A stretch of DNA of 64,000 bases from Candidatus Centipeda massiliensis (GTDB lineage Bacteria > Bacillota > Negativicutes > Selenomonadales > Selenomonadaceae), in contig NZ_LT985755.1 of NCBI RefSeq assembly GCF_900290285.1, positions 262,431 through 326,430 on the forward strand. The letters run 5' to 3'. A program made the position numbers and the translations under genes. Below the pieces are notes generated by a model. It was not told where the DNA came from, ran no database searches, and saw only the letters and a list, made by a program, of their open reading frames with translations. Shown in pieces: positions 1 through 64,000 of the stretch. How positions within the stretch are numbered: the stretch's first letter is position 1; every line of letters starts with the position of its first letter.

Positions 1-491
1 TCTTTGGCGAGGCGCTCCAGAGCGTCGTAGTCAATGCGCTCCGTCTCCCTGTCCACGCCATAGGGAATGACCTTGTAATAGGCGCCGGAGATATTGACGG
101 GGCTTCCGTGCGTCAGATGTCCGCCATCCGTCAGATTCATGCCGAGGATCGTGTCGCCCGGCTGCAGGAGTGCAAAGAACACCGCCATATTCGCCTGTGC
201 GCCCGAATGCGGCTGCACATTTGCCCATGCTGCGCCGAAGAGTTCCTTCGCGCGGTCAATGGCAAGCTGCTCCGCCACATCGACATACTCACAGCCGCCG
301 TAGTAGCGCCTACCGGGATAGCCCTCCGCATACTTGTTGGTGAGTACGCTTCCCTGCGCCTCCATGACGGCGCGGCTGACGATGTTCTCCGAGGCGATGA
401 GTTCCAGCTTTGTGCGCTGGCGGTTCAGCTCCTGCTCAATCGCCGCATACGCCTGTGGGTCAACCTTTTCCAGTGGATCCATAATGCTCAT
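1..491 (-). CDS. glyA: serine hydroxymethyltransferase, N-terminal part (cut by window edge)
   Basis: This PLP enzyme interconverts serine and glycine and charges tetrahydrofolate with a one-carbon unit in the cytoplasm. About 163 N-terminal residues are visible. They carry the family hallmarks LIASENIVS, the tract [16 protein letters not shown], and [15 protein letters not shown], so the assignment is secure. The rest of the gene, including the PLP lysine, lies beyond base 1. The ATG at 491 has an AAGGAG sequence 8 bases upstream. The gene follows rpiB by 12 bases, so the two are probably cotranscribed. Confidence 0.95.
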
Positions 492-503
492 ACAAAACTC
501 TCC

Positions 504-956
504 TTAATCATTTTTCTGCTGCTCAAGTGCCATCATCTTCTCGATGCGGCGGGCATGGCGTCCGCCCTCGAACTCCGTGCGAATCCACGCGCGCACAATC
601 TCACCCGCAGGACCGAAGCCCGTGACGCGTCCGCCGAGAGCGAGCACATTTGCATCGTTGTGTTTCCGCGCCATGATCGCCGTATAGACATCGCCGCAGA
701 GTGCGGCACGAATGCCGTGAATCTTGTTCGCTGCAATCGAGATGCCGAGTCCTGTGCCGCAGAGCACAATGCCGCGATCCGCTTTGCCTGAGACAACATC
801 GGCGCAAACCTTCTCTGCGATATCCGGATAGTCAACCGCCTCTTTGCCAAATGTACCGACATCCTTGACGCGCACATCGCTGAACTCGTGGAGCACCATC
901 TTGACCTCATCCTTGAGCTCCACTGCACCATGGTCGCTTCCAATCGTAATGTTCAT
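504..956 (-). CDS. rpiB: ribose-5-phosphate isomerase B
   Basis: The 150-residue product belongs to the RpiB/LacAB sugar-phosphate isomerase family, which interconverts ribose 5-phosphate and ribulose 5-phosphate in the pentose phosphate pathway. It opens with IGSDHGAVELKDEV and contains VCADVVSGKADRGIVLCGTG with the active-site cysteine, then ISIAANKIHGIRAA and RKHNDANVLALGGR. The ATG at 956 follows GGAGGCAGCTGTC, which fixes the start even though the reading frame is open further upstream. Linkage to glyA just downstream is common in Firmicutes. A TACAAT-like -10 lies upstream, but its -35 is poor. Confidence 0.93.
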   Translation of the reverse strand: MNITIGSDHGAVELKDEVKMVLHEFSDVRVKDVGTFGKEAVDYPDIAEKVCADVVSGKADRGIVLCGTGLGISIAANKIHGIRAALCGDVYTAIMARKHNDANVLALGGRVTGFGPAGEIVRAWIRTEFEGGRHARRIEKMMALEQQKND

Positions 957-1036
957 GACAGCTGCCTCCTTTACATAATACGCCTCTGTCATTGTAGCAT
1001 AGTTCGGTGAAAAAAGACAGGGTTCTAGCCGGGACA

Positions 1037-1879
1037 TCAGCGCCGAAAATGCGAACGCAGAGAGAGAGAGACGAAGAAGATGAATGCCGCCGCCGCGACG
1101 ATTGCAGCGCCTGCCGCAATACCGAGGTAATAGGCGGAAAAGAGTCCGATCAGTCCGGCAAAGAGCGCGATCAGGACGGAGATGAGGTGATACTCCTTTA
1201 CGCTGCGTGCGATGTTGCGCGCAGCTGCCCCCGGCAGTACAAGCAGTGCGTTGATGATGAGGATGCCGACCCACTGGATGCTCACGGCAACGACGACGGC
1301 AAGCAGAACAGCAAAAAGAGATTCCACAGCAAAGATGGAAATGCCGCGGCTGCGCGCGAGCGAGGGGTTGACCGAGAGCAGGAGCAAGCGGTTGAAGAGA
1401 AGCACCCAACCGATGAAAACAAAGACGTTAACCGCAGCCAGTCCCGCAAGATCGGCGGGGGTAATGCTCAGGATGTCACCGATGAGCAGCGGCGAGAATT
1501 TTGAAAACCCTCCGCCACGGCTCATAATCATAAGGCCAACGGCAATCGCCGTCGAGGAGAATACGCCGATCACCGTATCCGCCGACGCTGCCGTCCGGTG
1601 CTTGATGTAGGTGATGAGGAGCGCAAAGACGATCGAGAAGAGGATCAGCGAGGTCAGCGGTGAAGCCATCCCCACAAGCGCACCGACGGCAATGCCCGTG
1701 AACGCGCCGTGCCCGAGCGAGTCCGAAAAGAACGCCATGCGGCTTGAGACCACCATCGTGGAGAGCAGCCCGAAGAGCGGCGTCATGAGGAGTATTGCAA
1801 GGAGAGCGTTCTTCATGAATGTATACTCCACCCACGCAAATGGCAGAAGCATATCCATTCCGTCATAGATCAGATCCAT
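1037..1879 (-). CDS. metal ABC transporter permease (ZnuB/MntB family)
   Basis: A 280-residue polytopic membrane protein of the ABC-3 family that imports zinc, manganese or iron. Long hydrophobic helices run through the protein. The family motif FFSDSLGHGAFTGIAVG near residue 50 and the later ISIQWVGILIINALLVLPGAAA tract are typical. The start at 1879 (MDLIYDGMDM) follows AAGGGGGC and overlaps the ATPase gene by 17 bases, which implies coupled translation. No solute-binding protein gene lies beside the pair in this window. Zinc is the best guess because of the partner ATPase's N-terminus, but manganese cannot be excluded. Confidence 0.88.
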   Translation of the reverse strand: MDLIYDGMDMLLPFAWVEYTFMKNALLAILLMTPLFGLLSTMVVSSRMAFFSDSLGHGAFTGIAVGALVGMASPLTSLILFSIVFALLITYIKHRTAASADTVIGVFSSTAIAVGLMIMSRGGGFSKFSPLLIGDILSITPADLAGLAAVNVFVFIGWVLLFNRLLLLSVNPSLARSRGISIFAVESLFAVLLAVVVAVSIQWVGILIINALLVLPGAAARNIARSVKEYHLISVLIALFAGLIGLFSAYYLGIAAGAAIVAAAAFIFFVSLSLRSHFRR

Positions 1880-2681
1880 GTGCGCCCCCTTCCTCTGCCG
1901 CTTCCGGTAAATGACGCAGATCGGGCAGAATGCCAAAGAGGCGCTCCATCTGCGGGTCGGAGAATACCTCCATCACACTTCCCGCCGCAGCAATCCCGTG
2001 ATCCATCAGCACTACCTTGTCTGCATGGCGCGCAACCATGCCGAGATCGTGGGAGATCAGGAGGATCGCCAGATCCTCCTTGGTGCGCAGCCCACTGACG
2101 ATATCGTAGAAGAGTGCAAGACCGCTTTGATCGACGCCCGAGACCGGCTCATCGAGGAGCAGGAGGTTCGGCATGGGATCGAGCGCAAGCGCGAGCAGCA
2201 CGCGCTGCAGCTCCCCGCCCGAGAGTGCGCCGAGACGGCGGTCAATGAGATGCTCCGCACGCACGCGTGTCAGCCCCGCACGCACGCGCGCACGATAGCC
2301 CCGCGCAGGAAAGAGCCAGACGGGACGCGCGGTAAGACACGCCATAAAGAGATCCATGACCGTCGTCGGCGCACTCACATCGAGGCGCAGATACTGCGGC
2401 ACATACCCAATGACGGGATGTCCCGTACGCCGGTCGTCCGCATCGACAAAACGCAGATCGCCGGTGTGCTTTGTCTCGCCGAGGATGGCGCGCAGGAGCG
2501 TACTCTTGCCCGCACCGTTGGGTCCGATGATGGCGGTCAGTTCCCCGCAGTGAAAATGCAGGTTGACATGCGAAAAGACCTCAAACGTTCCGAAGGAAAC
2601 GCCGAAGTCTTCGATTTTGGTACAGCAGAAGTGCGCGCAGCCCTCCGCTGCCCCCTTGTGATGAAAGATGTGCCTGAGCAT
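1863..2681 (-). CDS. metal ABC transporter ATP-binding protein (ZnuC-like)
   Basis: The 272-residue ATPase partners the permease encoded just downstream. Walker A (GPNGAGKST) is at residues 53-61, the signature LSGGELQR at 153-160, Walker B LLLLDE at 173-178 and the switch histidine at 211. The first 20 residues are rich in histidine and cysteine (H4, H7, H8, C15, H17, C19, C20). I recall similar N-termini in clostridial zinc-uptake ATPases; they may sense or bind metal, which is inference. The ATG at 2681 has AAAGGATC upstream. It follows the ABC-2 permease gene by 9 bases, so all four transporter genes may share a transcript. Confidence 0.88.
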   Translation of the reverse strand: MLRHIFHHKGAAEGCAHFCCTKIEDFGVSFGTFEVFSHVNLHFHCGELTAIIGPNGAGKSTLLRAILGETKHTGDLRFVDADDRRTGHPVIGYVPQYLRLDVSAPTTVMDLFMACLTARPVWLFPARGYRARVRAGLTRVRAEHLIDRRLGALSGGELQRVLLALALDPMPNLLLLDEPVSGVDQSGLALFYDIVSGLRTKEDLAILLISHDLGMVARHADKVVLMDHGIAAAGSVMEVFSDPQMERLFGILPDLRHLPEAAEEGGAHGSDL

Positions 2682-2690
2682 GGTGATCCT

Positions 2691-3428
2691 TTAATCCGTC
2701 AATCTACGAAACTTCCACGTCCCCGCCGCAATGCCGCATACGGCATACGCAATAACCACCACAAGCGAGAGCACGGAAAACTCTCCGGTCATGCCAATGC
2801 TGCGCAGAAGATGACTCGTGTGCGTCAGCGGCAGTACCTCTACGATCCACCGCATGAGGTCTGGCAGTGCCGCTGTCGAGAAGAATGTCCCGCAGAGAAA
2901 CGACATGGGAAGCAGTACGTAGAGGTTGACCTGACTCATCTCCTCGTATGTAGAGATATACATCGCCGCAAGAAAGCCGATCTCCGCAAAGATCATGCAG
3001 TTCAGTACGAGTACGAGAAGGAAGAGCGGCGTAATCGTAAAATGTGCACCGAAGAGAACACTGAGCGCGATGATGATCGCCGAGGAGATCAGTCCGCGCA
3101 CAACCGCACCCGCAACCTTGCCGATGACGAAGGCATCAGGGCGAATCGGCGCAATCAGGTACTCCTCGAGGCTCTTGTGATAAATGCGCTCGGCGTGCAC
3201 GGAGATAATACTGTTGAAGCTGATGTTCATGGAGTTCATCGCGAGGAGTCCCGGCACGAGAAAGTCCAGATAGGAGCCCGTCCCCACATCGATGCTGCGT
3301 CCGAGTCCCCAGCCGAACGCGATGAGGAACATCAGCGGTGAAACCATACGGCTCAGCACATACTTCGTCAGACGGCGGCGCAGCACAACCCAGTCACGCC
3401 AGAACACCGTCCATACATCATGCAGCAT
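2691..3428 (-). CDS. ABC-2 type transporter permease
   Basis: A 245-residue integral membrane protein of the ABC-2 (DrrB/NodJ-like) family, which exports small molecules or lipids with a separate ATPase. Six hydrophobic stretches are visible, and the central VPGLLAMNSMNISFNSI matches the family's first conserved loop. Its ATG at 3428 shares one base with the stop of the upstream ATPase gene (TGATG), so the two are coupled. The substrate cannot be read from sequence. Drug or antibiotic export is the usual family role, but nothing here proves it. Confidence 0.87.
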   Translation of the reverse strand: MLHDVWTVFWRDWVVLRRRLTKYVLSRMVSPLMFLIAFGWGLGRSIDVGTGSYLDFLVPGLLAMNSMNISFNSIISVHAERIYHKSLEEYLIAPIRPDAFVIGKVAGAVVRGLISSAIIIALSVLFGAHFTITPLFLLVLVLNCMIFAEIGFLAAMYISTYEEMSQVNLYVLLPMSFLCGTFFSTAALPDLMRWIVEVLPLTHTSHLLRSIGMTGEFSVLSLVVVIAYAVCGIAAGTWKFRRLTD

Positions 3429-4315
3429 CAGAGTCCCTCCTTTCGCCCCGTCATCTCGATAAAGACATCCTCTAGGTTGGTCGGACGCAAAAGGACGCGC
3501 TGCAGATCCTCCTCGATGCTCCGCGCGTGGGCACGTGCCTCCGCCCGCGTATGAAAGAAGCGATAGGCACGACCAGCCGCTCCGTCCCATTCTACGGCAT
3601 ATTCACCGAGCTTCCTGCAAAATGCACGCGGCGTCTGCACATCAAGGAGCGCGCCCTTGTTGATGATGGACACACGGTCGCAGAGCGCCTCTGCCTCCTC
3701 GATGTAATGCGTCGTGAGGAGAACCGTCACCCCGCTTCGCGCAATCTCGCGCACAAGATCCCATATATGCCGTCGAATCTGCGGGTCGAGTGCCACCGTC
3801 GGCTCGTCAAGGAAGAGTACCTGTGGGCGGTGAATCAGTGCGCGCGCAATGAGCAGCCGTCGCTTCATGCCGCCCGAGAGGCGGCGTACTCCATCGTTGC
3901 GCACCTCTGCCAGCTCCATCTCTGCAAGCAGTTCCTCAATGCGAGCCACGCGCTCTGCGCGTCCCATACGGTAGAGACGTGCATGCAGCTCCATATTGTC
4001 CCAAACCGTAAGTTCCTGGTCAAAATTGACATGCTGCGGAACAACGCCGATCAGCGCCTTGATTCCTCGTTCATCCGCACGAATGTCCCGTCCATCGATA
4101 CGAATTGTGCCGCTCGTCGGCCGCGTCTGCATCGTAAGCATACGGATGATCGTTGTCTTTCCCGCACCGTTGGGTCCCAAGAGTCCGAACACCTCACCGC
4201 GCTGCACGGAGAGGCAGACCCCGTTCACCGCCGTCTTCCATGTTTTTTTCTGTGCCGCATCCGTATGCGGAAATTTCTTGACGAGATCTTCCATCTCGAT
4301 CATCATGTGTTCCAT
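3428..4315 (-). CDS. ABC-2 type transporter ATP-binding protein
   Basis: The 295-residue cytoplasmic ATPase is of the DrrA/CcmA type. It has GLLGPNGAGKTT (Walker A, about residues 45-55), RRLSGGMKRRLLIARAL (signature), VLFLDEPTVALDP (Walker B and D-loop) and the switch histidine in TTHYIEEAE. The C-terminal FHTRAEARAHAR...LEDVFIEMTG region is the regulatory tail typical of drug-export ATPases. I place the start at 4315 (MEHMMIEMED); ATGs at 4306 and 4303 are alternatives. The gene starts 5 bases after the oxidoreductase stop and overlaps the permease start, so it forms a compact operon. Confidence 0.88.
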   Translation of the reverse strand: MEHMMIEMEDLVKKFPHTDAAQKKTWKTAVNGVCLSVQRGEVFGLLGPNGAGKTTIIRMLTMQTRPTSGTIRIDGRDIRADERGIKALIGVVPQHVNFDQELTVWDNMELHARLYRMGRAERVARIEELLAEMELAEVRNDGVRRLSGGMKRRLLIARALIHRPQVLFLDEPTVALDPQIRRHIWDLVREIARSGVTVLLTTHYIEEAEALCDRVSIINKGALLDVQTPRAFCRKLGEYAVEWDGAAGRAYRFFHTRAEARAHARSIEEDLQRVLLRPTNLEDVFIEMTGRKEGL

Positions 4316-4320
4316 TCTGC

Positions 4321-5307
4321 CTAGTCCGCCCGAAACTGAATTCCTGCCATAAGACGCGCCTTCTCCATCACCGCCATCACTGTGCGCGACGTGCGAAGCC
4401 CCTCCTCCACGCACGCATAGTCCGCGCGTGCAAAGATGTCCCGCATCGCCTCAAATTCGTGTACCATACGGTGCTCATGACGATTCAGCGCGTACGTTTC
4501 CGGTTCTCTGCCGCGCAGACCGACCGTAAAGGACGGAAGCTCGTTCGGTGTGCCATCGACGCGGATCCAGCCTGCCTCCCCCTGTATCATAAAGAAGGAG
4601 GGACTGGAACTGTCCTTCGCCGCCGCCGCCGTCGCAGCAAATCCATCATAGCGCAGTGTCAGAATCCCCGAGGTGTCGATGCCGTTAAAGCCGATGTTCG
4701 GCACGTACGAGGCAGACCGTGGGCGCCCAAAGAGAGAAACGATGAGTTCGAGATTGTAAACATTCAGGTCGTAGAGGGCACCGCCCGAGAGGGCGGGATC
4801 GAATGCGGGCGCAACATCGCGTGCAAGATAGCGTTCATAGCGGCTCGAATACTGTGAGAAATTTGCCTGCACAAGACGGATCAGGCCGAGGCGCGGGAGC
4901 GCTTCCAAGATCCCCAGATAGTTGGGCAAAAAAAGAGGTGTTACCGCCTCAAAAAGATACGTGTGTGCCGCACACGCGCGTGCGATCAGCTCCTCTGCTT
5001 CTGCAAGCGTCGAGGCAAAGGGTTTTTCCACAATGACGTGCCAGCCTGCCTTAATCGCCTGCCGCGCGTAGTCAAAATGGGCACTGTTAACGATGCCGAG
5101 GTAAACGAAATCCGCCTCATGTGCCGCGAGCATTGCCCCATAGTCCGTCGCCACCTGCGCTATGCCGAACTCCTGTGCGAGTGCCAGCGCCTTCTCCCGG
5201 CTATGCGGACGCGCACAGATCGCTGCGATCTCGACGCCCTCCACCTGACGCAGAGCAGTGAGTGCCTCACGCGCAATCATCCCTGTCCCAACAACTGCAA
5301 TCTTCAT
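4321..5307 (-). CDS. Gfo/Idh/MocA family NAD(P)-dependent oxidoreductase
   Basis: The product is 328 residues. The N-terminal Rossmann fold begins with KIAVVGTGMIAREAL, and the conserved EKPFA motif that positions the cofactor lies near residue 95. The C-terminal GFO/IDH/MocA domain contains GGALYDLNVYNLELI. Members oxidise or reduce sugars, inositols and related compounds, and the substrate cannot be told here. The start at 5307 has AAGGAGCG upstream and fits the Rossmann strand, so the ORF's 14 upstream codons are not used. It heads a run into the ABC exporter genes, but a shared function is only a guess. Confidence 0.87.
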   Translation of the reverse strand: MKIAVVGTGMIAREALTALRQVEGVEIAAICARPHSREKALALAQEFGIAQVATDYGAMLAAHEADFVYLGIVNSAHFDYARQAIKAGWHVIVEKPFASTLAEAEELIARACAAHTYLFEAVTPLFLPNYLGILEALPRLGLIRLVQANFSQYSSRYERYLARDVAPAFDPALSGGALYDLNVYNLELIVSLFGRPRSASYVPNIGFNGIDTSGILTLRYDGFAATAAAAKDSSSPSFFMIQGEAGWIRVDGTPNELPSFTVGLRGREPETYALNRHEHRMVHEFEAMRDIFARADYACVEEGLRTSRTVMAVMEKARLMAGIQFRAD

Positions 5308-5375
5308 TGCCGTACGCTCCTTCATGTGCGGATCCCTTCGCTTCTGCACATATTATAGCAGGGTATCTCCGCAAA

Positions 5376-5420
5376 GAAAAGGGGCTGCCGCAGAAGCAAA
5401 CACTCCTGCGACAGCCCCCT
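5376..5420 (-). terminator. rho-independent terminator after the cobaltochelatase gene
   Basis: On the minus strand GGGGCTGTCGCAGGAG pairs with CTTCTGCGGCAGCCCC across a short loop and is followed by TTTTCTTT. It lies between the stop of cbiK and the start of the oxidoreductase gene, so it should separate the two units. Confidence 0.85.
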
Positions 5421-5448
5421 CATCATACAAAGGGCGGATATATGCGCC

Positions 5449-6480
5449 TTACTTCATCATTTTGATATGATCTGCGTCCGCGCCCTTATCGCCCTGCAGC
5501 GCAGCCCATGCGTCGTTGGCGCGCTCCACATACATGTCACGGATCATCTCGTTTTCGCCAAGACCATGGAGATACGCGTTGACCTTGTAGCCCTCGCTCT
5601 CAAGAATGCTCTTGTGCGAATCCGGCTCGCTGCCCGCCATATCGTTGTTGGCATGGTCACCCGCCACCATCATGATTGGCATGAGCGTCACGCGCTTGAT
5701 CTTGTTCGCCTTGAGCTTCGGAATGACATCCTCAAGGCTCGGCCAGCCCTCGACCGTATAGACATAGACGTTCTTGTAGCCGAGCGCATCGAGCTTCGCC
5801 TGAATCACAGCATAGTACGCATTCGAGATATGCGGCGTGCCATGTGCCATGAGCAGCAGCGCCTCGTCCTTCCCCATCTTCGGGAACTGGCTGGAAACGG
5901 CCTGAATGAACTCGGTGATATCGTCCGGCTGCTCCTCCTGTCCCTGCCAGTACATGAGGGACGTGCCGCAGGTCATCGTCTTGAACTGGTTCTTGTAGCC
6001 GTGGAACACGCCTCTGACATAGGCATACTCCATGCCGGGGATGACATCGAGCGAAACGAGCGCCACGCGGGAATACCCATCCGCCTTGAGCTGCGTCAGT
6101 GCCTCCTCGGGCGTCGGGTACTTCACTCCCTCGTTCTTTTCAATGCGGTCGATGATGATATGGGAGGTGAATGCGGTCACGACCTTCACGCCCGGATTTG
6201 CCGCCTTGATATCGCGCACCGTCGCCTCGATCGTCTTCTCGCGCGTCTCCTTGAATGTCGTGCCGAAGCTGGTCACAACAATGGCATCCTTGTTCGTGTA
6301 GTTCCGCATCTCGGGATTCTCATACTTCAGAACGCCGATTTCCGATGCCTCCATGAGTGCCGGCGTAACCGTCTTTACCTCGGGGTTCAGCTCGTACGAA
6401 GCCTCCGCAGGGCTGTAGGAAAAGCCCAGAACCGCAGAGCACGCAAGCGAAGCGACCAGCATTTTCTTCCAATGTTTCAT
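5449..6480 (-). CDS. cbiK: secreted sirohydrochlorin cobaltochelatase (CbiK type)
   Basis: A 343-residue class II chelatase that inserts cobalt into sirohydrochlorin for anaerobic B12 synthesis. The conserved metal and catalytic histidines are in MAHGTP (H213) and VAGDHANND (H276), and the N-terminal SFGTTFKETREKTI motif is typical of CbiK. Residues 1-27 form a signal peptide ending in AEA, so the mature enzyme should be periplasmic, as for CbiK-P of Desulfovibrio. The periplasmic site also allows roles in metal scavenging or heme handling. The ATG at 6480 has GGGAGG upstream. The gene is monocistronic, behind a cobalamin riboswitch and an attenuator, so it should be repressed when B12 is plentiful. 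Confidence 0.93.
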   Translation of the reverse strand: MKHWKKMLVASLACSAVLGFSYSPAEASYELNPEVKTVTPALMEASEIGVLKYENPEMRNYTNKDAIVVTSFGTTFKETREKTIEATVRDIKAANPGVKVVTAFTSHIIIDRIEKNEGVKYPTPEEALTQLKADGYSRVALVSLDVIPGMEYAYVRGVFHGYKNQFKTMTCGTSLMYWQGQEEQPDDITEFIQAVSSQFPKMGKDEALLLMAHGTPHISNAYYAVIQAKLDALGYKNVYVYTVEGWPSLEDVIPKLKANKIKRVTLMPIMMVAGDHANNDMAGSEPDSHKSILESEGYKVNAYLHGLGENEMIRDMYVERANDAWAALQGDKGADADHIKMMK

Positions 6481-6504
6481 CCGAATTCCTCCCAAAATGA
6501 TTAT

Positions 6505-6535
6505 AAAAAAGGCCTTCCTGCGCAACAAGAAAGCC
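6505..6535 (-). terminator. attenuator hairpin between the riboswitch and cbiK
   Basis: Read on minus, GGCTTTCTTG pairs fully (with G-U pairs) with CAGGAAGGCC around a 5-base loop, followed by six Ts. It lies downstream of the B12 aptamer and just before the cbiK ribosome site, so it is the likely expression platform for premature termination. Confidence 0.85.
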
Positions 6536-6607
6536 TCGTGAAGTCCTCTCCACGAATCCCCTTCCTGTCGCTCGCAGGTCTGTGCCCTCGGCACACGGTG
6601 GATTGTC

Positions 6608-6788
6608 AAACAGGCAGTTCTCCTGACTCGGTTCATCACTCCCCTGCGCCTTCCCATGAGGATATCCCTCCCAGTGACACAATGCAGGTTTGCTCCCCTC
6701 ACAGTGGCGGGACCGCGCCGGCTCATCCGGCTTCTCTATTAAGCATGCGCATTTGCGCCGCACCTGTTTCCCATTGATTCAGTTGTAC
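6608..6788 (-). promoter_or_regulatory. cobalamin (AdoCbl) riboswitch
   Basis: The minus-strand leader contains the core elements of the cobalamin riboswitch in order: GGGAAACAGGTGCG near 6759-6773, then GCGGTCCCGCCACTGTGA near 6705, then the purine-rich GGGAAGGCGC, and finally the B12 box GAGTCAGGAGAACTGCCTG at about 6611-6630. It starts a few bases after the predicted transcription start and ends about 70 bases before the attenuator. High B12 should favour termination and switch off cbiK. Confidence 0.95.
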
Positions 6789-6795
6789 ACCTAAC

Positions 6796-6824
6796 ATAAT
6801 ACATCGTTATCCGATTATTGTCAA
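6796..6824 (-). promoter_or_regulatory. sigma-70 type promoter for the riboswitch and cbiK
   Basis: TTGACA and TATTAT are separated by exactly 17 bases, placing the start near 6789, at the edge of the riboswitch aptamer. Confidence 0.85.
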
Positions 6825-6862
6825 TCATTTGATGAGCTAGGAAGCACGCCCCCACTCGACCG

Positions 6863-7675
6863 CTACTCTTCCTCCGTTGTCCGCACGCTGCGGTTGATCG
6901 TCGTGAGTCCGCGATAGACGGTGCCGATGTCGAGATCGTCCCCGCGCGACTCCATGTATTTTTCCAGCTTGCGCTTGACGCGCTGCAGCGCATTGTCGAT
7001 GGATTTTACCTGGCGATGCAGGTCAACGGCGATCTCCTGATACGACTTGCCGTCGAGATAGCTCATGAGTACGCGCCACTCAAGATCGCTCAGGATCTCC
7101 TCCATCTTCTGCTCGATGTCCACAAACTCCTCACGGCTGATGACGAGTTCCTCGGGGTCACTGATGCGTGCACCCGAGAGAACGTCAAGCAAGGTGCGGT
7201 CGGAATCCTCATCGTAGATCGGCTTGTTGAGCGAGACGTAGGAGTTCAGCGGTATGTGCTTCTGCCGTGTCGCCGTCTTGATCGCCGTGATGATTTGCCG
7301 CGTCACGCAAAGCTCGGCGAAGGCGCGGAAGGAGGAAAGCTTGTCCTCACGGTAGTCGCGAATCGCCTTGAAAAAACCGATCATGCCTTCCTGTACGATA
7401 TCCTCGCGGTCAGCGCCGATGAGAAAGTACGAGCGCGCTTTGGAGCGCACAAAGTTACGGTACTTGTTGATGAGATAGTCGAGTGCCTCATCGCCCTCAT
7501 TGGCTCGAATATGGGCAAGCAAATCCTCATCGCTGTAACCGTCATAGACGCTGCTCTCTGTCGTGGACTCGTCCGGTTCTTCCTCTCCCGTATCGAGCTC
7601 CTCCGCCTCCAGTTCATCCGATACTGCCTGTTCCTCATCCAACATGGACTTTTGCTTATCGCCGTAAAAAATCAT
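6863..7675 (-). CDS. sigH: RNA polymerase sigma factor SigH family
   Basis: This 270-residue sigma-70 family protein matches the SigH (Spo0H) group. Region 2 has NKYRNFVRSKARSYFLIGADREDIVQEGMIGFFKAIRDY, followed by FRAFAELCVTRQIITAIK. Region 4 has LDGKSYQEIAVDLHRQVKSIDNALQRVKRKLEKYM. In Bacillus SigH drives transition-state and early sporulation genes, while non-sporulating Firmicutes use homologues for competence and stress. Ahead of region 2 lies an acidic extension of about 45 residues. The ATG at 7675 has GGAGC 7 bases upstream. No sporulation genes are nearby. Confidence 0.88.
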   Translation of the reverse strand: MIFYGDKQKSMLDEEQAVSDELEAEELDTGEEEPDESTTESSVYDGYSDEDLLAHIRANEGDEALDYLINKYRNFVRSKARSYFLIGADREDIVQEGMIGFFKAIRDYREDKLSSFRAFAELCVTRQIITAIKTATRQKHIPLNSYVSLNKPIYDEDSDRTLLDVLSGARISDPEELVISREEFVDIEQKMEEILSDLEWRVLMSYLDGKSYQEIAVDLHRQVKSIDNALQRVKRKLEKYMESRGDDLDIGTVYRGLTTINRSVRTTEEE

Positions 7676-7730
7676 ACGATTGCTCCGTCACCTTCAAAGG
7701 ACTTTTCAGACTCTCCCATACGCATAAGCG

Positions 7731-7779
7731 TATAATCTAAGGAAGCACTGATAAATGATCTGTGCTTCCTTAGATTATA
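7731..7779. repeat. 18-bp perfect inverted repeat, relative of the MITE-like element near 45.8 kb
   Basis: Arms 7731-7748 and 7762-7779 are perfect complements around a 13-base loop. The left arm and loop contain AAGGAAGCACTGATAAAT, nearly the same as the terminal repeat of the element at 45726-45895. It sits between sigH and the pyrR terminator. As RNA it would form a strong hairpin without a T run. Confidence 0.8.
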
Positions 7780-7807
7780 CCTCTATTGCAAAACTGCCGT
7801 CAAGTAA

Positions 7808-7855
7808 CAAAAAACGGGCTGTTGCACGAAGCTAAAAAACTTCGTACGACAGCCC
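7808..7855 (-). terminator. rho-independent terminator after pyrR
   Basis: Minus-strand GGGCTGT plus ACGAAG pair with CTTCGT plus ACAGCCC around a T-rich loop, followed by GTTTTTTG. It ends the long rodZ-to-pyrR gene run. Confidence 0.85.
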
Positions 7856-7866
7856 CTCTCCTTCTC

Positions 7867-8415
7867 TCAGACACGCTCACGAATGACGACCTTTTCTTCC
7901 GCATCGGTATCGTGGAGCAGGACGGACACGTCTTCGAGCGCTGCGGTCGGGACATTCTTGCCGACGTAGTCCGCACGAATGGGCAGCTCCCGATGCCCAC
8001 GGTCGATGAGGACGGCAAGCTGGATCATGCGCGGCCGCCCAATGTCGAGGAGTGCGTTCATCGCCGCACGGATCGTACGTCCCGTATACAGCACGTCGTC
8101 CACAAGTACGATGGTCTTGCCCGTGATATCCAGCGGCATTTCCGTGGGGTGCACAATCGGCTGGTAGGAAAGCTCATTGAGATCATCGCGGTAGAGTGTG
8201 ATATCGAGGACGCCGCGCGGCAGATCGCGCTGCTCAATCCGTGCGATCTCCTCGGCGATGCGTGCGGCAAGCGGCACACCACGCGAGCGGATTCCGACGA
8301 GCACCAGATGCTCCGTGCCCTTGTTCTTCTCTACAATCTCATGGGCAATACGCATGAGCGCACGCCGAATGCCCGCCTCATCCATGAGAACTGCCTTTTC
8401 GCGAAACTCCGTCAT
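7867..8415 (-). CDS. pyrR: bifunctional pyr operon regulator / uracil phosphoribosyltransferase PyrR
   Basis: The 182-residue product binds pyr mRNA in response to UMP and can make UMP from uracil and PRPP. The PRPP loop [17 protein letters not shown] at about residues 101-117 and the N-terminal [24 protein letters not shown] and [10 protein letters not shown] motifs are all typical. It is the last gene before the terminator and lies 12 bases after rluD. The rluD-pyrR order is common in Firmicutes. No pyr biosynthetic genes or PyrR binding loops are in the window, so its targets must be elsewhere. Confidence 0.95.
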
Positions 8416-8427
8416 GTCGTCATCTCC

Positions 8428-9336
8428 TTATGAACTCGTGCGCAGTATGCGCAGGATCTCCTCCATATCCGCCGGAAGAGGTGCCGTAAACACCATCTCC
8501 GCCCTCGTGCGCGGGTGCGCAAGGCTGAGTGTCAGCGAGTGCAGCGCCTGCCCCGTAATGGCAAAGGGGTTCTTCTTCGCCGTATACTTCGTATCGCCGA
8601 CGAGCGGATGACCGATGCTCGTCAAATGGACGCGGATCTGATGCGTACGCCCCGTCTCAAGACGGCAGGCGATGAAGGTATAGTCGCCAAAGCGTTCAAG
8701 CACCTCGAAATGCGTGGTCGCGGGCTTTCCGTTCTCGCGCACAATCGCCATCTTCTTACGCTCCGTCGGGTGACGCCCAATATCGCCGGTGATGACGCCC
8801 GCGCGCGGGACGATGTTGCCATGCACAATAGCGCGGTATTCACGGTGCGCATCCTTCATACGGATCTGCTGTGCGAGAAAGTGATGCGCCATATCATTTT
8901 TCGCCGCAACCATGACCCCCGAGGTATCCTTGTCGAGGCGGTGCACGATGCCGGGGCGCAGAGCACCGTTGATGCCTGAGAGATCCTGACAGTGCCAGAG
9001 CAGCGCGTTGACCAGCGTCCCCGTTGTAACGCCCGCAGCAGGATGAACCACCATGCCGCGCGCCTTGTTGACGACGATCATATCCTCATCTTCATACAGG
9101 ATATCGAGGGGGATTTCCTCTGCACGAATCGCAATCTCCTCGGCAGGCGGTACGGTACAAATAATTTTCTCGCCGCCGCGCAGCTTATAGTTTGCCTTGC
9201 GTACCGCCCCATCCACCGTGACCAGGGACGCCTCAATGAGGCGTTGGATGTAGCTGCGCGAGAGATCGGGCTGCTTTCGCGCGAGAAAGCGATCCAAGCG
9301 CTCATCCACCCGGTCGGAGATGTAGGTTTCGCTCAT
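8428..9336 (-). CDS. rluD: RluD-family 23S rRNA pseudouridine synthase
   Basis: This 302-residue enzyme isomerises uridines in large-subunit rRNA. An S4 RNA-binding domain occupies about residues 10-60. The catalytic aspartate is in GIVHRLDKDTSGVMV, and GRTHQIRVHLTSIGHPLVGDTKY completes the RluA/RluD signature. The ATG at 9336 follows AAGGAGC, and the ORF's upstream extension lies inside lspA. It overlaps lspA by 4 bases (ATGA). The exact target site (RluD versus RluB-like positions) is assumed from the family. Confidence 0.92.
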   Translation of the reverse strand: MSETYISDRVDERLDRFLARKQPDLSRSYIQRLIEASLVTVDGAVRKANYKLRGGEKIICTVPPAEEIAIRAEEIPLDILYEDEDMIVVNKARGMVVHPAAGVTTGTLVNALLWHCQDLSGINGALRPGIVHRLDKDTSGVMVAAKNDMAHHFLAQQIRMKDAHREYRAIVHGNIVPRAGVITGDIGRHPTERKKMAIVRENGKPATTHFEVLERFGDYTFIACRLETGRTHQIRVHLTSIGHPLVGDTKYTAKKNPFAITGQALHSLTLSLAHPRTRAEMVFTAPLPADMEEILRILRTSS

Positions 9337-9791
9337 GAGAGAAGCTCCTTTTTCTGGACAAAGAGCGCCCAAAGAACGGCTGCTGTCCCGAGGACAATGG
9401 CGATATCCGCCACATTGAACACAGGCCACACGCGGAAGTCAAAAAAGTCCACCACGTGCCCGAGTCGAATGCGGTCGATCAGATTGCTTACAGCCCCCGC
9501 CGCGAGTGCGACGCTGCCGTAGTGAATGAGTGTGCCGCTGCGGCGCAGCCGCTCATAGAACGCAAGAAAAGCAACGGCAAATACGGCTGCCGTGACGAGG
9601 AAAAGCCACTGCTGACCGCGAAATATTCCAAACGCCGCACCCGGATTGAGCACGAAGGTGATATGAAAAAAAGGGTCTGCAACGGGGATCGACTCCCCCG
9701 GCAGCATCGTCAGCTCTACACAGTATTTTACGAGTTGATCCACCAGTACTATGCCTAAAAAAGAAAATGCGGCTTTCACGCGTCCGCTCAT
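9333..9791 (-). CDS. lspA: lipoprotein signal peptidase II
   Basis: The 152-residue membrane aspartyl protease removes signal peptides from prolipoproteins. Four hydrophobic helices are visible. The catalytic aspartates are in AVSNLIDRIRLGHVVDFF and FNVADIAI, and NPGAAFGIF is the family's central motif. I give the ATG at 9791. A TTG at 9800 that overlaps the divIVA stop (TTGA) has a better-placed GGAGG and is a real alternative. Several lipoproteins encoded in this window are its likely clients. Confidence 0.93.
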   Translation of the reverse strand: MSGRVKAAFSFLGIVLVDQLVKYCVELTMLPGESIPVADPFFHITFVLNPGAAFGIFRGQQWLFLVTAAVFAVAFLAFYERLRRSGTLIHYGSVALAAGAVSNLIDRIRLGHVVDFFDFRVWPVFNVADIAIVLGTAAVLWALFVQKKELLS

Positions 9792-9796
9792 CGCTC

Positions 9797-10351
9797 TCAA
9801 ACGTCCTCCTCGTCCTCATGCTGCTCAGCCACCGTACGGCTTGTTTCCTTCTTTTCAGCCACCATATCGGGCATCTCTGCAATCGCGTCCTCGATGAGCG
9901 CGAGTTCCGCCTGCACATTCCCCTTCATCCGGCGCAGGAATTGGTGCTTCTCACGCACGAGACGCTCGTACTCCGCAACGATGACACGCACCCTGTCCGC
10001 AGCATCGTCCAGCTGTGCCTTTGCCTGAAGCGTCGCCTCACGCCGCATATTCTGTGCCTCTTTTGCCGCCAACTCCAACGTATGATCGGCATTTTTCTTG
10101 GCACTCTCCATGACATCCTCGGCAGTCTTCTGGGCGACAATGAGCGTCTCCCGCATACTTTGCTCGATCCGCCGAAACTCGTCAACCGTTTCCTGTTCCC
10201 GTGCAAGTTCCGCGCGGAGTTGATCGCGCTCATCCAGTACCGTTGCGTACGCTTTCATCACTTCGTTGAGAAACTCGTTGACCTCGTTCTCGTCAAAGCC
10301 GCGAAAGCTCTTGCCAAATTCTTTCGCGTGAATATCCATCGGTGTCAACAT
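9797..10351 (-). CDS. divIVA: DivIVA family cell division / polarity protein
   Basis: This 184-residue protein recognises curved membranes and recruits division and wall-synthesis proteins. The N-terminal lipid-binding segment MLTPMDIHAKEFGKSFRGFD is diagnostic. It is followed by a long coiled coil (about residues 25-150) and an acidic tail. It lies between ylmH and lspA, the standard place for Firmicute divIVA, downstream of sepF. The ATG at 10351 gives the expected N-terminus. Confidence 0.93.
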   Translation of the reverse strand: MLTPMDIHAKEFGKSFRGFDENEVNEFLNEVMKAYATVLDERDQLRAELAREQETVDEFRRIEQSMRETLIVAQKTAEDVMESAKKNADHTLELAAKEAQNMRREATLQAKAQLDDAADRVRVIVAEYERLVREKHQFLRRMKGNVQAELALIEDAIAEMPDMVAEKKETSRTVAEQHEDEEDV

Positions 10352-10367
10352 TCTGCCCCGCCCTTCC

Positions 10368-11162
10368 TCAAAAGAATCGATTCAGCACAACGACCGTGCG
10401 TCCCTTCTTCGTCTGTCCGCGCACCTCTGTCACCTCGACCCGTCCGCGCCCGCGCATGGAGAGGACATCCCCCTCCTTGATCGTTTTGGAAGCACTCGCC
10501 GCACTCTGCCAGTTGAGCTTCACCTTGTCCGCCGCAATATCGTCTGCCGCACGGCTGCGCGAGATCCCAAAGCCTGCTGCGACAATGGAGTCAAGGCGCA
10601 GTGAAGCGACCGTCGCACGGATCTCCTTCGTCCGTTCCTCACGCGGTGCGATATCTGCCACATCGCCGCGCACGGTCTTGACACCGACCGCACCGATCAT
10701 GGTCAGATTGTTCACGATGAAATCCGCAATCTTTGCATCGCAGATAATCTTTGCCGTATCGGCTGCGGGCAGGATATCCCCGATCAGCTCGCGCTCAATG
10801 CCAAGCCCCATGACGGCACCAAGCACATCGCGGTGCGTGAGCCGTGCAAACTGTCCGTTCCACGCTGCCTCCACACAGGCAATGGAAAAGCCGTCCGGCG
10901 TGCCCGCAAAATCCCGATGGCGCAGCATGGCACGCTGACGCTCTGCGCCCACATAGCCTCCGTCAAAGTCGAGCTGAATCCCATCGCAGTTCGCACAGAT
11001 CGTCTCTGCAATCTCCTGCCCGTAGGGGTCGAGAAAGGGACTGATCCGAAACCTTGCTGTCTTCATCACTGCCTCTGCCAGATCGAGAAGGCGCATTGCC
11101 GTCTCCTCGCCCTCGCTGCCGCGATAAAAGCGGAGTATCCGCTCCCTCTGCTGCTCTGCCAT
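10368..11162 (-). CDS. ylmH: YlmH-type RNA-binding protein with S4 domain
   Basis: The 264-residue product has the YlmH architecture: an N-terminal half with FLDPYGQEIAETI and a C-terminal S4 domain (about residues 180-250, with SIVAAGFGISRSRAADDI and KVKLNWQ). The family acts in ribosome-associated rescue and is genetically linked to division clusters. The ATG at 11162 shares bases with the proC stop (TAATG), giving tight coupling. The conserved order sepF-proC-ylmH-divIVA supports the call. Confidence 0.88.
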   Translation of the reverse strand: MAEQQRERILRFYRGSEGEETAMRLLDLAEAVMKTARFRISPFLDPYGQEIAETICANCDGIQLDFDGGYVGAERQRAMLRHRDFAGTPDGFSIACVEAAWNGQFARLTHRDVLGAVMGLGIERELIGDILPAADTAKIICDAKIADFIVNNLTMIGAVGVKTVRGDVADIAPREERTKEIRATVASLRLDSIVAAGFGISRSRAADDIAADKVKLNWQSAASASKTIKEGDVLSMRGRGRVEVTEVRGQTKKGRTVVVLNRFF

Positions 11163-11974
11163 TATTTTCTCCCCAATTCTCTTGAACGCTCCGTCGCTGC
11201 AAGAACTGCCTCGATCAGTGCGGAGCGCACACCTGCGCGTTCCATGACACGCAGCCCCGCCGCCGTCGTTCCCGCAGGGCTGGTCACCGCCGCCCTGAGA
11301 TCGGCGGGCGAACATGCTGCCGTGAGTACCATCTGCGCAGCCCCCAGCAGGGTCTGCGCAGCAAGGAGCGCTGCCGTCTCGCGTTTCAGCCCCGCCGCAA
11401 CGCCGCCCTCAACGAGCGCCTCCATCACGAGGAATGTATACGCAGGGCCGCTGCCCGAGAGTCCCGTCACGGCATCAAGGTCGCCCTCGTGTACACGCAC
11501 CGTGCGCCCCGCCGCACCGAGCACCATCTCAGCCCGTTCGGCAGCCGTTTCGTCCGCATGTGTCCCGCACGCATAGGCGGACATACCTGCCCCCACGGCA
11601 AGCGGTGTATTCGGCATCGCGCGGATGACGGGCTGATGCGGATATGCCGCCTCGATTGCATGGATCGGAAGCCCCGCGACGATGGAGAGGACAAGTGCGC
11701 CCCGCTTGAGGTGCGGTGCCGTCTCCCGCATGGCGGCTGCAGCCGCTGCGGGCTTGATGGCGAGAATGAGCAGATCAATACGGGGCAGAAAGGATTCTGC
11801 CCCTACTTGCGCACGTATACCGTATTTGCGCACGAGTTCATCGCAGCGCATTGCCTTGTGCTCTGATACAGAGATGTGGGACGGCGGCACCGTACCCGCA
11901 TGGAGCAGCCCTGCGACCAGAGCCTCTGCCATTGCACCTCCGCCGATGATGCCAATCTGAACAGCCCCCTGCAT
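11162..11974 (-). CDS. proC: pyrroline-5-carboxylate reductase
   Basis: This 270-residue NAD(P)H enzyme makes proline from pyrroline-5-carboxylate. The N-terminal IGIIGGGAMAEALVAGLL is the dinucleotide-binding loop. VIRAMPNTPLAVGAGM and the C-terminal LSGSGPAYTFLVMEAL, then LRAAVTSPAGTTAAGL, form the ProC signature. The start is ATG 11974 or the GTG at 11983, which overlaps the sepF stop. In many Firmicutes proC or a relative sits between sepF and ylmH, as here. Confidence 0.92.
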   Translation of the reverse strand: MQGAVQIGIIGGGAMAEALVAGLLHAGTVPPSHISVSEHKAMRCDELVRKYGIRAQVGAESFLPRIDLLILAIKPAAAAAAMRETAPHLKRGALVLSIVAGLPIHAIEAAYPHQPVIRAMPNTPLAVGAGMSAYACGTHADETAAERAEMVLGAAGRTVRVHEGDLDAVTGLSGSGPAYTFLVMEALVEGGVAAGLKRETAALLAAQTLLGAAQMVLTAACSPADLRAAVTSPAGTTAAGLRVMERAGVRSALIEAVLAATERSRELGRK

Positions 11975-11979
11975 GGGTG

Positions 11980-12489
11980 TCACCGATTGGGAAAGGGCAT
12001 ATCGTCGCCAAGGCGATGCCCATCCTCAGAGTAGCTGACATTGACATTGTTCGGCGCACAGAGAAAGACGTTGTTGCTGATCTTCTTGATATCACCATTC
12101 AGTGCGTACGTTGTGCCGCTGATAAAGTCGATGATGCGGCTCGCTACAGACTTCTCCGTTTTCTCAAAGTTGAGCACAACGGGTTTTTTCTTCTGGAGAT
12201 TGGATGCCACCTGCTGCGCATCGTCAAACGACTGCGGCTCGATGACGATCACATTCATGCGGTATGCTGCGACCACATTGTCAATCGCTGCATTGCCCGT
12301 TCCGCCCAAAGAAGCAGAGAAGTCCGGAAAGGAAGATGCGTTTGCACCGGTCTCTGCACGTCGACCGGTGCGCGTGCCGATCTCCGTCACGGGAGCACTC
12401 TTCTTTTCCTCCTCGTGAATCTCATCGTCCTCCATCTCATCCTCCGCTGTGACGCCGATGAACTTCGATACTTTCTTAAAGATACTCAC
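11980..12489 (-). CDS. sepF: cell division protein SepF
   Basis: The 169-residue protein anchors and aligns FtsZ filaments at the septum. The N-terminal MSIFKKVSKFIGVT is a likely amphipathic membrane anchor. An acidic low-complexity linker follows (about 15-70), then the SepF domain with VIVIEPQSFDDAQQVASNLQ, KPVVLNFE, and ASRIIDFISGTTYALNG. It lies 8 bases after yggS and just ahead of proC, the usual order in Gram-positive division clusters. Confidence 0.94.
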   Translation of the reverse strand: MSIFKKVSKFIGVTAEDEMEDDEIHEEEKKSAPVTEIGTRTGRRAETGANASSFPDFSASLGGTGNAAIDNVVAAYRMNVIVIEPQSFDDAQQVASNLQKKKPVVLNFEKTEKSVASRIIDFISGTTYALNGDIKKISNNVFLCAPNNVNVSYSEDGHRLGDDMPFPNR

Positions 12490-12496
12490 TGATCCC

Positions 12497-13219
12497 TCAC
12501 ACTCCTAGAGCGTTATACACACGTGCGCCAAAAATCGCTGTTCCGACCCGCACGAGATTCGCCCCCTCCTCGACCGCAATCTCATAATCATGGGTCATCC
12601 CCATCGAGAGATAGCGAATATCCGCCGTGCGCGGTTCTGCCGCCTTTACCTGCTGAAAGATTTCATACATTGTACGGAAGAGCGGTCTGCACTCCTCCAC
12701 ATCGTCATAATTCGGCGCAATGCACATAAAACCCTGCAAGCGAACACAGCGCAGGTCATCAATCGCTGCAAGCATCGCATCCAGTTCTGTGCGGTCGATC
12801 CCGGATTTGCTCGCCTCACGTGCCAGATTGATCTGTATGAGGATGTTCTGCACCTTGCCAAACTTCGCCGCCGCCTTGTCGATCTCCTGCGCTAGGTGCA
12901 GGGAATCCACGGAGTGAATCAGATCGAACTGCCGCACGGCGTGCTTCACCTTATTGGTCTGCAAATGTCCAATGAGGTGCCATTTTACCTCGCGTTCCAA
13001 TGTTTCTGCCTTTGCGATTGCCTCCTGCACGCGGTTCTCCCCGATGTTCATGATTCCCGCATCGATGGCCTCCTGCATCGCCTCTACAGGGTGGTTCTTG
13101 GTTACGGCAATCAGTTCCACAGGCGCATCCTTTGAGACTTGCGTGCGCCGTGCACGCGCCGCCGCAATGCGCGTACGAACATCTTGAATGTGTGCTTCGA
13201 TCATTGTATCTTGATTCAT
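12497..13219 (-). CDS. PLP homeostasis protein, YggS/PROSC family
   Basis: A 240-residue fold-type III PLP-binding protein that keeps cellular PLP balanced. The PLP lysine is in LIAVTKNHPVEAM (near residue 40). IGENRVQEA, WHLIGHLQTNKVKH, and LSMGMTHDYEIAVEEGANLVRVGTAIFG are all family marks. It overlaps pgeF by 4 bases. The yggS-sepF link is conserved across Firmicutes and Actinobacteria. Confidence 0.93.
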   Translation of the reverse strand: MNQDTMIEAHIQDVRTRIAAARARRTQVSKDAPVELIAVTKNHPVEAMQEAIDAGIMNIGENRVQEAIAKAETLEREVKWHLIGHLQTNKVKHAVRQFDLIHSVDSLHLAQEIDKAAAKFGKVQNILIQINLAREASKSGIDRTELDAMLAAIDDLRCVRLQGFMCIAPNYDDVEECRPLFRTMYEIFQQVKAAEPRTADIRYLSMGMTHDYEIAVEEGANLVRVGTAIFGARVYNALGV

Positions 13220-14031
13220 CTTAGTTCCATCACCGCCGCAAGTCGTCCCGTCCTGCCGTCTGCGGCACGATAGGAATAAAAGAAATTTCGATCACAGGAA
13301 GTGCATATATCCGCACGATCAATATTCTGCTTGGAGATCCCTGCCTCCATGAGCTGTATGCAGTTCGCCGCCCAGAGATCGAGATGGATTTTGCCGTCCC
13401 GCTCCTGCACAATTTCATCTGCATCAGCGGGGAACGCCGCACGAAAGTGCGCCGCGACATCCGCGCCAACGGCATAGCAGCCAGCTCCGATCGAGGGACC
13501 GATCCCCGCCAGCACATCCGCGGCATCTGTTCCAAACTCCTCGCCCATGCGTGCGAGCGTCTTTGCTGCAATCCTCTGCACCGTCCCCTTCCACCCTGCG
13601 TGGACGACGCCAGCCGCGTTGTGCACGGGGTCATAGAACAGGACGGGAACACAGTCCGCATAGCAGAGCATGAGCGCAACACCGCTGTCATTCGTGATGA
13701 GCGCATCCGCATCCGCAAGGGCATCGGCATAGTCACGCGCCCCGCGTCCCGCATCCCGCCGAAAGGCGCGCACAATCTCCGTGCCATGCACCTGACGTAT
13801 CGTGCAGATCTGCGCCGCATCGAGTCCGAGCGCGGCAAAATAACGCCGCCGATTCTCCCATACGTGCGCGGGATCATCGCCGACATGCAGCGCCATATTG
13901 AGGGTATCAAAGGGCGCTGCACTCACGCCGCCCTGCCGCGCCGAGAAGCCATGCACGAGCCTGTCTTCGGGGAAGATGGAGAGACTGCCGCTCCACAGAT
14001 TGCCGCCTGTATGGCGCAGTACAAAACTCAT
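13216..14031 (-). CDS. pgeF: peptidoglycan-editing / purine nucleoside enzyme, laccase-domain family (PgeF/YfiH)
   Basis: The 271-residue protein belongs to the Cu-oxidase_4 (multicopper-like, actually zinc) family. Members act as purine nucleoside phosphorylase or deaminase, and in E. coli edit muropeptide precursors. The conserved QVHGTEIV, ADALITNDSGVALMLCYADCVPVLFYDP and VVHAGWKGTVQRI motifs carry the metal-binding His/Cys residues, and IGPSIGAGCYAVG follows. The start at 14031 overlaps the upstream radical SAM gene (ATGA), so the ORF's first 10 codons are excluded. Confidence 0.9.
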   Translation of the reverse strand: MSFVLRHTGGNLWSGSLSIFPEDRLVHGFSARQGGVSAAPFDTLNMALHVGDDPAHVWENRRRYFAALGLDAAQICTIRQVHGTEIVRAFRRDAGRGARDYADALADADALITNDSGVALMLCYADCVPVLFYDPVHNAAGVVHAGWKGTVQRIAAKTLARMGEEFGTDAADVLAGIGPSIGAGCYAVGADVAAHFRAAFPADADEIVQERDGKIHLDLWAANCIQLMEAGISKQNIDRADICTSCDRNFFYSYRAADGRTGRLAAVMELR

Positions 14032-15779
14032 ACGCTGATCCTTTCTTCCTTCGCCCTGCATACACCGCAGCGCGTACAGCCGTCAAAGCAGCCGAGGGTC
14101 TGTTTGAGTGCCGCTGCTCGTTCATACTCCTGCCGCAGATAGTGTTTCGTAAAGCCCATGTCCAGATGCTCCCACGGGAGGAGATCGTCTGCCTCCCATG
14201 CCCGCACAAGATAGGCATCGGGGGAAAGCCCATCTGCACGCATCTCCCCCACGAGATCCTTTGCTCCACGTCCCTGTGCAGCGCGCATAAGGGGCACTGC
14301 CAGCCGTCGGTCGCCGCGCGCAAGGATCGCCTGTACGAGCGCCTCCCGCGGCGACTCGAAGTTGACGACGATTCTTTTATGGCGGCGCAGTTCCCCCGTG
14401 AGCATCTTCATGATTGCATCGAGACGCCTCTTGTCCGCCATTGGCATCCACTGGAACGGTGTGAACGGCTTCGGCACAAACGGGTTGACACTGAGCGTCA
14501 GTGTGCCGCGGCTGCCCTTTTCATCCATATAGCCGCGCAGCCGCACGGCGAGATCGATGATCGCGGCAATATCCGCATCCTCTTCAAACGGCAGCCCCAC
14601 CATGATATAGAGTTTGAAGTTTGGAATATGCGCCGCTGCGCCGAGGTCAATCGCCGTGAAGAGGTGATGTTCCTCGATTCCCTTGTTGATGACAGCACGC
14701 ATGCGGGCACTCCCTGCCTCGGGCGCAAGCGTCAGCGTCTTTAGCCCACTCGCGGCGAGAGATTCAACGAGTTCCCGTGTCACCGAATCCGCACGGAAAG
14801 ATGCGACCGACATGGACAGCCCCTCACCGAGAATGGAACGGCAGAGCGCATCGATCTCCGGATAGTCCGAGATCGCAGCCCCCATCAGTCCGATTTTCTT
14901 TCCGTAGGGAAGTGCGGCGCGCACCTCCGCCTCGACCACGGAGAGAGAACGGTTGCGCGGCCGGCGAAAGCAGTAGCCTGCCATACAGAAACGGCAGTGC
15001 CTTCCACAGCCGCGTGCCGTTTCAATAAGGTAGAAGTTGAACTCCGTATCATCGGTAACAACAACCGTGTGGGCAGGGTGGGCATCGAGATCCTCCACCC
15101 ACTGCCGCGCGACCACAGGGGGGGCACCTTCCTCCGGCACAAGGCGCGTGAGCCGCCCCTCTGCATCGTAGGAGGGTGTGTAGCACGCGGGCACATAGAC
15201 CCCGGGCACGTGCGCAAGGCGGCGAAGGAGCGTCGAGCGATCCAGCCCCTGACGAACGCACTCATGATAGGCATCCATCAGAGCAGGCATAACTGCCTCG
15301 CCCTCCCCGATCACAAATGCGTCAACAATTTCCGCAAGCGGCTCGGGGTTAAAGGTCGCACACGGTCCGCCCGCAACGACAAGCGGATCACGCGCCGTAC
15401 GTGCTGAGGCAAGAGGTCTTACGTGACTCATTGCAAGCATTTTGACGACGTTGAAATAGTCCATCTCAAAGGAAATGGCAAAACCGATGACGGCGAAGTC
15501 CGCAAGAGGCGTCTGCGTCTCCACGCTCATCATCGGCGTCTGCGTGCGCTCATAGCGCGGGAGTTCCGTGCGGTCAGGCAGGAAGAAACGCTCGCACGCA
15601 GTGTCCGTGCGCTGGTTGAGAAGATCATAGATGATGTGCAGTCCGAGGTTCGACATCCCGACAAAGTAGGTATTCGGATAGACCAATGCAAACCGCGTGC
15701 GCCCTCCCGCCGGATAGCGATAGGCTCCGCGCTCATTTGCACAGCGTTCCTGCAAGCTGCTCTTCAGCCGATGATCCAA
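14028..15779 (-). CDS. B12-binding-like radical SAM protein (TIGR03960 type)
   Basis: A 583-residue radical SAM enzyme of unknown reaction. The N-terminal part resembles a B12-binding fold (RFALVYPNTYFVGMSNLG). The cluster motif is ETARGCGRHCRFCMAGY (C-x3-C-x2-C) at about residues 270-285. LTLAPEAGSARMRAVINKGI and FKLYIMVGLPFEED follow in the barrel. The C-terminal CFDGCTRCGVC could hold a second cluster. The start is a TTG at 15779 with AGAGG six bases upstream. In many clostridia this family sits near rRNA or division genes, and here it leads into pgeF-yggS-sepF. Confidence 0.85.
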   Translation of the reverse strand: MDHRLKSSLQERCANERGAYRYPAGGRTRFALVYPNTYFVGMSNLGLHIIYDLLNQRTDTACERFFLPDRTELPRYERTQTPMMSVETQTPLADFAVIGFAISFEMDYFNVVKMLAMSHVRPLASARTARDPLVVAGGPCATFNPEPLAEIVDAFVIGEGEAVMPALMDAYHECVRQGLDRSTLLRRLAHVPGVYVPACYTPSYDAEGRLTRLVPEEGAPPVVARQWVEDLDAHPAHTVVVTDDTEFNFYLIETARGCGRHCRFCMAGYCFRRPRNRSLSVVEAEVRAALPYGKKIGLMGAAISDYPEIDALCRSILGEGLSMSVASFRADSVTRELVESLAASGLKTLTLAPEAGSARMRAVINKGIEEHHLFTAIDLGAAAHIPNFKLYIMVGLPFEEDADIAAIIDLAVRLRGYMDEKGSRGTLTLSVNPFVPKPFTPFQWMPMADKRRLDAIMKMLTGELRRHKRIVVNFESPREALVQAILARGDRRLAVPLMRAAQGRGAKDLVGEMRADGLSPDAYLVRAWEADDLLPWEHLDMGFTKHYLRQEYERAAALKQTLGCFDGCTRCGVCRAKEERISV

Positions 15780-15800
15780 ATCATACCTCTTTCGTTTCCC

Positions 15801-16265
15801 CTACTCCTTTCCTCGACGTGCACGGAGTGTTTCCAGTTCCTCGATGAAATTCGTGATGTCATCAAATTTTCGATAGACGGAGGCAAAGCGGATGTAAGCG
15901 ACCTCGTCGAAATCCTTCAGCCGCTCCATCACGATCTCCCCAATCTTCTCGGACGGCACCTCCGGCTCCGTCCGGTTGCGGATATCCCGCTCGATCTCCG
16001 CGACAAAATTTGTGATCCGCTCCATTGAGATATCACGCTTGTCGCAGGAACGGATGATTCCCGTCAGGAGTTTGTCACGGCTGAACGGCTCGCGGCGATT
16101 ATCACGCTTCACCACCATAAGCGGCAGCTTCTCCACCACTTCATAAGTTGTAAAGCGCCGTCCACATTCGCTGCACTCACGCCTGCGGCGAATTGTCGCT
16201 CCGTCGTCTGCGGCGCGCGAGTCGATCACCCGACTGTCCGGCTTCTTGCAAAAAGGACATTTCAT
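15801..16265 (-). CDS. nrdR: transcriptional repressor NrdR
   Basis: This 154-residue repressor senses ATP/dATP and controls ribonucleotide reductase genes. The N-terminal zinc ribbon MKCPFCKKPDSRVIDSR...CSECGRRFTTYE and the ATP-cone (about 48-135) with VVKRDNRREPFSRDKLLTGI are complete. It is 21 bases upstream of the radical SAM gene. No nrd genes are in the window. Confidence 0.96.
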   Translation of the reverse strand: MKCPFCKKPDSRVIDSRAADDGATIRRRRECSECGRRFTTYEVVEKLPLMVVKRDNRREPFSRDKLLTGIIRSCDKRDISMERITNFVAEIERDIRNRTEPEVPSEKIGEIVMERLKDFDEVAYIRFASVYRKFDDITNFIEELETLRARRGKE

Positions 16266-16295
16266 CGTGCATCATCCTTCCTCGTATGCCGTGGA

Positions 16296-17231
16296 TCACT
16301 GCGTATTCGCCATATTCCTTGCAGGCTTTGCATCCTTCGTGTCGGCGATGGGTGTCTTTCTCTCCTGCGCCTGCGCAGGCGAATCCGGCTGTGCTGGCGC
16401 AGGAGAGGCTGCAGCGGGTTCCTGGGCGCGCGCAGAAGGAAGCGTATCCTTCAAGTCCTTCGTGGTATTCGTAAAGCGGCGTTCGAGGACTTCTCCGTTG
16501 TCACCGAATTTGCCGAGTTTCTTGCCATTGAGTGTCACATCCAGTGCGCCCGCATTGCCCGCACGAATGACGACGGATTCCTTGCCCTGCCAGTTCTCCG
16601 TCTTGCCCTTCTCGATGATTCCCTCAAAGACGCTCTTGCCGTCAACACTGACCTCCGTCCAGCAGCGCTCCGTCAGCGTCACACTCACACGAACCCCATC
16701 AGCGCTCTTCTGCGTGTCCGGCGGATTGGCAGGTGCGGCAGCCGGTGCTGCGGCGGGCTGCTCCGCCTTGACGGGCGGCTGCACAGCCTCGCGTGCTGGT
16801 GCATTGATCGCGGAGATAACGGCTGCTCCCCCACCCACGAGCGCAGCCAGAACGACGATCCCCGCCGCGAGTTTTCCAAAGATCCCCGCGTATGAAGAGC
16901 TCTGCTGACCGATGGAGATCTCCGAGAGGGACTCGTCCCCCACATTGCTCAGGGAGATGCGCCGCGCAGGGCTTTCCACCTCCACCGGAGGCGGCACGGG
17001 CGCGCTCCCATTCTCCTCTGCAAACTGCTGCACAAGCTGTTCTGCGTCCAGACGCAGAAATTTTGCATAGTTACGAACAAATCCCTTCGCATAGACCAGC
17101 CCTGGCAGCTCCTTGATATTCCCGCGCTCGATGTGCTCAATATAAAGCCCACGAATACTCGTCCCTTGCTCGATATCGGCAATCGTCAGCCCTTGTTTCT
17201 CGCGCTCTCTTCGCAAGATGTCCCCTACCAT
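16296..17231 (-). CDS. RodZ-like membrane protein with N-terminal helix-turn-helix
   Basis: The 311-residue protein has an HTH_25 domain (LRREREKQGLTIADIEQGTSIRGLYIEHIE), then LPGLVYAKGFVRNYAKFL. One membrane helix follows near residues 115-140, then an Ala/Pro-rich linker and a DUF4115-type beta domain (VSVTLTERCWTEVSVDGKSVFEG...). A Pro/Ala/Gln-rich tail ends the protein. This matches RodZ, which links MreB to the wall elongation machinery. The start at 17231 has AGGGAGGG upstream. Its place before division genes supports an envelope role. Confidence 0.87.
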   Translation of the reverse strand: MVGDILRREREKQGLTIADIEQGTSIRGLYIEHIERGNIKELPGLVYAKGFVRNYAKFLRLDAEQLVQQFAEENGSAPVPPPVEVESPARRISLSNVGDESLSEISIGQQSSSYAGIFGKLAAGIVVLAALVGGGAAVISAINAPAREAVQPPVKAEQPAAAPAAAPANPPDTQKSADGVRVSVTLTERCWTEVSVDGKSVFEGIIEKGKTENWQGKESVVIRAGNAGALDVTLNGKKLGKFGDNGEVLERRFTNTTKDLKDTLPSARAQEPAAASPAPAQPDSPAQAQERKTPIADTKDAKPARNMANTQ

Positions 17232-17312
17232 GAGACTCCCTCCCTGACTTTTGTCACTTTCGGAATACATTGCCCTCATTATACATGAACTACTCTACAA
17301 AGACAAATGTTT

Positions 17313-18458
17313 TCAGCGTTCCGATGCGATTTGGCGCAGCGCATCGACAAATGCGGTCACATCCGCCCGTGTTGTAAACCGACCGAGGCTGACGCGTATC
17401 GCCCTGCGCGCCTCAGCCTCGGAAAGCCCCATCGCGCGCAGGACGTGAGAGGGGTGTGCCGCCCCCGCACTGCACGCACTCCCCGCAGAAACGGCAAATC
17501 CTGCGAGATCGAGCCGAATGAGAAGTGTGTCCTGCCCAAAGCCCTCAATGCCGAAGTTCAAAATCCCCGCGAGGCGCTCTGTCTGCGCCCCATAAAAGGC
17601 GATGCCGTCCACCGCGCTGAGCATCGTCCGAAGGTGCTCCGTATCATCGCGCAGACGCTGCGCCTCCACCGCCATCTCTGCACGCGCAAGCTCCGCTGCG
17701 TGACCGCAGCCGACAAGAGCCGCGACATTCTCCGTGCCCGCACGGCTGTCACGTTCCTGTGCGCCGCCATAGAGAAGCGGCGCACATTTCGTCCCACGCC
17801 GGAGATAGAGAGCACCAACGCCCTTGGGCCCGCAGAATTTATGCGCAGAGAAGGAAAGGGCATCCACCTGCAGCGCATTCACATCGAGTGGAATATGTCC
17901 AGCCGCCTGCACCGCATCCGTATGAAACGGGATCCCATGCGCGCGTACACGATCCCCGATCTCCTGAATCGGCTGAAGCGTTCCGACCTCATTGTTCGCC
18001 GTCATAATGCTGACAAGCGCGGTATCGGCACGCAGCGCCGCCTCCACAGCGGCGGGGTCGACACGCCCCTGCCCGTCGACCGCAACCTCGGTGACGGAAA
18101 ATCCACAGCGTTCAAGACAGCGGCACGTTGCACGCACGGCAGCATGCTCGACCGCCGAGATCACGATATGCGCACCGCCCCCCGCCGCTCTGCGCTCCTC
18201 GGCAATCCCACGGACTGCCCAGTTGTCACTCTCCGTGCCACCGCTCGTAAAGTAGATCTCATCCGGCTGCGCCCCGATGAGCGCAGCCGTCTGCTCCCGT
18301 GCACGCATGACCGCACGGCGGGCAGCCTGACCAAAGCCGTGCAGACTGGACGGATTGCCATACACATACGTCAAATACGGCTGCATCGCATCGCAGACAC
18401 GCGGATCAAGCGGGCTCGTCGCGGCATAGTCAAGATAGACCGGCTTCACTGATTGCAT
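17313..18458 (-). CDS. cysteine desulfurase (NifS/IscS family)
   Basis: The 381-residue PLP enzyme mobilises sulfur from cysteine for Fe-S clusters or tRNA thiolation. It has LDYAATSPLDPRV, the histidine in SAVEHAAVRATC, the PLP lysine in DALSFSAHKFCGPKGVGALYLRRG, and the active cysteine in SAGSACSAGAAHPSHVL. The start overlaps the IscR-type regulator gene by 13 bases, so the pair is one operon. No scaffold gene (nifU/iscU) or mnmA lies next to it. Confidence 0.93.
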   Translation of the reverse strand: MQSVKPVYLDYAATSPLDPRVCDAMQPYLTYVYGNPSSLHGFGQAARRAVMRAREQTAALIGAQPDEIYFTSGGTESDNWAVRGIAEERRAAGGGAHIVISAVEHAAVRATCRCLERCGFSVTEVAVDGQGRVDPAAVEAALRADTALVSIMTANNEVGTLQPIQEIGDRVRAHGIPFHTDAVQAAGHIPLDVNALQVDALSFSAHKFCGPKGVGALYLRRGTKCAPLLYGGAQERDSRAGTENVAALVGCGHAAELARAEMAVEAQRLRDDTEHLRTMLSAVDGIAFYGAQTERLAGILNFGIEGFGQDTLLIRLDLAGFAVSAGSACSAGAAHPSHVLRAMGLSEAEARRAIRVSLGRFTTRADVTAFVDALRQIASER

Positions 18459-18889
18459 CCCACGCGGGCACGATTGCGCTGCACGAGATCAGCGAGCGAA
18501 ATATTATTCAGCACGGAGTTGATGCTGTCACAGACTTCTCCCCAGATCTGACGCGTCACGCAGCTTCCCGCACGCACACAGCTCTGATCATCCGCCTCCG
18601 CACTCGTCAAAAGGCAGTCCACGAGAGCAATCGGTCCCTCCACCGCCGTGATGATCCGCCCGATTGTCACCTCCTCGGGGGGCAGTGCAAGCGTATAGCC
18701 TCCCTGCGCACCGCGCACGCTCTCCACAAGCCCCGCACGCCGCAGCGGCGACATCAGCTGCTCAAGATAGTTCTCCGAAAGCCCCTGCGTCTTTGCAATC
18801 GCCTTGAGAGGCACAACCCTCTCTCCATAGTGCAGGGCAAGTTCATAGAGCGCCGTCACACTGTAGCGCCCCCTCGTTGATAACTTCAT
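18446..18889 (-). CDS. iscR: Rrf2 family Fe-S regulator (IscR type)
   Basis: A 147-residue winged-helix regulator. KLSTRGRYSVTALYELALHYGE and LSENYLEQLMSPLRRAGLVESVRGAQGGY are the Rrf2 DNA-binding domain. Three cysteines (DCLLTS and SCVRAGSC, the last two spaced by five) fit the IscR cluster ligands. It precedes the cysteine desulfurase gene and probably autoregulates the operon. The ATG at 18889 fits the family N-terminus; the ORF's first 8 codons are not used. Confidence 0.9.
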   Translation of the reverse strand: MKLSTRGRYSVTALYELALHYGERVVPLKAIAKTQGLSENYLEQLMSPLRRAGLVESVRGAQGGYTLALPPEEVTIGRIITAVEGPIALVDCLLTSAEADDQSCVRAGSCVTRQIWGEVCDSINSVLNNISLADLVQRNRARVGCNQ

Positions 18890-18951
18890 AGCATCTCCTA
18901 GACGGGTGGACATTCCCCACCAATCCCGACAAAACCAGTCCGCTTCACGTC

Positions 18952-18980
18952 ATTATAGATGAGTTTTGTTCTCCTGTCAA
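18952..18980 (-). promoter_or_regulatory. consensus promoter for iscR-nifS
   Basis: TTGACA and TATAAT are separated by exactly 17 bases. The leader then holds GGTGG and CCACC as a small dyad near 18903-18920 that could be a regulator site. Confidence 0.88.
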
Positions 18981-18984
18981 AGCA

Positions 18985-19437
18985 TCATGCACCCGTCGAG
19001 CCGAACCCGCCTGCGCGCGCGTGCCCGCGCCCTGCCGAATCTCCATCCACCGTGAGATAGCGTGTGAAAATCCCCTGCGCGATCCGCTCCCCCGCCGCGA
19101 TTTGCACCGTACCTTTCCCATAGTTGTAGAGCGGGATGTAGATATGCCCTTCGTTCTCCGCATTGCCATAGTAGTCCGCATCAATCACGCCCACACTGTT
19201 CATCAGCATGAGGCGCTTCCTGAGTGCCGTGCTCGACCGGATATAGATGAGCAGCACTTCATCGGGCTGCATATACGCCTTGACCCCCGTCGGCACGAGC
19301 GCACACTCTCCCGACGCGATCTCCACCATCTCTGCCGCTGCAAAGTCGTAGCCCGTGCTCGCCCCCGTCTTGCGCTCCGGCAGGTGGATCCCCGTCGTCT
19401 GATACATCGAAACAATCTCAAATCCGCGTATTTTCAT
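18985..19437 (-). CDS. dut: deoxyuridine 5'-triphosphate nucleotidohydrolase
   Basis: The 150-residue trimeric dUTPase removes dUTP and supplies dUMP. Motifs are present in order: GASTGYDFAAA, IRSSTALRKRLML, NSVGVIDADYYGNAENEGHIYIPLYN, then AAGERIAQGIF, and C-terminal ARAGGFGSTGA. The gene follows hfq after a terminator hairpin. A separate promoter is not evident, so it is probably read by passage through that hairpin. Confidence 0.95.
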   Translation of the reverse strand: MKIRGFEIVSMYQTTGIHLPERKTGASTGYDFAAAEMVEIASGECALVPTGVKAYMQPDEVLLIYIRSSTALRKRLMLMNSVGVIDADYYGNAENEGHIYIPLYNYGKGTVQIAAGERIAQGIFTRYLTVDGDSAGRGHARAGGFGSTGA

Positions 19438-19452
19438 ATCGTCTCCTCAAAT

Positions 19453-19484
19453 AAAAAGCCGCCGCGCCGAACTCGGTGCAGCAG
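19453..19484 (-). terminator. terminator between hfq and dut
   Basis: On minus a 13-bp stem with one mismatch (GCTGCTGCACCGA with TCGGCGCGGCGGC) is followed by five Ts. It probably lowers dut expression relative to miaA-hfq. Confidence 0.8.
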
Positions 19485-19500
19485 CACTGTTTTTCTGCCA

Positions 19501-19734
19501 TCAGGACTCCTCGGGCAGCACTTTCACCATCTGCGCAGGTGTAATCGTGGAAATCGCGTGCTTGTAGAGCATCTGCTGTTTCCCCATCGCATCCACGAGG
19601 ATGACAAAGCTGTCAAAGCCCCGTACGATTCCCTTGATCTGAAATCCGTTCACGAGATGGATCGTCACAGGAATACCATCCTTACGCACCTGATTGAGAA
19701 AATTGTCCTGCAAGTTGATGATTTTTGCCGTCAC
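19501..19734 (-). CDS. hfq: RNA chaperone Hfq
   Basis: The 77-residue Sm-like protein pairs small RNAs with mRNAs. [42 protein letters not shown] is the Sm1 motif and [10 protein letters not shown] the Sm2 motif (YKHAIST). The start is a GTG at 19734 that overlaps the miaA stop (GTGA) and follows AAGGAGC. The miaA-hfq order is conserved in many bacteria. The C-terminal tail is short, as in other Firmicutes. Confidence 0.95.
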
Positions 19735-20699
19735 GCCTGAGCGCTCCTTTCTCGTTCCTCCAACCATTCACGCACATCTACAAGGATCGCACGCAGGAGC
19801 TCGGATGCCGTCAATGTATCCGCATCATACCAGCGAATGTAGGACATACGGCGATACCACGTCATCTGCCGCTTCGCGAAGTGCCGCGTCGCCGTCTGAA
19901 TGGCGCGGATCGCATCGCTGCGGCTCATCTCTCCTGCGAGATAGGCCGCCGTTTCCCTGTAGCCGATTCCCTTCATCGCCGGTGCATCGCGGCTCACCCC
20001 GCACGCAAGAAGCCCCGCGACCTCATCCGGCAGTCCCGCTGCGAACATCTCCTCCACGCGTGCATTGATCCGCTCATAGAGATGCGCACGTCCCCGTGAG
20101 AATCCGACGACAAAGGCATCGTACGGACTCTCACCGCCCGCGTGTGCGCACTCCTGCGAGATGCTCTCCGCACCGTAGCGGACGACCTCAAGTGCGCGGA
20201 TCACACGTCTGAGATTGTTCGCATGCAGCCGTTCCGCTGCAGCCGAATCACGATGCGCCAGAAAGGAATGTACGCGCACATTTCCACGCCGCCGTGCAAT
20301 CCCCTCCATCGCACGGCGGAACAATGTGTGCGCACTCGTTTCGTTAAAATGATACCCCTCGACAAGTGCCTTGATATACAGCCCCGTCCCGCCAACGACG
20401 AACGGCAGCCGCCCCTCAGCCGCATGCGTGCGCACAAGAGCGTTCACGCGTGCCACAAACTCCGTCACGGAGAAGCTCGCCTCTGCAGCCAACACATCCA
20501 CGAGATGATGTGCGACGCGCGCCCGTTCCTCTCGTGTCGGCTTCGCGCTGCCGATGTCAAAGCCGCGATAGAGGCACATGGAGTCGCCCGAGATGATGTC
20601 CGTCCCCAGTTCCTCTGCAAGCTGCAGCGAAAGCTCCGTCTTTCCGACCGCCGTTGGTCCGACGAGAACGAGCAGCGGGCTTTTTGAATGTGCGGTCAA
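19731..20699 (-). CDS. miaA: tRNA dimethylallyltransferase
   Basis: This 322-residue enzyme adds a dimethylallyl group to A37 of tRNAs that read UNN codons. The P-loop [30 protein letters not shown] is at the N-terminus, with [24 protein letters not shown] and [14 protein letters not shown] further on. The start is taken as TTG 20699, overlapping the upstream hydrolase stop (TTGA). The longer ORF would run inside that gene. Its ribosome site is weak, so coupled translation is likely. Confidence 0.93.
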
Positions 20700-21373
20700 A
20701 GTTCGAGCGTTTCGCCGGGTGCAACGACATTCACCTTTGCACGCGTCATTGCCTCGGTGACCTCCTTGTAGCGGTTCACTTCCTGTGCAATGATCGGCCA
20801 CGTGTCATAGTGTATGGGGATGACGTGCCCTGCGTTGAGCCACTGTGCCGCCATCGCCGCATCCTCAAGCCCCATCGTATAGTTATCGCCAATGGGGAGG
20901 ACTGCGTAGTCAATCGCGTCCTTGCGTCCAATCAGCTGCATATCGCTAAAGAGTGCTGTGTCGCCGGCGTAGTAAACGACCTTGCCGCCGATGTAGATGA
21001 CGAAGCCGCACGCAATCCCGCCCGCAACGCCCGCGCTGTGCTGGGCAAACGTCATGCGCACCTTGCCGAACGGCAGACTGAGCGACCCGCCAATGTTCAT
21101 CGGATGCGACTGAATCTCTGCACACGCCTGGCTCTCACAGACCGAGATCACCTCGGGGATGGCGACAATCGCCGCCCCCGTGCGCACCGCAATCGCAGGC
21201 GCATCGCCGAGATGATCCCCATGCGCGTGTGTGAGGAGGATAAAGTCACAGTCGACCTCGTTCGCCGCAATGCTCGCCATCGGATTTCCCGTCAGGAATG
21301 GATCCACGAGCACCTTATGTGTTCCGTCATCGAGCAAAAAAGCCGCATGACCGTAGTAGCTGAATTTTACCAT
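20696..21373 (-). CDS. UPF0173 metal-dependent hydrolase
   Basis: A 225-residue metallo-beta-lactamase-fold protein of the UPF0173 family. The metal motif is LTHAHGDHLGDA, with HSAG, YYAGDTALFSDMQLIG and PIHYDTWPI supplying further ligands. The physiological substrate of the family is not settled. The ATG at 21373 follows AGGAGAG. It is the first gene of the unit with miaA and hfq. Confidence 0.88.
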   Translation of the reverse strand: MVKFSYYGHAAFLLDDGTHKVLVDPFLTGNPMASIAANEVDCDFILLTHAHGDHLGDAPAIAVRTGAAIVAIPEVISVCESQACAEIQSHPMNIGGSLSLPFGKVRMTFAQHSAGVAGGIACGFVIYIGGKVVYYAGDTALFSDMQLIGRKDAIDYAVLPIGDNYTMGLEDAAMAAQWLNAGHVIPIHYDTWPIIAQEVNRYKEVTEAMTRAKVNVVAPGETLEL

Positions 21374-21414
21374 TGCGACCACTCTCCTATTTCACAATTC
21401 GCTTGTTGTGTTTC

Positions 21415-21442
21415 ATTATACGATATGTCCCCACAATGTCAA
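21415..21442 (-). promoter_or_regulatory. promoter for the hydrolase-miaA-hfq unit
   Basis: TTGACA and TATAAT with a 16-base spacer lie directly after the ileS terminator on minus. Confidence 0.87.
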
Positions 21443-21488
21443 TAGAAAAGCCGCTTCATTCGAGTTATCCTCAAACAAAGCGGCTTTT
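21443..21488 (-). terminator. rho-independent terminator after ileS
   Basis: AAAAGCCGCTT pairs with AAGCGGCTTTT around a 21-base loop, followed by TCTATT. It lies just past the ileS stop. Confidence 0.85.
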
Positions 21489-21498
21489 TCAACCAAAT

Positions 21499-24400
21499 TT
21501 ATTTAATACTGATCGTCAGCTTTTCACCGTTGATGTTCCACTCCTTGCTTGTACCCGCAGGCGCATCGTAGGAAATGGCGTCGGCAAGCGTAATCTCGCA
21601 AATGAACGCCTCGTTCTTCTGGGCGATTGCCGTAAGCTTCGCGTTGCCCGAAAGATCGAGCGCGATATGATCGGTGACCTCAAGCCCGCACTCCTTGCGC
21701 ATGGTCTGCACCTTGCTGATGATCTCGCGGACAAAGCCCTCCGCGAGGAGTTCCTCCGTAAGTGTCGTCTCAAGCGCGACCGTGACGCCGCCGTAGCTCT
21801 GGCAGTTGTAGCCCTCCTGCTGCGAAACGGTCACCTCGACATCCTCCGACGTGACCGTGACATCGCCGTCTGCGAGGTGCAGCGTATAGCTGCCGCCGCC
21901 CGCAAGTGCATCCTTCACCGCTGCGCCGTCGCTCTCTTCGAGCGCCTTCTTGACCGCCCCCATGCGCTTGCCGACCTTGGGGCCAAGTGCATGGAAGTTC
22001 GGCTTCACATGATAGGCGAGGAAGTCCGACATATCGTCGCGGAACGCAACCTCCTTGACGTTAAGCTCATCTTCAATGATCTCAACGAAGAACTCCGGCA
22101 GTGCGTGCTCCGCCTTGACAAACATACGCGCGACCGGCTGACGGTTCTTGATGTTCGCCGCGTTGCGCGCCGCGCGTCCGAGCGTCACGACCTCAAGGAC
22201 GATCTCCATGTTCTCCTCAAGCTGCGTGTCAATGAGCGCCTCGTTCACCGTTGGGAAGTCCGCAAGGTGCACGGAGATCGGCGCGGACTTGTCCACCGAG
22301 CAGACGAGGTTGCGGTAGATGCTCTCCGTGATGAACGGCACCATCGGTGCCGCCGCCTTCACGGTCGTCACAAGCGCGGTATAGAGCGTGAGGTAGGCAT
22401 CCACCTTGTCCTGCTCCATCCCCTTCGCCCAGAAGCGGCTGCGGCTGCGGCGCACGTACCAGTTCGACAACTCCTCGACGAAGGACTGCACCGCCTTTGC
22501 CGCCTCGGTCACACGATAGCTCCCAAGGCAGTCGTCCACCGTACGCACCATCGTATTGAGGCGCGAAAGCGCCCAGCGATCCATGACCGAAAGCTGCCTA
22601 TAGTCAAGGCTGTGCTGCGTCGGGTCGAAATTGTCGATGTTCGCATAGAGGACATAGAACGCATAGGTGTTCCAGAGCGTCCCCATGAACTTGCGTGCGC
22701 CCTCCTGCACCGCATCATCGGAGAAGCGGTTCGGCAGCCACGGCGCGCTGTTCTCGTAGAAGTACCAGCGGATCGCATCCGCACCGTGACGGCGCAGCGC
22801 ATCCATCGGCTCGACCGCGTTCCCCTTCGACTTGCTCATCTTCTGCCCGTTCTCGTCCTGCACATGTCCGAGAACGATAACGTTCCTGTACGGGCTCTTG
22901 TCAAAGAGCAGCGTCGAGATTGCAATCAGCGAGTAGAACCAGCCGCGCGTCTGATCGACCGCCTCAGAGATGAAGTCTGCGGGGAAGTATTTCTCAAAGA
23001 TCTCCTTGTTCTCAAACGGATAGTGCCACTGCGCAAACGGCATCGCACCGGAGTCGAACCAACAGTCGATGACCTCGGGTACGCGGTGCATTTCCTCACC
23101 GCACTTTTCGCAGGGGAACGTGATCGCATCGATGTACGGACGGTGCAGCTCGATGTCTGCAGGGCAGTTCGGCTGAAGCTCGCGCAGCTCCGCAATCGAG
23201 CCAACGGAATGCTCGTGCCCGCAGGAGCATTTCCAGATATTGAGCGGTGTACCCCAGTAGCGATCACGGCTGATGCCCCAATCCTGCACATGCTCGATCC
23301 AGTTGCCGAAGCGCCCGTCGCCGATGGTCTTCGGGATCCAGTTGACCGTGGCATTGTTCGCAACAAGTGCGTCGCGCACTGCCGTCATGCGGATGAACCA
23401 CGAGGCACGCGCGTAGTAGATCAGCGGCGTGTCGCACCGCCAGCAGTGCGGATAGCTGTGCGTGAACTCGGGGGCTTTGAAGAGCTTGCCGCTCTTTTCG
23501 AGATCCGCGAGGATCAAGGGATCCGCATCCTTCACAAATACGCCCGGCCAGTCCGTCTCCTCCGTCATCTCGCCCTTGTCGTTGACGAACTGAACGAACG
23601 GCATGCCGTACTTGCGGCAGACGCGGTTATCGTCCTCACCGAAAGCGGGCGCGATGTGAACGATGCCCGTGCCGTCCTCGGTGGTAACATAGTCGTCGCA
23701 GGTGACAAAGAACGCCTTGTCCCGCACGTCCTTGTCCGCAAACGGATAGAGCGGCTCGTACTTGCGGTACTCAAGGTCTTTGCCCTTCATCGTTTCGAGC
23801 ACCTCACGGTCGCCCCACGAGTCCGCAAACACACTGTCCATCAGCGCCTCGGCGAGATAGTAGACCTTGCCGTAGACGCGCACCTTTACGTACGTTACAT
23901 TCGGGTTTACGCAGAGACCAAGGTTCGACGGGAGCGTCCACGGCGTCGTCGTCCACGCGAGGAAGCAGGCGTCCTCGTCTGCCGCCTTGAAGCGTACGAT
24001 TGCCGAGCGTTCCGTCACGTCCTTGTAGCCCTGTGCAACCTCATGCGAGGAGAGCGGCGTACCGCAGCGCGGGCAGTACGGGACGATCTTGTGTCCCTGA
24101 TAGAGGAGCCCCTTCTTCCAGATCTCCTTCAGCGCCCACCACTCGGACTCGATGAAGTTGTTCTCGTACGTGATGTAGGGGTGTTCCATATCCGCCCAGA
24201 ACCCGACGACATCGGAGAACTCCTCCCACATCGCCTTGTACGTCCAGACAGATTCACGGCACTTTTTGATGAACGGCTCAATGCCGTAGTCCTCGATCTG
24301 CTCCTTGCCGTTGATGCCAATCGCCTTCTCGACCTCAAGCTCCACGGGCAGACCGTGCGTATCCCAGCCCGCCTTGCGAAGCACCTTGCGCCCCTTCATC

Positions 24401-24618
24401 GACTGGTAGCGCGGCAGCATATCCTTGATGACGCGCGTCAGGACGTGCCCGATGTGCGGGCGTCCGTTCGCCGTCGGCGGCCCGTCGTAGAACGTAAACG
24501 TCTCACAGCCCTCACGCTGATCCACCGCCTGCTGTGCAATATGATTCTCGCGCCAAAAATCCGCAACGGCTTTCTCACGCGCGGCAAAATTCAAATTTGT
24601 ATCTACTTTCTCGTACAA
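21499..24618 (-). CDS. ileS: isoleucyl-tRNA synthetase, long eukaryote-like type
   Basis: The 1039-residue class I synthetase charges tRNA-Ile. The HIGH motif is in DGPPTANGRPHIGHVL (about residue 50) and KMSKSKGN is near residue 600. The catalytic GWDTHGLPVE tract and the length match the eukaryote-like IleRS2 group rather than the usual bacterial form, which typically has GWDCHGLPIE. IleRS2 enzymes are generally far less sensitive to mupirocin; that is family knowledge, not shown here. Cysteine pairs (CSCGH, CEKCG) lie in the editing-to-catalytic region. The start is TTG 24618 with GGGAGGGG upstream. No T-box leader is present. Confidence 0.95.
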   Translation of the reverse strand: MYEKVDTNLNFAAREKAVADFWRENHIAQQAVDQREGCETFTFYDGPPTANGRPHIGHVLTRVIKDMLPRYQSMKGRKVLRKAGWDTHGLPVELEVEKAIGINGKEQIEDYGIEPFIKKCRESVWTYKAMWEEFSDVVGFWADMEHPYITYENNFIESEWWALKEIWKKGLLYQGHKIVPYCPRCGTPLSSHEVAQGYKDVTERSAIVRFKAADEDACFLAWTTTPWTLPSNLGLCVNPNVTYVKVRVYGKVYYLAEALMDSVFADSWGDREVLETMKGKDLEYRKYEPLYPFADKDVRDKAFFVTCDDYVTTEDGTGIVHIAPAFGEDDNRVCRKYGMPFVQFVNDKGEMTEETDWPGVFVKDADPLILADLEKSGKLFKAPEFTHSYPHCWRCDTPLIYYARASWFIRMTAVRDALVANNATVNWIPKTIGDGRFGNWIEHVQDWGISRDRYWGTPLNIWKCSCGHEHSVGSIAELRELQPNCPADIELHRPYIDAITFPCEKCGEEMHRVPEVIDCWFDSGAMPFAQWHYPFENKEIFEKYFPADFISEAVDQTRGWFYSLIAISTLLFDKSPYRNVIVLGHVQDENGQKMSKSKGNAVEPMDALRRHGADAIRWYFYENSAPWLPNRFSDDAVQEGARKFMGTLWNTYAFYVLYANIDNFDPTQHSLDYRQLSVMDRWALSRLNTMVRTVDDCLGSYRVTEAAKAVQSFVEELSNWYVRRSRSRFWAKGMEQDKVDAYLTLYTALVTTVKAAAPMVPFITESIYRNLVCSVDKSAPISVHLADFPTVNEALIDTQLEENMEIVLEVVTLGRAARNAANIKNRQPVARMFVKAEHALPEFFVEIIEDELNVKEVAFRDDMSDFLAYHVKPNFHALGPKVGKRMGAVKKALEESDGAAVKDALAGGGSYTLHLADGDVTVTSEDVEVTVSQQEGYNCQSYGGVTVALETTLTEELLAEGFVREIISKVQTMRKECGLEVTDHIALDLSGNAKLTAIAQKNEAFICEITLADAISYDAPAGTSKEWNINGEKLTISIK

Positions 24619-24623
24619 AGAAA

Positions 24624-24667
24624 CCCCTCCCGTCGCATAGTCACGTCATTCTAGCACACGGGAGGGG
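24624..24667 (-). other. 10-bp inverted repeat enclosing the ileS -10 element and covering its ribosome site
   Basis: CCCCTCCCGT at 24658-24667 (read on minus) pairs perfectly with ACGGGAGGGG at 24624-24633. The 24-base loop contains the -10. The right arm is the Shine-Dalgarno of ileS and is followed by TTTCTTT. On a read-through transcript it would hide the ribosome site or act as a weak terminator. Confidence 0.7.
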
Positions 24668-24676
24668 ATTTTTCAA
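24648..24676 (-). promoter_or_regulatory. promoter for ileS
   Basis: TTGAAA and TAGAAT are separated by 17 bases, and the start point would be about 25 bases before the TTG start codon. Confidence 0.8.
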
Positions 24677-24735
24677 CGTTTTTATAATGCTCTGCAGAAC
24701 TGCCCGCAAGAGGACTGACAGCTTGGATTATAAAT

Positions 24736-24772
24736 AGACAGAAGCTGTTAGCTTCATGGACAGCTCCTGTCT
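24736..24772 (-). terminator. terminator-like hairpin after trpA
   Basis: AGACAGGAGCTGT pairs with ACAGCTTCTGTCT (13 bp, one G-U) and is followed by ATTTATAAT, a weak T-rich run. It lies 40 bases beyond the trpA stop. Confidence 0.65.
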
Positions 24773-24810
24773 GCAGGTCAGATATATCGCCGCAAGCGTC
24801 TCTTATTCAT

Positions 24811-25596
24811 TTACGCATCGAGCGCCTTGCGCATATCGGCAATGAGCTGAATGCCGCCATCGATGTTGCCATCGATGATCTGTTTCACCACGGCGCTGCC
24901 GACGATGACACCGTCCGCCTGTTTGCCCGCGCGTGCCGCCGCCTCGGGGGTGCCGATGCCGAAGCCAATGGCGAGCGGTACGTCCGTATAGCGGCGTGCC
25001 GCCTTGCAGACAGAGCCGATGATGGAGTAGTCGATTTCCTTGACGCCCGTGACGCCATAGTTCGAGATGCAGTAGATGAAGCCGCGTGCATCCTTGCACG
25101 TCTCCGCCATGCGCTCCTCGGTCGTGCCGGGCGTGATGAACTCGGTCAGGGTAAAGTCATGCGCGGCGCATACACGGCGCATGTCCTCGGACTCCTCATG
25201 CGGCACGTCGGGGAAGATCACGCCGTCCATCCCCGCTGCCTTGAAATCCGTGACGAACTTCTCAAACCCGTAGTGGTTCACCATATTGATGTAGCCCATG
25301 CCGATGAGCGGGATCTCCGAGTGCCTGCGAATCTCCTTGACGACCTCAAGTGCCTTCGCCATCGTCATGCCGTTCCTCAGGGCAATGACGCTTGCCTCCT
25401 GAATGACAGGACCGTCCGCCATCGGGTCGGAGAACGGCAGTCCGAGTTCGATCACATCCGCGCCCGCCTCCTCGGCACGGCGCACGATGTCCACGGTCGC
25501 CTCTGCGCTCGGGCAGCCCGCCGTCACATAGATGTAAAGCCCTGTGCGTCCGTCCGCACGGAGCTTCGCGAGTTTTTCATCCAGACGCTTGCTCAT
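24811..25596 (-). CDS. trpA: tryptophan synthase alpha subunit
   Basis: The 261-residue TIM-barrel protein cleaves indole-3-glycerol phosphate to indole. [24 protein letters not shown] carries the first catalytic glutamate region, and the aspartate is in [35 protein letters not shown] and [11 protein letters not shown] bind phosphate. The start overlaps the trpB stop by 4 bases. It is the last gene of the trpF-C-B-A unit. Confidence 0.95.
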
Positions 25597-26780
25597 GCGA
25601 TCTCCTCCCCCAGTTCCTTTGCGACCATCTGCACGTCCTTATCGCCGCGCCCCGAGAGACAGACGACGACGTTTTCGCCCGCCTTCGTCTCGGGCATGAG
25701 CTTCTCAAGATACGCAAGCGCGTGCGAGCTCTCAAGCGCGGGGATGATGCCCTCAATGCGCGAGAGACGCTGAAATGCTGCAAGTGCCTCCTTGTCCGTG
25801 ACGGAAACATAAGTGACGATGCCCTTGTCCTTGAAATAGGAATGCTCGGGTCCGACACCCGGGTAGTCCAATCCCGCCGAGATGCTGTACGCCTCGACGA
25901 CCTGTCCGTCTGCATCCTGCAAGAGATAGCTGTATGCACCGTGGAGGATGCCGGGTGTACCCGCGCCGCTGAGGGTCTTGGCGTTGTCCCCATCCGCGTC
26001 GCCGCGTCCGCCGCCCTCGACGCAGAACTTCTTGACATCCGCATCATCGCGGAAGTCGTAGAACGTTCCAATGGCGTTGCTGCCGCCGCCGATGCATGCG
26101 ACGAGGTAGTCGGGCTTTGCGTCAAAACGCTCCTTTGCCTGTGCGCGGATCTCCTCGCCGATGACCTTCTGGAAGTCGCGCACCATCTCCGGATACGGAT
26201 GCGGGCCGACCGCAGATCCGATCACGTAGTAGGTGTCTGTGATGTTCGTCGCCCAGTAGCGGATCGCCTCGCTCGTTGCATCCTTGAGCGTGCCCGTGCC
26301 GCTCGATACGGGAATGACCGTCGCCCCGAGCAAACGCATGCGAAACACGTTGAGCCGCTGACGCTCGACGTCAACCGCCCCCATGAACACATGACACTCC
26401 ATGCCGAAGAGCGCCGCGACCGTCGCCGTCGCAACGCCGTGCTGACCTGCGCCCGTCTCCGCGACGATGCGCTTCTTGCCCATGCGCTGCGCGAGAAGCG
26501 CCTGTCCAAGCGCGTTGTTGATCTTATGCGCGCCCGTGTGCAGGAGGTCTTCGCGTTTCAGATAGATATTCGCCTTGCCGTAGTGCTTCGTCAGCCGTTC
26601 GGCAAAGTAGAGATTCGTTGGACGCCCTGCATAGTCGCGGAGATAGGCGCGGAACTCCGTGAGGAACTCCTCATCCGCACGGTATTTCAGATATGCCTCT
26701 TCCAGCTCGTTCAGCGCGGGCATTGCGATCTCGGGCACGTACTGCCCGCCGTAGTCACCGAATCTTCCCTTCTTGCTCAT
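25593..26780 (-). CDS. trpB: tryptophan synthase beta subunit
   Basis: This 395-residue PLP enzyme joins indole and serine. The PLP lysine is in [50 protein letters not shown] and [13 protein letters not shown] complete the active site. [16 protein letters not shown] and [12 protein letters not shown] are also typical of TrpB1. It begins three bases after trpC. Length and motifs are normal. Confidence 0.96.
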
Positions 26781-26783
26781 ATA

Positions 26784-27563
26784 TCATTGCTCCTTTATAT
26801 TTGCCAATTCTCGTGCAAATGCGCCCACATCTGCCGCCCGCACAAGCCCCTCACCTACGAGCACGCCCTTGCAGCCCGCCTCATGCACGCGTATGGCGTC
26901 CGCGCGGGTGAAGATGCCGCTCTCACTGATAAGGGTGCGATTCATGTCCGCGTACGGCAGGAGGTCAAGCGTCGTCTGGACGCTCGTCTCAAAGGTCACG
27001 AGATTGCGGTTGTTGATGCCGATGAACTCCGCCGGCGTCTGCTGTGCGATCGCAAGATCCGCACGGTCATGCACCTCGACGAGGGCATCCATCCCGAGGC
27101 TCCATGTGAGGTAGAGCAGCTCTTTCAGCTCCTCGGGCGTCAGGATGCGTACGATCAGCAGCACGGCATCCGCACCGAGGGCACGCGCCTCGTAGACTTG
27201 ATACGGGTCGATGATGAAGTCCTTGCGCAGGAGCGGTGTATCCACACGCGCGCGCACCGCCGCGAAGTCCTCGTTGCTCCCGAGGAAGTGCGGGTCGGTA
27301 TGCACGGACAGCACCGCCGCCCCCGCCGCCGTATAGATATCGGCGAGTTCCAGGACGCTGTGCGCGGTCGTCAGCCGCCCCTTTGCGGGCGACTGGAGCT
27401 TGCACTCTGCGATCAGTCCCCAGCCTCGCCATCGGAAGTGCTCCGCCATGCGGAACGTACCGCATGGGAGATCTGCTTTCAGTTCATCGAGCGGGCGACG
27501 TTTCTTTGCCTCCGCCACGATGGTGCGTTTCTTTTCGACAATTTCGGCTAATATATCGCGCAC
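26784..27563 (-). CDS. trpC: indole-3-glycerol phosphate synthase
   Basis: The 259-residue barrel enzyme closes the indole ring. LIAECKLQSPAKG carries the conserved lysine region (most family members read EVKKASPSKG), and LLRKDFIIDPYQVYEARALGADAVLLI, IGINNRNLVTFE and SESGIFTRAD follow. The start is GTG 27563 with GGAGG six bases upstream. A promoter inside the end of trpF lies just ahead, so trpC-B-A may be read independently of trpF. Confidence 0.94.
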   Translation of the reverse strand: MRDILAEIVEKKRTIVAEAKKRRPLDELKADLPCGTFRMAEHFRWRGWGLIAECKLQSPAKGRLTTAHSVLELADIYTAAGAAVLSVHTDPHFLGSNEDFAAVRARVDTPLLRKDFIIDPYQVYEARALGADAVLLIVRILTPEELKELLYLTWSLGMDALVEVHDRADLAIAQQTPAEFIGINNRNLVTFETSVQTTLDLLPYADMNRTLISESGIFTRADAIRVHEAGCKGVLVGEGLVRAADVGAFARELANIKEQ

Positions 27564-27583
27564 ACTGCACCTCCTTCGAGCTT

Positions 27584-28255
27584 CTATGATTGACGTATGT
27601 TCCCCATTCTAGTGGAGGAGAGAGAATTTGTCAATCTTAGGGAAGCGCGCGCCGCTCGCATTGCCTCCATAAACGCACAGATTTTCTCCTCGGACTTCTC
27701 CCCGCCCTTTTCCAATCCGCCCGATACATCCACGCCGAACGGCTGAAAGAGCGCAGCGGCCTCACCGACATTCTCCGCCGTAATGCCGCCCGCTATCAGC
27801 ACGGGTTTTGTCACACGCGCAATTTCCCGTGCCGCCTCCTGCCAGTGGAACACCGTCCCCGTGCCGCCCGCCGCGCCCGCAACATAGCTGTCCACAAGGA
27901 TCATCTCGGCGGGATAGGCATTTGCCGCCTCCACCGAGAAATCATCGCCATAGCGGTATGCCTTGATGACGGGACGCTCCGACTGTCGTGCCATCTCCGC
28001 ACTCTCATGCCCGTGCAGCTGCACGTAGTCCAGTCCAACGTACGCGGCAATTTCATTGACCTCATCCATCGGCGCATCCACAAAGACACCGACGCTCTTT
28101 ACGCGGCGCAGCGTGCGCACAATCTCCCGCGCCGCCTCGGGCGCGACATAGCGCCGACTGTTTTTCGCGAAGATAAAGCCGACATAGTCCGCGCCTGCCT
28201 CCTCTGCCGCACGCGCCGCCGTGATCGTCCTCATCCCGCACATCTTTACGCGCAT
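27584..28255 (-). CDS. trpF: phosphoribosylanthranilate isomerase with an extended C-terminus
   Basis: The 223-residue barrel protein isomerises phosphoribosylanthranilate. It has KMCGMRTITAARAAEEAGADYVGFIFAKNSRRY, VQLHGHE, and LIAGGITAENVGEA, then FGVDVSGGLEKGGEKS. The start at 28255 follows GGAGG. The last roughly 16 residues (after RAARASLR) look like non-conserved tail: the DNA there contains the trpC promoter. trpE, trpG and trpD are absent from the window. The order F-C-B-A is unusual but each gene appears intact. Confidence 0.93.
   Translation of the reverse strand: MRVKMCGMRTITAARAAEEAGADYVGFIFAKNSRRYVAPEAAREIVRTLRRVKSVGVFVDAPMDEVNEIAAYVGLDYVQLHGHESAEMARQSERPVIKAYRYGDDFSVEAANAYPAEMILVDSYVAGAAGGTGTVFHWQEAAREIARVTKPVLIAGGITAENVGEAAALFQPFGVDVSGGLEKGGEKSEEKICAFMEAMRAARASLRLTNSLSSTRMGNIRQS
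27606..27634 (-). promoter_or_regulatory. internal promoter for trpC-B-A, inside the trpF 3' end
   Basis: TTGACA and TAGAAT with a 17-base spacer lie within the final codons of trpF, about 40 bases before the trpC start. Confidence 0.75.
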
Positions 28256-28280
28256 CCGATCCCTCCGTTCATATTTGTTC

Positions 28281-28309
28281 ATCTTAGGGGCAGGGACGAT
28301 GTTTGTCAA
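28281..28309 (-). promoter_or_regulatory. promoter for trpF
   Basis: TTGACA and TAAGAT have a 17-base spacer; the start would be about 20 bases before the trpF start codon, leaving no room for a leader peptide or T-box. Confidence 0.82.
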
Positions 28310-28345
28310 ATAAAAAGAATCTGTACCCGTCAGAATACAGATTCT
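28310..28345 (-). terminator. terminator of the siderophore uptake operon
   Basis: AGAATCTGTA pairs with TACAGATTCT, followed by TTTTTATTT. It lies 8 bases beyond the binding-protein stop and touches the trpF promoter. Confidence 0.88.
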
Positions 28346-28352
28346 CTCTCCG

Positions 28353-29456
28353 TTATTGTGCCTCCATCCAATCCGCCAGCGCATCCATCGCCAGCTCTTT
28401 TGAGATGATGCCGTGCGCGTTCCAGATCATCGCATCCACCACATCCATGCGCCCCGTGCGCACCGCCGGCACGCTCTGCCAGAGCGGATCGCGCTGCATC
28501 GCCTCGAACCGCTTGCGTGCGATGGCACTGTTCTGCCGGCTGCTCGGTCCGAACCCCGCATTGATGAGCAGATAGTCCGTGTCGAGTTCGGGCAGCAGTT
28601 CAAGCGAGATCGCGTTGTTCGCATCGTTCCCGTCGATGTCCACCACCATCTGCGGCGGACGCAGGTTCAGCAGCTCGTACATGAATCGGTTGATGTCGTT
28701 CGTCGCATAGGGATAGAGACGCACCTCCTTATTCATGATGCGCAGGAGGGCAACCGTCGCATCCCCTATTTTCCCCTTGATCCGCATGCGGTCACGCTTT
28801 GCCGTATCATAGAACTGACGCAGACGCGTCTCCCCATCCGCAGGACGCTGGAGAACCATCGAGAGCGCGAGGAGCGACCGCTCGTAGTCGCGGAGGTCAA
28901 AGGCAGCGACGGGTGCGATCTTCGCGAGATCCTGATAGACGCCCTTGCCGAAGCTGTCGCGCATGACGATGAGGTCGGGCTTTGCCGCCTGTACCTGCTC
29001 AAGGTTGATTGTCTTGTTCTCGTCGTTGATGCTGATGCGCATGATGCCGCGCGCTGCAAGCCGGTCATGCAGGTAGTACTGCGGGAAATCGTACGCCGCA
29101 ACCATCGATTCATCGAGTGCGAGCATGGGATCCTCCATGCGGATGCAGACGATGCGTACGGGTGCATCGGGCAGCTCCGTCTCGCCGAACTTATGCTTCA
29201 GGATGCGTTTGCCGTCCTCCTCGCGATAGAGTTTCTCCGCCGCCTTGCGCTTGTCCGCAAAACGCGCGGCAAACTCCGCCTCGATTGCCTCGGGCGTATC
29301 GGCACGCACTGCGGCAGGATCGAAGCGTCGCGCCTTTGCCACCGCCTCCTGTGCTTTTTCGGACTTCGGTGCACGAATGTCCGTCTGTCCGCAGCCTGCG
29401 GCACCGACAAGCACAGACAGGGCAAGCAGGACGGCAATCCCCTTCCCGCGCCTCAT
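28353..29456 (-). CDS. iron-siderophore ABC transporter substrate-binding lipoprotein
   Basis: A 367-residue lipoprotein. A signal peptide ends at the lipobox VGAAGC (Cys about residue 22). The rest fits the TroA/FepB-type fold: APVRIVCI starts the first lobe, AAKPDLIVMRDS and AKIAPVAAFDL lie in the cleft region, and DYLLINAG and WNAHGIISKELAMDALADWM are in the second lobe. An extra charged segment of about 70 residues precedes the fold. It should deliver a siderophore or heme to the FecCD-type permease. It overlaps the ATPase gene by 4 bases. Confidence 0.85.
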   Translation of the reverse strand: MRRGKGIAVLLALSVLVGAAGCGQTDIRAPKSEKAQEAVAKARRFDPAAVRADTPEAIEAEFAARFADKRKAAEKLYREEDGKRILKHKFGETELPDAPVRIVCIRMEDPMLALDESMVAAYDFPQYYLHDRLAARGIMRISINDENKTINLEQVQAAKPDLIVMRDSFGKGVYQDLAKIAPVAAFDLRDYERSLLALSMVLQRPADGETRLRQFYDTAKRDRMRIKGKIGDATVALLRIMNKEVRLYPYATNDINRFMYELLNLRPPQMVVDIDGNDANNAISLELLPELDTDYLLINAGFGPSSRQNSAIARKRFEAMQRDPLWQSVPAVRTGRMDVVDAMIWNAHGIISKELAMDALADWMEAQ

Positions 29457-30253
29457 ACCGAATGCTCCGACTCGTTCACGCAGTACGGAATACACATGGG
29501 CTTCCCCGTGCGCGGATCGCTCATCAGCTCCGCATCGATGTGGAACACGCGGTGCAGCATCTCCTTGTGAAAGACCTCCTCGGGCGTGCCGCAGTAGAGC
29601 AGCTGCCCGCGGCACATTCCCACGAGGCAGTGTGCGAAGCGCGCCGCCTGATTCAGCTCGTGGAGCACCATGATGATCGTCTTGCCGTACGCCTCGTTGA
29701 GGTGCTGTACGAGACGCAGCACCTCCATTTGATGTGCCACATCGAGAAAGCTTGTGGGCTCATCGAGAAAGAGGATCTCGGTATCCTGCGCAATCGCCAT
29801 CGCAATCCATGCGCGCTGGCGCTGACCGCCCGACATCGCACCGATTGGACGGTGCTGAAACTCCATCATGTTCGTCTCCGTGAGCGCCCAGTCGATCATC
29901 TCGCGATCCTTCGCCGTCGTACGCGAGAAAAACGATGTCTTGTATGGTGCGCGTCCGTACGATACGAGTTCGCGTACGGTCAGCCCCTCGGGTGCCGTCG
30001 GATTCTGCGGCAGGATGGCAATCGACTTTGCAAGCGTGCGCGGGTCAGCCTCGTGCACGTCCGCGCCATCGAGGAGCACGCGCCCGCCGAGGCGCGGCTG
30101 GATGCGGCAGATGGTCTTGAGCAGGGTGGACTTGCCGCAGCCGTTCGCGCCGATGAGTGCCGTGATCTTCCCCTCGGGGATCGCAAGGCTCAGGTCGTCG
30201 ATGATGACGACACTATCGTAGCCCGCCTTCAGATGTTCTATCGTTAATTTCAT
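29453..30253 (-). CDS. iron-siderophore ABC transporter ATP-binding protein (FecE/FhuC type)
   Basis: The 266-residue ATPase has ALIGANGCGKSTLLKTI (Walker A), MSGGQRQRAWIAMAIAQ (signature), EILFLDEPTSFLDVAHQ (Walker B/D-loop) and a switch histidine in MVLHELNQAARF. LGGRVLLDGADVHEADPRTLAKSIAILPQ is the usual FecE form. The start at 30253 has GGAGGTG upstream. It powers the two permeases encoded just upstream. Confidence 0.92.
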   Translation of the reverse strand: MKLTIEHLKAGYDSVVIIDDLSLAIPEGKITALIGANGCGKSTLLKTICRIQPRLGGRVLLDGADVHEADPRTLAKSIAILPQNPTAPEGLTVRELVSYGRAPYKTSFFSRTTAKDREMIDWALTETNMMEFQHRPIGAMSGGQRQRAWIAMAIAQDTEILFLDEPTSFLDVAHQMEVLRLVQHLNEAYGKTIIMVLHELNQAARFAHCLVGMCRGQLLYCGTPEEVFHKEMLHRVFHIDAELMSDPRTGKPMCIPYCVNESEHSV

Positions 30254-30273
30254 AGCTGTTTCACCTCCGAGGA

Positions 30274-31278
30274 TCACGCCTTTGCACGCGCGAGTACAAA
30301 CAGGAAATACGGCGCGCCGATGAGCGCGATGACGATGCCGAGCAGCATCTCATCCGGCGCGATGATAACGCGCCCCACCCAGTCCGCCGACACAACGAGC
30401 AGCGCACCGATCAGCACGGTCAGGGGGATGCTGCGTGCATGCTGCACACCGACGAGCCGCCGCGCGATGTGCGGACAGAGCAGCCCCACGAATCCGATGC
30501 TCCCGCCGATGGCGACGCAGGAGGCCGCAAGTGCGACCGCGGCCATCAGATAGAGGAAACGCGCGCGGTTCAGCGGCACGCCGAGCCCGATTGCCGTCTC
30601 ATCCGAGAGCGCGAGCACGTCGAGATCCGTCTGCCGCAGATAGAAGAACACGGCGAGGAGGATGATGATCGGAAGCAGCAGAGCGACGTGCTCCCACGTT
30701 CCGCCAAAAATGCTGCCGATAATCCACGTATTGACCTGACTGAACTTCTCTTGACTGAGCCGCACGATCAGCATCATCTCGATCGCATGGATGCCCGCAG
30801 TGAGCGAGATGCCCATCAGGACGAGCGTATAGGTCGAGAGGTTCTTCCCCTTCTCGTAGCTCATGCGGTAGATGAAGACCGCCGCCAGAGCCGCCCCGAT
30901 CGTCGCGACGAGCGGCTGCAGCCAGAGCGACGAGCTCGCCGTATCCGAGAAGTAGATGAGCAGCAGAACGCCAAAGCCCGCGCCCGCATTCACGCCGAGG
31001 AGGCCGGGGCTCGCGAGCTCATTGCGTGAGATCGTTTGAAAGACAAGCCCCGCAAGCGCCAATCCCGCGCCGATGAGCAGGGCAAGCACGGAGCGCACCA
31101 TGCGGAAGTCAAACACGGTCATATTTTCCTCTGCCGTTCCGCCGCCGAGCAGGATGCGCGCAAGATCCACATAGGAAAGATCGGCAAAGCCCGTCCCGAG
31201 ATGCAGGACGAACATGACGGCAATCAACACGATAAATACCGCGCTGTATAGGTAGAAACGCTTTTGCAGAACATTCAT
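30274..31278 (-). CDS. FecCD family iron-siderophore permease, second subunit
   Basis: The 334-residue protein has the roughly ten-helix FecCD fold: FRMVRSVLALLIGAGLALAGLVFQTISRNELASPGLLGVNAGAGFG near the start and GGSIGFVGLLCPHIARRLVG, the coupling loop to the ATPase, near residue 265. It overlaps the other permease by 4 bases (ATGA), so the pair probably forms a heterodimer. Confidence 0.92.
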   Translation of the reverse strand: MNVLQKRFYLYSAVFIVLIAVMFVLHLGTGFADLSYVDLARILLGGGTAEENMTVFDFRMVRSVLALLIGAGLALAGLVFQTISRNELASPGLLGVNAGAGFGVLLLIYFSDTASSSLWLQPLVATIGAALAAVFIYRMSYEKGKNLSTYTLVLMGISLTAGIHAIEMMLIVRLSQEKFSQVNTWIIGSIFGGTWEHVALLLPIIILLAVFFYLRQTDLDVLALSDETAIGLGVPLNRARFLYLMAAVALAASCVAIGGSIGFVGLLCPHIARRLVGVQHARSIPLTVLIGALLVVSADWVGRVIIAPDEMLLGIVIALIGAPYFLFVLARAKA

Positions 31279-32303
31279 CGCACACCTCTCTTTCGGCGGA
31301 TCAGCCAGAGGAAGAACGGTACGCCGACGAGCGCCGTCACCGCGCCAAGCGGTGTTTCATACGGTGGATGAATCGTGCGCGAGACGATGTCCGCAACGAC
31401 CACGAGGAGTGCTCCGAGAATCGCCGAGAGCGGGATGACCTTGCGGTAGTCGATGCCGATGATCCTGCGTGCGATGTGCGGTGTCACAAGGCCGACAAAG
31501 CCGACAGGACCCGCGACTGCAACCGCCGAGCCGCCGAGGATCAGCACCGTGATCCCCGCGAGGACGCGGATGCGCTGAATCTTGCTCCCGAGCCCGATGG
31601 CGACCTCCTCACCGAACGCGAGCAGCGTCACAGAGCGTGCAATCCCCATCGCCATGAGAAGCCCCAGAATCGTCCACGGCAGGATAAAGAGAGCCTGCTC
31701 CATGCGTACGCCACTGATGCCGCCCGCCGTCCAGTAGGACATATCCTGCGCCACCTCGAAATAGACGGTCATCGCCTGTGTCACTGCGCCGAACACCGCG
31801 CCGATCGCCGTGCCCGCGAGCGCGAGGAACACCGCACCGCGCCCCGCACCCTTTGCCTGTGCGAGCAGAAAGATGGCAAGCGTCGCAATCGCCGCACCTG
31901 CGAATGAAAAGACAAGCGACAGTCCGAGACTGCCCTGCGGGAACAAAATCATTGCAACGGCAAGCCCGAACCCCGCTCCGGCATTGATGCCCAGAATCGA
32001 AGGACTTGCCATCGGGTTGTTCGTCACCCCCTGCATGATCGCCCCCGCAACGGCAAAGCTTGCCCCGCAGGTGAGCGCAGCGAGGAGACGCGGAAAGCGC
32101 AGCGTCTGCACAATCATCTCCTGTACGTTCGCCGCATTGTATGACGTGAACGACTGCATGATCGTCGCGATGCTGATGTCCTGCGCCCCGACCCAGAGGG
32201 AGAGCAGACACGCCCCCGCGAGCACGATGCAGAGGACAAGAGAGAGTGCTGCCTGCGGCAGGACAGAGCGCGGCTCCGCAGCAGCAGCAGTATTTCCTTC
32301 CAT
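31275..32303 (-). CDS. FecCD family iron-siderophore permease, first subunit
   Basis: A 342-residue permease with LRFPRLLAALTCGASFAVAGAIMQGVTNNPMASPSILGINAGAGFG and AGPVGFVGLVTPHIARRIIG as family motifs. It forms the membrane channel with the second subunit. It follows the receptor gene after an intercistronic terminator, so it is made at a lower level than the receptor. Confidence 0.92.
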   Translation of the reverse strand: MEGNTAAAAEPRSVLPQAALSLVLCIVLAGACLLSLWVGAQDISIATIMQSFTSYNAANVQEMIVQTLRFPRLLAALTCGASFAVAGAIMQGVTNNPMASPSILGINAGAGFGLAVAMILFPQGSLGLSLVFSFAGAAIATLAIFLLAQAKGAGRGAVFLALAGTAIGAVFGAVTQAMTVYFEVAQDMSYWTAGGISGVRMEQALFILPWTILGLLMAMGIARSVTLLAFGEEVAIGLGSKIQRIRVLAGITVLILGGSAVAVAGPVGFVGLVTPHIARRIIGIDYRKVIPLSAILGALLVVVADIVSRTIHPPYETPLGAVTALVGVPFFLWLIRRKRGVR

Positions 32304-32316
32304 AGTACCCCCCTTA

Positions 32317-32353
32317 CGAAAAAACGGCTCACGCCGCCAAAGCGCGAGCCGTT
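32317..32353 (-). terminator. intercistronic terminator between receptor and permease genes
   Basis: AACGGCTC(G)CGC pairs with GCG(T)GAGCCGTT, then TTTTC follows. It probably reduces readthrough into the ABC genes relative to the receptor. Confidence 0.75.
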
Positions 32354-32370
32354 CGATAACACGAAATATC

Positions 32371-34581
32371 TTAGAAGTCTGCGGTCAGAGAAAGCATGAA
32401 TGTACGCTCCTTACCAAGGAATACGCCGTTGTTGATGAGCGCACGCCAGTAGTTGCGGTTCGTCACATTGTAGACATCCATACGCACCGTCATTGGGGTG
32501 CTGCCCGCATTGAATTTATAGCGTGCCCCGAGATCCCATGTTGTCCACGGCTTGACACTAAAATCTTTTGCCTCGTTGATATAGGCACTGCTATTGTAGG
32601 TCAAACGCGTGGTAAAGGTCAGCCCCGGCACGGACTTCAGATCATGCTCCAGACCGAGCACTCCACTCCAGCGCGAGGTGGCAGGGACACGATTGCCGTC
32701 ATAAGCTCCGCCCTCGGATTTCGTATACTTCGCATCGAGGAGCATCAGACCGCCAAGGAGGCGCGTCCCTTTCACGGGTTCGCCGAAGAAGTTCCACTCA
32801 AGTCCGCGGTGACGCACTTCACCACTCGGAGAGTAGATTTTCGTCGCCGCATCTTCGATCAGCGTTGGCGATTCGATATTAAAGAACGAAAGAGTCGTTG
32901 CCCAACGTCCGAAATCATACTTCACGCCAAATTCATACTGCTTCGTCTTGAACGGAGCAAATGCCGTCCCATAGTTCGCTGCATCCGTATCCGTAACGAC
33001 AGCATCGCCCGCATCAAGTCCCTGCATATAGTTCGCGTAAACCGACATATTCGTCTTCGGTTTGTAGACAAGTGCAAAGGCGGGAGTAAAGACGGATTCG
33101 TCATAACTCTGCTTCACACGTCCTGTCGCAATGTTGTAGTTGTCGATCTTTACCTGCTGCTGACGACCGCCTACGACAAACTGCCAGCGCTCATCCTGCG
33201 TGGAGATGATGTCCGCCACAGAGAAGCCCGTCAGTGTGTTCTCATCATTCTTCGGCTGTGACCAGCTGTATGGATTATTCGGTATTTGCAGATTGATATT
33301 CCAGAAGTTTGTCGTTCCGGTACCAAGCTTGCGGTTGTGCATATAGCGCGTATAGTGGATGCGGTTTGCCGCAAATGTCAGCTCATGCTTGAGTGATCCC
33401 GTCTGTACTTTGCCGCGCACGCCAAACTCGACAGAGTCCGCCTTATTCAGCTGATTTTTATAGTTATATGTTACACCCGTTCTTCCGTCTGCTCGGTTCA
33501 CTGCAAAGTTGTTGTCAATCGACTCCATCTTCGTGGTACGCATACCGAACTTCAAAAAACCCATCCAGTTCTTTGAAAAGTCATATTCACCCGAAACCAT
33601 ACCGTAATGCTCATGGAGCGTGCGATAGCCACCGTACGCACCAAACTTGGTATCATGTGAAACGTGCGGCATGGCTCCCCATGCCTTTCGCAGTGCTGCT
33701 CCTGCTGGTTTATTATTGCCAACCGTCACCTGATACTGTTGATCCTCAACCTTGTTGTAGACTAGACCGTAGTCAAAGCCGATACGATAGCGATCTCCCT
33801 GATAGTCCGCACCGATGGCAAGCGAATTCGTGCGGTTGTGCTCATCAAAGGACGAATCGCCGTTGCGGTTGAGTACAGTGACGCGCACCCCCGCCTTGCC
33901 ATCCGTCGTACGACGCCCGATGTCAATCTGCTGTGTGAAGATACCGCCGTCACCATAGGACAATGCGAGGCGATTCAACGGCTCTTTGCCCGCACGCTTC
34001 GTCGTATAGTTCACCACACCGCCGAGCGATCCGTTCGGCGCAATGCCCGAAAGCAGGACAGCGGGTCCCTTGAGCACATCAACGCGCTCAAGCGACTCCG
34101 TACCGCCGTAAAACCGTGGTGCAATGCCGTAGAGGCCATTGAGCTGGACATCCTGATGCTGTGCCTTGAAACCGCGCACATTCCACGCACTCGACACGCC
34201 CGAGAGAGTCTGATTGGTGACCGACGGATCATTTGCAAGAAGGTCAGCAAGCAAAGATACCTGTGTATTCTTGATCTGCTCCTCGGTATAACCAACGATG
34301 TTGAACGGCACATCGAGAGCCTTCTTCTCTCCGAGTGCACCGAGCGTCACCGTATTGGACACCTGCCCGCCCGCATAGACGTTCGGCGTTTCCTCCGCAG
34401 GTTCTTCCACCGTTTCCACGGGCTGCGAGACGGGACGCTGTCCTACGACCTCGACCGTGTCGAGATCGTAGGTCGCGATCTCTCCACTCTCCGCCGCGAA
34501 TGCCGTCATCGGCAGTGCGGTAACAGCCGCCGCAAGGGCGACACGAATGCTGCTCTTGAGCTTCTTCGACTCGTATTTCAC
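32371..34581 (-). CDS. TonB-dependent siderophore receptor
   Basis: A 736-residue outer-membrane barrel. The signal peptide ends near AFA (residue 29). The TonB-box-like TVEVVGQRP lies just after it. The plug domain has LSGVSSAWNVRGFKAQHQDVQLNGLYG and ERVDVLKGPAVLLSGIAPNGSLGGVVNYTTKRA, typical of the TIGR01783 siderophore receptor group. The barrel ends in an aromatic-rich strand closing in F (ERTFMLSLTADF). The start is GTG 34581 with GGAGG upstream. It shows that the organism has an outer membrane. The exact siderophore cannot be read. Confidence 0.93.
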   Translation of the reverse strand: MKYESKKLKSSIRVALAAAVTALPMTAFAAESGEIATYDLDTVEVVGQRPVSQPVETVEEPAEETPNVYAGGQVSNTVTLGALGEKKALDVPFNIVGYTEEQIKNTQVSLLADLLANDPSVTNQTLSGVSSAWNVRGFKAQHQDVQLNGLYGIAPRFYGGTESLERVDVLKGPAVLLSGIAPNGSLGGVVNYTTKRAGKEPLNRLALSYGDGGIFTQQIDIGRRTTDGKAGVRVTVLNRNGDSSFDEHNRTNSLAIGADYQGDRYRIGFDYGLVYNKVEDQQYQVTVGNNKPAGAALRKAWGAMPHVSHDTKFGAYGGYRTLHEHYGMVSGEYDFSKNWMGFLKFGMRTTKMESIDNNFAVNRADGRTGVTYNYKNQLNKADSVEFGVRGKVQTGSLKHELTFAANRIHYTRYMHNRKLGTGTTNFWNINLQIPNNPYSWSQPKNDENTLTGFSVADIISTQDERWQFVVGGRQQQVKIDNYNIATGRVKQSYDESVFTPAFALVYKPKTNMSVYANYMQGLDAGDAVVTDTDAANYGTAFAPFKTKQYEFGVKYDFGRWATTLSFFNIESPTLIEDAATKIYSPSGEVRHRGLEWNFFGEPVKGTRLLGGLMLLDAKYTKSEGGAYDGNRVPATSRWSGVLGLEHDLKSVPGLTFTTRLTYNSSAYINEAKDFSVKPWTTWDLGARYKFNAGSTPMTVRMDVYNVTNRNYWRALINNGVFLGKERTFMLSLTADF

Positions 34582-34628
34582 TAAATAACCTCCATGTAAT
34601 TCCACTTCCAAAAATCCACTGTGTTCTC

Positions 34629-35318
34629 CTACGAGAACGAGAACGAACGGTTGACGCGGCACGCGACCGGCTCATCGTAGATGTTGCGTGCCGGCTCGAA
34701 GCTGTAGGTATACGCTGCTGTAATCGCCGCCTGATCGAGCTCCGCGTGCCCCGAGGAGCTCGTGACATCGACGCTCTGTACGCCGCCATTTGCCCCGACC
34801 ACGATGGCAAGCCCGACCGTCCCCGTGATCCCCTTACGCTCAAGCTCCTTCGGATAGGCGGGCGCAGAGCCAGAGAGGAGCTTCGGCGGAACGCTCGGTC
34901 GCTGCGCTGCCGCTGCGTCACGTCCCGTTCCCTCACCGGAGCCGGTACCGGTATTCTCCGAAGGTGCAGCACCCTGTTTCTCACTCTTTCCCTCGGAGGT
35001 ACTCGGTGCAGTGCTCGAATTCGTCGCTGCAGTCTTCGGCGTATCCTTCGGCTGCTCCTGCTGCTCTTGCGGCTGCTCCTTCTTCGGAGGCTCAAGCGGG
35101 ATATCGTCGATGCTCGGCATCGGCGCAGCCGCCTCTGCCGCAGGCTCGGGTGCACTCTCCGGCGCAGACGCATCGTAGATCTCAACGTCAATCGGGCGCT
35201 TTTCCGGCTCCGTCGCCATCGAGAAAAGCCCCATCGCTGCCGCCACCGCGATGATGCAGAAATGAATCCCGAACGACGCCCCCCACGACAGGTACTTTTC
35301 CCTCATTGTTACATCCAA
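34629..35318 (-). CDS. tonB: TonB family energy-transducing protein
   Basis: The 229-residue protein has a single N-terminal membrane helix (about residues 12-35). A Pro/Glu/Gln-rich periplasmic linker (50-145) follows, then the TonB C-terminal domain: APAYPKELERKGITGTVGLAIVVGANGGVQSVDVTSSSGHAELDQAAI. It links inner-membrane energy to the receptor encoded next. The start is TTG 35318 because GGAGGTG is correctly spaced for it; an ATG at 35306 is too far. No exbB or exbD is in the window. Confidence 0.88.
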   Translation of the reverse strand: MDVTMREKYLSWGASFGIHFCIIAVAAAMGLFSMATEPEKRPIDVEIYDASAPESAPEPAAEAAAPMPSIDDIPLEPPKKEQPQEQQEQPKDTPKTAATNSSTAPSTSEGKSEKQGAAPSENTGTGSGEGTGRDAAAAQRPSVPPKLLSGSAPAYPKELERKGITGTVGLAIVVGANGGVQSVDVTSSSGHAELDQAAITAAYTYSFEPARNIYDEPVACRVNRSFSFS

Positions 35319-35348
35319 TTTTTCACCTCCCGAACATTGTATTCATAC

Positions 35349-35367
35349 AATGATAACCTGTATCATT
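35349..35367 (-). promoter_or_regulatory. Fur-type operator
   Basis: AATGATA and TATCATT form a perfect 7-5-7 palindrome close to the Fur consensus. It lies just downstream of a TATTAT -10 (35380-35385) and 31 bases before the tonB start, so iron sufficiency should block the operon. Confidence 0.8.
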
Positions 35368-35418
35368 TTTAACTTGCACATAATAGCATAAACTTATCTC
35401 TTTGACTAGAGGGCAAAA

Positions 35419-35472
35419 GAAAAATAGTGGACGACCGCACGAGATTCATCTCCGAATCCGTACATCGTCCAC
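35419..35472 (-). terminator. terminator after glyS
   Basis: GTGGACGA pairs with TCGTCCAC, with further inner pairing, followed by TATTTTTC. It separates glyS from tonB. Confidence 0.83.
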
Positions 35473-35486
35473 CATTATGTCTTTGC

Positions 35487-37538
35487 TCAGTTCAGTACGA
35501 TCTTGCTGTAGTCTGCCGTGCAGAGCAGATAGTTGTCAATCACCTTGAGAAGCGTCAGACGATTTTTCCTGATGCGCTCGTCCTTGTCCATCACCATGAC
35601 CGCATCAAAGAACGCATCGATTGCCGCCGCAAGCGCCTGCTCTGCCGGAAGCGTATCCGCCCCCGCAGCGCGCGCTGCGACTGCACGTTCGTATGCGGCG
35701 TGGAGTGCTCCCTCCTCCTGCGCCGCAAAGAGTGCCGGATCGACAATCCCGGTCTCTGTCATGCGCGCGATATTGCCGACGCGGACAAAGGACTGCACGA
35801 GTGCATCCGCTCCATCCGATGCAAGCAAGCGCTCCACATAGGCGGCGCGCACGGGCACGTCTGCAACGAAGTCCACATCCGTGAGCACCGCCTCCTGCAC
35901 ATCATAGCGCACGCCGCGCTCCGTGAGCACATTTTTGAGGCGTAGACGGATGAAATCTGCAACATAGACCTGCATTTTCTGACACAGAGACACATCGAGG
36001 TCATAGAGATCGGATGCCTCCTCAACGAGATCAGAGAGCAGCAGCCCGCTCTTGTGATCGATCAGCATGAGCACGAGCCCGAGTGCCTGACGGCGCAGGG
36101 CAAATGGATCCTGCGAGCCGGTCGGGATCTTGCCGCGGCTGAATGTGCCGACGATGTTGTCGATCTTGTCCGCAACGCTGAGCGCAAAGCCGAGATCGCT
36201 CTGCGGCAGCTCGTCCCCCGCGAAGCGCGGCATGTACTGCTCGTCAATCGCACGCGCAACCTCCGGCTTCTCGCCGTCAAGGAGCGCATACTCGCGCCCC
36301 ATAATGCCCTGCAGCTCCGTGAACTCCGTGACCATGCCCGTCACGAGATCCGCCTTCGACAGCTCCGCTGCGCGGCGTGCATCCGGCTCCATCGCCTCAT
36401 ACGCAGCTTCGTCCGGAGCAAGCTCCTCGACGATTGCCGTAACAAGCTCCATCAGACGCTCGGTCTTCTCGTACATCGAGCCAAGTCCCTGCTGGAACAC
36501 AACGGTCTTCAGCTTCTCGCGGTGCTCTGCGAGCGACTTCTTGCGATCCTCGTCAAAGAAGAACTGGGCATCTGCAAGGCGTGCGCGCAGGACGCGCTCA
36601 TTGCCGTGCGCGACCACGTCCAGATGCTCTCTGCCGCCGTTGCGCACGGTGATGAATACGGGCAGGAGGCTGCCGTCCGCCGCCTTGACGGGGAAGTAGC
36701 GCTGATGGTCACGCATGGGCGTGATGACCGTCTCGGCGGGCAGCGCGAGATATTTCTCCTCGAACGCACCGCTGAGTGCCGTCGGGTACTCGACGAGGTA
36801 GAGTACCTCCTCAAGGAGGTCAGGCGTGATCTCCGCTGTTCCGCCCGCCGCCTTTGCCACCTCGTTGATCTGCTCCGTAATCATAGAGCGGCGGCGCACG
36901 GGATCGACGATGATGTATGCCTTTTCGCACGCCGTTTCATAGTCTGCGGGCGAAGAAATAACGAAGTCCTGTGGGGAAAGCGTCCGATGTCCGCGTGACG
37001 TATTCCCGCTCGTGACATTTGCAAGCGTAAACGGCACGACCTCCGTCCCGTAGAGGGCGACAATCCAGCGGATCGGGCGGATGAAGCGAAAGTCGAGATC
37101 GCCCCAGCGCATGCTGTTCGGCAGCGGAATCGCGCGAATGAGCTCGGGCAGCAGCTCCGTGAGCAGCTGCGCCGTCTCCGCCCCCCGCTCATGCACGGAG
37201 GCATAGACATAGCCGTCGCGCTGAATGAGTGCCGCCGGGTCAACCCCCTGCCCACGCGCAAAGCCCGCACCTGCCTTCGTCGGTTTTCCCTCCGCATCAA
37301 AGGCAATGGCAACCGATGGGCCGCGCGTCTCCGTACTGATATCCTCCTGCCGTTCGGCAAGCCCCGTCACGAGAAGTGCCGTGCGGCGCGGTGTGCCAAT
37401 CGTGCGCAGACTGTCATAGGCGAGGCGACGCTCCGCGAACACGTCCCCCGCGAGACGTTTCAGATCAGCGAGGAGGTGCGGCATAACGTGCGCAGGAACT
37501 TCCTCCGTCCCGATTTCAAGCAACAGATCCTTACTCAT
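35487..37538 (-). CDS. glyS: glycyl-tRNA synthetase beta subunit
   Basis: The 683-residue beta chain recognises tRNA-Gly and carries the C-terminal anticodon-binding region. [16 protein letters not shown] opens the family. [19 protein letters not shown] and RDHQRYFPV follow, then [31 protein letters not shown]. It overlaps glyQ by 4 bases, as expected for an alpha2beta2 enzyme made from one mRNA. Confidence 0.96.
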
Positions 37539-38416
37539 GCCTTCCCCTCCTTCTTCAGCATCGGATAGCCGAGCGCCTCGCGCTGTGCGAGGTACGCCTC
37601 CGCGCAGAGTCGCGCGAGTTTACGAACGCGCCCGATGAACGCCGTGCGCTGTGAGACGCTGATCGCGCCGCGCGCATCGAGCAGATTGAATGTATGCGAA
37701 CACTTCAGCACATAGTCATGCGCGGGGTGCACATGTCCTGCGCCAATGACGCGCACTGCCTCCGCCTCGTACTTGTCAAAGAGGTCAAAGAGCAGCGCCT
37801 CATCCGAGAGATCAAACGCATAGGTCGACTGCTCGAACTCATTCTGATGGAACACATCGCCGTAGGTCACATCGTCCGTCCACGCGATGTCATAGACGTT
37901 CTCTACGCCCTGGATATACATGGCGAGGCGTTCGAGGCCATAGGTGATCTCGACCGAAACGGGCTTCACGTCGTGACTGCCAACCTGCTGGAAATACGTG
38001 AACTGCGTGATCTCCATGCCGTCAAGCCAGACCTCCCAGCCAAGCCCCCACGCACCGAGCGTCGGCGACTCCCAGTTGTCCTCGACAAAGCGGATGTCAT
38101 GCTCCTCGGCACGGATGCCAAGACGCGCGAGACTCTCAAGATAGAGTTCCTGGATGTTGTCCGGCGAGGGCTTCATGATGACCTGGAATTGGTGGTGCTG
38201 ATAAAGACGGTTCGGATTGTCCCCATAGCGTCCGTCGGCGGGACGGCGGGACGGCTCCACGTATGCGACGTTCCACGGCTCAGGGCCAAGAACGCGCAGG
38301 AATGTCCACGGACTCATCGTTCCCGCGCCCTTCTCCACATCATAAGGCTGGGCGAGGATACAGCCCTGCCCCGACCAGAACTCCTGCAATGCGAGGATGA
38401 CCTCCTGGAATTTCAT
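37535..38416 (-). CDS. glyQ: glycyl-tRNA synthetase alpha subunit
   Basis: This 293-residue class II catalytic chain starts with [34 protein letters not shown]. It contains [33 protein letters not shown], and [10 protein letters not shown]-like and [19 protein letters not shown] motifs. Length is typical. The ATG follows AAGGAG. There is no T-box leader; a hairpin with an embedded promoter lies upstream instead. Confidence 0.96.
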
Positions 38417-38433
38417 GCAAACAACTCCTTCAT

Positions 38434-38471
38434 CAAAAAAACCGCGTTCCTTTATAGAATACGCGGTTTTT
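38434..38471 (-). terminator. terminator hairpin upstream of glyQ
   Basis: AAAAACCGCGT pairs with ACGCGGTTTTT around a 14-base loop, then more Ts. It ends the small membrane-protein transcript. The loop and left stem contain a possible glyQ -10. The symmetric A/T flanks could let it work on both strands. Confidence 0.82.
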
Positions 38472-38483
38472 GGAAAATGGCAA
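38455..38483 (-). promoter_or_regulatory. candidate glyQS promoter overlapping the hairpin
   Basis: TTGCCA is 16 bases from TATTCT (or 17 from ATTCTA). The -10 lies at the edge of the loop of the terminator hairpin. Confidence 0.5.
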
Positions 38484-38487
38484 GTAC

Positions 38488-38766
38488 TTACTTAAAATTA
38501 TCCTGCAAACTCTGCAAAATTCTTGTCTGGCGGTCGTTCACCGGCTTTTTCCACTTTTCGTCATAGCCGGTCGAATCGTCGCTGGGCAGAAGTGCGCAAA
38601 GAATGATAAGTATGATGAAGAACACCACGACGGTACCGATAATCTTGCGCTGATAGGAGGCGCGGCGTTTCCGCACGCGTGCAAGACGCCGTTCCAGTTC
38701 CCTCTGCTTGCGCTCCCGTATGGACTCTGTGGGACTCGGAGTGTCCCCGTATGGACTCTTTGCCAT
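38488..38766 (-). CDS. small single-pass membrane protein, function unknown
   Basis: The 92-residue product has a strongly basic, coiled-coil-like N-terminus ([25 protein letters not shown]). One membrane helix follows (about residues 42-60, [19 protein letters not shown]), then a short polar tail. By charge the N-terminus should face the cytoplasm. I recognise no family; FtsL- or DivIC-like shape is possible but no septum motif is seen. It begins after GGAGGGGG and follows the exonuclease gene by 29 bases. Confidence 0.75.
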
Positions 38767-38795
38767 AACACACCCCCTCCTCTCCTTGCTTTGCG

Positions 38796-39335
38796 TTAAA
38801 ACAGGCTCTGCTCCTCGTATATGGGCTGCTGCATTTTTTGGTAGCAGTAGAGCGTCGCAAGCGTATCTGCGAGTGCTCCGTGTGCCTCGGTCATGCCCCA
38901 GTCATAGCGGTAGTACGCCGCACATTCTGTGAGCTTCCACCAACGATAACCGCCGCGCCGCGCATCGGGAACCTTGCGGAACTCCGAAAAGGCAAGCATG
39001 ACATCATGGCGGTTCGGATTCGTGATGCGAATGCCGGATTGTCTCAAAAGACGGATATCAAACTCGATATTATAGCCGACAAGCAGGGTATCCGGATCAT
39101 TGAAGATCTGTTCAAGCTGCGCCTGCTGCGCACGAATCGGCGGACAGTCTGCAACCATTGCGGGCGAGATCCGATTGATCTTCTCCGCATCCGGCCACGC
39201 CGTCTTACGCACGGGCGCGTACATCCCATCCACTACAGTCGTTCCGCTTCCATCTACGACAGCAAGCGTCAGCACCTCATCGTCGCTGCGAAAACCCGTT
39301 GTCTCGGTATCAAAGACCAGAATTCTTTCTAGCAT
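38796..39335 (-). CDS. DEDDh 3'-5' exonuclease (DnaQ-like)
   Basis: The 179-residue protein has ExoI LVFDTETTGF near the start, ExoII in LVGYNIEFDIRLLRQ and ExoIII with the catalytic histidine in TEAHGALADTLAT. All five DEDDh acids are visible. It resembles the proofreading epsilon domain or RNase T-like trimming enzymes; no clamp-binding or PolC fusion is present. It has a consensus promoter of its own and is followed by the small membrane-protein gene. Confidence 0.87.
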   Translation of the reverse strand: MLERILVFDTETTGFRSDDEVLTLAVVDGSGTTVVDGMYAPVRKTAWPDAEKINRISPAMVADCPPIRAQQAQLEQIFNDPDTLLVGYNIEFDIRLLRQSGIRITNPNRHDVMLAFSEFRKVPDARRGGYRWWKLTECAAYYRYDWGMTEAHGALADTLATLYCYQKMQQPIYEEQSLF

Positions 39336-39393
39336 GAAAGTCCTTCCTTTTCTAGTCGTTTTTTCCTGGTTTTACGTGGCTTTCGTTGTAAAT

Positions 39394-39422
39394 ATTATAT
39401 CGTATACAAAATCATCTGTCAA
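39394..39422 (-). promoter_or_regulatory. consensus promoter for the exonuclease gene
   Basis: TTGACA and TATAAT with exactly 17 bases between them, reading minus. The -35 is 17 bases from the edge of the long inverted repeat. Confidence 0.88.
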
Positions 39423-39438
39423 GAAAGTGCCCGAACTC

Positions 39439-39665
39439 GGGTCTATGGAACTGTTACGGATTCGCGATGCGTACTCCACGCAGAACCCTCGTTACGCAAG
39501 CGGACGTGTGCTCGTCCGCCTAAATACCTGCGGATTCCAAACGCGCTGCGCTTGAACGGTTAAAATCCGCAGGGGGCGGGTCGCACACTCTACGCCGCTT
39601 GCTCCACTAGGGTTTGCTTAGGAGTACTGCATTTGCTTTTGTCCGTAACATTTATCATAGTGCCC
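39439..39665. repeat. 227-bp degenerate long inverted repeat in a divergent intergenic region
   Basis: The two arms (about 39439-39537 and 39564-39665) are imperfect inverted copies. Shared blocks in the same order outside-in are CTATG, TGTTACGGA, GTACTCC, AACCCT, GCAAGCGG, GTGTGC and CCTGCGGATT. The loop is about 26 bases. It holds no good ORF. It accounts for most of the 482-base gene-free stretch between the exonuclease gene and fprA. It may be a MITE, a hairpin RNA gene or a binding array. Confidence 0.8.
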
Positions 39666-39709
39666 TGTACTCTGCCGTTTCTGTGGAGAAAAATACGCTG
39701 AAATTCCTG

Positions 39710-39738
39710 TTGCAAAAGATTTGTAATTAAGCTAGAAT
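39710..39738 (+). promoter_or_regulatory. promoter for fprA
   Basis: TTGCAA and TAGAAT are separated by 17 bases; transcription would start near 39745, giving a leader of about 75 bases. Confidence 0.78.
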
Positions 39739-39740
39739 AC

Positions 39741-39769
39741 TTCTATAAATATAGTTCTTATTTATAGAA
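39741..39769 (+). promoter_or_regulatory. operator-like dyad at the fprA start point
   Basis: TTCTATAAATA and TATTTATAGAA are perfect 11-bp inverted arms 7 bases apart, placed right after the -10. A redox- or metal-responsive repressor could bind here, or the leader RNA could fold. Confidence 0.6.
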
Positions 39770-39817
39770 AGAAGCTATAAGTTTTATATATGATTCTATC
39801 GTTGAAAGGAGCAATCT

Positions 39818-40978
39818 ATGAACGCCATAAAAATCCGGGACAATATCTACTGGGTCGGAGCTATCGACTGGTCGATGCGCAGCTTTCACGGCTACGACAC
39901 GCAGCGCGGTTCTTCCTACAATGCCTACCTCATCATAGACGAAAAGATCACCCTCATCGACACGGTCAAGCGCGGCTTCGAGGAGGAAATGCTCGCGCGC
40001 ATCTCCTCTGTCATTGACCCATCGCAGATTGACTACATCATCTCGAACCACGTCGAGCCGGATCACTCGTACGGCGTGCCGCTCATCGCCGAGCTTGCAC
40101 CGAACGCGAAGGTCGTCACGAGCGCACCGAACGGACTGAAAGGGCTGCGCGCCTACTACGGTGAACTGCCCTACGAAACGGTCAAGGCGGGCGACACGCT
40201 CTCCATCGGCAAGCGCACGCTCGCGTTTGTCCCGACCCCGATGCTCCACTGGCCGGACAGCATGGTGACGTACTGCCCCGAGGAAAAGATCCTCTTCTCG
40301 AACGACGCCTTTGGCCAGCACCTTGCCTCCGGCAAACGCTATGACGATGAGAATGATCTCTCCATCGTCATCGAGGAGGCAAAGAAGTACTACGCGAACA
40401 TCCTCTTCCTCTATGGGAGACAGGCGCAGGCGGCACTCAAGGCTCTGCACGGACTCGACATCGAACTGATTGCCACGGGTCATGGCATTTTGTGGCGTTC
40501 GCATATCCCCGAGATCATTGATCTCTACAACAAATGGTCGCTCGGCGAGACCGAGGATCGTGCAGTCATCGTCTTTGACAGCATGTGGCATTCCACGGAG
40601 ATGATGGCGCATACAATTCTTGAGGCATTCATCGACAAGGGCTTCTCCGTCGGCTATTACGACATCCAAAAGAATAAGCACGCCGACATCATGACGGATA
40701 TACTCACGAGCCGTTATCTCGCCGTTGGTTCGCCGACGCTGAACAATCAGATGCTCCCGACCATTGCCGGCTTCCTCTGCTATATGAAGGGGCTTGCCCC
40801 GATTGGACGCAAGGCGTTCGCATTCGGCTCCTACGGCTGGGGCGGGCAAAGCATCCAGCAGATCGAAGATGAGCTGAAGGCGGGCGGCTGCGAGATTGTC
40901 ATGGACAAGGTGCGCATGCTCTACGTCCCCTCTGCGGAGCAGCTTGCAGGACTGCGCGATCAGATTCTCGCGCTGTAA
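39818..40978 (+). CDS. fprA: flavodiiron protein (A-type flavoprotein)
   Basis: The 386-residue enzyme reduces O2 and/or NO to harmless products in anaerobes. The N-terminal metallo-beta-lactamase domain has the diiron motif SNHVEPDHSYG, with further ligands in MLHWPDSM, SNDAFGQH and TGHGILW. The C-terminal flavodoxin domain (from about residue 250) starts AVIVFDSMWHSTEMMAHTILEAF and includes SPTLNNQMLP and GSYGWGG. No rubredoxin or reductase fusion exists, so the electron donor is elsewhere. It is one of only two plus-strand genes and has its own promoter, operator dyad and terminator. Confidence 0.95.
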   Translation: MNAIKIRDNIYWVGAIDWSMRSFHGYDTQRGSSYNAYLIIDEKITLIDTVKRGFEEEMLARISSVIDPSQIDYIISNHVEPDHSYGVPLIAELAPNAKVVTSAPNGLKGLRAYYGELPYETVKAGDTLSIGKRTLAFVPTPMLHWPDSMVTYCPEEKILFSNDAFGQHLASGKRYDDENDLSIVIEEAKKYYANILFLYGRQAQAALKALHGLDIELIATGHGILWRSHIPEIIDLYNKWSLGETEDRAVIVFDSMWHSTEMMAHTILEAFIDKGFSVGYYDIQKNKHADIMTDILTSRYLAVGSPTLNNQMLPTIAGFLCYMKGLAPIGRKAFAFGSYGWGGQSIQQIEDELKAGGCEIVMDKVRMLYVPSAEQLAGLRDQILAL

Positions 40979-40990
40979 ACGACAAACAAA

Positions 40991-41028
40991 CCCCCGAAGG
41001 ATTAACATTGATCCTTCGGGGCTTTTTC
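40991..41028 (+). terminator. rho-independent terminator after fprA
   Basis: CCCCGAAGGAT pairs with ATCCTTCGGGG around an 8-base loop, then CTTTTTC. It lies 13 bases after the stop. Confidence 0.92.
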
Positions 41029-41062
41029 ATGTGTCATTCTACATTCATAAGAGCGCTGACAC

Positions 41063-41332
41063 TCATTTTCTTTTGTATACACTTTTCCTATGCTCAATTT
41101 CTATGGCAACAATGATGAGTTCATCGTCTTTTATGATCGCCAAGAGACGATAGTTTCCAATCCGATACCGCCAATACCCTTTTAGATTCCCTACCAGGGC
41201 TTTCCCAAATGCACGTGGATTGTCGCAGTCCATCAGATGCTTCTTAATCCACTGCGTTATCATTACTCGAACGGTTTTATCGAGTTTCTTAAATTCTCTC
41301 TCAAAATTTTCATCCGTACTAAACGTATACAT
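41063..41332 (-). CDS. RelE/YoeB-type mRNA interferase toxin
   Basis: The 89-residue product matches RelE toxins: YTFSTDENFEREFKKLDKTVRVMITQWIKKHL, NPRAFGKALVGNLKGYWRYRIGNYRLLAII, and VAIEIEHRKSVYKRK with the basic C-terminal active-site residues. It starts directly after the antitoxin stop (ATGTAGATG overlap region). Base composition is AT-richer than the neighbours, suggesting transfer. Confidence 0.88.
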   Translation of the reverse strand: MYTFSTDENFEREFKKLDKTVRVMITQWIKKHLMDCDNPRAFGKALVGNLKGYWRYRIGNYRLLAIIKDDELIIVAIEIEHRKSVYKRK

Positions 41333-41560
41333 CTACATACCACATTCAGCGAAAAATTCTTTTGCAGGACGAACTTTGCTCTTTCCCTCTGCTTCACGCT
41401 TTTCAAACTCACGAAGAACAGAAACATCATATTCATCTTCGATTTTTTCAAATGCAAAGTTCTTAATCAACGATGCTATACTGCAATCATACATCTGCAC
41501 CACTTTTTCAAGCATTTTCTGCTCATCGTCGTTAATATTGATCGTGATTCGCTTTGCCAT
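41333..41560 (-). CDS. RelB/DUF6290-type antitoxin
   Basis: A 75-residue protein with a ribbon-helix-helix-like N-terminus (AKRITININDDEQKMLEKVVQMYDCSIASLIKNFAFEKIEDEYD). The acidic C-terminal half should wrap the toxin. The start at 41560 has GGAGG 9 bases upstream. It precedes the toxin gene, the common order, and probably represses the pair. Confidence 0.85.
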   Translation of the reverse strand: MAKRITININDDEQKMLEKVVQMYDCSIASLIKNFAFEKIEDEYDVSVLREFEKREAEGKSKVRPAKEFFAECGM

Positions 41561-41606
41561 GATATTTTGCCTCCTGCCTATATTCCATGATGTCAACGCA
41601 TCCGGC

Positions 41607-42095
41607 TTATTCCTCCGTAAAATATTTCATCGACGTTTTTTTCCACTCTCTCTTGGTGTAGAGCATACGACGATCCTCAATGCCGGTGGCTGCAGCGAGT
41701 TCTGCCGCGATCCCCTCGCATTCCTCCCGACTGTAACCATGGATCATCGTATAGAGGTTGTACTTCCAGTCGTCCGTACGGTTGCGGTCATAGCAGTGCG
41801 AGACACGCGGGTGCTCCGCCATGCGCCGCGCAACCTCATCCACGCGCTCATCGGGCACGTTCCAGACGCAGAGGCTGTTCGCCGTGAAGCCCACCTCGCG
41901 GTGGCGCAGAACGGCTCCCATCTTGCGGATCTTCTTTTCCTCACGCAGGGCGGCAATGCGTGCAAGCAGTTCCTCCTCCGCAATGCCGATCTCTGCGGCG
42001 AGCACCTTATACGGCTCTGCAACAAGGGGGAAATCCCCCTGCAAGAGGCGGACGATCTTCTGATCGAGTTCGCTGATCTCAATTTCTTCTGTCAT
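41607..42095 (-). CDS. ahbB: siroheme decarboxylase subunit AhbB
   Basis: The 162-residue protein has an AsnC/Lrp-like N-terminal helix-turn-helix (LDQKIVRLLQGDFPLVAEPYKVLAAEIGI), followed by the ferredoxin-like AhbB domain with GAVLRHREVGFTANSLCVWNVPDE and RVSHCYDRNRTDDWKYNLYTMIHG. With AhbA it decarboxylates siroheme to didecarboxysiroheme, a step of heme or heme d1 synthesis. It lies 18 bases downstream of ahbA. No ahbC or ahbD is in the window. Confidence 0.88.
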   Translation of the reverse strand: MTEEIEISELDQKIVRLLQGDFPLVAEPYKVLAAEIGIAEEELLARIAALREEKKIRKMGAVLRHREVGFTANSLCVWNVPDERVDEVARRMAEHPRVSHCYDRNRTDDWKYNLYTMIHGYSREECEGIAAELAAATGIEDRRMLYTKREWKKTSMKYFTEE

Positions 42096-42113
42096 ATCGA
42101 TACCTTCCCACGG

Positions 42114-42572
42114 TTATGCAAGCTTAAACTGCACGTTGATCTTATAGCGGCGATTCGCCTTGAGGCTCATCAGTCCCTCGACACCCGGCAGTGCCGCAAC
42201 CTCGGCAAGGATCTTCTCCTCTGCCGCACGCGAGGGCGTCAGCAGTGTGAACCAGAGGTTGTAGTCCCCCTCGCGCTCGTAGTTGTGCGTCGCCCCAGCG
42301 TAACGGTTGACCGCCTGTGCCACCGCCGGAAGATGCTGCTCCGCAACGCGCAGTGCAATGAGCGTCCCATGGTAGCCAAGCTGTTCCGAGTTAAAGAATG
42401 TCCCGATCCGTCGGAGATAACCCTCGCGTTTCAGCTCGTCCAAGCGGCTGAGCACGTGTTCCTCCGTTGTGTCGAGCATCTCGCCCAAACGCGCAAATGG
42501 CCGCGAACACAGCGGCAGGTTGCCCTGCAGTATGTTCAGCAGCCGCTTGTCAAAATCCGTAAGTGAATTCAC
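42114..42572 (-). CDS. ahbA: siroheme decarboxylase subunit AhbA
   Basis: About 152 residues. It resembles AhbB: TDFDKRLLNILQGNLPLCSRPFARLGEMLDTTEEHVLSRLDEL as the helix-turn-helix, then RIGTFFNSEQLGYHGTLIALRV and ATHNYEREGDYNLWFTLLTPS. I chose GTG 42572 because GGGGGA lies 7 bases upstream; ATG 42587 would add five residues. It is the partner subunit of AhbB. A strong palindrome (42594-42626) lies in the leader. Confidence 0.85.
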   Translation of the reverse strand: MNSLTDFDKRLLNILQGNLPLCSRPFARLGEMLDTTEEHVLSRLDELKREGYLRRIGTFFNSEQLGYHGTLIALRVAEQHLPAVAQAVNRYAGATHNYEREGDYNLWFTLLTPSRAAEEKILAEVAALPGVEGLMSLKANRRYKINVQFKLA

Positions 42573-42593
42573 AATATCATCCCCCATAATACA

Positions 42594-42626
42594 CACGACC
42601 GGCAGTACATCTTTCTGCCGGTCGTG
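42594..42626. repeat. perfect 12-bp palindrome upstream of ahbA
   Basis: CACGACCGGCAG and CTGCCGGTCGTG are separated by 9 bases. No T run follows on minus. It could be an RNA hairpin in the ahbAB leader, an operator or a processing site between engB and ahbA. Confidence 0.75.
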
Positions 42627-42687
42627 CATCTGCCTTGCTCATGGGCGGATTCCAATACAGAAATATGAACCCCGTTCATTTCTTTGC

Positions 42688-43311
42688 CTATTCTACCAGA
42701 TACTCCTTCATCACGTCAAGTAATTCTGAACGACCTTCATTTTTCGGAGATGCGTAAGGCAGAATCGTTAACTCGGGTACGCCGAGTGCCTTCTGCATCG
42801 CCGCGATCTGCACGCGCCGCGCATTCTTTCCGATCTTGTCCGCCTTCGTGGCAATGACGAGCACGGGGATGTCATGCTCTACAAGCCAGTCGAACATGCG
42901 GCGGTCGGATTCCATCGGCGTATGACGAATATCGAGCAGGAGACAGACAAAGCGCAGCTCCTCCGCATGGAGGAAGTATTCCTCGATAAACTTCGCCCAG
43001 ACCTTTCGGCTCTCGCGTGAGGTCTTTGCATAGCCGTATCCCGGCAGATCGACGAGATGAACGGGATGCCGCTCCTCTCCCCCATCAATCTTGAGGAGAA
43101 GTTCGTAGAAGTTGATGGTCTGCGTCTTGCCCGGCTTCGAGGAGACGCGTGCAAGCTGACGAATGCGCGTCAGTGAGTTGATGAGCGAGGATTTCCCGAC
43201 GTTGGAACGCCCGATGAAGGCGACGGCGGGACGCCGCTCCTCGGGGTACTGATCCCGCCGCACGGCGGAGGCGAGATAGGTGGCTTTTGTGATAACAACC
43301 GGCTCCGGCAC
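42688..43311 (-). CDS. engB: ribosome biogenesis GTPase EngB/YsxC
   Basis: This 207-residue GTPase aids large-subunit assembly. G1 AFIGRSNVGKSSLINSL, G2 GKTQTINFY, G3 DLPGYGYA and G4 ATKADK are all present. GTG 43311 has GGAGG seven bases upstream; GTG 43317 is too close. It follows lon by 11 bases, a common gene order in Firmicutes. Confidence 0.95.
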   Translation of the reverse strand: MPEPVVITKATYLASAVRRDQYPEERRPAVAFIGRSNVGKSSLINSLTRIRQLARVSSKPGKTQTINFYELLLKIDGGEERHPVHLVDLPGYGYAKTSRESRKVWAKFIEEYFLHAEELRFVCLLLDIRHTPMESDRRMFDWLVEHDIPVLVIATKADKIGKNARRVQIAAMQKALGVPELTILPYASPKNEGRSELLDVMKEYLVE

Positions 43312-43322
43312 GTCCACACCTC

Positions 43323-45638
43323 CTAGTTATACAGAGCAATCTTGAGTACCTCGTCCATGTGCGCAACGGGCACAAATTCAATCGAGGCACGGACGGCATC
43401 GGGGATGTCCTCAAGATCACACGCATTCTCCTGCGGCAGAACGATGGTCTTTACCCCCTCACGGTAGGCAGCGAGCGTCTTTTCCTTAAGCCCGCCGATG
43501 GGCAAAACATTTCCGCGCAGTGTGATCTCCCCTGTCATGGCAACATCGGAGCGTACCTTGCGCCCCGTGAGCGCGGAGATCATCGCCGTCGCCATCGTGA
43601 TGCCGGCTGAGGGGCCGTCCTTCGGTATGGCACCCTCGGGCAGATGGATGTGAATGTCGTCCTTCTCATAAAAGTCTTTGGCGAGATGGAGTGCACCCGC
43701 ACGGCTGCGCACGTAGGAGAGTGCCGCCTGCGCCGACTCCTGCATGACCTCGCCGAGCTGTCCCGTGAGAATGAGCTTGCCCTTGCCGCGCATGATGTTG
43801 ACCTCGGTGCGCAGGACATCACCGCCGACCTCCGTCCATGCGAGCCCTGTCACGACACCGACAAGCGGTTTTTTCGCCTGCCGTGCCGCGTGATATTTCG
43901 GACGCTCAAGGAAATCTGCGAGGTTCGTCTTCGTTACCACGATGGGCGGCTTCACATCATCGACGATACGGCGCGCTGCCTTACGGCAAAGCTGACCGAT
44001 CACGCGCTCCAGTTCACGCACGCCCGCCTCACGCGTATAGGAGCGGATGATCTCCGGCCAAACGCCCGCATTCACGCGGATGTCCTTTGCCCTAAGTCCG
44101 TTCTGCGTACGTTGGCGCGGCAGGAGATGACGGCGTGCAATCTCAATTTTCTCAAATTCAGTATAGCTTGAGAGGTTCAGGATCTCCATGCGGTCGCGCA
44201 GGGGGGATGGAATTTTAGCGGCATTGTTCGCCGTCACGATCCAGAATACGCGCGAGAGATCAAACGGCAGCTCGACAAAGTGATCGCTGAATGTGCAGTT
44301 CTGCGCAGGATCGAGCACCTCAAGGAGTGCCGCCGACGGGTCGCCGTGGAAATCCATCGCGATCTTATCGACCTCATCGAGCAGGAATACGGGGTTCTTC
44401 GTTCCTGCTCGACGAACTCCTTCGAGAATACGCCCCGGCATTGCGCCGACGTAGGTGCGCCGATGTCCGCGAATCTCCGCCTCGTCGCGGATGCCGCCGA
44501 GCGAGATGCGGATGAACTTGCGCCCCATCGCGCGCGCAATCGAGGCACCGAGTGAGGTCTTGCCGACGCCGGGCGCACCAACGAGGCAGAGGATGGGCGC
44601 ATTCTGTTCGGGCGCAAGGCGCCGTACAGCGAGATAGTCGAGGATGCGCTCCTTCATCTTTTCGAGTCCATAGTGATCGTGCTCAAGAATTTTCTGCGCC
44701 GCCGTCATATCGACGTGCTCCTCGGTGACCTCCGACCACGGCAATTCAATGAGCGTATCGAGGTAGTTGCGAATGACGCCGACCTCCGCACTCATCGCAT
44801 GGCTCATGTCTAAACGGTGTATCTCGCGCTCGATGGTCTCGCGTACGGCATCGGGGAACTCCTTTGCCGCCAGTGCCTCCCGATAGCGATCCACCTCGGC
44901 TGCCTTGTCCTCATCATCGCCGAGTTCCTTACGGATTGCCTTAATCTGCTCGCGCAGATAGAAATCGCGCTGCACCTTGTCCATCTGCTTGCGTACGCGA
45001 CGGTTGATCTCACTCTCGATCCCCATGATGTCGAGTTCGTGCACAAGTGCCTGGTAGAGTCGTTCGAGACGGGTTCGTACATCGATGGCGGCAAGCAGAT
45101 CCTGCCGCACCTCATGCTTGAGGCTCAGATGGCTTGCGATGATGTCTGCAAGGCGTCCCATATCCTCCATGATGGAGATGGAAACAAGTGCCTCGGGCGG
45201 AATCTTGTGCGAGAGTTTCACCCATTCCTCGAACTTGCTTGTGACGCCATGGACAAGTGCCTCGATATCCCGCCCCTGCGGCTCGTCCCCCGACTCCTCG
45301 ATCTCATGCACATCTGCCTCGGCATAAGCATCGCCCTCCCGAATGGCAAGGATCTCTGCGCGCTTCTGTCCGTCGACAAGAATGCGCAGAACCCCCTCGG
45401 GCATGCGAAGAAATTGCCGTATCTCCGCAACAGCACCAACGCTATAGAGATCGTCCGCCGTCGGGTCATCGCATTCCGGATCCCGCTGCGCCACAACGAG
45501 GATCTTGCTGTCCCCCGCAATCGCGCTCTCAATGGCGGCAACCGAGCGGTCACGCCCGACATCGAGGTTGACCATCATGTGCGGGTAGACCACCAAGCCA
45601 CGCAGTGGGAGGAGCGGGAGCGTTCGTTTTTCGGACAT
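43323..45638 (-). CDS. lon: ATP-dependent Lon protease
   Basis: The 771-residue protease has an N-terminal substrate domain ([23 protein letters not shown]...), an AAA+ module with [18 protein letters not shown] and [10 protein letters not shown], and a serine-lysine protease domain with [19 protein letters not shown] carrying the catalytic serine. It degrades misfolded and regulatory proteins in the cytoplasm. It lies downstream of clpX but after a MITE-like repeat and terminator, so it probably has its own promoter. Length is normal. Confidence 0.97.
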
Positions 45639-45678
45639 CGTATTTCCTTCCGTCTATGTAAAGGGAGTATTCCCGTAT

Positions 45679-45711
45679 GAAAAAAGGAGCGCCGCAGTGC
45701 AGAGCTCCTTT
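45679..45711 (-). terminator. terminator between clpX and lon
   Basis: AAAGGAGC pairs with GCTCCTTT around a 13-base loop, then TTTC. It lies beyond the repeat element and ends the tig-clpP-clpX unit. Confidence 0.82.
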
Positions 45712-45725
45712 CGTAAAGTATCGTG

Positions 45726-45892
45726 TTAGGGAAGCACTGATAAATTCAGCCGCGCCATCTTAGCGCATCTTTTTTGCCCGCTTTTCGTTAGCAAATCCTC
45801 CACATAGCTTTGGCTATGCGTCCGGTTTGCCGCCTCAATCGGACGAAAAAATCTACGCCAATCTGACGAACCTCATTTTATCAGTGATTCCC

Positions 45893-45895
<3 letters not shown>
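45726..45895. mobile_element. MITE-like element with 19-bp terminal inverted repeats
   Basis: The ends match at 17 of 19 positions, with core GGGAA(G/T)CACTGATAAA, at 45726-45744 and 45877-45895. The 170-bp interior has no ORF and holds a CATAGC/GCTATG hairpin. The right end supplies the TAA stop of clpX. No transposase is nearby, so it would need one in trans. A related fragment is at 7731-7779. Confidence 0.75.
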
Positions 45896-47158
<1,263 letters not shown>

Positions 47159-47172
47159 CGCGTCACACCCCC

Positions 47173-47784
47173 TCAGCCTTTATTCTCCGTGGTTGCAGCC
47201 TTGGGACGGGTGACAACCTCGTCGATCAGCCCGTACGCCTTGGCTTCCTCCGCCGACATAAAGTTGTCGCGTTCCGTATCGACATTGATCTTCTCTGGAT
47301 CCTGCCCCGTATGCTGCGCCAAGATGTTGTTGCCGACCTCACGCAGGCGCAGGATCTCCTTCGCCTGAATCTGAATATCCGTCGACTGTCCCTGCGCACC
47401 GCCGAGCGGCTGATGAATCATGATGCGTGCATGCGGCAATGCGTAGCGTTTCCCTGCAGCCCCCGCCGTCAGAAGGATGGAGCCCATGCTCGCTGCCTGC
47501 CCGATGCAGATCGTCGAAACATCGGGTTTGATGTACTGCATCGTGTCATAGATGGCAAGCCCTGCCGTCACGACACCACCCGGACTGTTGATGTAGAGGT
47601 GGATGTCCTTATCGGGATCCTCGGACTCCAGAAAGAGCAGCTGCGCCACAACGACGTTAGCAACTGCATCGTCTATCGGACCACCCAAAAAGATGATGCG
47701 CTCCTTGAGCAGACGGGAGTAGATGTCATAAGCACGCTCCCCTCGGCTTGAGTTCTCCACCACCATTGGTACATAATAACTCAT
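47173..47784 (-). CDS. clpP: ATP-dependent Clp protease proteolytic subunit
   Basis: The 203-residue peptidase forms the double-ring chamber used by ClpX and ClpC. The catalytic serine is in [16 protein letters not shown], the histidine in [15 protein letters not shown], and the aspartate in [35 protein letters not shown] is also conserved. It lies between tig and clpX, the classical order. Confidence 0.97.
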
Positions 47785-47808
47785 GTGTTCCTCCCCACAG
47801 GGGATCCC

Positions 47809-49098
47809 TTATGCCGTGATGTTGTCCACGATGAACTGCGCCGTTTTCTTGCGCAGAACAGTCGCAGCAAGGTCACTGACACGCCCCTGCTCCTTGATGA
47901 TCTTCTGAACCTGCTTGGGCGTTGCTCCATAGGACAATGCCATCGCGTAGACCTCCTGATCAAGATCCCTTCCCTCGACCTTGATTCCCTCAGCCTTTGC
48001 GACCTCCTCAAGCATGAGATCCGTGCGGACGTTCTTCTCCGCCGTCTCACGATACTCGTCACGGATACGCGCCATATCAAGACCTGCATACTGGAGATAC
48101 TGCTCAAGGCTCATCCCCTGCTGCTCAAGGCGCAGCGCCATTTCCTGAATCATCGCCGTAACACGGTTGTCCACCATGACCGGCGGTATCTCCATCGTGC
48201 AGTTATCCGTCGCCATGTCGATCGCCTTCGTGCGGCGCTCGACCTCAGCCTGACGCTCCGCACTCTCCGTGAGGTTCTTGCGGATATCTTCACGCAGCTC
48301 CGCGAGCGTCTCGAACTTGCTCGCCTTCTTGGCAAACTCGTCATTCAGCTCCGGCAGCTCGCGCGACTTGATGCTGCGCACCGTGCACTTGAATATCGCA
48401 GGCTTTCCCTTGAGGTTCTCTGCGTGATACTCCTCGGGGAATGTGACGCTGACCTCACGCTCCTCACCGATCTTTGCGCCGATCAGCTGATCCTCAAAGC
48501 CCGGAATAAAGCTGCCCGACCCGATCTGGAGCGGATAGTCTTCGCCCTTGCCGCCCTCAAACGCTTCGCCGTCCACGAAGCCCTCGAAGTCAAGCGTTAC
48601 AAAGTCGTCCTTTTTGACTGCGGCATCTGCCGGTGCATCCACGAGCGTTCCCTGGTGCTGGCGCATCCCCTCGATCTGACGATCAATCTCCTCATCGGAT
48701 ACGGTGACCTCCGGCTTCTCCACCGTCAGCCCCTTGTAGTCGCCGAGCGTGACCTCGGGGCGCTGCGTGAATTTCGCCGTAAAGACGACATCCTTGCCCT
48801 CTTCAAGGGTCACGATGTCGATCTCCGGACGCGTCACAGGCTCCATGTTCTGTTCCGTCAGCGCATCCTCGAAGGCCTGCTGTGCAACGCCCTCAAACGC
48901 CTCCTGAACAATCGCATCCTTGCCGACAAAATTCTCAACGATCTTGCGCGGCGCCTTTCCCTTGCGGAAGCCGGGAATGTTGACGCGTGCGGAGATGCGC
49001 TTTGCCGCGCCGTCCGTCGCCTTCTCAAGCTTTGCCTGCTCAACTTCAATCGTCAGAGTGACCTCGCGGTTTTCACCATGCTCTGCCGTAACCTTCAT
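47809..49098 (-). CDS. tig: trigger factor
   Basis: The 429-residue ribosome-bound chaperone has the ribosome-docking GFRKGKAPR loop (near residue 44), a PPIase domain with DFVTLDFEGFVDGEAFEGGKGEDYPLQIGSGSFIPGFEDQLIG, and a long helical C-terminal domain. The start at 49098 gives the expected MKVTAEHGENREVTLTIEV. It heads the tig-clpP-clpX operon. Confidence 0.96.
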   Translation of the reverse strand: MKVTAEHGENREVTLTIEVEQAKLEKATDGAAKRISARVNIPGFRKGKAPRKIVENFVGKDAIVQEAFEGVAQQAFEDALTEQNMEPVTRPEIDIVTLEEGKDVVFTAKFTQRPEVTLGDYKGLTVEKPEVTVSDEEIDRQIEGMRQHQGTLVDAPADAAVKKDDFVTLDFEGFVDGEAFEGGKGEDYPLQIGSGSFIPGFEDQLIGAKIGEEREVSVTFPEEYHAENLKGKPAIFKCTVRSIKSRELPELNDEFAKKASKFETLAELREDIRKNLTESAERQAEVERRTKAIDMATDNCTMEIPPVMVDNRVTAMIQEMALRLEQQGMSLEQYLQYAGLDMARIRDEYRETAEKNVRTDLMLEEVAKAEGIKVEGRDLDQEVYAMALSYGATPKQVQKIIKEQGRVSDLAATVLRKKTAQFIVDNITA

Positions 49099-49130
49099 TG
49101 TATGAAACAACCTCCTGCTATTTTCATATA

Positions 49131-49152
49131 GGAGCACGCAAACGCGTGTTCC
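49131..49152 (-). other. leader hairpin upstream of tig
   Basis: GGAACACGC and GCGTGCTCC pair with one mismatch around a GTTT loop in the tig leader, about 30 bases before the start codon. It is not followed by Ts, so it is not a terminator. Confidence 0.5.
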
Positions 49153-49199
49153 CCCTGATGCGGACATGCAAAGAGCATAGCGCCCGCAATTCTATTTGT

Positions 49200-49228
49200 A
49201 TCGTATCACAAAAATACGCAAATGACAA
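49200..49228 (-). promoter_or_regulatory. promoter for tig-clpP-clpX
   Basis: TTGTCA and TACGAT are separated by 17 bases. No CtsR-like heptad repeats are visible beside it. Confidence 0.65.
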
Positions 49229-49234
49229 GCTTCC

Positions 49235-49816
49235 TTATTTCAGCAGCTCCGTCATGCGCGGGAGCGGCTCGGAGAGATCCAAATGCCCCGACAGCGTCTC
49301 TACAGATGCACCGTCAATGAGGATCTGCACCTTCTTCACCTCGGGGAAGTCCGTCAGCGTGTTCACAATCGAGCCGACGAGCATTTCTTCCCCCGTCGAT
49401 CCACCGCTGAAGTTCTGCTGCAGCTCCTTTGAGAAGTCCACCGTGGCAACGCCGTCCTTTACGGTAACGCTGCGCAGCTTTGCCTTCTTTGGAATGACAT
49501 TCGTCTGTCCCTTTTCCTTCGTACCCGTGAGGAGAGACTTGAGTGCAGCCGTATACTTATCCTCTTTTTCCAGCTTCACCGTACGGCTGACAGGAAGAAG
49601 CCCCGTGCCATCATCCCGTGGATAGTAGACATTCACCTTGACTTCCTTTGATGCTGCAGCAGCGGGTGCTCCGGCATCCTTTGTCTGCTCCGTCTGGGCG
49701 GCAGTTCCCGTCTGCGGTTCCTTCTGCTCATCTGTGCAGCCTGCCGTGAGGGCAAGAATGCCTACGGCACTGACCGCAGCAACGGTATGTGTCATCTTTC
49801 TCATTTGCAGAAACAT
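49235..49816 (-). CDS. GerMN-domain lipoprotein
   Basis: A 193-residue lipoprotein with a signal peptide and lipobox LALTAGC, then an acidic/Thr-rich linker. The GerMN domain follows (about residues 60-175: VNVYYPRDDGTGLLPVSRTV...YTAALKSLLTGTKEK...VDFSKELQQNF...SIVNTLTDFPEVKKVQILIDG). In sporulators GerM links envelope structures during engulfment; in non-sporulators the role is open. It starts after GGGGGGAG at 49816. It sits directly downstream of the amidase gene, and the pair may act together at the cell wall. Confidence 0.85.
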   Translation of the reverse strand: MFLQMRKMTHTVAAVSAVGILALTAGCTDEQKEPQTGTAAQTEQTKDAGAPAAAASKEVKVNVYYPRDDGTGLLPVSRTVKLEKEDKYTAALKSLLTGTKEKGQTNVIPKKAKLRSVTVKDGVATVDFSKELQQNFSGGSTGEEMLVGSIVNTLTDFPEVKKVQILIDGASVETLSGHLDLSEPLPRMTELLK

Positions 49817-49833
49817 CTCCGATGCTCCCCCCT

Positions 49834-50880
49834 TTACTCAAAATAACGCTCAATGGCATGAAACAGAGCCTGTGCGAGCGTCGCCTGATAATCGCCATCG
49901 GCAAGCAGTGCCTCCTCGTCGGGATTTGAGAGAAAGCCGAGCTCCACCAGTGAGGCAGGGATTTCCGTATGCCGCAGAAGATAGAAACGCGCGTATTTGA
50001 CACCGCGATTGTAGAGTCCGCCCGCTGCCGCGAGTTCCTCATTGAGCAAGGTCGCAAAACGCTCATCCGCATCCGTCTTCGGATAGTAGTAGGTCTCCAT
50101 GCCATGCGCCTCTGGGTTCGTGAACGAGTTGCAGTGTACGGAGAGGAAGAGTTCCGCCTCCGGGTGCGCAAGACTGACATCGACGCGTGCCTGAAGCTCC
50201 TGCGAGGCCGAACTGCCCGCATGGGATACATCCACATCCTCCGTGCGCGTCATAATGACCTCAGCACCCGCACGCCGCAGTAGTTCCTCTGTGCGCAGAG
50301 AAACGGCTAAGGCAACATCCTTCTCGCGTATGCCCGTGTAGCCGACTGCGCCCGAGTCGCTGCCCCCATGCCCCGGATCAAGGACAACCGTGTGCCCGCG
50401 TGCGGGACTGGGCGGCGGAGGCGGCAGAGGCGCAAGGAGATCGATCACGAGATACTCCTTTGCCTTTCCATGCGGATCGCCTGGCATGGTGTAGACACGA
50501 TAGGCATCGGCATGGGAAAGTGCCTCTGCCGCATGGACAGTGAGAAGCGCATTGCGCTTTCCCACTGTCGTTGCAGTGATCTGTTCTGCAATCTTCCCGC
50601 TCGGAACGTACTCCTGCGGGAATTTTTTATCGAACTTCACATCCTCAAGTGAGATAATCAGCTCATTTTGCTCATTTAATTTGTATGTGCAGAAAAGTCC
50701 CGTGCGGTTCGTTCCGATCTGAATGCGCACGGCTGCACGCCCATCCACCTCCACCTCATGACTCTCTATGCTCATAAGGCGGCAGGTCTTCCCCTTTGCC
50801 TCGCCCGTTCCCGTCAAAAGGACTGTGAAACAGACAAAAAGTGCTGCCACGGTGAGCAGCAACCTTTCACTCCACCGCAT
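49834..50880 (-). CDS. secreted N-acetylmuramoyl-L-alanine amidase with AMIN-like domain
   Basis: The 348-residue protein has a signal peptide (residues 1-28, LLLTVAALFVCFTVLLTGTGEA). An AMIN-like beta domain (about 35-145) follows, then a PPPPPSP linker and an Amidase_3 catalytic domain: VVLDPGHGGSDSGAVG, REKDVALAVSLR, LFLSVHCNSF and PASLVELGFLSNP with the zinc histidines and catalytic glutamate. It cuts peptide stems from glycan strands in the periplasm. The start may instead be at an upstream TTG or GTG, because GGAGG lies 14 bases before ATG 50880. Confidence 0.9.
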   Translation of the reverse strand: MRWSERLLLTVAALFVCFTVLLTGTGEAKGKTCRLMSIESHEVEVDGRAAVRIQIGTNRTGLFCTYKLNEQNELIISLEDVKFDKKFPQEYVPSGKIAEQITATTVGKRNALLTVHAAEALSHADAYRVYTMPGDPHGKAKEYLVIDLLAPLPPPPPSPARGHTVVLDPGHGGSDSGAVGYTGIREKDVALAVSLRTEELLRRAGAEVIMTRTEDVDVSHAGSSASQELQARVDVSLAHPEAELFLSVHCNSFTNPEAHGMETYYYPKTDADERFATLLNEELAAAGGLYNRGVKYARFYLLRHTEIPASLVELGFLSNPDEEALLADGDYQATLAQALFHAIERYFE

Positions 50881-50902
50881 CAATGCCAATAACACCTCCA
50901 GA

Positions 50903-51103
50903 TCATTCCTTCAAGAGTTCCAGAGCCTCCGCCTCGGCAGCCTCCGTGGCTGCTGCGTCGCGCTCCATCGAGATCGTCAGATAGTCTCCCTCGGAGATAT
51001 CTGCAGGGAGAAAACTGCGCGGGAAATTTACCTTTTCCATCGCGTCGCCGAGCAGAAGCACGGCGTATTTTCCTTCAAAGCGATCAAGATAAGCCGAAAT
51101 CAT
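50903..51103 (-). CDS. DUF3006 domain protein
   Basis: The 66-residue protein (ISAYLDRFEGKYAVLLLGDAMEKVNFPRSFLPADISEGDYLTISM) fits the DUF3006 family of small beta-rich proteins. Function is unknown. It overlaps the metallo-beta-lactamase lipoprotein gene by 4 bases. That pairing recurs in Firmicutes, so the two may work together. Confidence 0.8.
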   Translation of the reverse strand: MISAYLDRFEGKYAVLLLGDAMEKVNFPRSFLPADISEGDYLTISMERDAAATEAAEAEALELLKE

Positions 51104-52014
51104 TGTTTCTCCCCCTGTTCGACCGCAATCTTATATGTTTTTCCATCGCTCGTCACGGTGATTGTCCCGTTCACTGCCGTCACGTAGATGGGAATATTCA
51201 ATGCGTGGTACTTCTTCATCGTCTCCTTGTGCGGATGTCCGTAGTCGTTGTTCACGCCGCAGGAGATGAGTGCCGCCTCCGGCTGCACAGCGCGCAGGAA
51301 GTCCGGCGAGGAGGATGTCTTGCTGCCGTGATGTCCGGACTTCAGAATGGTGCTCTTCACATTGGCATCGCCCACGGCAAGAATGTCCTGCTCCTCCTTC
51401 TTCTCCGCATCGCCCGTGAGCATCATGGAGAAATTTCCAAAGACGAGCCGCCCGACTACGGACTCATTGTTTGGGTCGTGCTTATATCCCTTGACATTCC
51501 CCTGTTTCACAAGATCGGCAGAGGGGGCAAGCACCTCGAACACGGCGCCGCCGCCCAGATCAACGCGATCCCCCGCAACCAGACCCTTGCGCTCGATCTT
51601 CTTTTCCTTCAGCTTTTTCACATAGCCGAGATAGAGCTTCGAGGTCGAGGGCATGCCATTGTCGTAGACCATACCGACCGTGTACTCATCGAGCAGGACA
51701 TCCATGCCGCCGATGTGATCGGCGTGCGGGTGCGTGAGGATAACAGTGTCGATCTTCTTGACATTTGCCTTTTTTAGCTCCGTGCGCAGCTTGTCACGCT
51801 CATCCACATCACTCGTATCGACGAGGATATTCTTCTCACCCGTCTGGATGAGAATGGAGTCCCCCTGCCCAATATTGAGCACCTTGACCGTGATCTCTCC
51901 CTGCGCCGCCTGTGCATTCGACGCATCGGAGGCGGGTGCGGATGTACAGCCCGCAAAAAACTGTGCTGTGAGGAGCACTGCGCCCGCAAGGACGGATGCA
52001 AGCCACCGTTTCAT
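51100..52014 (-). CDS. ComEC/Rec2-like metallo-beta-lactamase fold lipoprotein
   Basis: A 304-residue lipoprotein with lipobox QFFAGC. The hydrolase domain resembles the C-terminal ComEC module: LNIGQGDSILIQTGEKNILVDTSD, LTHPHADHIGGMDVLLDE, MMLTGDAEKKEEQ and LKSGHHGSKTSSSPDFL. It lacks the ComEC channel, so it is a stand-alone secreted nuclease or phosphodiesterase of unknown target. ATG 52014 follows GGGAGGG. It runs with the DUF3006 gene. Confidence 0.86.
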   Translation of the reverse strand: MKRWLASVLAGAVLLTAQFFAGCTSAPASDASNAQAAQGEITVKVLNIGQGDSILIQTGEKNILVDTSDVDERDKLRTELKKANVKKIDTVILTHPHADHIGGMDVLLDEYTVGMVYDNGMPSTSKLYLGYVKKLKEKKIERKGLVAGDRVDLGGGAVFEVLAPSADLVKQGNVKGYKHDPNNESVVGRLVFGNFSMMLTGDAEKKEEQDILAVGDANVKSTILKSGHHGSKTSSSPDFLRAVQPEAALISCGVNNDYGHPHKETMKKYHALNIPIYVTAVNGTITVTSDGKTYKIAVEQGEKQ

Positions 52015-52035
52015 TTGCAAGTCCCTCCCCGTACG

Positions 52036-53370
52036 TTACGAACGCAGTGCCAGATTGATCAGAAAGGCAATGGACACGAGATACATGATCCAGCTGACCT
52101 TCTTGTACTGCCCTGCAAAGAGTTTCATGATCGTATAGCTGATGAAGCCGAACGCAAAGCCGTTCGCAATGCTCGACGTGAGCGGCATCATGATGATCGT
52201 CAGGAATGCCGGAAGTGCATTCGTAAAATCACTGAAATCAATCTTGCCGACCTCGGACATGAGCAGTGCGCCGACGAGGATCAGCGCGGGTGCCGTCGCA
52301 AACGCGGGCACAAGTCCGATGAGCGGCGTAAAGAGGAGAGCGGCAAGGAACAGCCCCCCCGCTGCGACCGCCGTAAGCCCCGTACGTCCGCCGGCGGCAA
52401 TGCCCGCCGCACTCTCGATGTAGGATGTGACCGTGGACGTACCGAATACGGCGGACACCATGGTACCAACCGCATCCGTCGTCAGAGCCTTGTCGATGTT
52501 TTCGATATGCCCGTCGGGCTTGACCATCTTCGCCTTTGTGGTAAGGCCGATCAGCGTCCCCATATTATCGAACAGCTCCACCACCGTAAACGTAAAGATG
52601 ATGGAAACAAGACCGTAGTTCCACGCACCTGCGAGATCGAGCTGACCGAACGTCGCTCCCATGTGCGGAAGCGACGTGCTGATGATATCGCCAAGTCCCT
52701 GCGGCGCAGGCGTCATACCGAGCAGCATCGCAAGAATCGTCGTGACAAAGATGCCGATGAGGATCGCACCGTGCACATTGCGTGCCATGAGTGCCGCCGT
52801 AAAGAGCAGCCCGAAGAGCGAGAGCAGTGTCGTCGGTGCGGTCACATGACCGAGCGAAACATACGTCGCGGAATTCTCCACGATCAGCCCCGTCCCCTTG
52901 AGTCCAATGAATGCAATAAAAAGTCCGATGCCGACGCTGATCGCGAGTTTCAGATCGCGCGGTACGGCATTGATGATCGCCTGCCGAATCCCGCCAATCG
53001 TCAGAATGAGGAAGAGTACGCCCGAGAAGAACACCGCGCCGAGCGCGACCGTCCAATGAAGACCGAGCACACCGCAGACGTAGTAGGCAAAGAACGCATT
53101 GAGTCCCATGCCCGGCGCAAGCGCAACGGGATAGTTCGCAAATGCGCCCATCGCCAGAGAGGCGAGTGCCGCAATCCAGATCGTCGAGGCAATCGCCGCG
53201 TCCTTTGGAATCCCCGCATCCGCGAGAATATTCGGATTGACAAAGAGGATGTACGCCATTGCAATAAAGGTCGTTACTCCTGCAAGCAGCTCCGTGCGCA
53301 CGGTCGAGCCCTTTTCGCGGATTTTGAAATACCGCTCGATAAAGGATGGCGGCGTTCCCTGCATCTCCAT
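52036..53370 (-). CDS. NCS2 family purine (guanine/hypoxanthine) permease
   Basis: This 444-residue transporter has about 12-14 membrane helices. TELLAGVTTFIAMAYILFVNPNIL and ALAPGMGLNAFFAYYV belong to the AzgA/PbuG group. FTVVELFDNMGTLIGL and GTSTVTSYIESAAGIAAGGRTGLTAV carry the substrate-site acids. It imports adenine, guanine or hypoxanthine with protons. The start at 53370 has AAGGAGATG upstream. No purine riboswitch is visible in its short leader after tRNA-Ser. Confidence 0.9.
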   Translation of the reverse strand: MEMQGTPPSFIERYFKIREKGSTVRTELLAGVTTFIAMAYILFVNPNILADAGIPKDAAIASTIWIAALASLAMGAFANYPVALAPGMGLNAFFAYYVCGVLGLHWTVALGAVFFSGVLFLILTIGGIRQAIINAVPRDLKLAISVGIGLFIAFIGLKGTGLIVENSATYVSLGHVTAPTTLLSLFGLLFTAALMARNVHGAILIGIFVTTILAMLLGMTPAPQGLGDIISTSLPHMGATFGQLDLAGAWNYGLVSIIFTFTVVELFDNMGTLIGLTTKAKMVKPDGHIENIDKALTTDAVGTMVSAVFGTSTVTSYIESAAGIAAGGRTGLTAVAAGGLFLAALLFTPLIGLVPAFATAPALILVGALLMSEVGKIDFSDFTNALPAFLTIIMMPLTSSIANGFAFGFISYTIMKLFAGQYKKVSWIMYLVSIAFLINLALRS

Positions 53371-53395
53371 GTAAACATCTCCTTGAAAACGAAAA

Positions 53396-53420
53396 ATAAA
53401 AAAAGCCCGATAAAGGCTTA
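53396..53420 (-). terminator. short terminator after tRNA-Ser
   Basis: AAGCC and GGGCTT form a short stem followed by seven Ts. It probably ends the tRNA transcript, with some readthrough into the permease gene. Confidence 0.65.
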
Positions 53421-53429
53421 GGATAGAAA

Positions 53430-53520
53430 TGGCGGAGTGGGAGAGATTCGAACTCTCGCAGCGGTTACCCACTCTAACGATTTAGCAAACCGTCCTCTTC
53501 AGCCTCTTGAGTACCACTCC
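53430..53520 (-). tRNA. tRNA-Ser (anticodon GCU)
   Basis: On minus the acceptor stem GGAGTGG pairs with CCACTCC, followed by G and an encoded CCA. The anticodon loop reads TTTGCTAAA, the long variable arm is present, and the T loop is GTTCGAATC. It reads AGC/AGU serine codons. The length is 91 bases including CCA. Confidence 0.96.
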
Positions 53521-53554
53521 ATATTCACTTCTCGCGCTGTCTGCGACATGAGAT

Positions 53555-53583
53555 ATATTAACAGAACATATAGAACTTGTCAA
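53555..53583 (-). promoter_or_regulatory. promoter for tRNA-Ser
   Basis: TTGACA and TAATAT are separated by 17 bases, about 35 bases before the mature tRNA 5' end. Confidence 0.85.
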
Positions 53584-53637
53584 GATAAAATTATGCAGCC
53601 GATCGCGCAGCATACAGAGCTGCATAGACCGCATATA

Positions 53638-53692
53638 TGAAAAAAAGAAAGTTCCCTCTGCTCTGCCGCTCTTTCGCAGAAGCAAAGGAAAC
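53638..53692 (-). terminator. terminator after the unrecognised 187-residue protein gene
   Basis: GTTTCCTTTGCTT pairs over 13 positions with GAGCAGAGGGAAC (including G-U pairs), followed by TTTCTTTTTTT. Confidence 0.8.
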
Positions 53693-53725
53693 CTCCCCGC
53701 ATGAATCATTTTGTTGAAACAGATC

Positions 53726-54289
53726 TCACCTGTCGTCCTTCTTCGCCTTGATAAATGCATCGAGAAGCTCATCATACAGACGGAGATGGCGCTTGATGAT
53801 CGCAAAGCTCTCCTCATCTACAACGCCGGCGCTGTCATGTGCAACTTCCTTCATCCATTTTTGACCTTCTTCCAGAACGCCGCGATAGCCGAGCTTTTGG
53901 ATTTTTTCGGTCATCTCATCATAGCTGAGGTAATCTTTTTCACCGCGCAAAGCCAAGGAAATATCCGACGTGAACAACTGCATCTCCAAATGAGATAAGC
54001 CTTTGACGGCTTCATACCAAGCACGCTGCTGCTCGACCGGAGCGTCATGCGGCGGGAAATATACAACGTGATCGGCATCATAACGCAGACCGATGAAATG
54101 CCACCGATACTCCTCGTCGGGAATACCGAGAGGATTCCTCGGGTTCGACTCTTTCTCCGCTGCCTTCTCCGTCTGGTCGGACTGAACCGATGAAAGCACC
54201 GACGCAAAGTCGCCCGCATTATGTTTCTTTGCACCTTGCGTCTGATTCATCCGCCCAAGAACATCCGTTGACGTTTGCTCGATTCTCAT
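53726..54289 (-). CDS. unrecognised 187-residue cytoplasmic protein
   Basis: I recognise no family. The protein has a disordered, polar N-terminus (about residues 1-50, QTSTDVLGRMNQTQGAKKHNAGDFASVLSSVQ). A mostly helical body follows with IPDEEYRWHFIGLRYDADHVVYFPPHDAP, then helices to residue 187. No signal peptide or membrane segment is seen. The N-terminus is reminiscent of flagellar hook-length and chaperone proteins, and fliK-flgD is close, but this is only a hint. The ATG at 54289 follows AGAGGATC. It has its own terminator and faces the LysR gene across an AT-rich gap. Confidence 0.75.
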   Translation of the reverse strand: MRIEQTSTDVLGRMNQTQGAKKHNAGDFASVLSSVQSDQTEKAAEKESNPRNPLGIPDEEYRWHFIGLRYDADHVVYFPPHDAPVEQQRAWYEAVKGLSHLEMQLFTSDISLALRGEKDYLSYDEMTEKIQKLGYRGVLEEGQKWMKEVAHDSAGVVDEESFAIIKRHLRLYDELLDAFIKAKKDDR

Positions 54290-54382
54290 GATCCTCTTCC
54301 TTTCATTTTTATATAACAAATTATATTTTACCCTATCAAATATATCGTTTTTCACAAAAAAAAAATTAACCTTGGAAATTTC

Positions 54383-54406
54383 ATGCAGACTGAGTACTTT
54401 CTGCAT
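54383..54406. promoter_or_regulatory. dyad in the AT-rich divergent promoter region
   Basis: ATGCAGA and TCTGCAT flank a 10-base spacer containing AGTACT. The 238-base region is only about a quarter G+C. This dyad is a candidate operator for the LysR regulator or another factor. Confidence 0.4.
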
Positions 54407-54474
54407 AAGCGCATATTATACCAATCGGTAATAAAAAATATGAAAAAGCTATATAGATAATTACTTTTTCTACA

Positions 54475-54503
54475 TTGTATGTTACTCTTTCTACAGATAT
54501 AAT
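54475..54503 (+). promoter_or_regulatory. promoter for the LysR regulator gene
   Basis: TTGTAT and TATAAT are separated by 17 bases. TTAC(T/C)TTTCTACA-like direct repeats at 54461 and 54482, 21 bases apart, overlap it. Confidence 0.75.
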
Positions 54504-54527
54504 AGAATACCAGAAAGGAATGACTGA

Positions 54528-55430
54528 ATGGAACTTGCACAATTAAAATACTTTCAAGTTATGGCAAACATCCGCCACTACACGCGCGCGGCGCGGATGC
54601 TGGACGTGACACAGCCCGCACTCAGCCGCTCGATGGCAAAGCTGGAAAAGGATCTCGGCGTCCCCCTCTTCAAGCGTCACGAGGGCGAGATTGAAGTGAC
54701 GCCGGAGGGAGAACGTCTCCTGCGCCGCGTGGATCGCATCCTGCGCGAGGTGGATAGTGCCCGTGAGGAAGCAAGCAACGCGAATGCGGAGGTCTCAAAG
54801 GAGTTCCGCCTCTCCTTCATTCACTCACTCGGCAGCTATGTTCTGCCGCATATACTGCAGGACTTTCGCGCACTCTATCCCGATATCCGCATCCAACTGA
54901 ACCAGCAGGATTCGGCGACACTCGCGCAGCAGGTCGCCGCCGGAGAAACGGATCTCTGCCTCTGCTCCACGATTCCAACGACGGAGTACAGCGCCTGGGT
55001 CTATCTCTGGTCAGAGGAGCTTTTTGTCACGGTTCCGCTCGGACATCCGTTTGCCGAGCGAAAAAGAATCAATCTGAATGAACTTGTGGATGAGCCGCTC
55101 ATCGCAATGAAGAGCAGCTACAGCCTGCGCATCCTCGTCGACCAGTTCTTCGACCTCGCGGGCATTCATCCAGAGATCACTTTTGAGGGGGATGATGTGT
55201 CGACGATGTCGGGGCTGGTCGCAGCGGGGCTCGGTGTGAGCCTCCTGCCAAAACTCGCAGGGGTCGAGCATCCGGAGCTGCGTTACATCCCCGTCTCGTT
55301 CCCGATTTGTAAGCGAGCAGTCGGTGTTGCCTGGAACACGCAGCGACAGCTCCCCCCACCTGCGGTCTGCTTCCAGCAGTTCCTGATCCGGCGTTTTGAC
55401 AGTCCAAGCGATAAAGCACAGACAACCTAG
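54528..55430 (+). CDS. LysR family transcriptional regulator
   Basis: The 300-residue protein has the LysR winged helix-turn-helix (LAQLKYFQVMANIRHYTRAARMLDVTQPALSRSMAKLEKDLGVPLFKRHEGEIEVTPEGERLL). The effector domain starts near residue 92 (EFRLSFIHSLGSYVLPHILQDFRALYPDIRIQL). It resembles the CynR/GltR-like group, but the ligand is unknown. The usual divergent target would be the 187-residue protein gene. It converges on flgD with a shared terminator. Confidence 0.92.
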   Translation: MELAQLKYFQVMANIRHYTRAARMLDVTQPALSRSMAKLEKDLGVPLFKRHEGEIEVTPEGERLLRRVDRILREVDSAREEASNANAEVSKEFRLSFIHSLGSYVLPHILQDFRALYPDIRIQLNQQDSATLAQQVAAGETDLCLCSTIPTTEYSAWVYLWSEELFVTVPLGHPFAERKRINLNELVDEPLIAMKSSYSLRILVDQFFDLAGIHPEITFEGDDVSTMSGLVAAGLGVSLLPKLAGVEHPELRYIPVSFPICKRAVGVAWNTQRQLPPPAVCFQQFLIRRFDSPSDKAQTT

Positions 55431-55452
55431 TGATTCCCTTGTCTTACTCACA

Positions 55453-55493
55453 AAAAACCGTGAGGACACACGAGATGCGTCCTCACGGTTTTT
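55453..55493. terminator. bidirectional terminator between the LysR gene and flgD
   Basis: AAAAACCGTGAGGAC pairs with GTCCTCACGGTTTTT. A and T runs on both sides serve the LysR gene on plus and fliK-flgD on minus. Confidence 0.9.
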
Positions 55494-55505
55494 ATGCGAT
55501 GATCC

Positions 55506-56051
55506 TCAGGGCGATGCCTTGAGACGACCGACGCGCACAATCTGCGAAACCTGAACCTGATGCGACTCGCCGTTCACGTCGGCAATGACGCTCGGCTGAC
55601 CGTCGGAGATGCTCACGCCGATGATCTTGCCCTCGTAGGTCTTTGTCGTTGGCTTCCCATCCTTATCCTTAATGACCTTTCCGTTGCTGTCCTTTACCTC
55701 GGTTTGCCACTGGACAGGCTGACCGATCATACTGCTCAGCTGACCGACGAGGACGGAGGAGTTGATGTTATCGACGATCTTCGACACATTCTCAAGCCCC
55801 TTGGAGACGTTCGTCATCTGTTCGAGTGCGGAGAACTGTGCGAGCTGCGAAAGATACTCGCTGTTGTCCTGTGGATCGAGCGGATCCTGATACTTCATCT
55901 GCGTGACGAGCAGTTTCAGGAAAGCATCCTTTCCAAGAGCGTCGTTCTTCTTGTCCTTCGCTTTCGCCTGATTCTGCGCTGCCTCGTAGTCAGACAGTTT
56001 CTGGGTTACGCCGCCGACCGTGATTGTATTCAGTGGGTTTGAACTTGCCAC
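55506..56051 (-). CDS. flgD: flagellar hook capping protein FlgD
   Basis: The 181-residue scaffold protein caps the growing hook. The family N-terminus is KDAFLKLLVTQMKYQDPLDPQDNSEYLSQLAQFSALEQMTNVSKGLE. A conserved C-terminal region (about 90-175) with SMIGQPVQW and KIIGVSISDGQPSVIADVNGE follows. The start is GTG 56051 after GGAGGAAA. It lies 19 bases after fliK. The organism should be motile, or carry flagellar genes elsewhere. Confidence 0.94.
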   Translation of the reverse strand: MASSNPLNTITVGGVTQKLSDYEAAQNQAKAKDKKNDALGKDAFLKLLVTQMKYQDPLDPQDNSEYLSQLAQFSALEQMTNVSKGLENVSKIVDNINSSVLVGQLSSMIGQPVQWQTEVKDSNGKVIKDKDGKPTTKTYEGKIIGVSISDGQPSVIADVNGESHQVQVSQIVRVGRLKASP

Positions 56052-56070
56052 GATATTTCCTCCTCAACCG

Positions 56071-57846
56071 TTATACACGATAGTCTACGCCGTCTGCACT
56101 GACGCTGCCGCTGTGCTCCTCTGCTGTCATCGCAGGCGCAAGCGTGTCAATCTCATCGAGATAGTCGTCAGCATCGCCACGCCCATAAATGCGTGTCTCA
56201 CCGCGGTGACTGCTCTGCTGCTGCCACGCTTCCTGTCCTTGCCCCTGCGGCATCTGCCCATCCGTAAGTCCTGCGTAGACACCAACGCGGTCGACCTTGA
56301 GTCCCTGATTGTTCAGTTCCTGCCGGAGTTGGACAAGGGAGTTCTCGATCACGTTGCGCACTTGAGCATTGTCGCTGTGGAAGGATGCCTGCACCGCACC
56401 GTTCGAGCCGACCGAAACACGCAGGGTAAGCTCACCGAGGTGTTCGGGATGCAGTCGAATGACCATCTGCGTATCATTGAGCGTGCGCAGGAGCCTCGCC
56501 TGTTCCACGATCTGACGCGGGATCTCATAGTCCGGCTGGGGACGCTGTGCGTCCTGCGTCTGCACAGGAGCCTCAACCTCCTGCGTTGGAAGTGGAGTTG
56601 TTCCCAGCTGTGCCGCAATGGGCTGTGCGGGCTGCGGTGCTGCCGTCTCCGTCGTACGCGACGGAAGCTCGAACACCGTGCCCGATGCCATGCGCACATC
56701 CTGCTGTCCGCTTGTCGGAAGCTGCTGCTCCTCCTGTGCGTCGCTCTGCTGACTTGTCGTATCGCCCTGCGTCGTATCATGGCGCATGGTACGCTGTGCA
56801 AGCACGGTCAGCGGATTTGCCGCATCCAAATTCTCATCTGTTACGAGATTGTTGCCGACGAGTTCCGCAGCCCAACGCGTTCCAAGCTGTACGGGTTCTG
56901 CCTGTGCGCGCAGGAGCGGTGCGGCAATCGTCTCTGCCGTTACCTCCGTGTTTGGCTGCGGCGCAAGCACCGATGTATTGAGCGTGCTGCGCTGTGCTGC
57001 ATTCTCCCCATTCTCTGCAGTGGGTGGCGTGGGGAGGGTATCTGCCGCAATGGCGGGCATATTTTCCTGCGCCACAGGCACTTCCGTGTTTGCCGCCACA
57101 CCCAGCTTGGCAGACAACGGCGTATCCAGTGCCGCAAGACGCAAAACAGACGCATCGACATTCTGTGTCGATGCCGGAAGCACCTGCCCTTCTTGCGCAC
57201 CGATCTGCTGAGCAGGTGCGTTGGGGGATACTCCAGCATTTTCCGGTACGAGTGGCTGCCCCTCAAGTGCAAGGAGAAGGTTGCTGTTCTTCGCCCCCTC
57301 CGCCGGCACCTGCTGCAGAAGGTTCTGTACGGCATTCTTCAGCTTCGTATCACCGAGCTGATCTGCTGTCAGCCCATACCGCTCAAGAATTTCTGTGAGC
57401 GCGGCATCCAAGCCCTCGTTCACATCCGTATCGATCTGTGCAGCATCCACATTGACGAGTGCTGCAAGTGCCGCTGCGGCAATGGGATCGGCAGCCGCAT
57501 CATCCGCAGACAATACCTTTGTCTTTTCCGTCGCGGGCTCGGCCTGTTTTTCATCGGCAGCTTTCGGCGTTTTCGCCGTCACATCCTGTGTGTCCTGCGA
57601 CAGCGCTGTGCTTTCCGTCTGCGCCACATTCCTCTGTGCCGCAGAGCCGGAGCCATCACGCGTCTCTGTCTTTGCCGCTTCTGCGTCAATTCCCTTTTGC
57701 AGAGCACCAAATGTATCGCTGAACGAATTCTTCCCTGAGGTTGTTTGCGCACGATTCTCTGCGGATCCGACGCGCCCCTTCGGAGCCCCTGCTCCCGCAG
57801 AGATCCCATCTGCTGTCGCTGCAGCCATGAGATTACCTGCATTCAT
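56071..57846 (-). CDS. fliK: flagellar hook-length control protein FliK
   Basis: This 591-residue protein has a long, Ala/Gln/Thr-rich low-complexity region (about 1-440) acting as a molecular ruler. The C-terminal Flg_hook domain (about 445-540) has LNDTQMVIRLHPEHLGELTLRVSVGSNGAVQASFHSDNAQVRNVIENSLVQLRQELNNQGLKVDRVGVY. It stops hook growth by switching the export apparatus. It precedes flgD. A FliA-like promoter lies upstream, overlapping the radA stop. Confidence 0.93.
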   Translation of the reverse strand: MNAGNLMAAATADGISAGAGAPKGRVGSAENRAQTTSGKNSFSDTFGALQKGIDAEAAKTETRDGSGSAAQRNVAQTESTALSQDTQDVTAKTPKAADEKQAEPATEKTKVLSADDAAADPIAAAALAALVNVDAAQIDTDVNEGLDAALTEILERYGLTADQLGDTKLKNAVQNLLQQVPAEGAKNSNLLLALEGQPLVPENAGVSPNAPAQQIGAQEGQVLPASTQNVDASVLRLAALDTPLSAKLGVAANTEVPVAQENMPAIAADTLPTPPTAENGENAAQRSTLNTSVLAPQPNTEVTAETIAAPLLRAQAEPVQLGTRWAAELVGNNLVTDENLDAANPLTVLAQRTMRHDTTQGDTTSQQSDAQEEQQLPTSGQQDVRMASGTVFELPSRTTETAAPQPAQPIAAQLGTTPLPTQEVEAPVQTQDAQRPQPDYEIPRQIVEQARLLRTLNDTQMVIRLHPEHLGELTLRVSVGSNGAVQASFHSDNAQVRNVIENSLVQLRQELNNQGLKVDRVGVYAGLTDGQMPQGQGQEAWQQQSSHRGETRIYGRGDADDYLDEIDTLAPAMTAEEHSGSVSADGVDYRV

Positions 57847-57870
57847 CTACACATCACCTCTTCTATCTTT

Positions 57871-57897
57871 TTATCGGAACGAATCCCCTATTTCTTA
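57871..57897 (-). promoter_or_regulatory. candidate sigma-28 (FliA) promoter for fliK-flgD
   Basis: TAAG, 15 bases, then TCCGATAA closely resemble the sigma-28 consensus (TAAA-N15-GCCGATAA). The first TAA is also the stop codon of radA. Confidence 0.55.
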
Positions 57898-59271
57898 AAT
57901 GTTTTTTGGCATGGCACATTTCAGTGCGTCGCCGATTGTCTCTGCACCAAAGAGCTGCATATCCGTGAATTTCCCTGCAAGCTGCCGATAGTTTTTCATG
58001 GGCAGAACGGCAGCGCGAAAGCCCAGCCGCCGCGCCTCGGCGACGCGCAGCTCCGCCTGTGAAACGGCGCGCACCTCACCCGAGAGTCCGACCTCACCGC
58101 AGACAACGGTATGCGGACGCGGCAGACGGTTGGCAAAACTCGATGCCATCGCAACGCTGAGTGCGAGATCGGCGGCAGGCTCATCGAGCCGTATGCCGCC
58201 CGCGACCTTCACATAGACATCGGCGGCTCCAATGGGCAGCTTCACGCGCTTTTCGAGCACGGCGAGCAGGAGCTGGATGCGCTTTACATCCACGGAATCC
58301 GCCGTGCGGCGCGGCGGCTGATACGGGGTCGGAGCAACAAGCGCCTGCACCTCAACGAGCAGGGGACGTGTCCCCTCCACCGTCGGCACGATGATCGATC
58401 CGCTCTCCATCGCACGCTCCGAGAGAAAGAGTTTCGATGCGTCGGGCACATCGACAAGGCCGACATCGCGCATCTCAAAAAGGCCGAGTTCATTCGTGCT
58501 GCCGAAGCGGTTCTTCACGGCGCGCAGCACGCGGTACTCGGCGTTGCGCTCCCCCTCAAAGTAGAGCACGGTATCGACGATGTGCTCAAGGACACGCGGC
58601 CCCGCAAGACTGCCCTCCTTGGTTACATGTCCAATGACGAAGACGGCAATTCCTGCCGTCTTTGCCACGCGCATGAGCTCCATTGCGCACTCGCGCACCT
58701 GCGAGACACTGCCGGGTGCACTCTCAATGTCGGGACGATACATGGTCTGAATGGAGTCGATGATGAAGAGTGCAGGCCGCTCGCGCTCCACATGGGCACA
58801 GATCGCATCGAGGTTCGTCTCACTGACGACGAGAAGGTCATCCGCAATCGCCTGCAGACGATCCGCGCGCATGCGAATTTGCCGCGCGCTCTCTTCCCCC
58901 GTCACATAGAGGACACGCTGCCCTGCACGCGCAATATCCGCCGATACACGGAGGGTAAGGCTCGACTTGCCAACCCCTGGATCGCCGACAATGAGTACCA
59001 TAGAGCCCGGAATAACACCGCCGCCAAGCACGCGGTCGAGTTCGCCCGATCCGGTCGAAAAGCGCGGCAGATCCTCCACCGCAATATTCCCGATTGGCTG
59101 CGGCGGCTCTGCGCTGCCTGCGCCGACTCCGCGACGCTCCTCGGCAGGAGGAGCTACAATCTCTTCCACAAGCGAGTTCCAAGCACCGCAGCCGGGACAT
59201 TTTCCCATCCACTTTAAGGTATCATAGCCGCATTCCTGGCAGACGTATGCCGTCTTTTTTTTCTTCGCCAT
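57895..59271 (-). CDS. radA: DNA repair protein RadA
   Basis: The 458-residue branch-migration ATPase has a C4 zinc finger (CQECGYDTLKWMGKCPGCGAW), Walker A GDPGVGKSSLTLRVS, the KNRFGSTNE loop, and a Lon-protease-like C-terminal domain with AADVYVKVAGGIRLDEPAADLALSVAMAS. The start follows AGGAGTTGTT. It lies downstream of clpC and the 49-codon ORF, as in Bacillus. Confidence 0.96.
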   Translation of the reverse strand: MAKKKKTAYVCQECGYDTLKWMGKCPGCGAWNSLVEEIVAPPAEERRGVGAGSAEPPQPIGNIAVEDLPRFSTGSGELDRVLGGGVIPGSMVLIVGDPGVGKSSLTLRVSADIARAGQRVLYVTGEESARQIRMRADRLQAIADDLLVVSETNLDAICAHVERERPALFIIDSIQTMYRPDIESAPGSVSQVRECAMELMRVAKTAGIAVFVIGHVTKEGSLAGPRVLEHIVDTVLYFEGERNAEYRVLRAVKNRFGSTNELGLFEMRDVGLVDVPDASKLFLSERAMESGSIIVPTVEGTRPLLVEVQALVAPTPYQPPRRTADSVDVKRIQLLLAVLEKRVKLPIGAADVYVKVAGGIRLDEPAADLALSVAMASSFANRLPRPHTVVCGEVGLSGEVRAVSQAELRVAEARRLGFRAAVLPMKNYRQLAGKFTDMQLFGAETIGDALKCAMPKNI

Positions 59272-59284
59272 AACAACTCCTACA

Positions 59285-59313
59285 AAAGAAAGGGACTGCG
59301 GTTACAGTCCCTT
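59285..59313 (-). terminator. terminator overlapping the end of the 49-codon ORF
   Basis: AAGGGACTG pairs with CAGTCCCTT around a 6-base loop, then TCTTTT. The stem includes the ORF's last codon; it attenuates transcription into radA. Confidence 0.8.
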
Positions 59314-59451
59314 CCGTTTCCGATGTGTCAGCATGCGAAATGCCGAACGCGCGAGCCAGTACAATGACCAGCCCAGATTGAGGAGAAAATCGCCGATGCG
59401 CCCCGCCTGTGTCGGCGGGGCGAGCACATTGCGCGATCCCTCAGACTTCAT
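59302..59451 (-). CDS. 49-residue small ORF between clpC and radA
   Basis: An ATG at 59451 inside the end of clpC opens a 49-codon frame. The protein has a polar start ([17 protein letters not shown]), an amphipathic or membrane-associated middle (IGDFLLNLGWSLYWLARSAFRML) and a basic end (THRKRKG). It ends at a TAA within a terminator hairpin. The ribosome site is inside clpC and weak, so translation would be coupled. No family is known to me; whether it is expressed is uncertain. Confidence 0.45.
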   Translation of the reverse strand: MKSEGSRNVLAPPTQAGRIGDFLLNLGWSLYWLARSAFRMLTHRKRKGL

Positions 59452-61945
59452 GATACGATGCCTTCTTCTCATTCTTCGCGCGCTTATTGCGGCTCGTATC
59501 CTTCTTTACAAAGTCCAGTCCGTCACCAGACTTGCGCACAGAGATGATATCTCCTGCCGTAAAGGCGCGTGCCAGAATACGCTCGGCAATTTCGTCCTCG
59601 ATATTCTTTTGGATGGCGCGGCGCAGCGGACGTGCACCGAATTTGACATCAGTGCCCTTGGAGATGAGAACGCGCTTCGCCGAGGGGCTGATCTCAATGT
59701 TGATCTCCTGCTCGGCAAGCCGCGCCTTCACATCACACAGCAGAATGTCCACAATCTTCGTCAGCTCCGGCTCACCGAGGGCATTGAAGACGATCATATC
59801 GTCCACGCGGTTCAGGAACTCGGGGCGGAAAAGCTTCCGCACCTCCTCCATAACGCGCTTCTTTGTACGCTGTTCATCCGTATCCATCGCCTGCTGACCA
59901 ACGGAGAAGCCAATCGTCCCCGTTGTTGAGCGCAGATGGTTCGCCCCCGCGTTCGAGGTCATGATGATGATGGTATTGCGGAAATCCGTGACCGTGCCCT
60001 GTCCATCCGTGAGGCGCCCATCCTCAAGTACCTGCAGGAGCATGTGAAAAACATCGGGATGCGCCTTCTCCACCTCATCAAACAGAACGATGGAAAACGG
60101 CTTCTTGCGGACAGCGTCCGTAAGCTGGCCGCCCTCCTCGTAGCCGACATAGCCCGGAGGCGCACCGACCAGACGTGCCGTCGTATGCTTCTCCATGTAC
60201 TCGGACATATCGAAACGAATGATCGCCTCCTCCGTTCCGAATACGGATTCCGCGAGCGCGCGCGCAAGCTCCGTCTTGCCAACTCCCGTAGAGCCAAGGA
60301 AGAGAAACGATCCAATCGGACGGCGCGGATCCTTCACCCCTGCACGCGCACGGCGCACTGCCTTGGAGACGGCACGCACTGCCTCCTCCTGACCAATGAC
60401 ACGGCGCCCGATCTGCTTTTCAAGGGCAAGCAGACGATCCGACTCCTTCGCCGCAATGCGCTGCACGGGAATGCCTGTCCACTGTGCCACAACATCCGCG
60501 ATATCATCCTCCGACACAACGATCTCCGTATGCTGATCCTCCCCCCGCCGCGCTGTCTCAAGCTGTGTGCGCAGCTTTTGCTCACGGTCACGCAGACGCG
60601 CTGCCGCCTCATAGTCTTGGGCGTCAATCGCCGTCCCCTTTTCCTTTACGACCTCTGCAATCTCCGTGCGCAGCCCCATGATCTGATCCGTGTCACCGAT
60701 ATTCTTCATGCGTACGCGCGACGCTGCTTCGTCCATAAGGTCAATCGCCTTGTCCGGCAGACAGCGATCCGTAATATAGCGCTTTGAGAGGCGCACCGCT
60801 GCGTGTACGGCGGCATCCTCAATGTGCGCACGATGAAACTCCTCATATTTGCCGCGCAGACCGAGAAGGATCTTCTCCGCATCCTCCTCGCTCGGCTCCT
60901 CAACCATGACGGTCTGAAAGCGACGCGCAAGTGCACTGTCCTTTGCAAAATGCTTTTTGTACTCACTGAGCGTCGTTGCGCCAATGATCTGCATCTCCCC
61001 GCGTGCAAGGGCGGGCTTCAGGATATTCGCCGCATCCAGCGAGCCCTCCGCCCCGCCGGCACGGATGAGCGTATGGATCTCGTCGATGAATAGGATGATA
61101 TTCTTCGCCTTGATGACATCATCCACGACATTTTTGAGACGTTCCTCAAACTCACCGCGGTACTTCGTCCCTGCAACAAGTGCTGTCATCGACAGCGTGA
61201 CAACACGCTTATCCTCCAGCAGGAACGGCACTTCACCGTCCGCAATGCGCTGCGCCAGCCCCTCGGCGACGGCAGTCTTGCCAACCCCCGCCTCTCCGAG
61301 GAGGATGGGGTTGTTCTTCGTCCGCCGCGCGAGGATCTGAATGACACGATCAATCTCCGCCGCACGTCCGATAACGGGGTCAATCCCACCCGTACGCGCA
61401 ACGCCGACCAGATCTCGCCCGAACTTCTTAAGCGAGGCGGGAAGTCCTTTGCCCTCTCCCTTGGATGGCTTTCTGCGCACAGCCTTCTCCTTGGACTCCT
61501 CCGCATCGCTCATACGCGCCAAGACATCACGCCGCAGCTCCTCGATGTCGACGTCCATCTCCTCAATCGTACGGACTGCCGTCCCTTCGGCCTCCGTGAG
61601 CAGACTGAGCAGAATATGTTCCGTCGTCACAAAGGAACGCTCTTCGCGTGCGGTATCAATCGCCCCCTGCATGACACGCTGGGCACGCCGCGTATAGTAC
61701 GGAACTTCCTCAGAGGGGTGCAGGACATCCTGAAACCCGTCCGATGCGCGAATCACTTGCTCCGCACTGTCGTAATCCACGCCAAATTTATCCAGTGCCG
61801 TCGCCGCAATCGTATCGCGCATGTGAAGAATCCCCAGCAGAAGCTGGCCTGTTCCGATATACCCCTTGCCGCGCCGCTGCGCGATGTATTGTGAAAACTC
61901 TACGGCTTTAATCGCCGCCTGTGTAAAAAATTGACGGTAGTTCAA
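59441..61945 (-). CDS. clpC: ATP-dependent Clp protease ATP-binding subunit ClpC
   Basis: The 834-residue unfoldase partners ClpP and McsB. The N-domain repeats (about 1-145), D1 Walker [20 protein letters not shown], Walker [11 protein letters not shown], the UVR/coiled-coil region ([14 protein letters not shown]), and D2 [21 protein letters not shown] are all present. The ClpP loop follows D2. The start is TTG 61945 after GGAGGGGG; the ORF's longer N-terminus lies inside mcsB. It ends KKASYHEV. Confidence 0.95.
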
Positions 61946-61958
61946 GCTGTCCCCCTCC

Positions 61959-63029
61959 TCATCCCTGTGTTCGATATTTTTGTAAGATCGCGCGCACACG
62001 CGTAGCGCGTATGGCACTGATTTCCCCCGCAGATAAATTTTCGTTTTCTGCAAAATACTTGAGATGACCGTCGCGTGCCGCAACAATGATCTCCGAATAT
62101 GCGGCCGGCATTACCTCTTTGATGATTCCACGGTCAATGCCGTAGCGCATACGTGAGACAAGTGCAAAAAACTCCTGCTCTGTCAGCGAACGCGCGTAGG
62201 ACAGAATGCCAAAGGAACGCCATACGCCGTCCTCCACACCGTCCTTGCCAAAGTAAGACAGTGCCTTACGGGCGCGCCGCTCATGCGAAACGATCTCCCC
62301 GACAGCAGCCTGCAGATTCTCGATCATCTCCGCCTCCGAGTACCCAAGCGTGAGCTGGTTCGAAATCTTGTAGAGATGTGCACCTTCGCCAATCCCCTCA
62401 AGCGGGTGCACCCCCAAGCCAAGCTGCGGCGTTGTGTTGACGATATTCTCTATGTTGCGTGTGTAGACCAGCCCCGGCAGATGCAGGATGACAGAGGCAC
62501 GCAGCCCCGTCCCGAGGTTCGTCGGATATGCCGTCAGATACCCCATTGTCTCGTCAAAAGCAAGATCCAGATGCTCCTCGATAAAGTCATCCACACGCGA
62601 CGCCATTTTGAACGCTGCGGCGAGCGAAAGCCCCGGCGTCATGGACTGGATGCGCAGATGATCGTCCTCATTGACAAGGATACTGACGCGCGTGTCCGCG
62701 CTGATGTACGCCATGCGATGAGGCTGTTCCTCTGCAAATTTCTCACTGATAAGCCGTTTTTCGATCAGCACCTCCCGCTGAAGTGCACTCATCTGATCGA
62801 GTACGATCCGATCAAATGGCTGTCCAAATTCCGTGTCAAGATCCGCAAGCACCGCATCCAGCATCTGCTGAATCTGTGCCAGCTGCCCCAGATCGGCTCG
62901 CCCGGGGAACGGAAGCCCCACCAGATTTCGTGCAAGACGCACACGGCTCGAAAGGACGACATCACTGTCCGCCCCCTCCGTACCGAACCATGAGAGTCGA
63001 CCACTCCGGAGAAGCTCCTCAACTGCCAT
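61959..63029 (-). CDS. mcsB: protein arginine kinase McsB
   Basis: A 356-residue ATP:guanido phosphotransferase-type kinase that phosphorylates arginines on proteins such as CtsR, marking them for ClpC-ClpP. It has SSRVRLARNLVGLPFPG, the active-site region with HLPGLVYTRNIENIV and GVHPLEGIGEGAHLYKISNQLTLG, and MRYGIDRGIIKE near the end. The start at 63029 overlaps mcsA by 11 bases. Confidence 0.95.
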   Translation of the reverse strand: MAVEELLRSGRLSWFGTEGADSDVVLSSRVRLARNLVGLPFPGRADLGQLAQIQQMLDAVLADLDTEFGQPFDRIVLDQMSALQREVLIEKRLISEKFAEEQPHRMAYISADTRVSILVNEDDHLRIQSMTPGLSLAAAFKMASRVDDFIEEHLDLAFDETMGYLTAYPTNLGTGLRASVILHLPGLVYTRNIENIVNTTPQLGLGVHPLEGIGEGAHLYKISNQLTLGYSEAEMIENLQAAVGEIVSHERRARKALSYFGKDGVEDGVWRSFGILSYARSLTEQEFFALVSRMRYGIDRGIIKEVMPAAYSEIIVAARDGHLKYFAENENLSAGEISAIRATRVRAILQKYRTQG

Positions 63030-63549
63030 AGGACTGCTCCTCCATCCGGCTCTCCAGTGCACGAATCCGGTCGCGATACTCCGCTGCCTTCTCATACTCC
63101 TCGCGCGCAACCGCCTCCTTCAGACGGGCACGGAGCTGCTCCGACTCCCTGCGCAGCATAATCGAACTCCCCGAGCGGTGCGGAATCTTGCCGCGATGAA
63201 CACTCGACCCGTGAATCCGCCGCAGAAGCGGCGTCATCTCATGATGAAACGTCTCATAGCAGACGGAGCAGCCAATCTGCCCCGTCTGCGGGAAATCCTG
63301 AAACCGCATCCCGCAGTTCGGGCATGTGATGTGTGGTGCATCCTCCTCGATCTCATTCTCCTGCTGATTGCTGCCAAAGATCCCCCTCAGGAAATCCTCT
63401 GCCGACACATTTCCCTGCTGCGCGCGGAGAATGGACGCACCATAGCGTGCAGCACAGCTCATACATATATTCTTTTCACTCCGACCATCGGGACCAATCT
63501 GCACAATATGCACAATCGCATCATTTTTGCCGCATTCCTCACAAATCAT
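63019..63549 (-). CDS. mcsA: McsA, activator of protein arginine kinase
   Basis: The 176-residue protein has two pairs of zinc-binding CxxC motifs (CEECGKNDAIVHIVQ...CMSCA and CPNCGMRFQ...CSVCYETF) and a C-terminal UVR coiled coil (LRARLKEAVAREEYEKAAEYRDRIRALE). It activates McsB. ATG 63549 follows AAGGAAAC; ATG 63567 is a less likely alternative. Confidence 0.93.
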   Translation of the reverse strand: MICEECGKNDAIVHIVQIGPDGRSEKNICMSCAARYGASILRAQQGNVSAEDFLRGIFGSNQQENEIEEDAPHITCPNCGMRFQDFPQTGQIGCSVCYETFHHEMTPLLRRIHGSSVHRGKIPHRSGSSIMLRRESEQLRARLKEAVAREEYEKAAEYRDRIRALESRMEEQSYGS

Positions 63550-63608
63550 TGTGTTTCCTTCCATCATCCTCAGAATAATATAGTTTTTCCTATTTATATA
63601 TCGAGCAG

Positions 63609-64000
63609 CTATCTGAAGTTCTCTAGCGTCAATATCATTGTTTTCAGCATTTGCACACGCTCCTGTGCGGCAAGTGTCTCCGACTGAAAGAGCCCCGTTA
63701 TCATCTGCATGAGCAGCGCAGCCTCACGCGTCTCCACCATCCCATGTTGGGTGAGGTAGCGCACCATGGACTGCACCGTCTCCATATCCGTGTCCTCATT
63801 GATCTTTGACAGCATATCCTGATAGACGAGATCACGCAGCGGCACCTGAACAATGCGTATAAAGCCGCCCAGCCCGCGCCGCGACTCCACCACAAATCCC
63901 TTATCCTGCGTAAACCGCGTGGAGAGCACATAGCTGATCTGCGATGGTGCGCATGAAATCTCATCCGCAATATCCGTCCGCCGCAGCTCGACCTGTCCAT
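63609..64000 (-). CDS. ctsR: transcriptional repressor CtsR (5' end beyond window)
   Basis: About 130 C-terminal residues are visible. The winged-helix part (VELRRTDIADEISCAPSQISYVLSTRFTQDKGFVVESRRGLGGFIRIVQV) is diagnostic for CtsR, the class III heat-shock repressor of clp genes. The beginning is cut by the window edge. It is the first visible gene of the ctsR-mcsA-mcsB-clpC-radA operon, whose promoter and CtsR boxes should lie beyond 64000. Confidence 0.95.
   Translation of the reverse strand, partial: GQVELRRTDIADEISCAPSQISYVLSTRFTQDKGFVVESRRGLGGFIRIVQVPLRDLVYQDMLSKINEDTDMETVQSMVRYLTQHGMVETREAALLMQMITGLFQSETLAAQERVQMLKTMILTLENFR

What the first reader, a model, noticed from the sequence alone, without database searches (positions are those of the whole stretch)
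39439..39665. Large degenerate inverted repeat between two divergent promoters
Arms of about 100 bp share seven ordered sequence blocks as inverted copies, with a short loop and no ORF. The element fits exactly between a consensus promoter reading left (exonuclease gene) and a promoter reading right (fprA). Such symmetry with drift suggests an old MITE, a structured RNA gene, or a conserved regulatory cruciform.
Basis: seen in the sequence. Interest (0 to 1): 0.6.

Follow-up and report, generated by a model that had tools for sequence, protein, structure and literature searches.

The report
Small mobile hairpin element between genes
The inverted repeat is one of about forty copies of a short, protein-less jumping element of oral Selenomonas bacteria; it most likely moves with the help of a larger transposon, and its hairpin middle part keeps its shape by matched mutations even in old copies.

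Summary
Window 39439-39664 is a 226-bp imperfect palindrome (fold z -8.2 and -9.6). It is a MITE: about 24-bp terminal inverted repeats, 8-bp target duplications (CCGAACTC/CTGTACTC here; 106 of 120 positions match over 15 copies, 35.7 expected), about 40 intergenic copies in this genome, relatives in 12 of 14 same-genus genomes and in none of 46 genomes outside it. The orthologous exonuclease/fprA site is empty in nine relatives, so this copy is a lineage-specific insertion, not a conserved regulatory cruciform. In another species (G006) virtually the same site holds a 12,964-bp transposon with a truncated ISL3-family transposase gene, an 8-bp duplication and ends of both MITE end types: the probable mobiliser.

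The unexpected part is the 157-bp core. Across 55 copies its helices covary strongly (211 double-sided changes, 58 expected, 0 of 500 shuffles) while particular mismatches never change. Copies shared between species have lost the transposon ends but keep the core, sometimes in opposite orientation. That points to a selected hairpin structure (RNA or folded single-stranded DNA) riding on an ordinary MITE; its function is not shown.

Verdict: new MITE family of a known kind (like ERIC, NEMIS, YPAL) with an unusually conserved structured core.

The parts
39431..39438 (.). left target-site duplication CCGAACTC
   Evidence: empty sites, e.g. CCATATTC in relatives; 8-bp duplication in 15 copies
39439..39664 (+). 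complete MITE copy, 226 bp
   Evidence: co-terminal copies in own genome up to 97% identical
39439..39460 (+). left terminal inverted repeat GGGTCTATGGAACTGTTACGGA
   Evidence: matches ISL3-family transposon ends
39642..39664 (-). right terminal inverted repeat, reading inward GGCACTATGATAAATGTTACGGA
   Evidence: transposon right end in G006 is GGCGCTATGATAAATGTTGTGGA
39468..39624 (+). conserved hairpin core (157 bp), also found without the terminal repeats
   Evidence: 55-copy alignment, 95.9% of cells paired, 21 pairs with double-sided changes
39665..39672 (.). right target-site duplication CTGTACTC
39394..39422 (-). promoter of the exonuclease gene (TTGACA-17-TATAAT), host sequence flanking the insertion
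   Evidence: conserved in relatives with the empty site
39710..39738 (+). promoter of the flavodiiron protein gene (TTGCAA-17-TAGAAT), host sequence flanking the insertion
   Evidence: conserved in relatives
38796..39335 (-). DEDD-type 3'-5' exonuclease gene (neighbour)
   Evidence: PF00929 E 2e-11
39818..40978 (+). flavodiiron protein gene, fprA-like (neighbour)
   Evidence: PF19583 and PF00258

Best explanation
The feature is a non-autonomous miniature transposable element (MITE) that inserted, in this lineage only, into the spacer between two divergent promoters. Shown: co-terminal multicopy element, terminal inverted repeats, 8-bp target duplications, empty orthologous sites. Inferred with good support: it is (or was) moved in trans by an ISL3-family transposase that recognises its ends; the donor transposon is known from sister species and was not found in this genome. 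Inferred with moderate support: the 157-bp interior is a folded hairpin under selection for its structure (covarying helices, invariant mismatches), kept after the ends have decayed. Most likely it acts when transcribed as part of a neighbouring mRNA, as a processing or stability element; alternatively the folded single strand helps the element to transpose. At the window site it separates two intact promoters by about 234 bp and no effect on them is shown.
For: About 40 copies in the genome (46 matching places), 12 of 14 genus genomes, none of 46 genomes from other genera. 8-bp duplications: 106 of 120 positions match against 35.7 by shuffling, 0 of 20,000. Contiguous empty sites for the window locus and several other copies. 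ISL3-family transposase genes (PF01610, NF033550) end in GGCTCTTTGTCAATAGTTRYGGA, the MITE end type. In G006 a 12,964-bp transposon with ends GGCTCTTTGTCAATAGTTGTGGA and GGCGCTATGATAAATGTTGTGGA, duplication CCCATGTT on both sides, sits within about 1 bp of the window's insertion point. Core structure: 211 cells with double-sided change against 57.8 (sd 7.8) shuffled and at most 44 when slid; mismatches T27.C147, C39.T131 and T46.C124 are constant in 55 of 55 copies. Core-only copies are shared between species at orthologous sites.
Against: No transposition or transcription was observed. The parent and the MITE share only the terminal ~24 bp, so the MITE is not a simple internal deletion of the known transposon; the two ISL3 elements of this genome have other ends (GGCTCTACTCC). 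The transposase of the G006 13-kb copy is truncated. Most intact ISL3 copies show only one recognisable end. The strand of a putative RNA could not be decided from G.T versus A.C pairs. Orientation in host transcripts is biased in core-only copies (15 sense, 4 antisense), but at several sites another species has the core flipped, which weakens an RNA reading.
Confidence: 0.9

Rival explanations
1. The covariation is a by-product of DNA replication: a fork stalls at the hairpin and switches template from one arm to the other, copying one arm onto the other and sometimes flipping the core. No selection on structure is needed.
For: Core found inverted between similar outer arms at orthologous sites in at least six loci, as such switching would produce; outer arms stay complementary although they differ between sites.
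Against: Specific mismatches flanked by covarying helices are unchanged in 55 of 55 copies; arm-to-arm copying should erase them too.
Confidence: 0.35
2. The core is an independent mobile or functional unit (a small RNA gene, or a folded single-strand transposition substrate) that was captured between ISL3 ends, rather than part of the MITE from the start.
For: Core-only copies without terminal repeats; core orientation relative to end types differs between subfamilies; core-only copies between codirectional genes are mostly sense.
Against: Some core-only copies keep decayed terminal repeats (L036, L031, L061), so they can be old MITEs; no target duplication or transposase specific to the core was found; the Y1/IS200-type loci of this genome are unrelated.
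Confidence: 0.2
3. A conserved regulatory cruciform of the exonuclease/fprA promoter pair.
For: Position between two promoter matches facing outwards.
Against: Ten relatives have contiguous sites in the joined-flank search, and nine of them, aligned, show the same promoters without the element.
Confidence: 0.02
4. Chance duplication or inverted duplication confined to this site.
Against: About 40 co-terminal copies.
Confidence: 0.005

Closest known systems
ERIC, NEMIS/Correia and YPAL intergenic hairpin MITEs (reviewed in PMC2229807, PMC10969869)
   Same: Short, intergenic, multicopy, almost wholly palindromic, target duplications, stable hairpin transcripts predicted; NEMIS comes in short and long forms with an internal insert, as here.
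   Different: Sequence relation was tested only through Rfam; ends are GG...CC with 8-bp duplications instead of TA-type ends; found only in oral Selenomonas/Centipeda; core outlives the terminal repeats; parent is of ISL3 type.
QMITE2 of Coxiella burnetii (PMC10969869, figure 2 legend)
   Same: 7-9 bp duplications, 23-29 bp terminal repeats, 113-145 bp core, folding energy about -113: nearly the same anatomy.
   Different: Different organism; its sequence was not compared here; covariation of the core is not described in the passages read.
ISL3-family transposons, e.g. Tn7546 (PMC9782665: IR GGGTCTTCGGA, 8-bp duplication)
   Same: GG[G/C]TCT-type ends, 8-bp duplications, ISL3-family transposase in the parental elements.
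   Different: The window element has no transposase; the G006 parent is 13 kb with other passengers.

Membership tests
MITE (non-autonomous miniature inverted-repeat element) | terminal inverted repeats | tested here: met
MITE (non-autonomous miniature inverted-repeat element) | target-site duplication of constant length | tested here: met
   8 bp, 106 of 120 positions match
MITE (non-autonomous miniature inverted-repeat element) | multiple dispersed copies, no transposase | tested here: met
MITE (non-autonomous miniature inverted-repeat element) | empty orthologous sites | tested here: met
MITE (non-autonomous miniature inverted-repeat element) | autonomous partner with the same ends | tested here: inconclusive
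   matching ends beside intact ISL3-family transposases and at both ends of a G006 transposon whose transposase is truncated; one intact element with both ends was not found
MITE (non-autonomous miniature inverted-repeat element) | mobilisation in trans | not testable with these tools
   needs an experiment
ISL3 family (as parent) | PF01610/NF033550 transposase | tested here: met
   for the parental elements; the window element itself has none
ISL3 family (as parent) | 8-bp duplication and GG-starting ends | tested here: met
   compared with Tn7546, PMC9782665
Structured RNA family | covariation beyond alignment controls | tested here: met
Structured RNA family | strand-specific pairing signature | tested here: inconclusive
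Structured RNA family | transcript | not testable with these tools
   no RNA-seq available
Structured RNA family | match to an Rfam family | tested here: not met
IS200/IS605 or REP/RAYT-type hairpin elements | relation to a Y1 transposase element of the genome | tested here: not met
   two Y1 loci, no similarity to the core

The most novel reading that the evidence does not exclude
The core is a functional nucleic-acid structure (an mRNA-borne hairpin with fixed internal loops, or a folded single strand needed for movement) that spread through oral Selenomonas on ISL3-type ends, is retained after the ends decay, and can invert in place.
Probability: 0.35. Interest if true: 0.65.

Novelty: new member of a known kind. 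Interest (0 to 1): 0.45.

Why it matters
It gives the oral Selenomonas/Centipeda group, in which no such family turned up in the papers searched, an abundant MITE family with a likely parent. It also offers a good natural test of whether MITE hairpins are kept for a function: many copies, several species, filled and empty sites, compensatory changes, and both orientations at the same sites.

Tried and rejected
Rfam at gathering and at E<=1: nothing relevant to the element. Exact core pattern in IMG/VR: none, so no phage carriage seen. Y1/IS200 origin of the core: no similarity. The genome's own ISL3 elements as parent: different ends. G.T versus A.C asymmetry for RNA strand: inconclusive. Orientation bias of core-only copies as proof of RNA function: only suggestive, since it was noticed in the own copies first and other species have flipped cores at some sites. 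Insertion of the core into pre-existing terminator hairpins: not supported by the L067 and L066 empty sites, which lack the arms.

Full report
Observation. The stretch 39439-39664 is a near-complete palindrome; both strands fold far better than shuffled sequence (z -8.2 and -9.6). It lies between a DEDD-type exonuclease gene (38796-39335, -) and an fprA-like flavodiiron protein gene (39818-40978, +), each with a good promoter match facing its gene.

Copies and ends. The genome holds 46 places similar to the element, up to 97% identical; 12 of 14 same-genus genomes, the own one included, have copies, and 46 genomes of other genera have none. An exact core pattern matches only Selenomonas species (S. 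infelix, S. flueggei, S. felix, S. sp. FOBRC6, oral taxon 892) and Centipeda periodontii among about 85,000 species genomes. Full copies begin GGGTCTATGG and end CATAGTGCC and are flanked by 8-bp duplications, perfect in seven copies; over 15 copies 106 of 120 positions match against a shuffled mean of 35.7. The window copy has 6 of 8 (CCGAACTC / CTGTACTC).

Empty sites. Joined flanks of TIR-bearing copies give contiguous matches in relatives. At the window locus nine relatives, aligned, carry the two promoters and no element; the pre-insertion sequence is like CCATATTC. The insertion is therefore lineage-specific and not part of a conserved regulatory region.

Mobiliser. ISL3-family transposases (PF01610, NF033550) in G002, G006 and G011 end in GGCTCTTTGTCAATAGTTRYGGA, nearly the same sequence as one class of MITE ends (GGCTCTTTGTCATATGTTACGGA in G006). 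In G006 the two window flanks lie 13 kb apart. Between them is a 12,964-bp transposon with left end GGCTCTTTGTCAATAGTTGTGGAG, right end (inward) GGCGCTATGATAAATGTTGTGGAG and CCCATGTT on both sides. Its two ends match the two MITE end types, and its insertion point is within about 1 bp of the window's. Its transposase gene is truncated. The two ISL3 elements of the own genome have other ends. ISL3-type transposons with GGGTCTTCGGA ends and 8-bp duplications are known (Tn7546, PMC9782665). Mobilisation in trans is inference.

Structured core. A 157-bp core (39468-39624) occurs in full MITEs and in copies without recognisable ends. On 55 cores a 48-pair hairpin has 95.9% of cells paired; 21 pairs show double-sided changes; 211 such cells against 57.8 +- 7.8 in shuffles (0 of 500) and at most 44 when slid. 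The structure was taken from the window copy's fold, with helix 5 re-registered after inspecting the alignment, so the slide control leans towards it; the shuffle control ignores relatedness. Opposed bases at 27/147, 39/131 and 46/124 are the same mismatch in all 55 copies. Selection on structure explains both facts best; replication-linked copying of one arm onto the other explains the first only.

Age and orientation. TIR-bearing copies of the own genome that were tested mostly have empty orthologous sites; core-only copies are often shared by several species, e.g. the L066 site, filled with the same 189-bp gap in four relatives and empty in three. Hence core-only copies are, at least in part, old insertions whose ends decayed while the core stayed; some still show decayed ends. 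At several sites another species has the core inverted between complementary outer arms; inversion in place and separate insertion both remain possible. Among core-only sites between codirectional genes 15 are sense and 4 antisense, against 9 and 16 for copies with one or both ends: suggestive, found after looking. Genes were called there by a simple codon-score script, not by an annotation.

Nested repeats. Several copies carry a 165-bp insert in the core that is itself a dispersed family with at least 40 places in the own genome, and others a second type of insert on the right arm.

Conclusion. An ordinary kind of element (MITE), new as a family, with a likely ISL3-type parent; the surprising part is the conserved, covarying core. 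No Rfam family matches and no paper describing such repeats in Selenomonas was found in the library searched, which is not proof of absence.

Noticed in passing
L059, L060, L069, L070, L077 (own), L022, L023, L084, L099, L113: A 165-bp palindromic-ended repeat (GAGGGAATCACGGACGCA...TGCGTTCGTGATTCCCC) inserted at one position of the core is itself a dispersed family: at least 40 places in the own genome and present in 12 of 14 genus genomes.
   Followed up: partly
L083, L117, L118, L119, L127, L078: A second insert type (AGCGGTCAACGTCATCCAATCACAC...GGACAGGTCAGTATTTT) on the right arm of the core, possibly another repeat family.
   Followed up: no
L254:3199-16162: A 13-kb ISL3-type transposon with passenger genes inserted at virtually the same fprA/exonuclease site in another species, suggesting a shared target preference.
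   Followed up: partly
window 6596-6782 (-): Cobalamin riboswitch, 94 bits.
   Followed up: no
window 41063-41596 (-): ParE-type toxin gene with an upstream DUF6290 antitoxin-like gene downstream of fprA.
   Followed up: no
L131, L132, L133: Intact ISL3-family transposase genes with only one recognisable terminal repeat and a strong terminator-like palindrome on the other side; L132 and L133 share about 500 bp more beyond it.
   Followed up: partly
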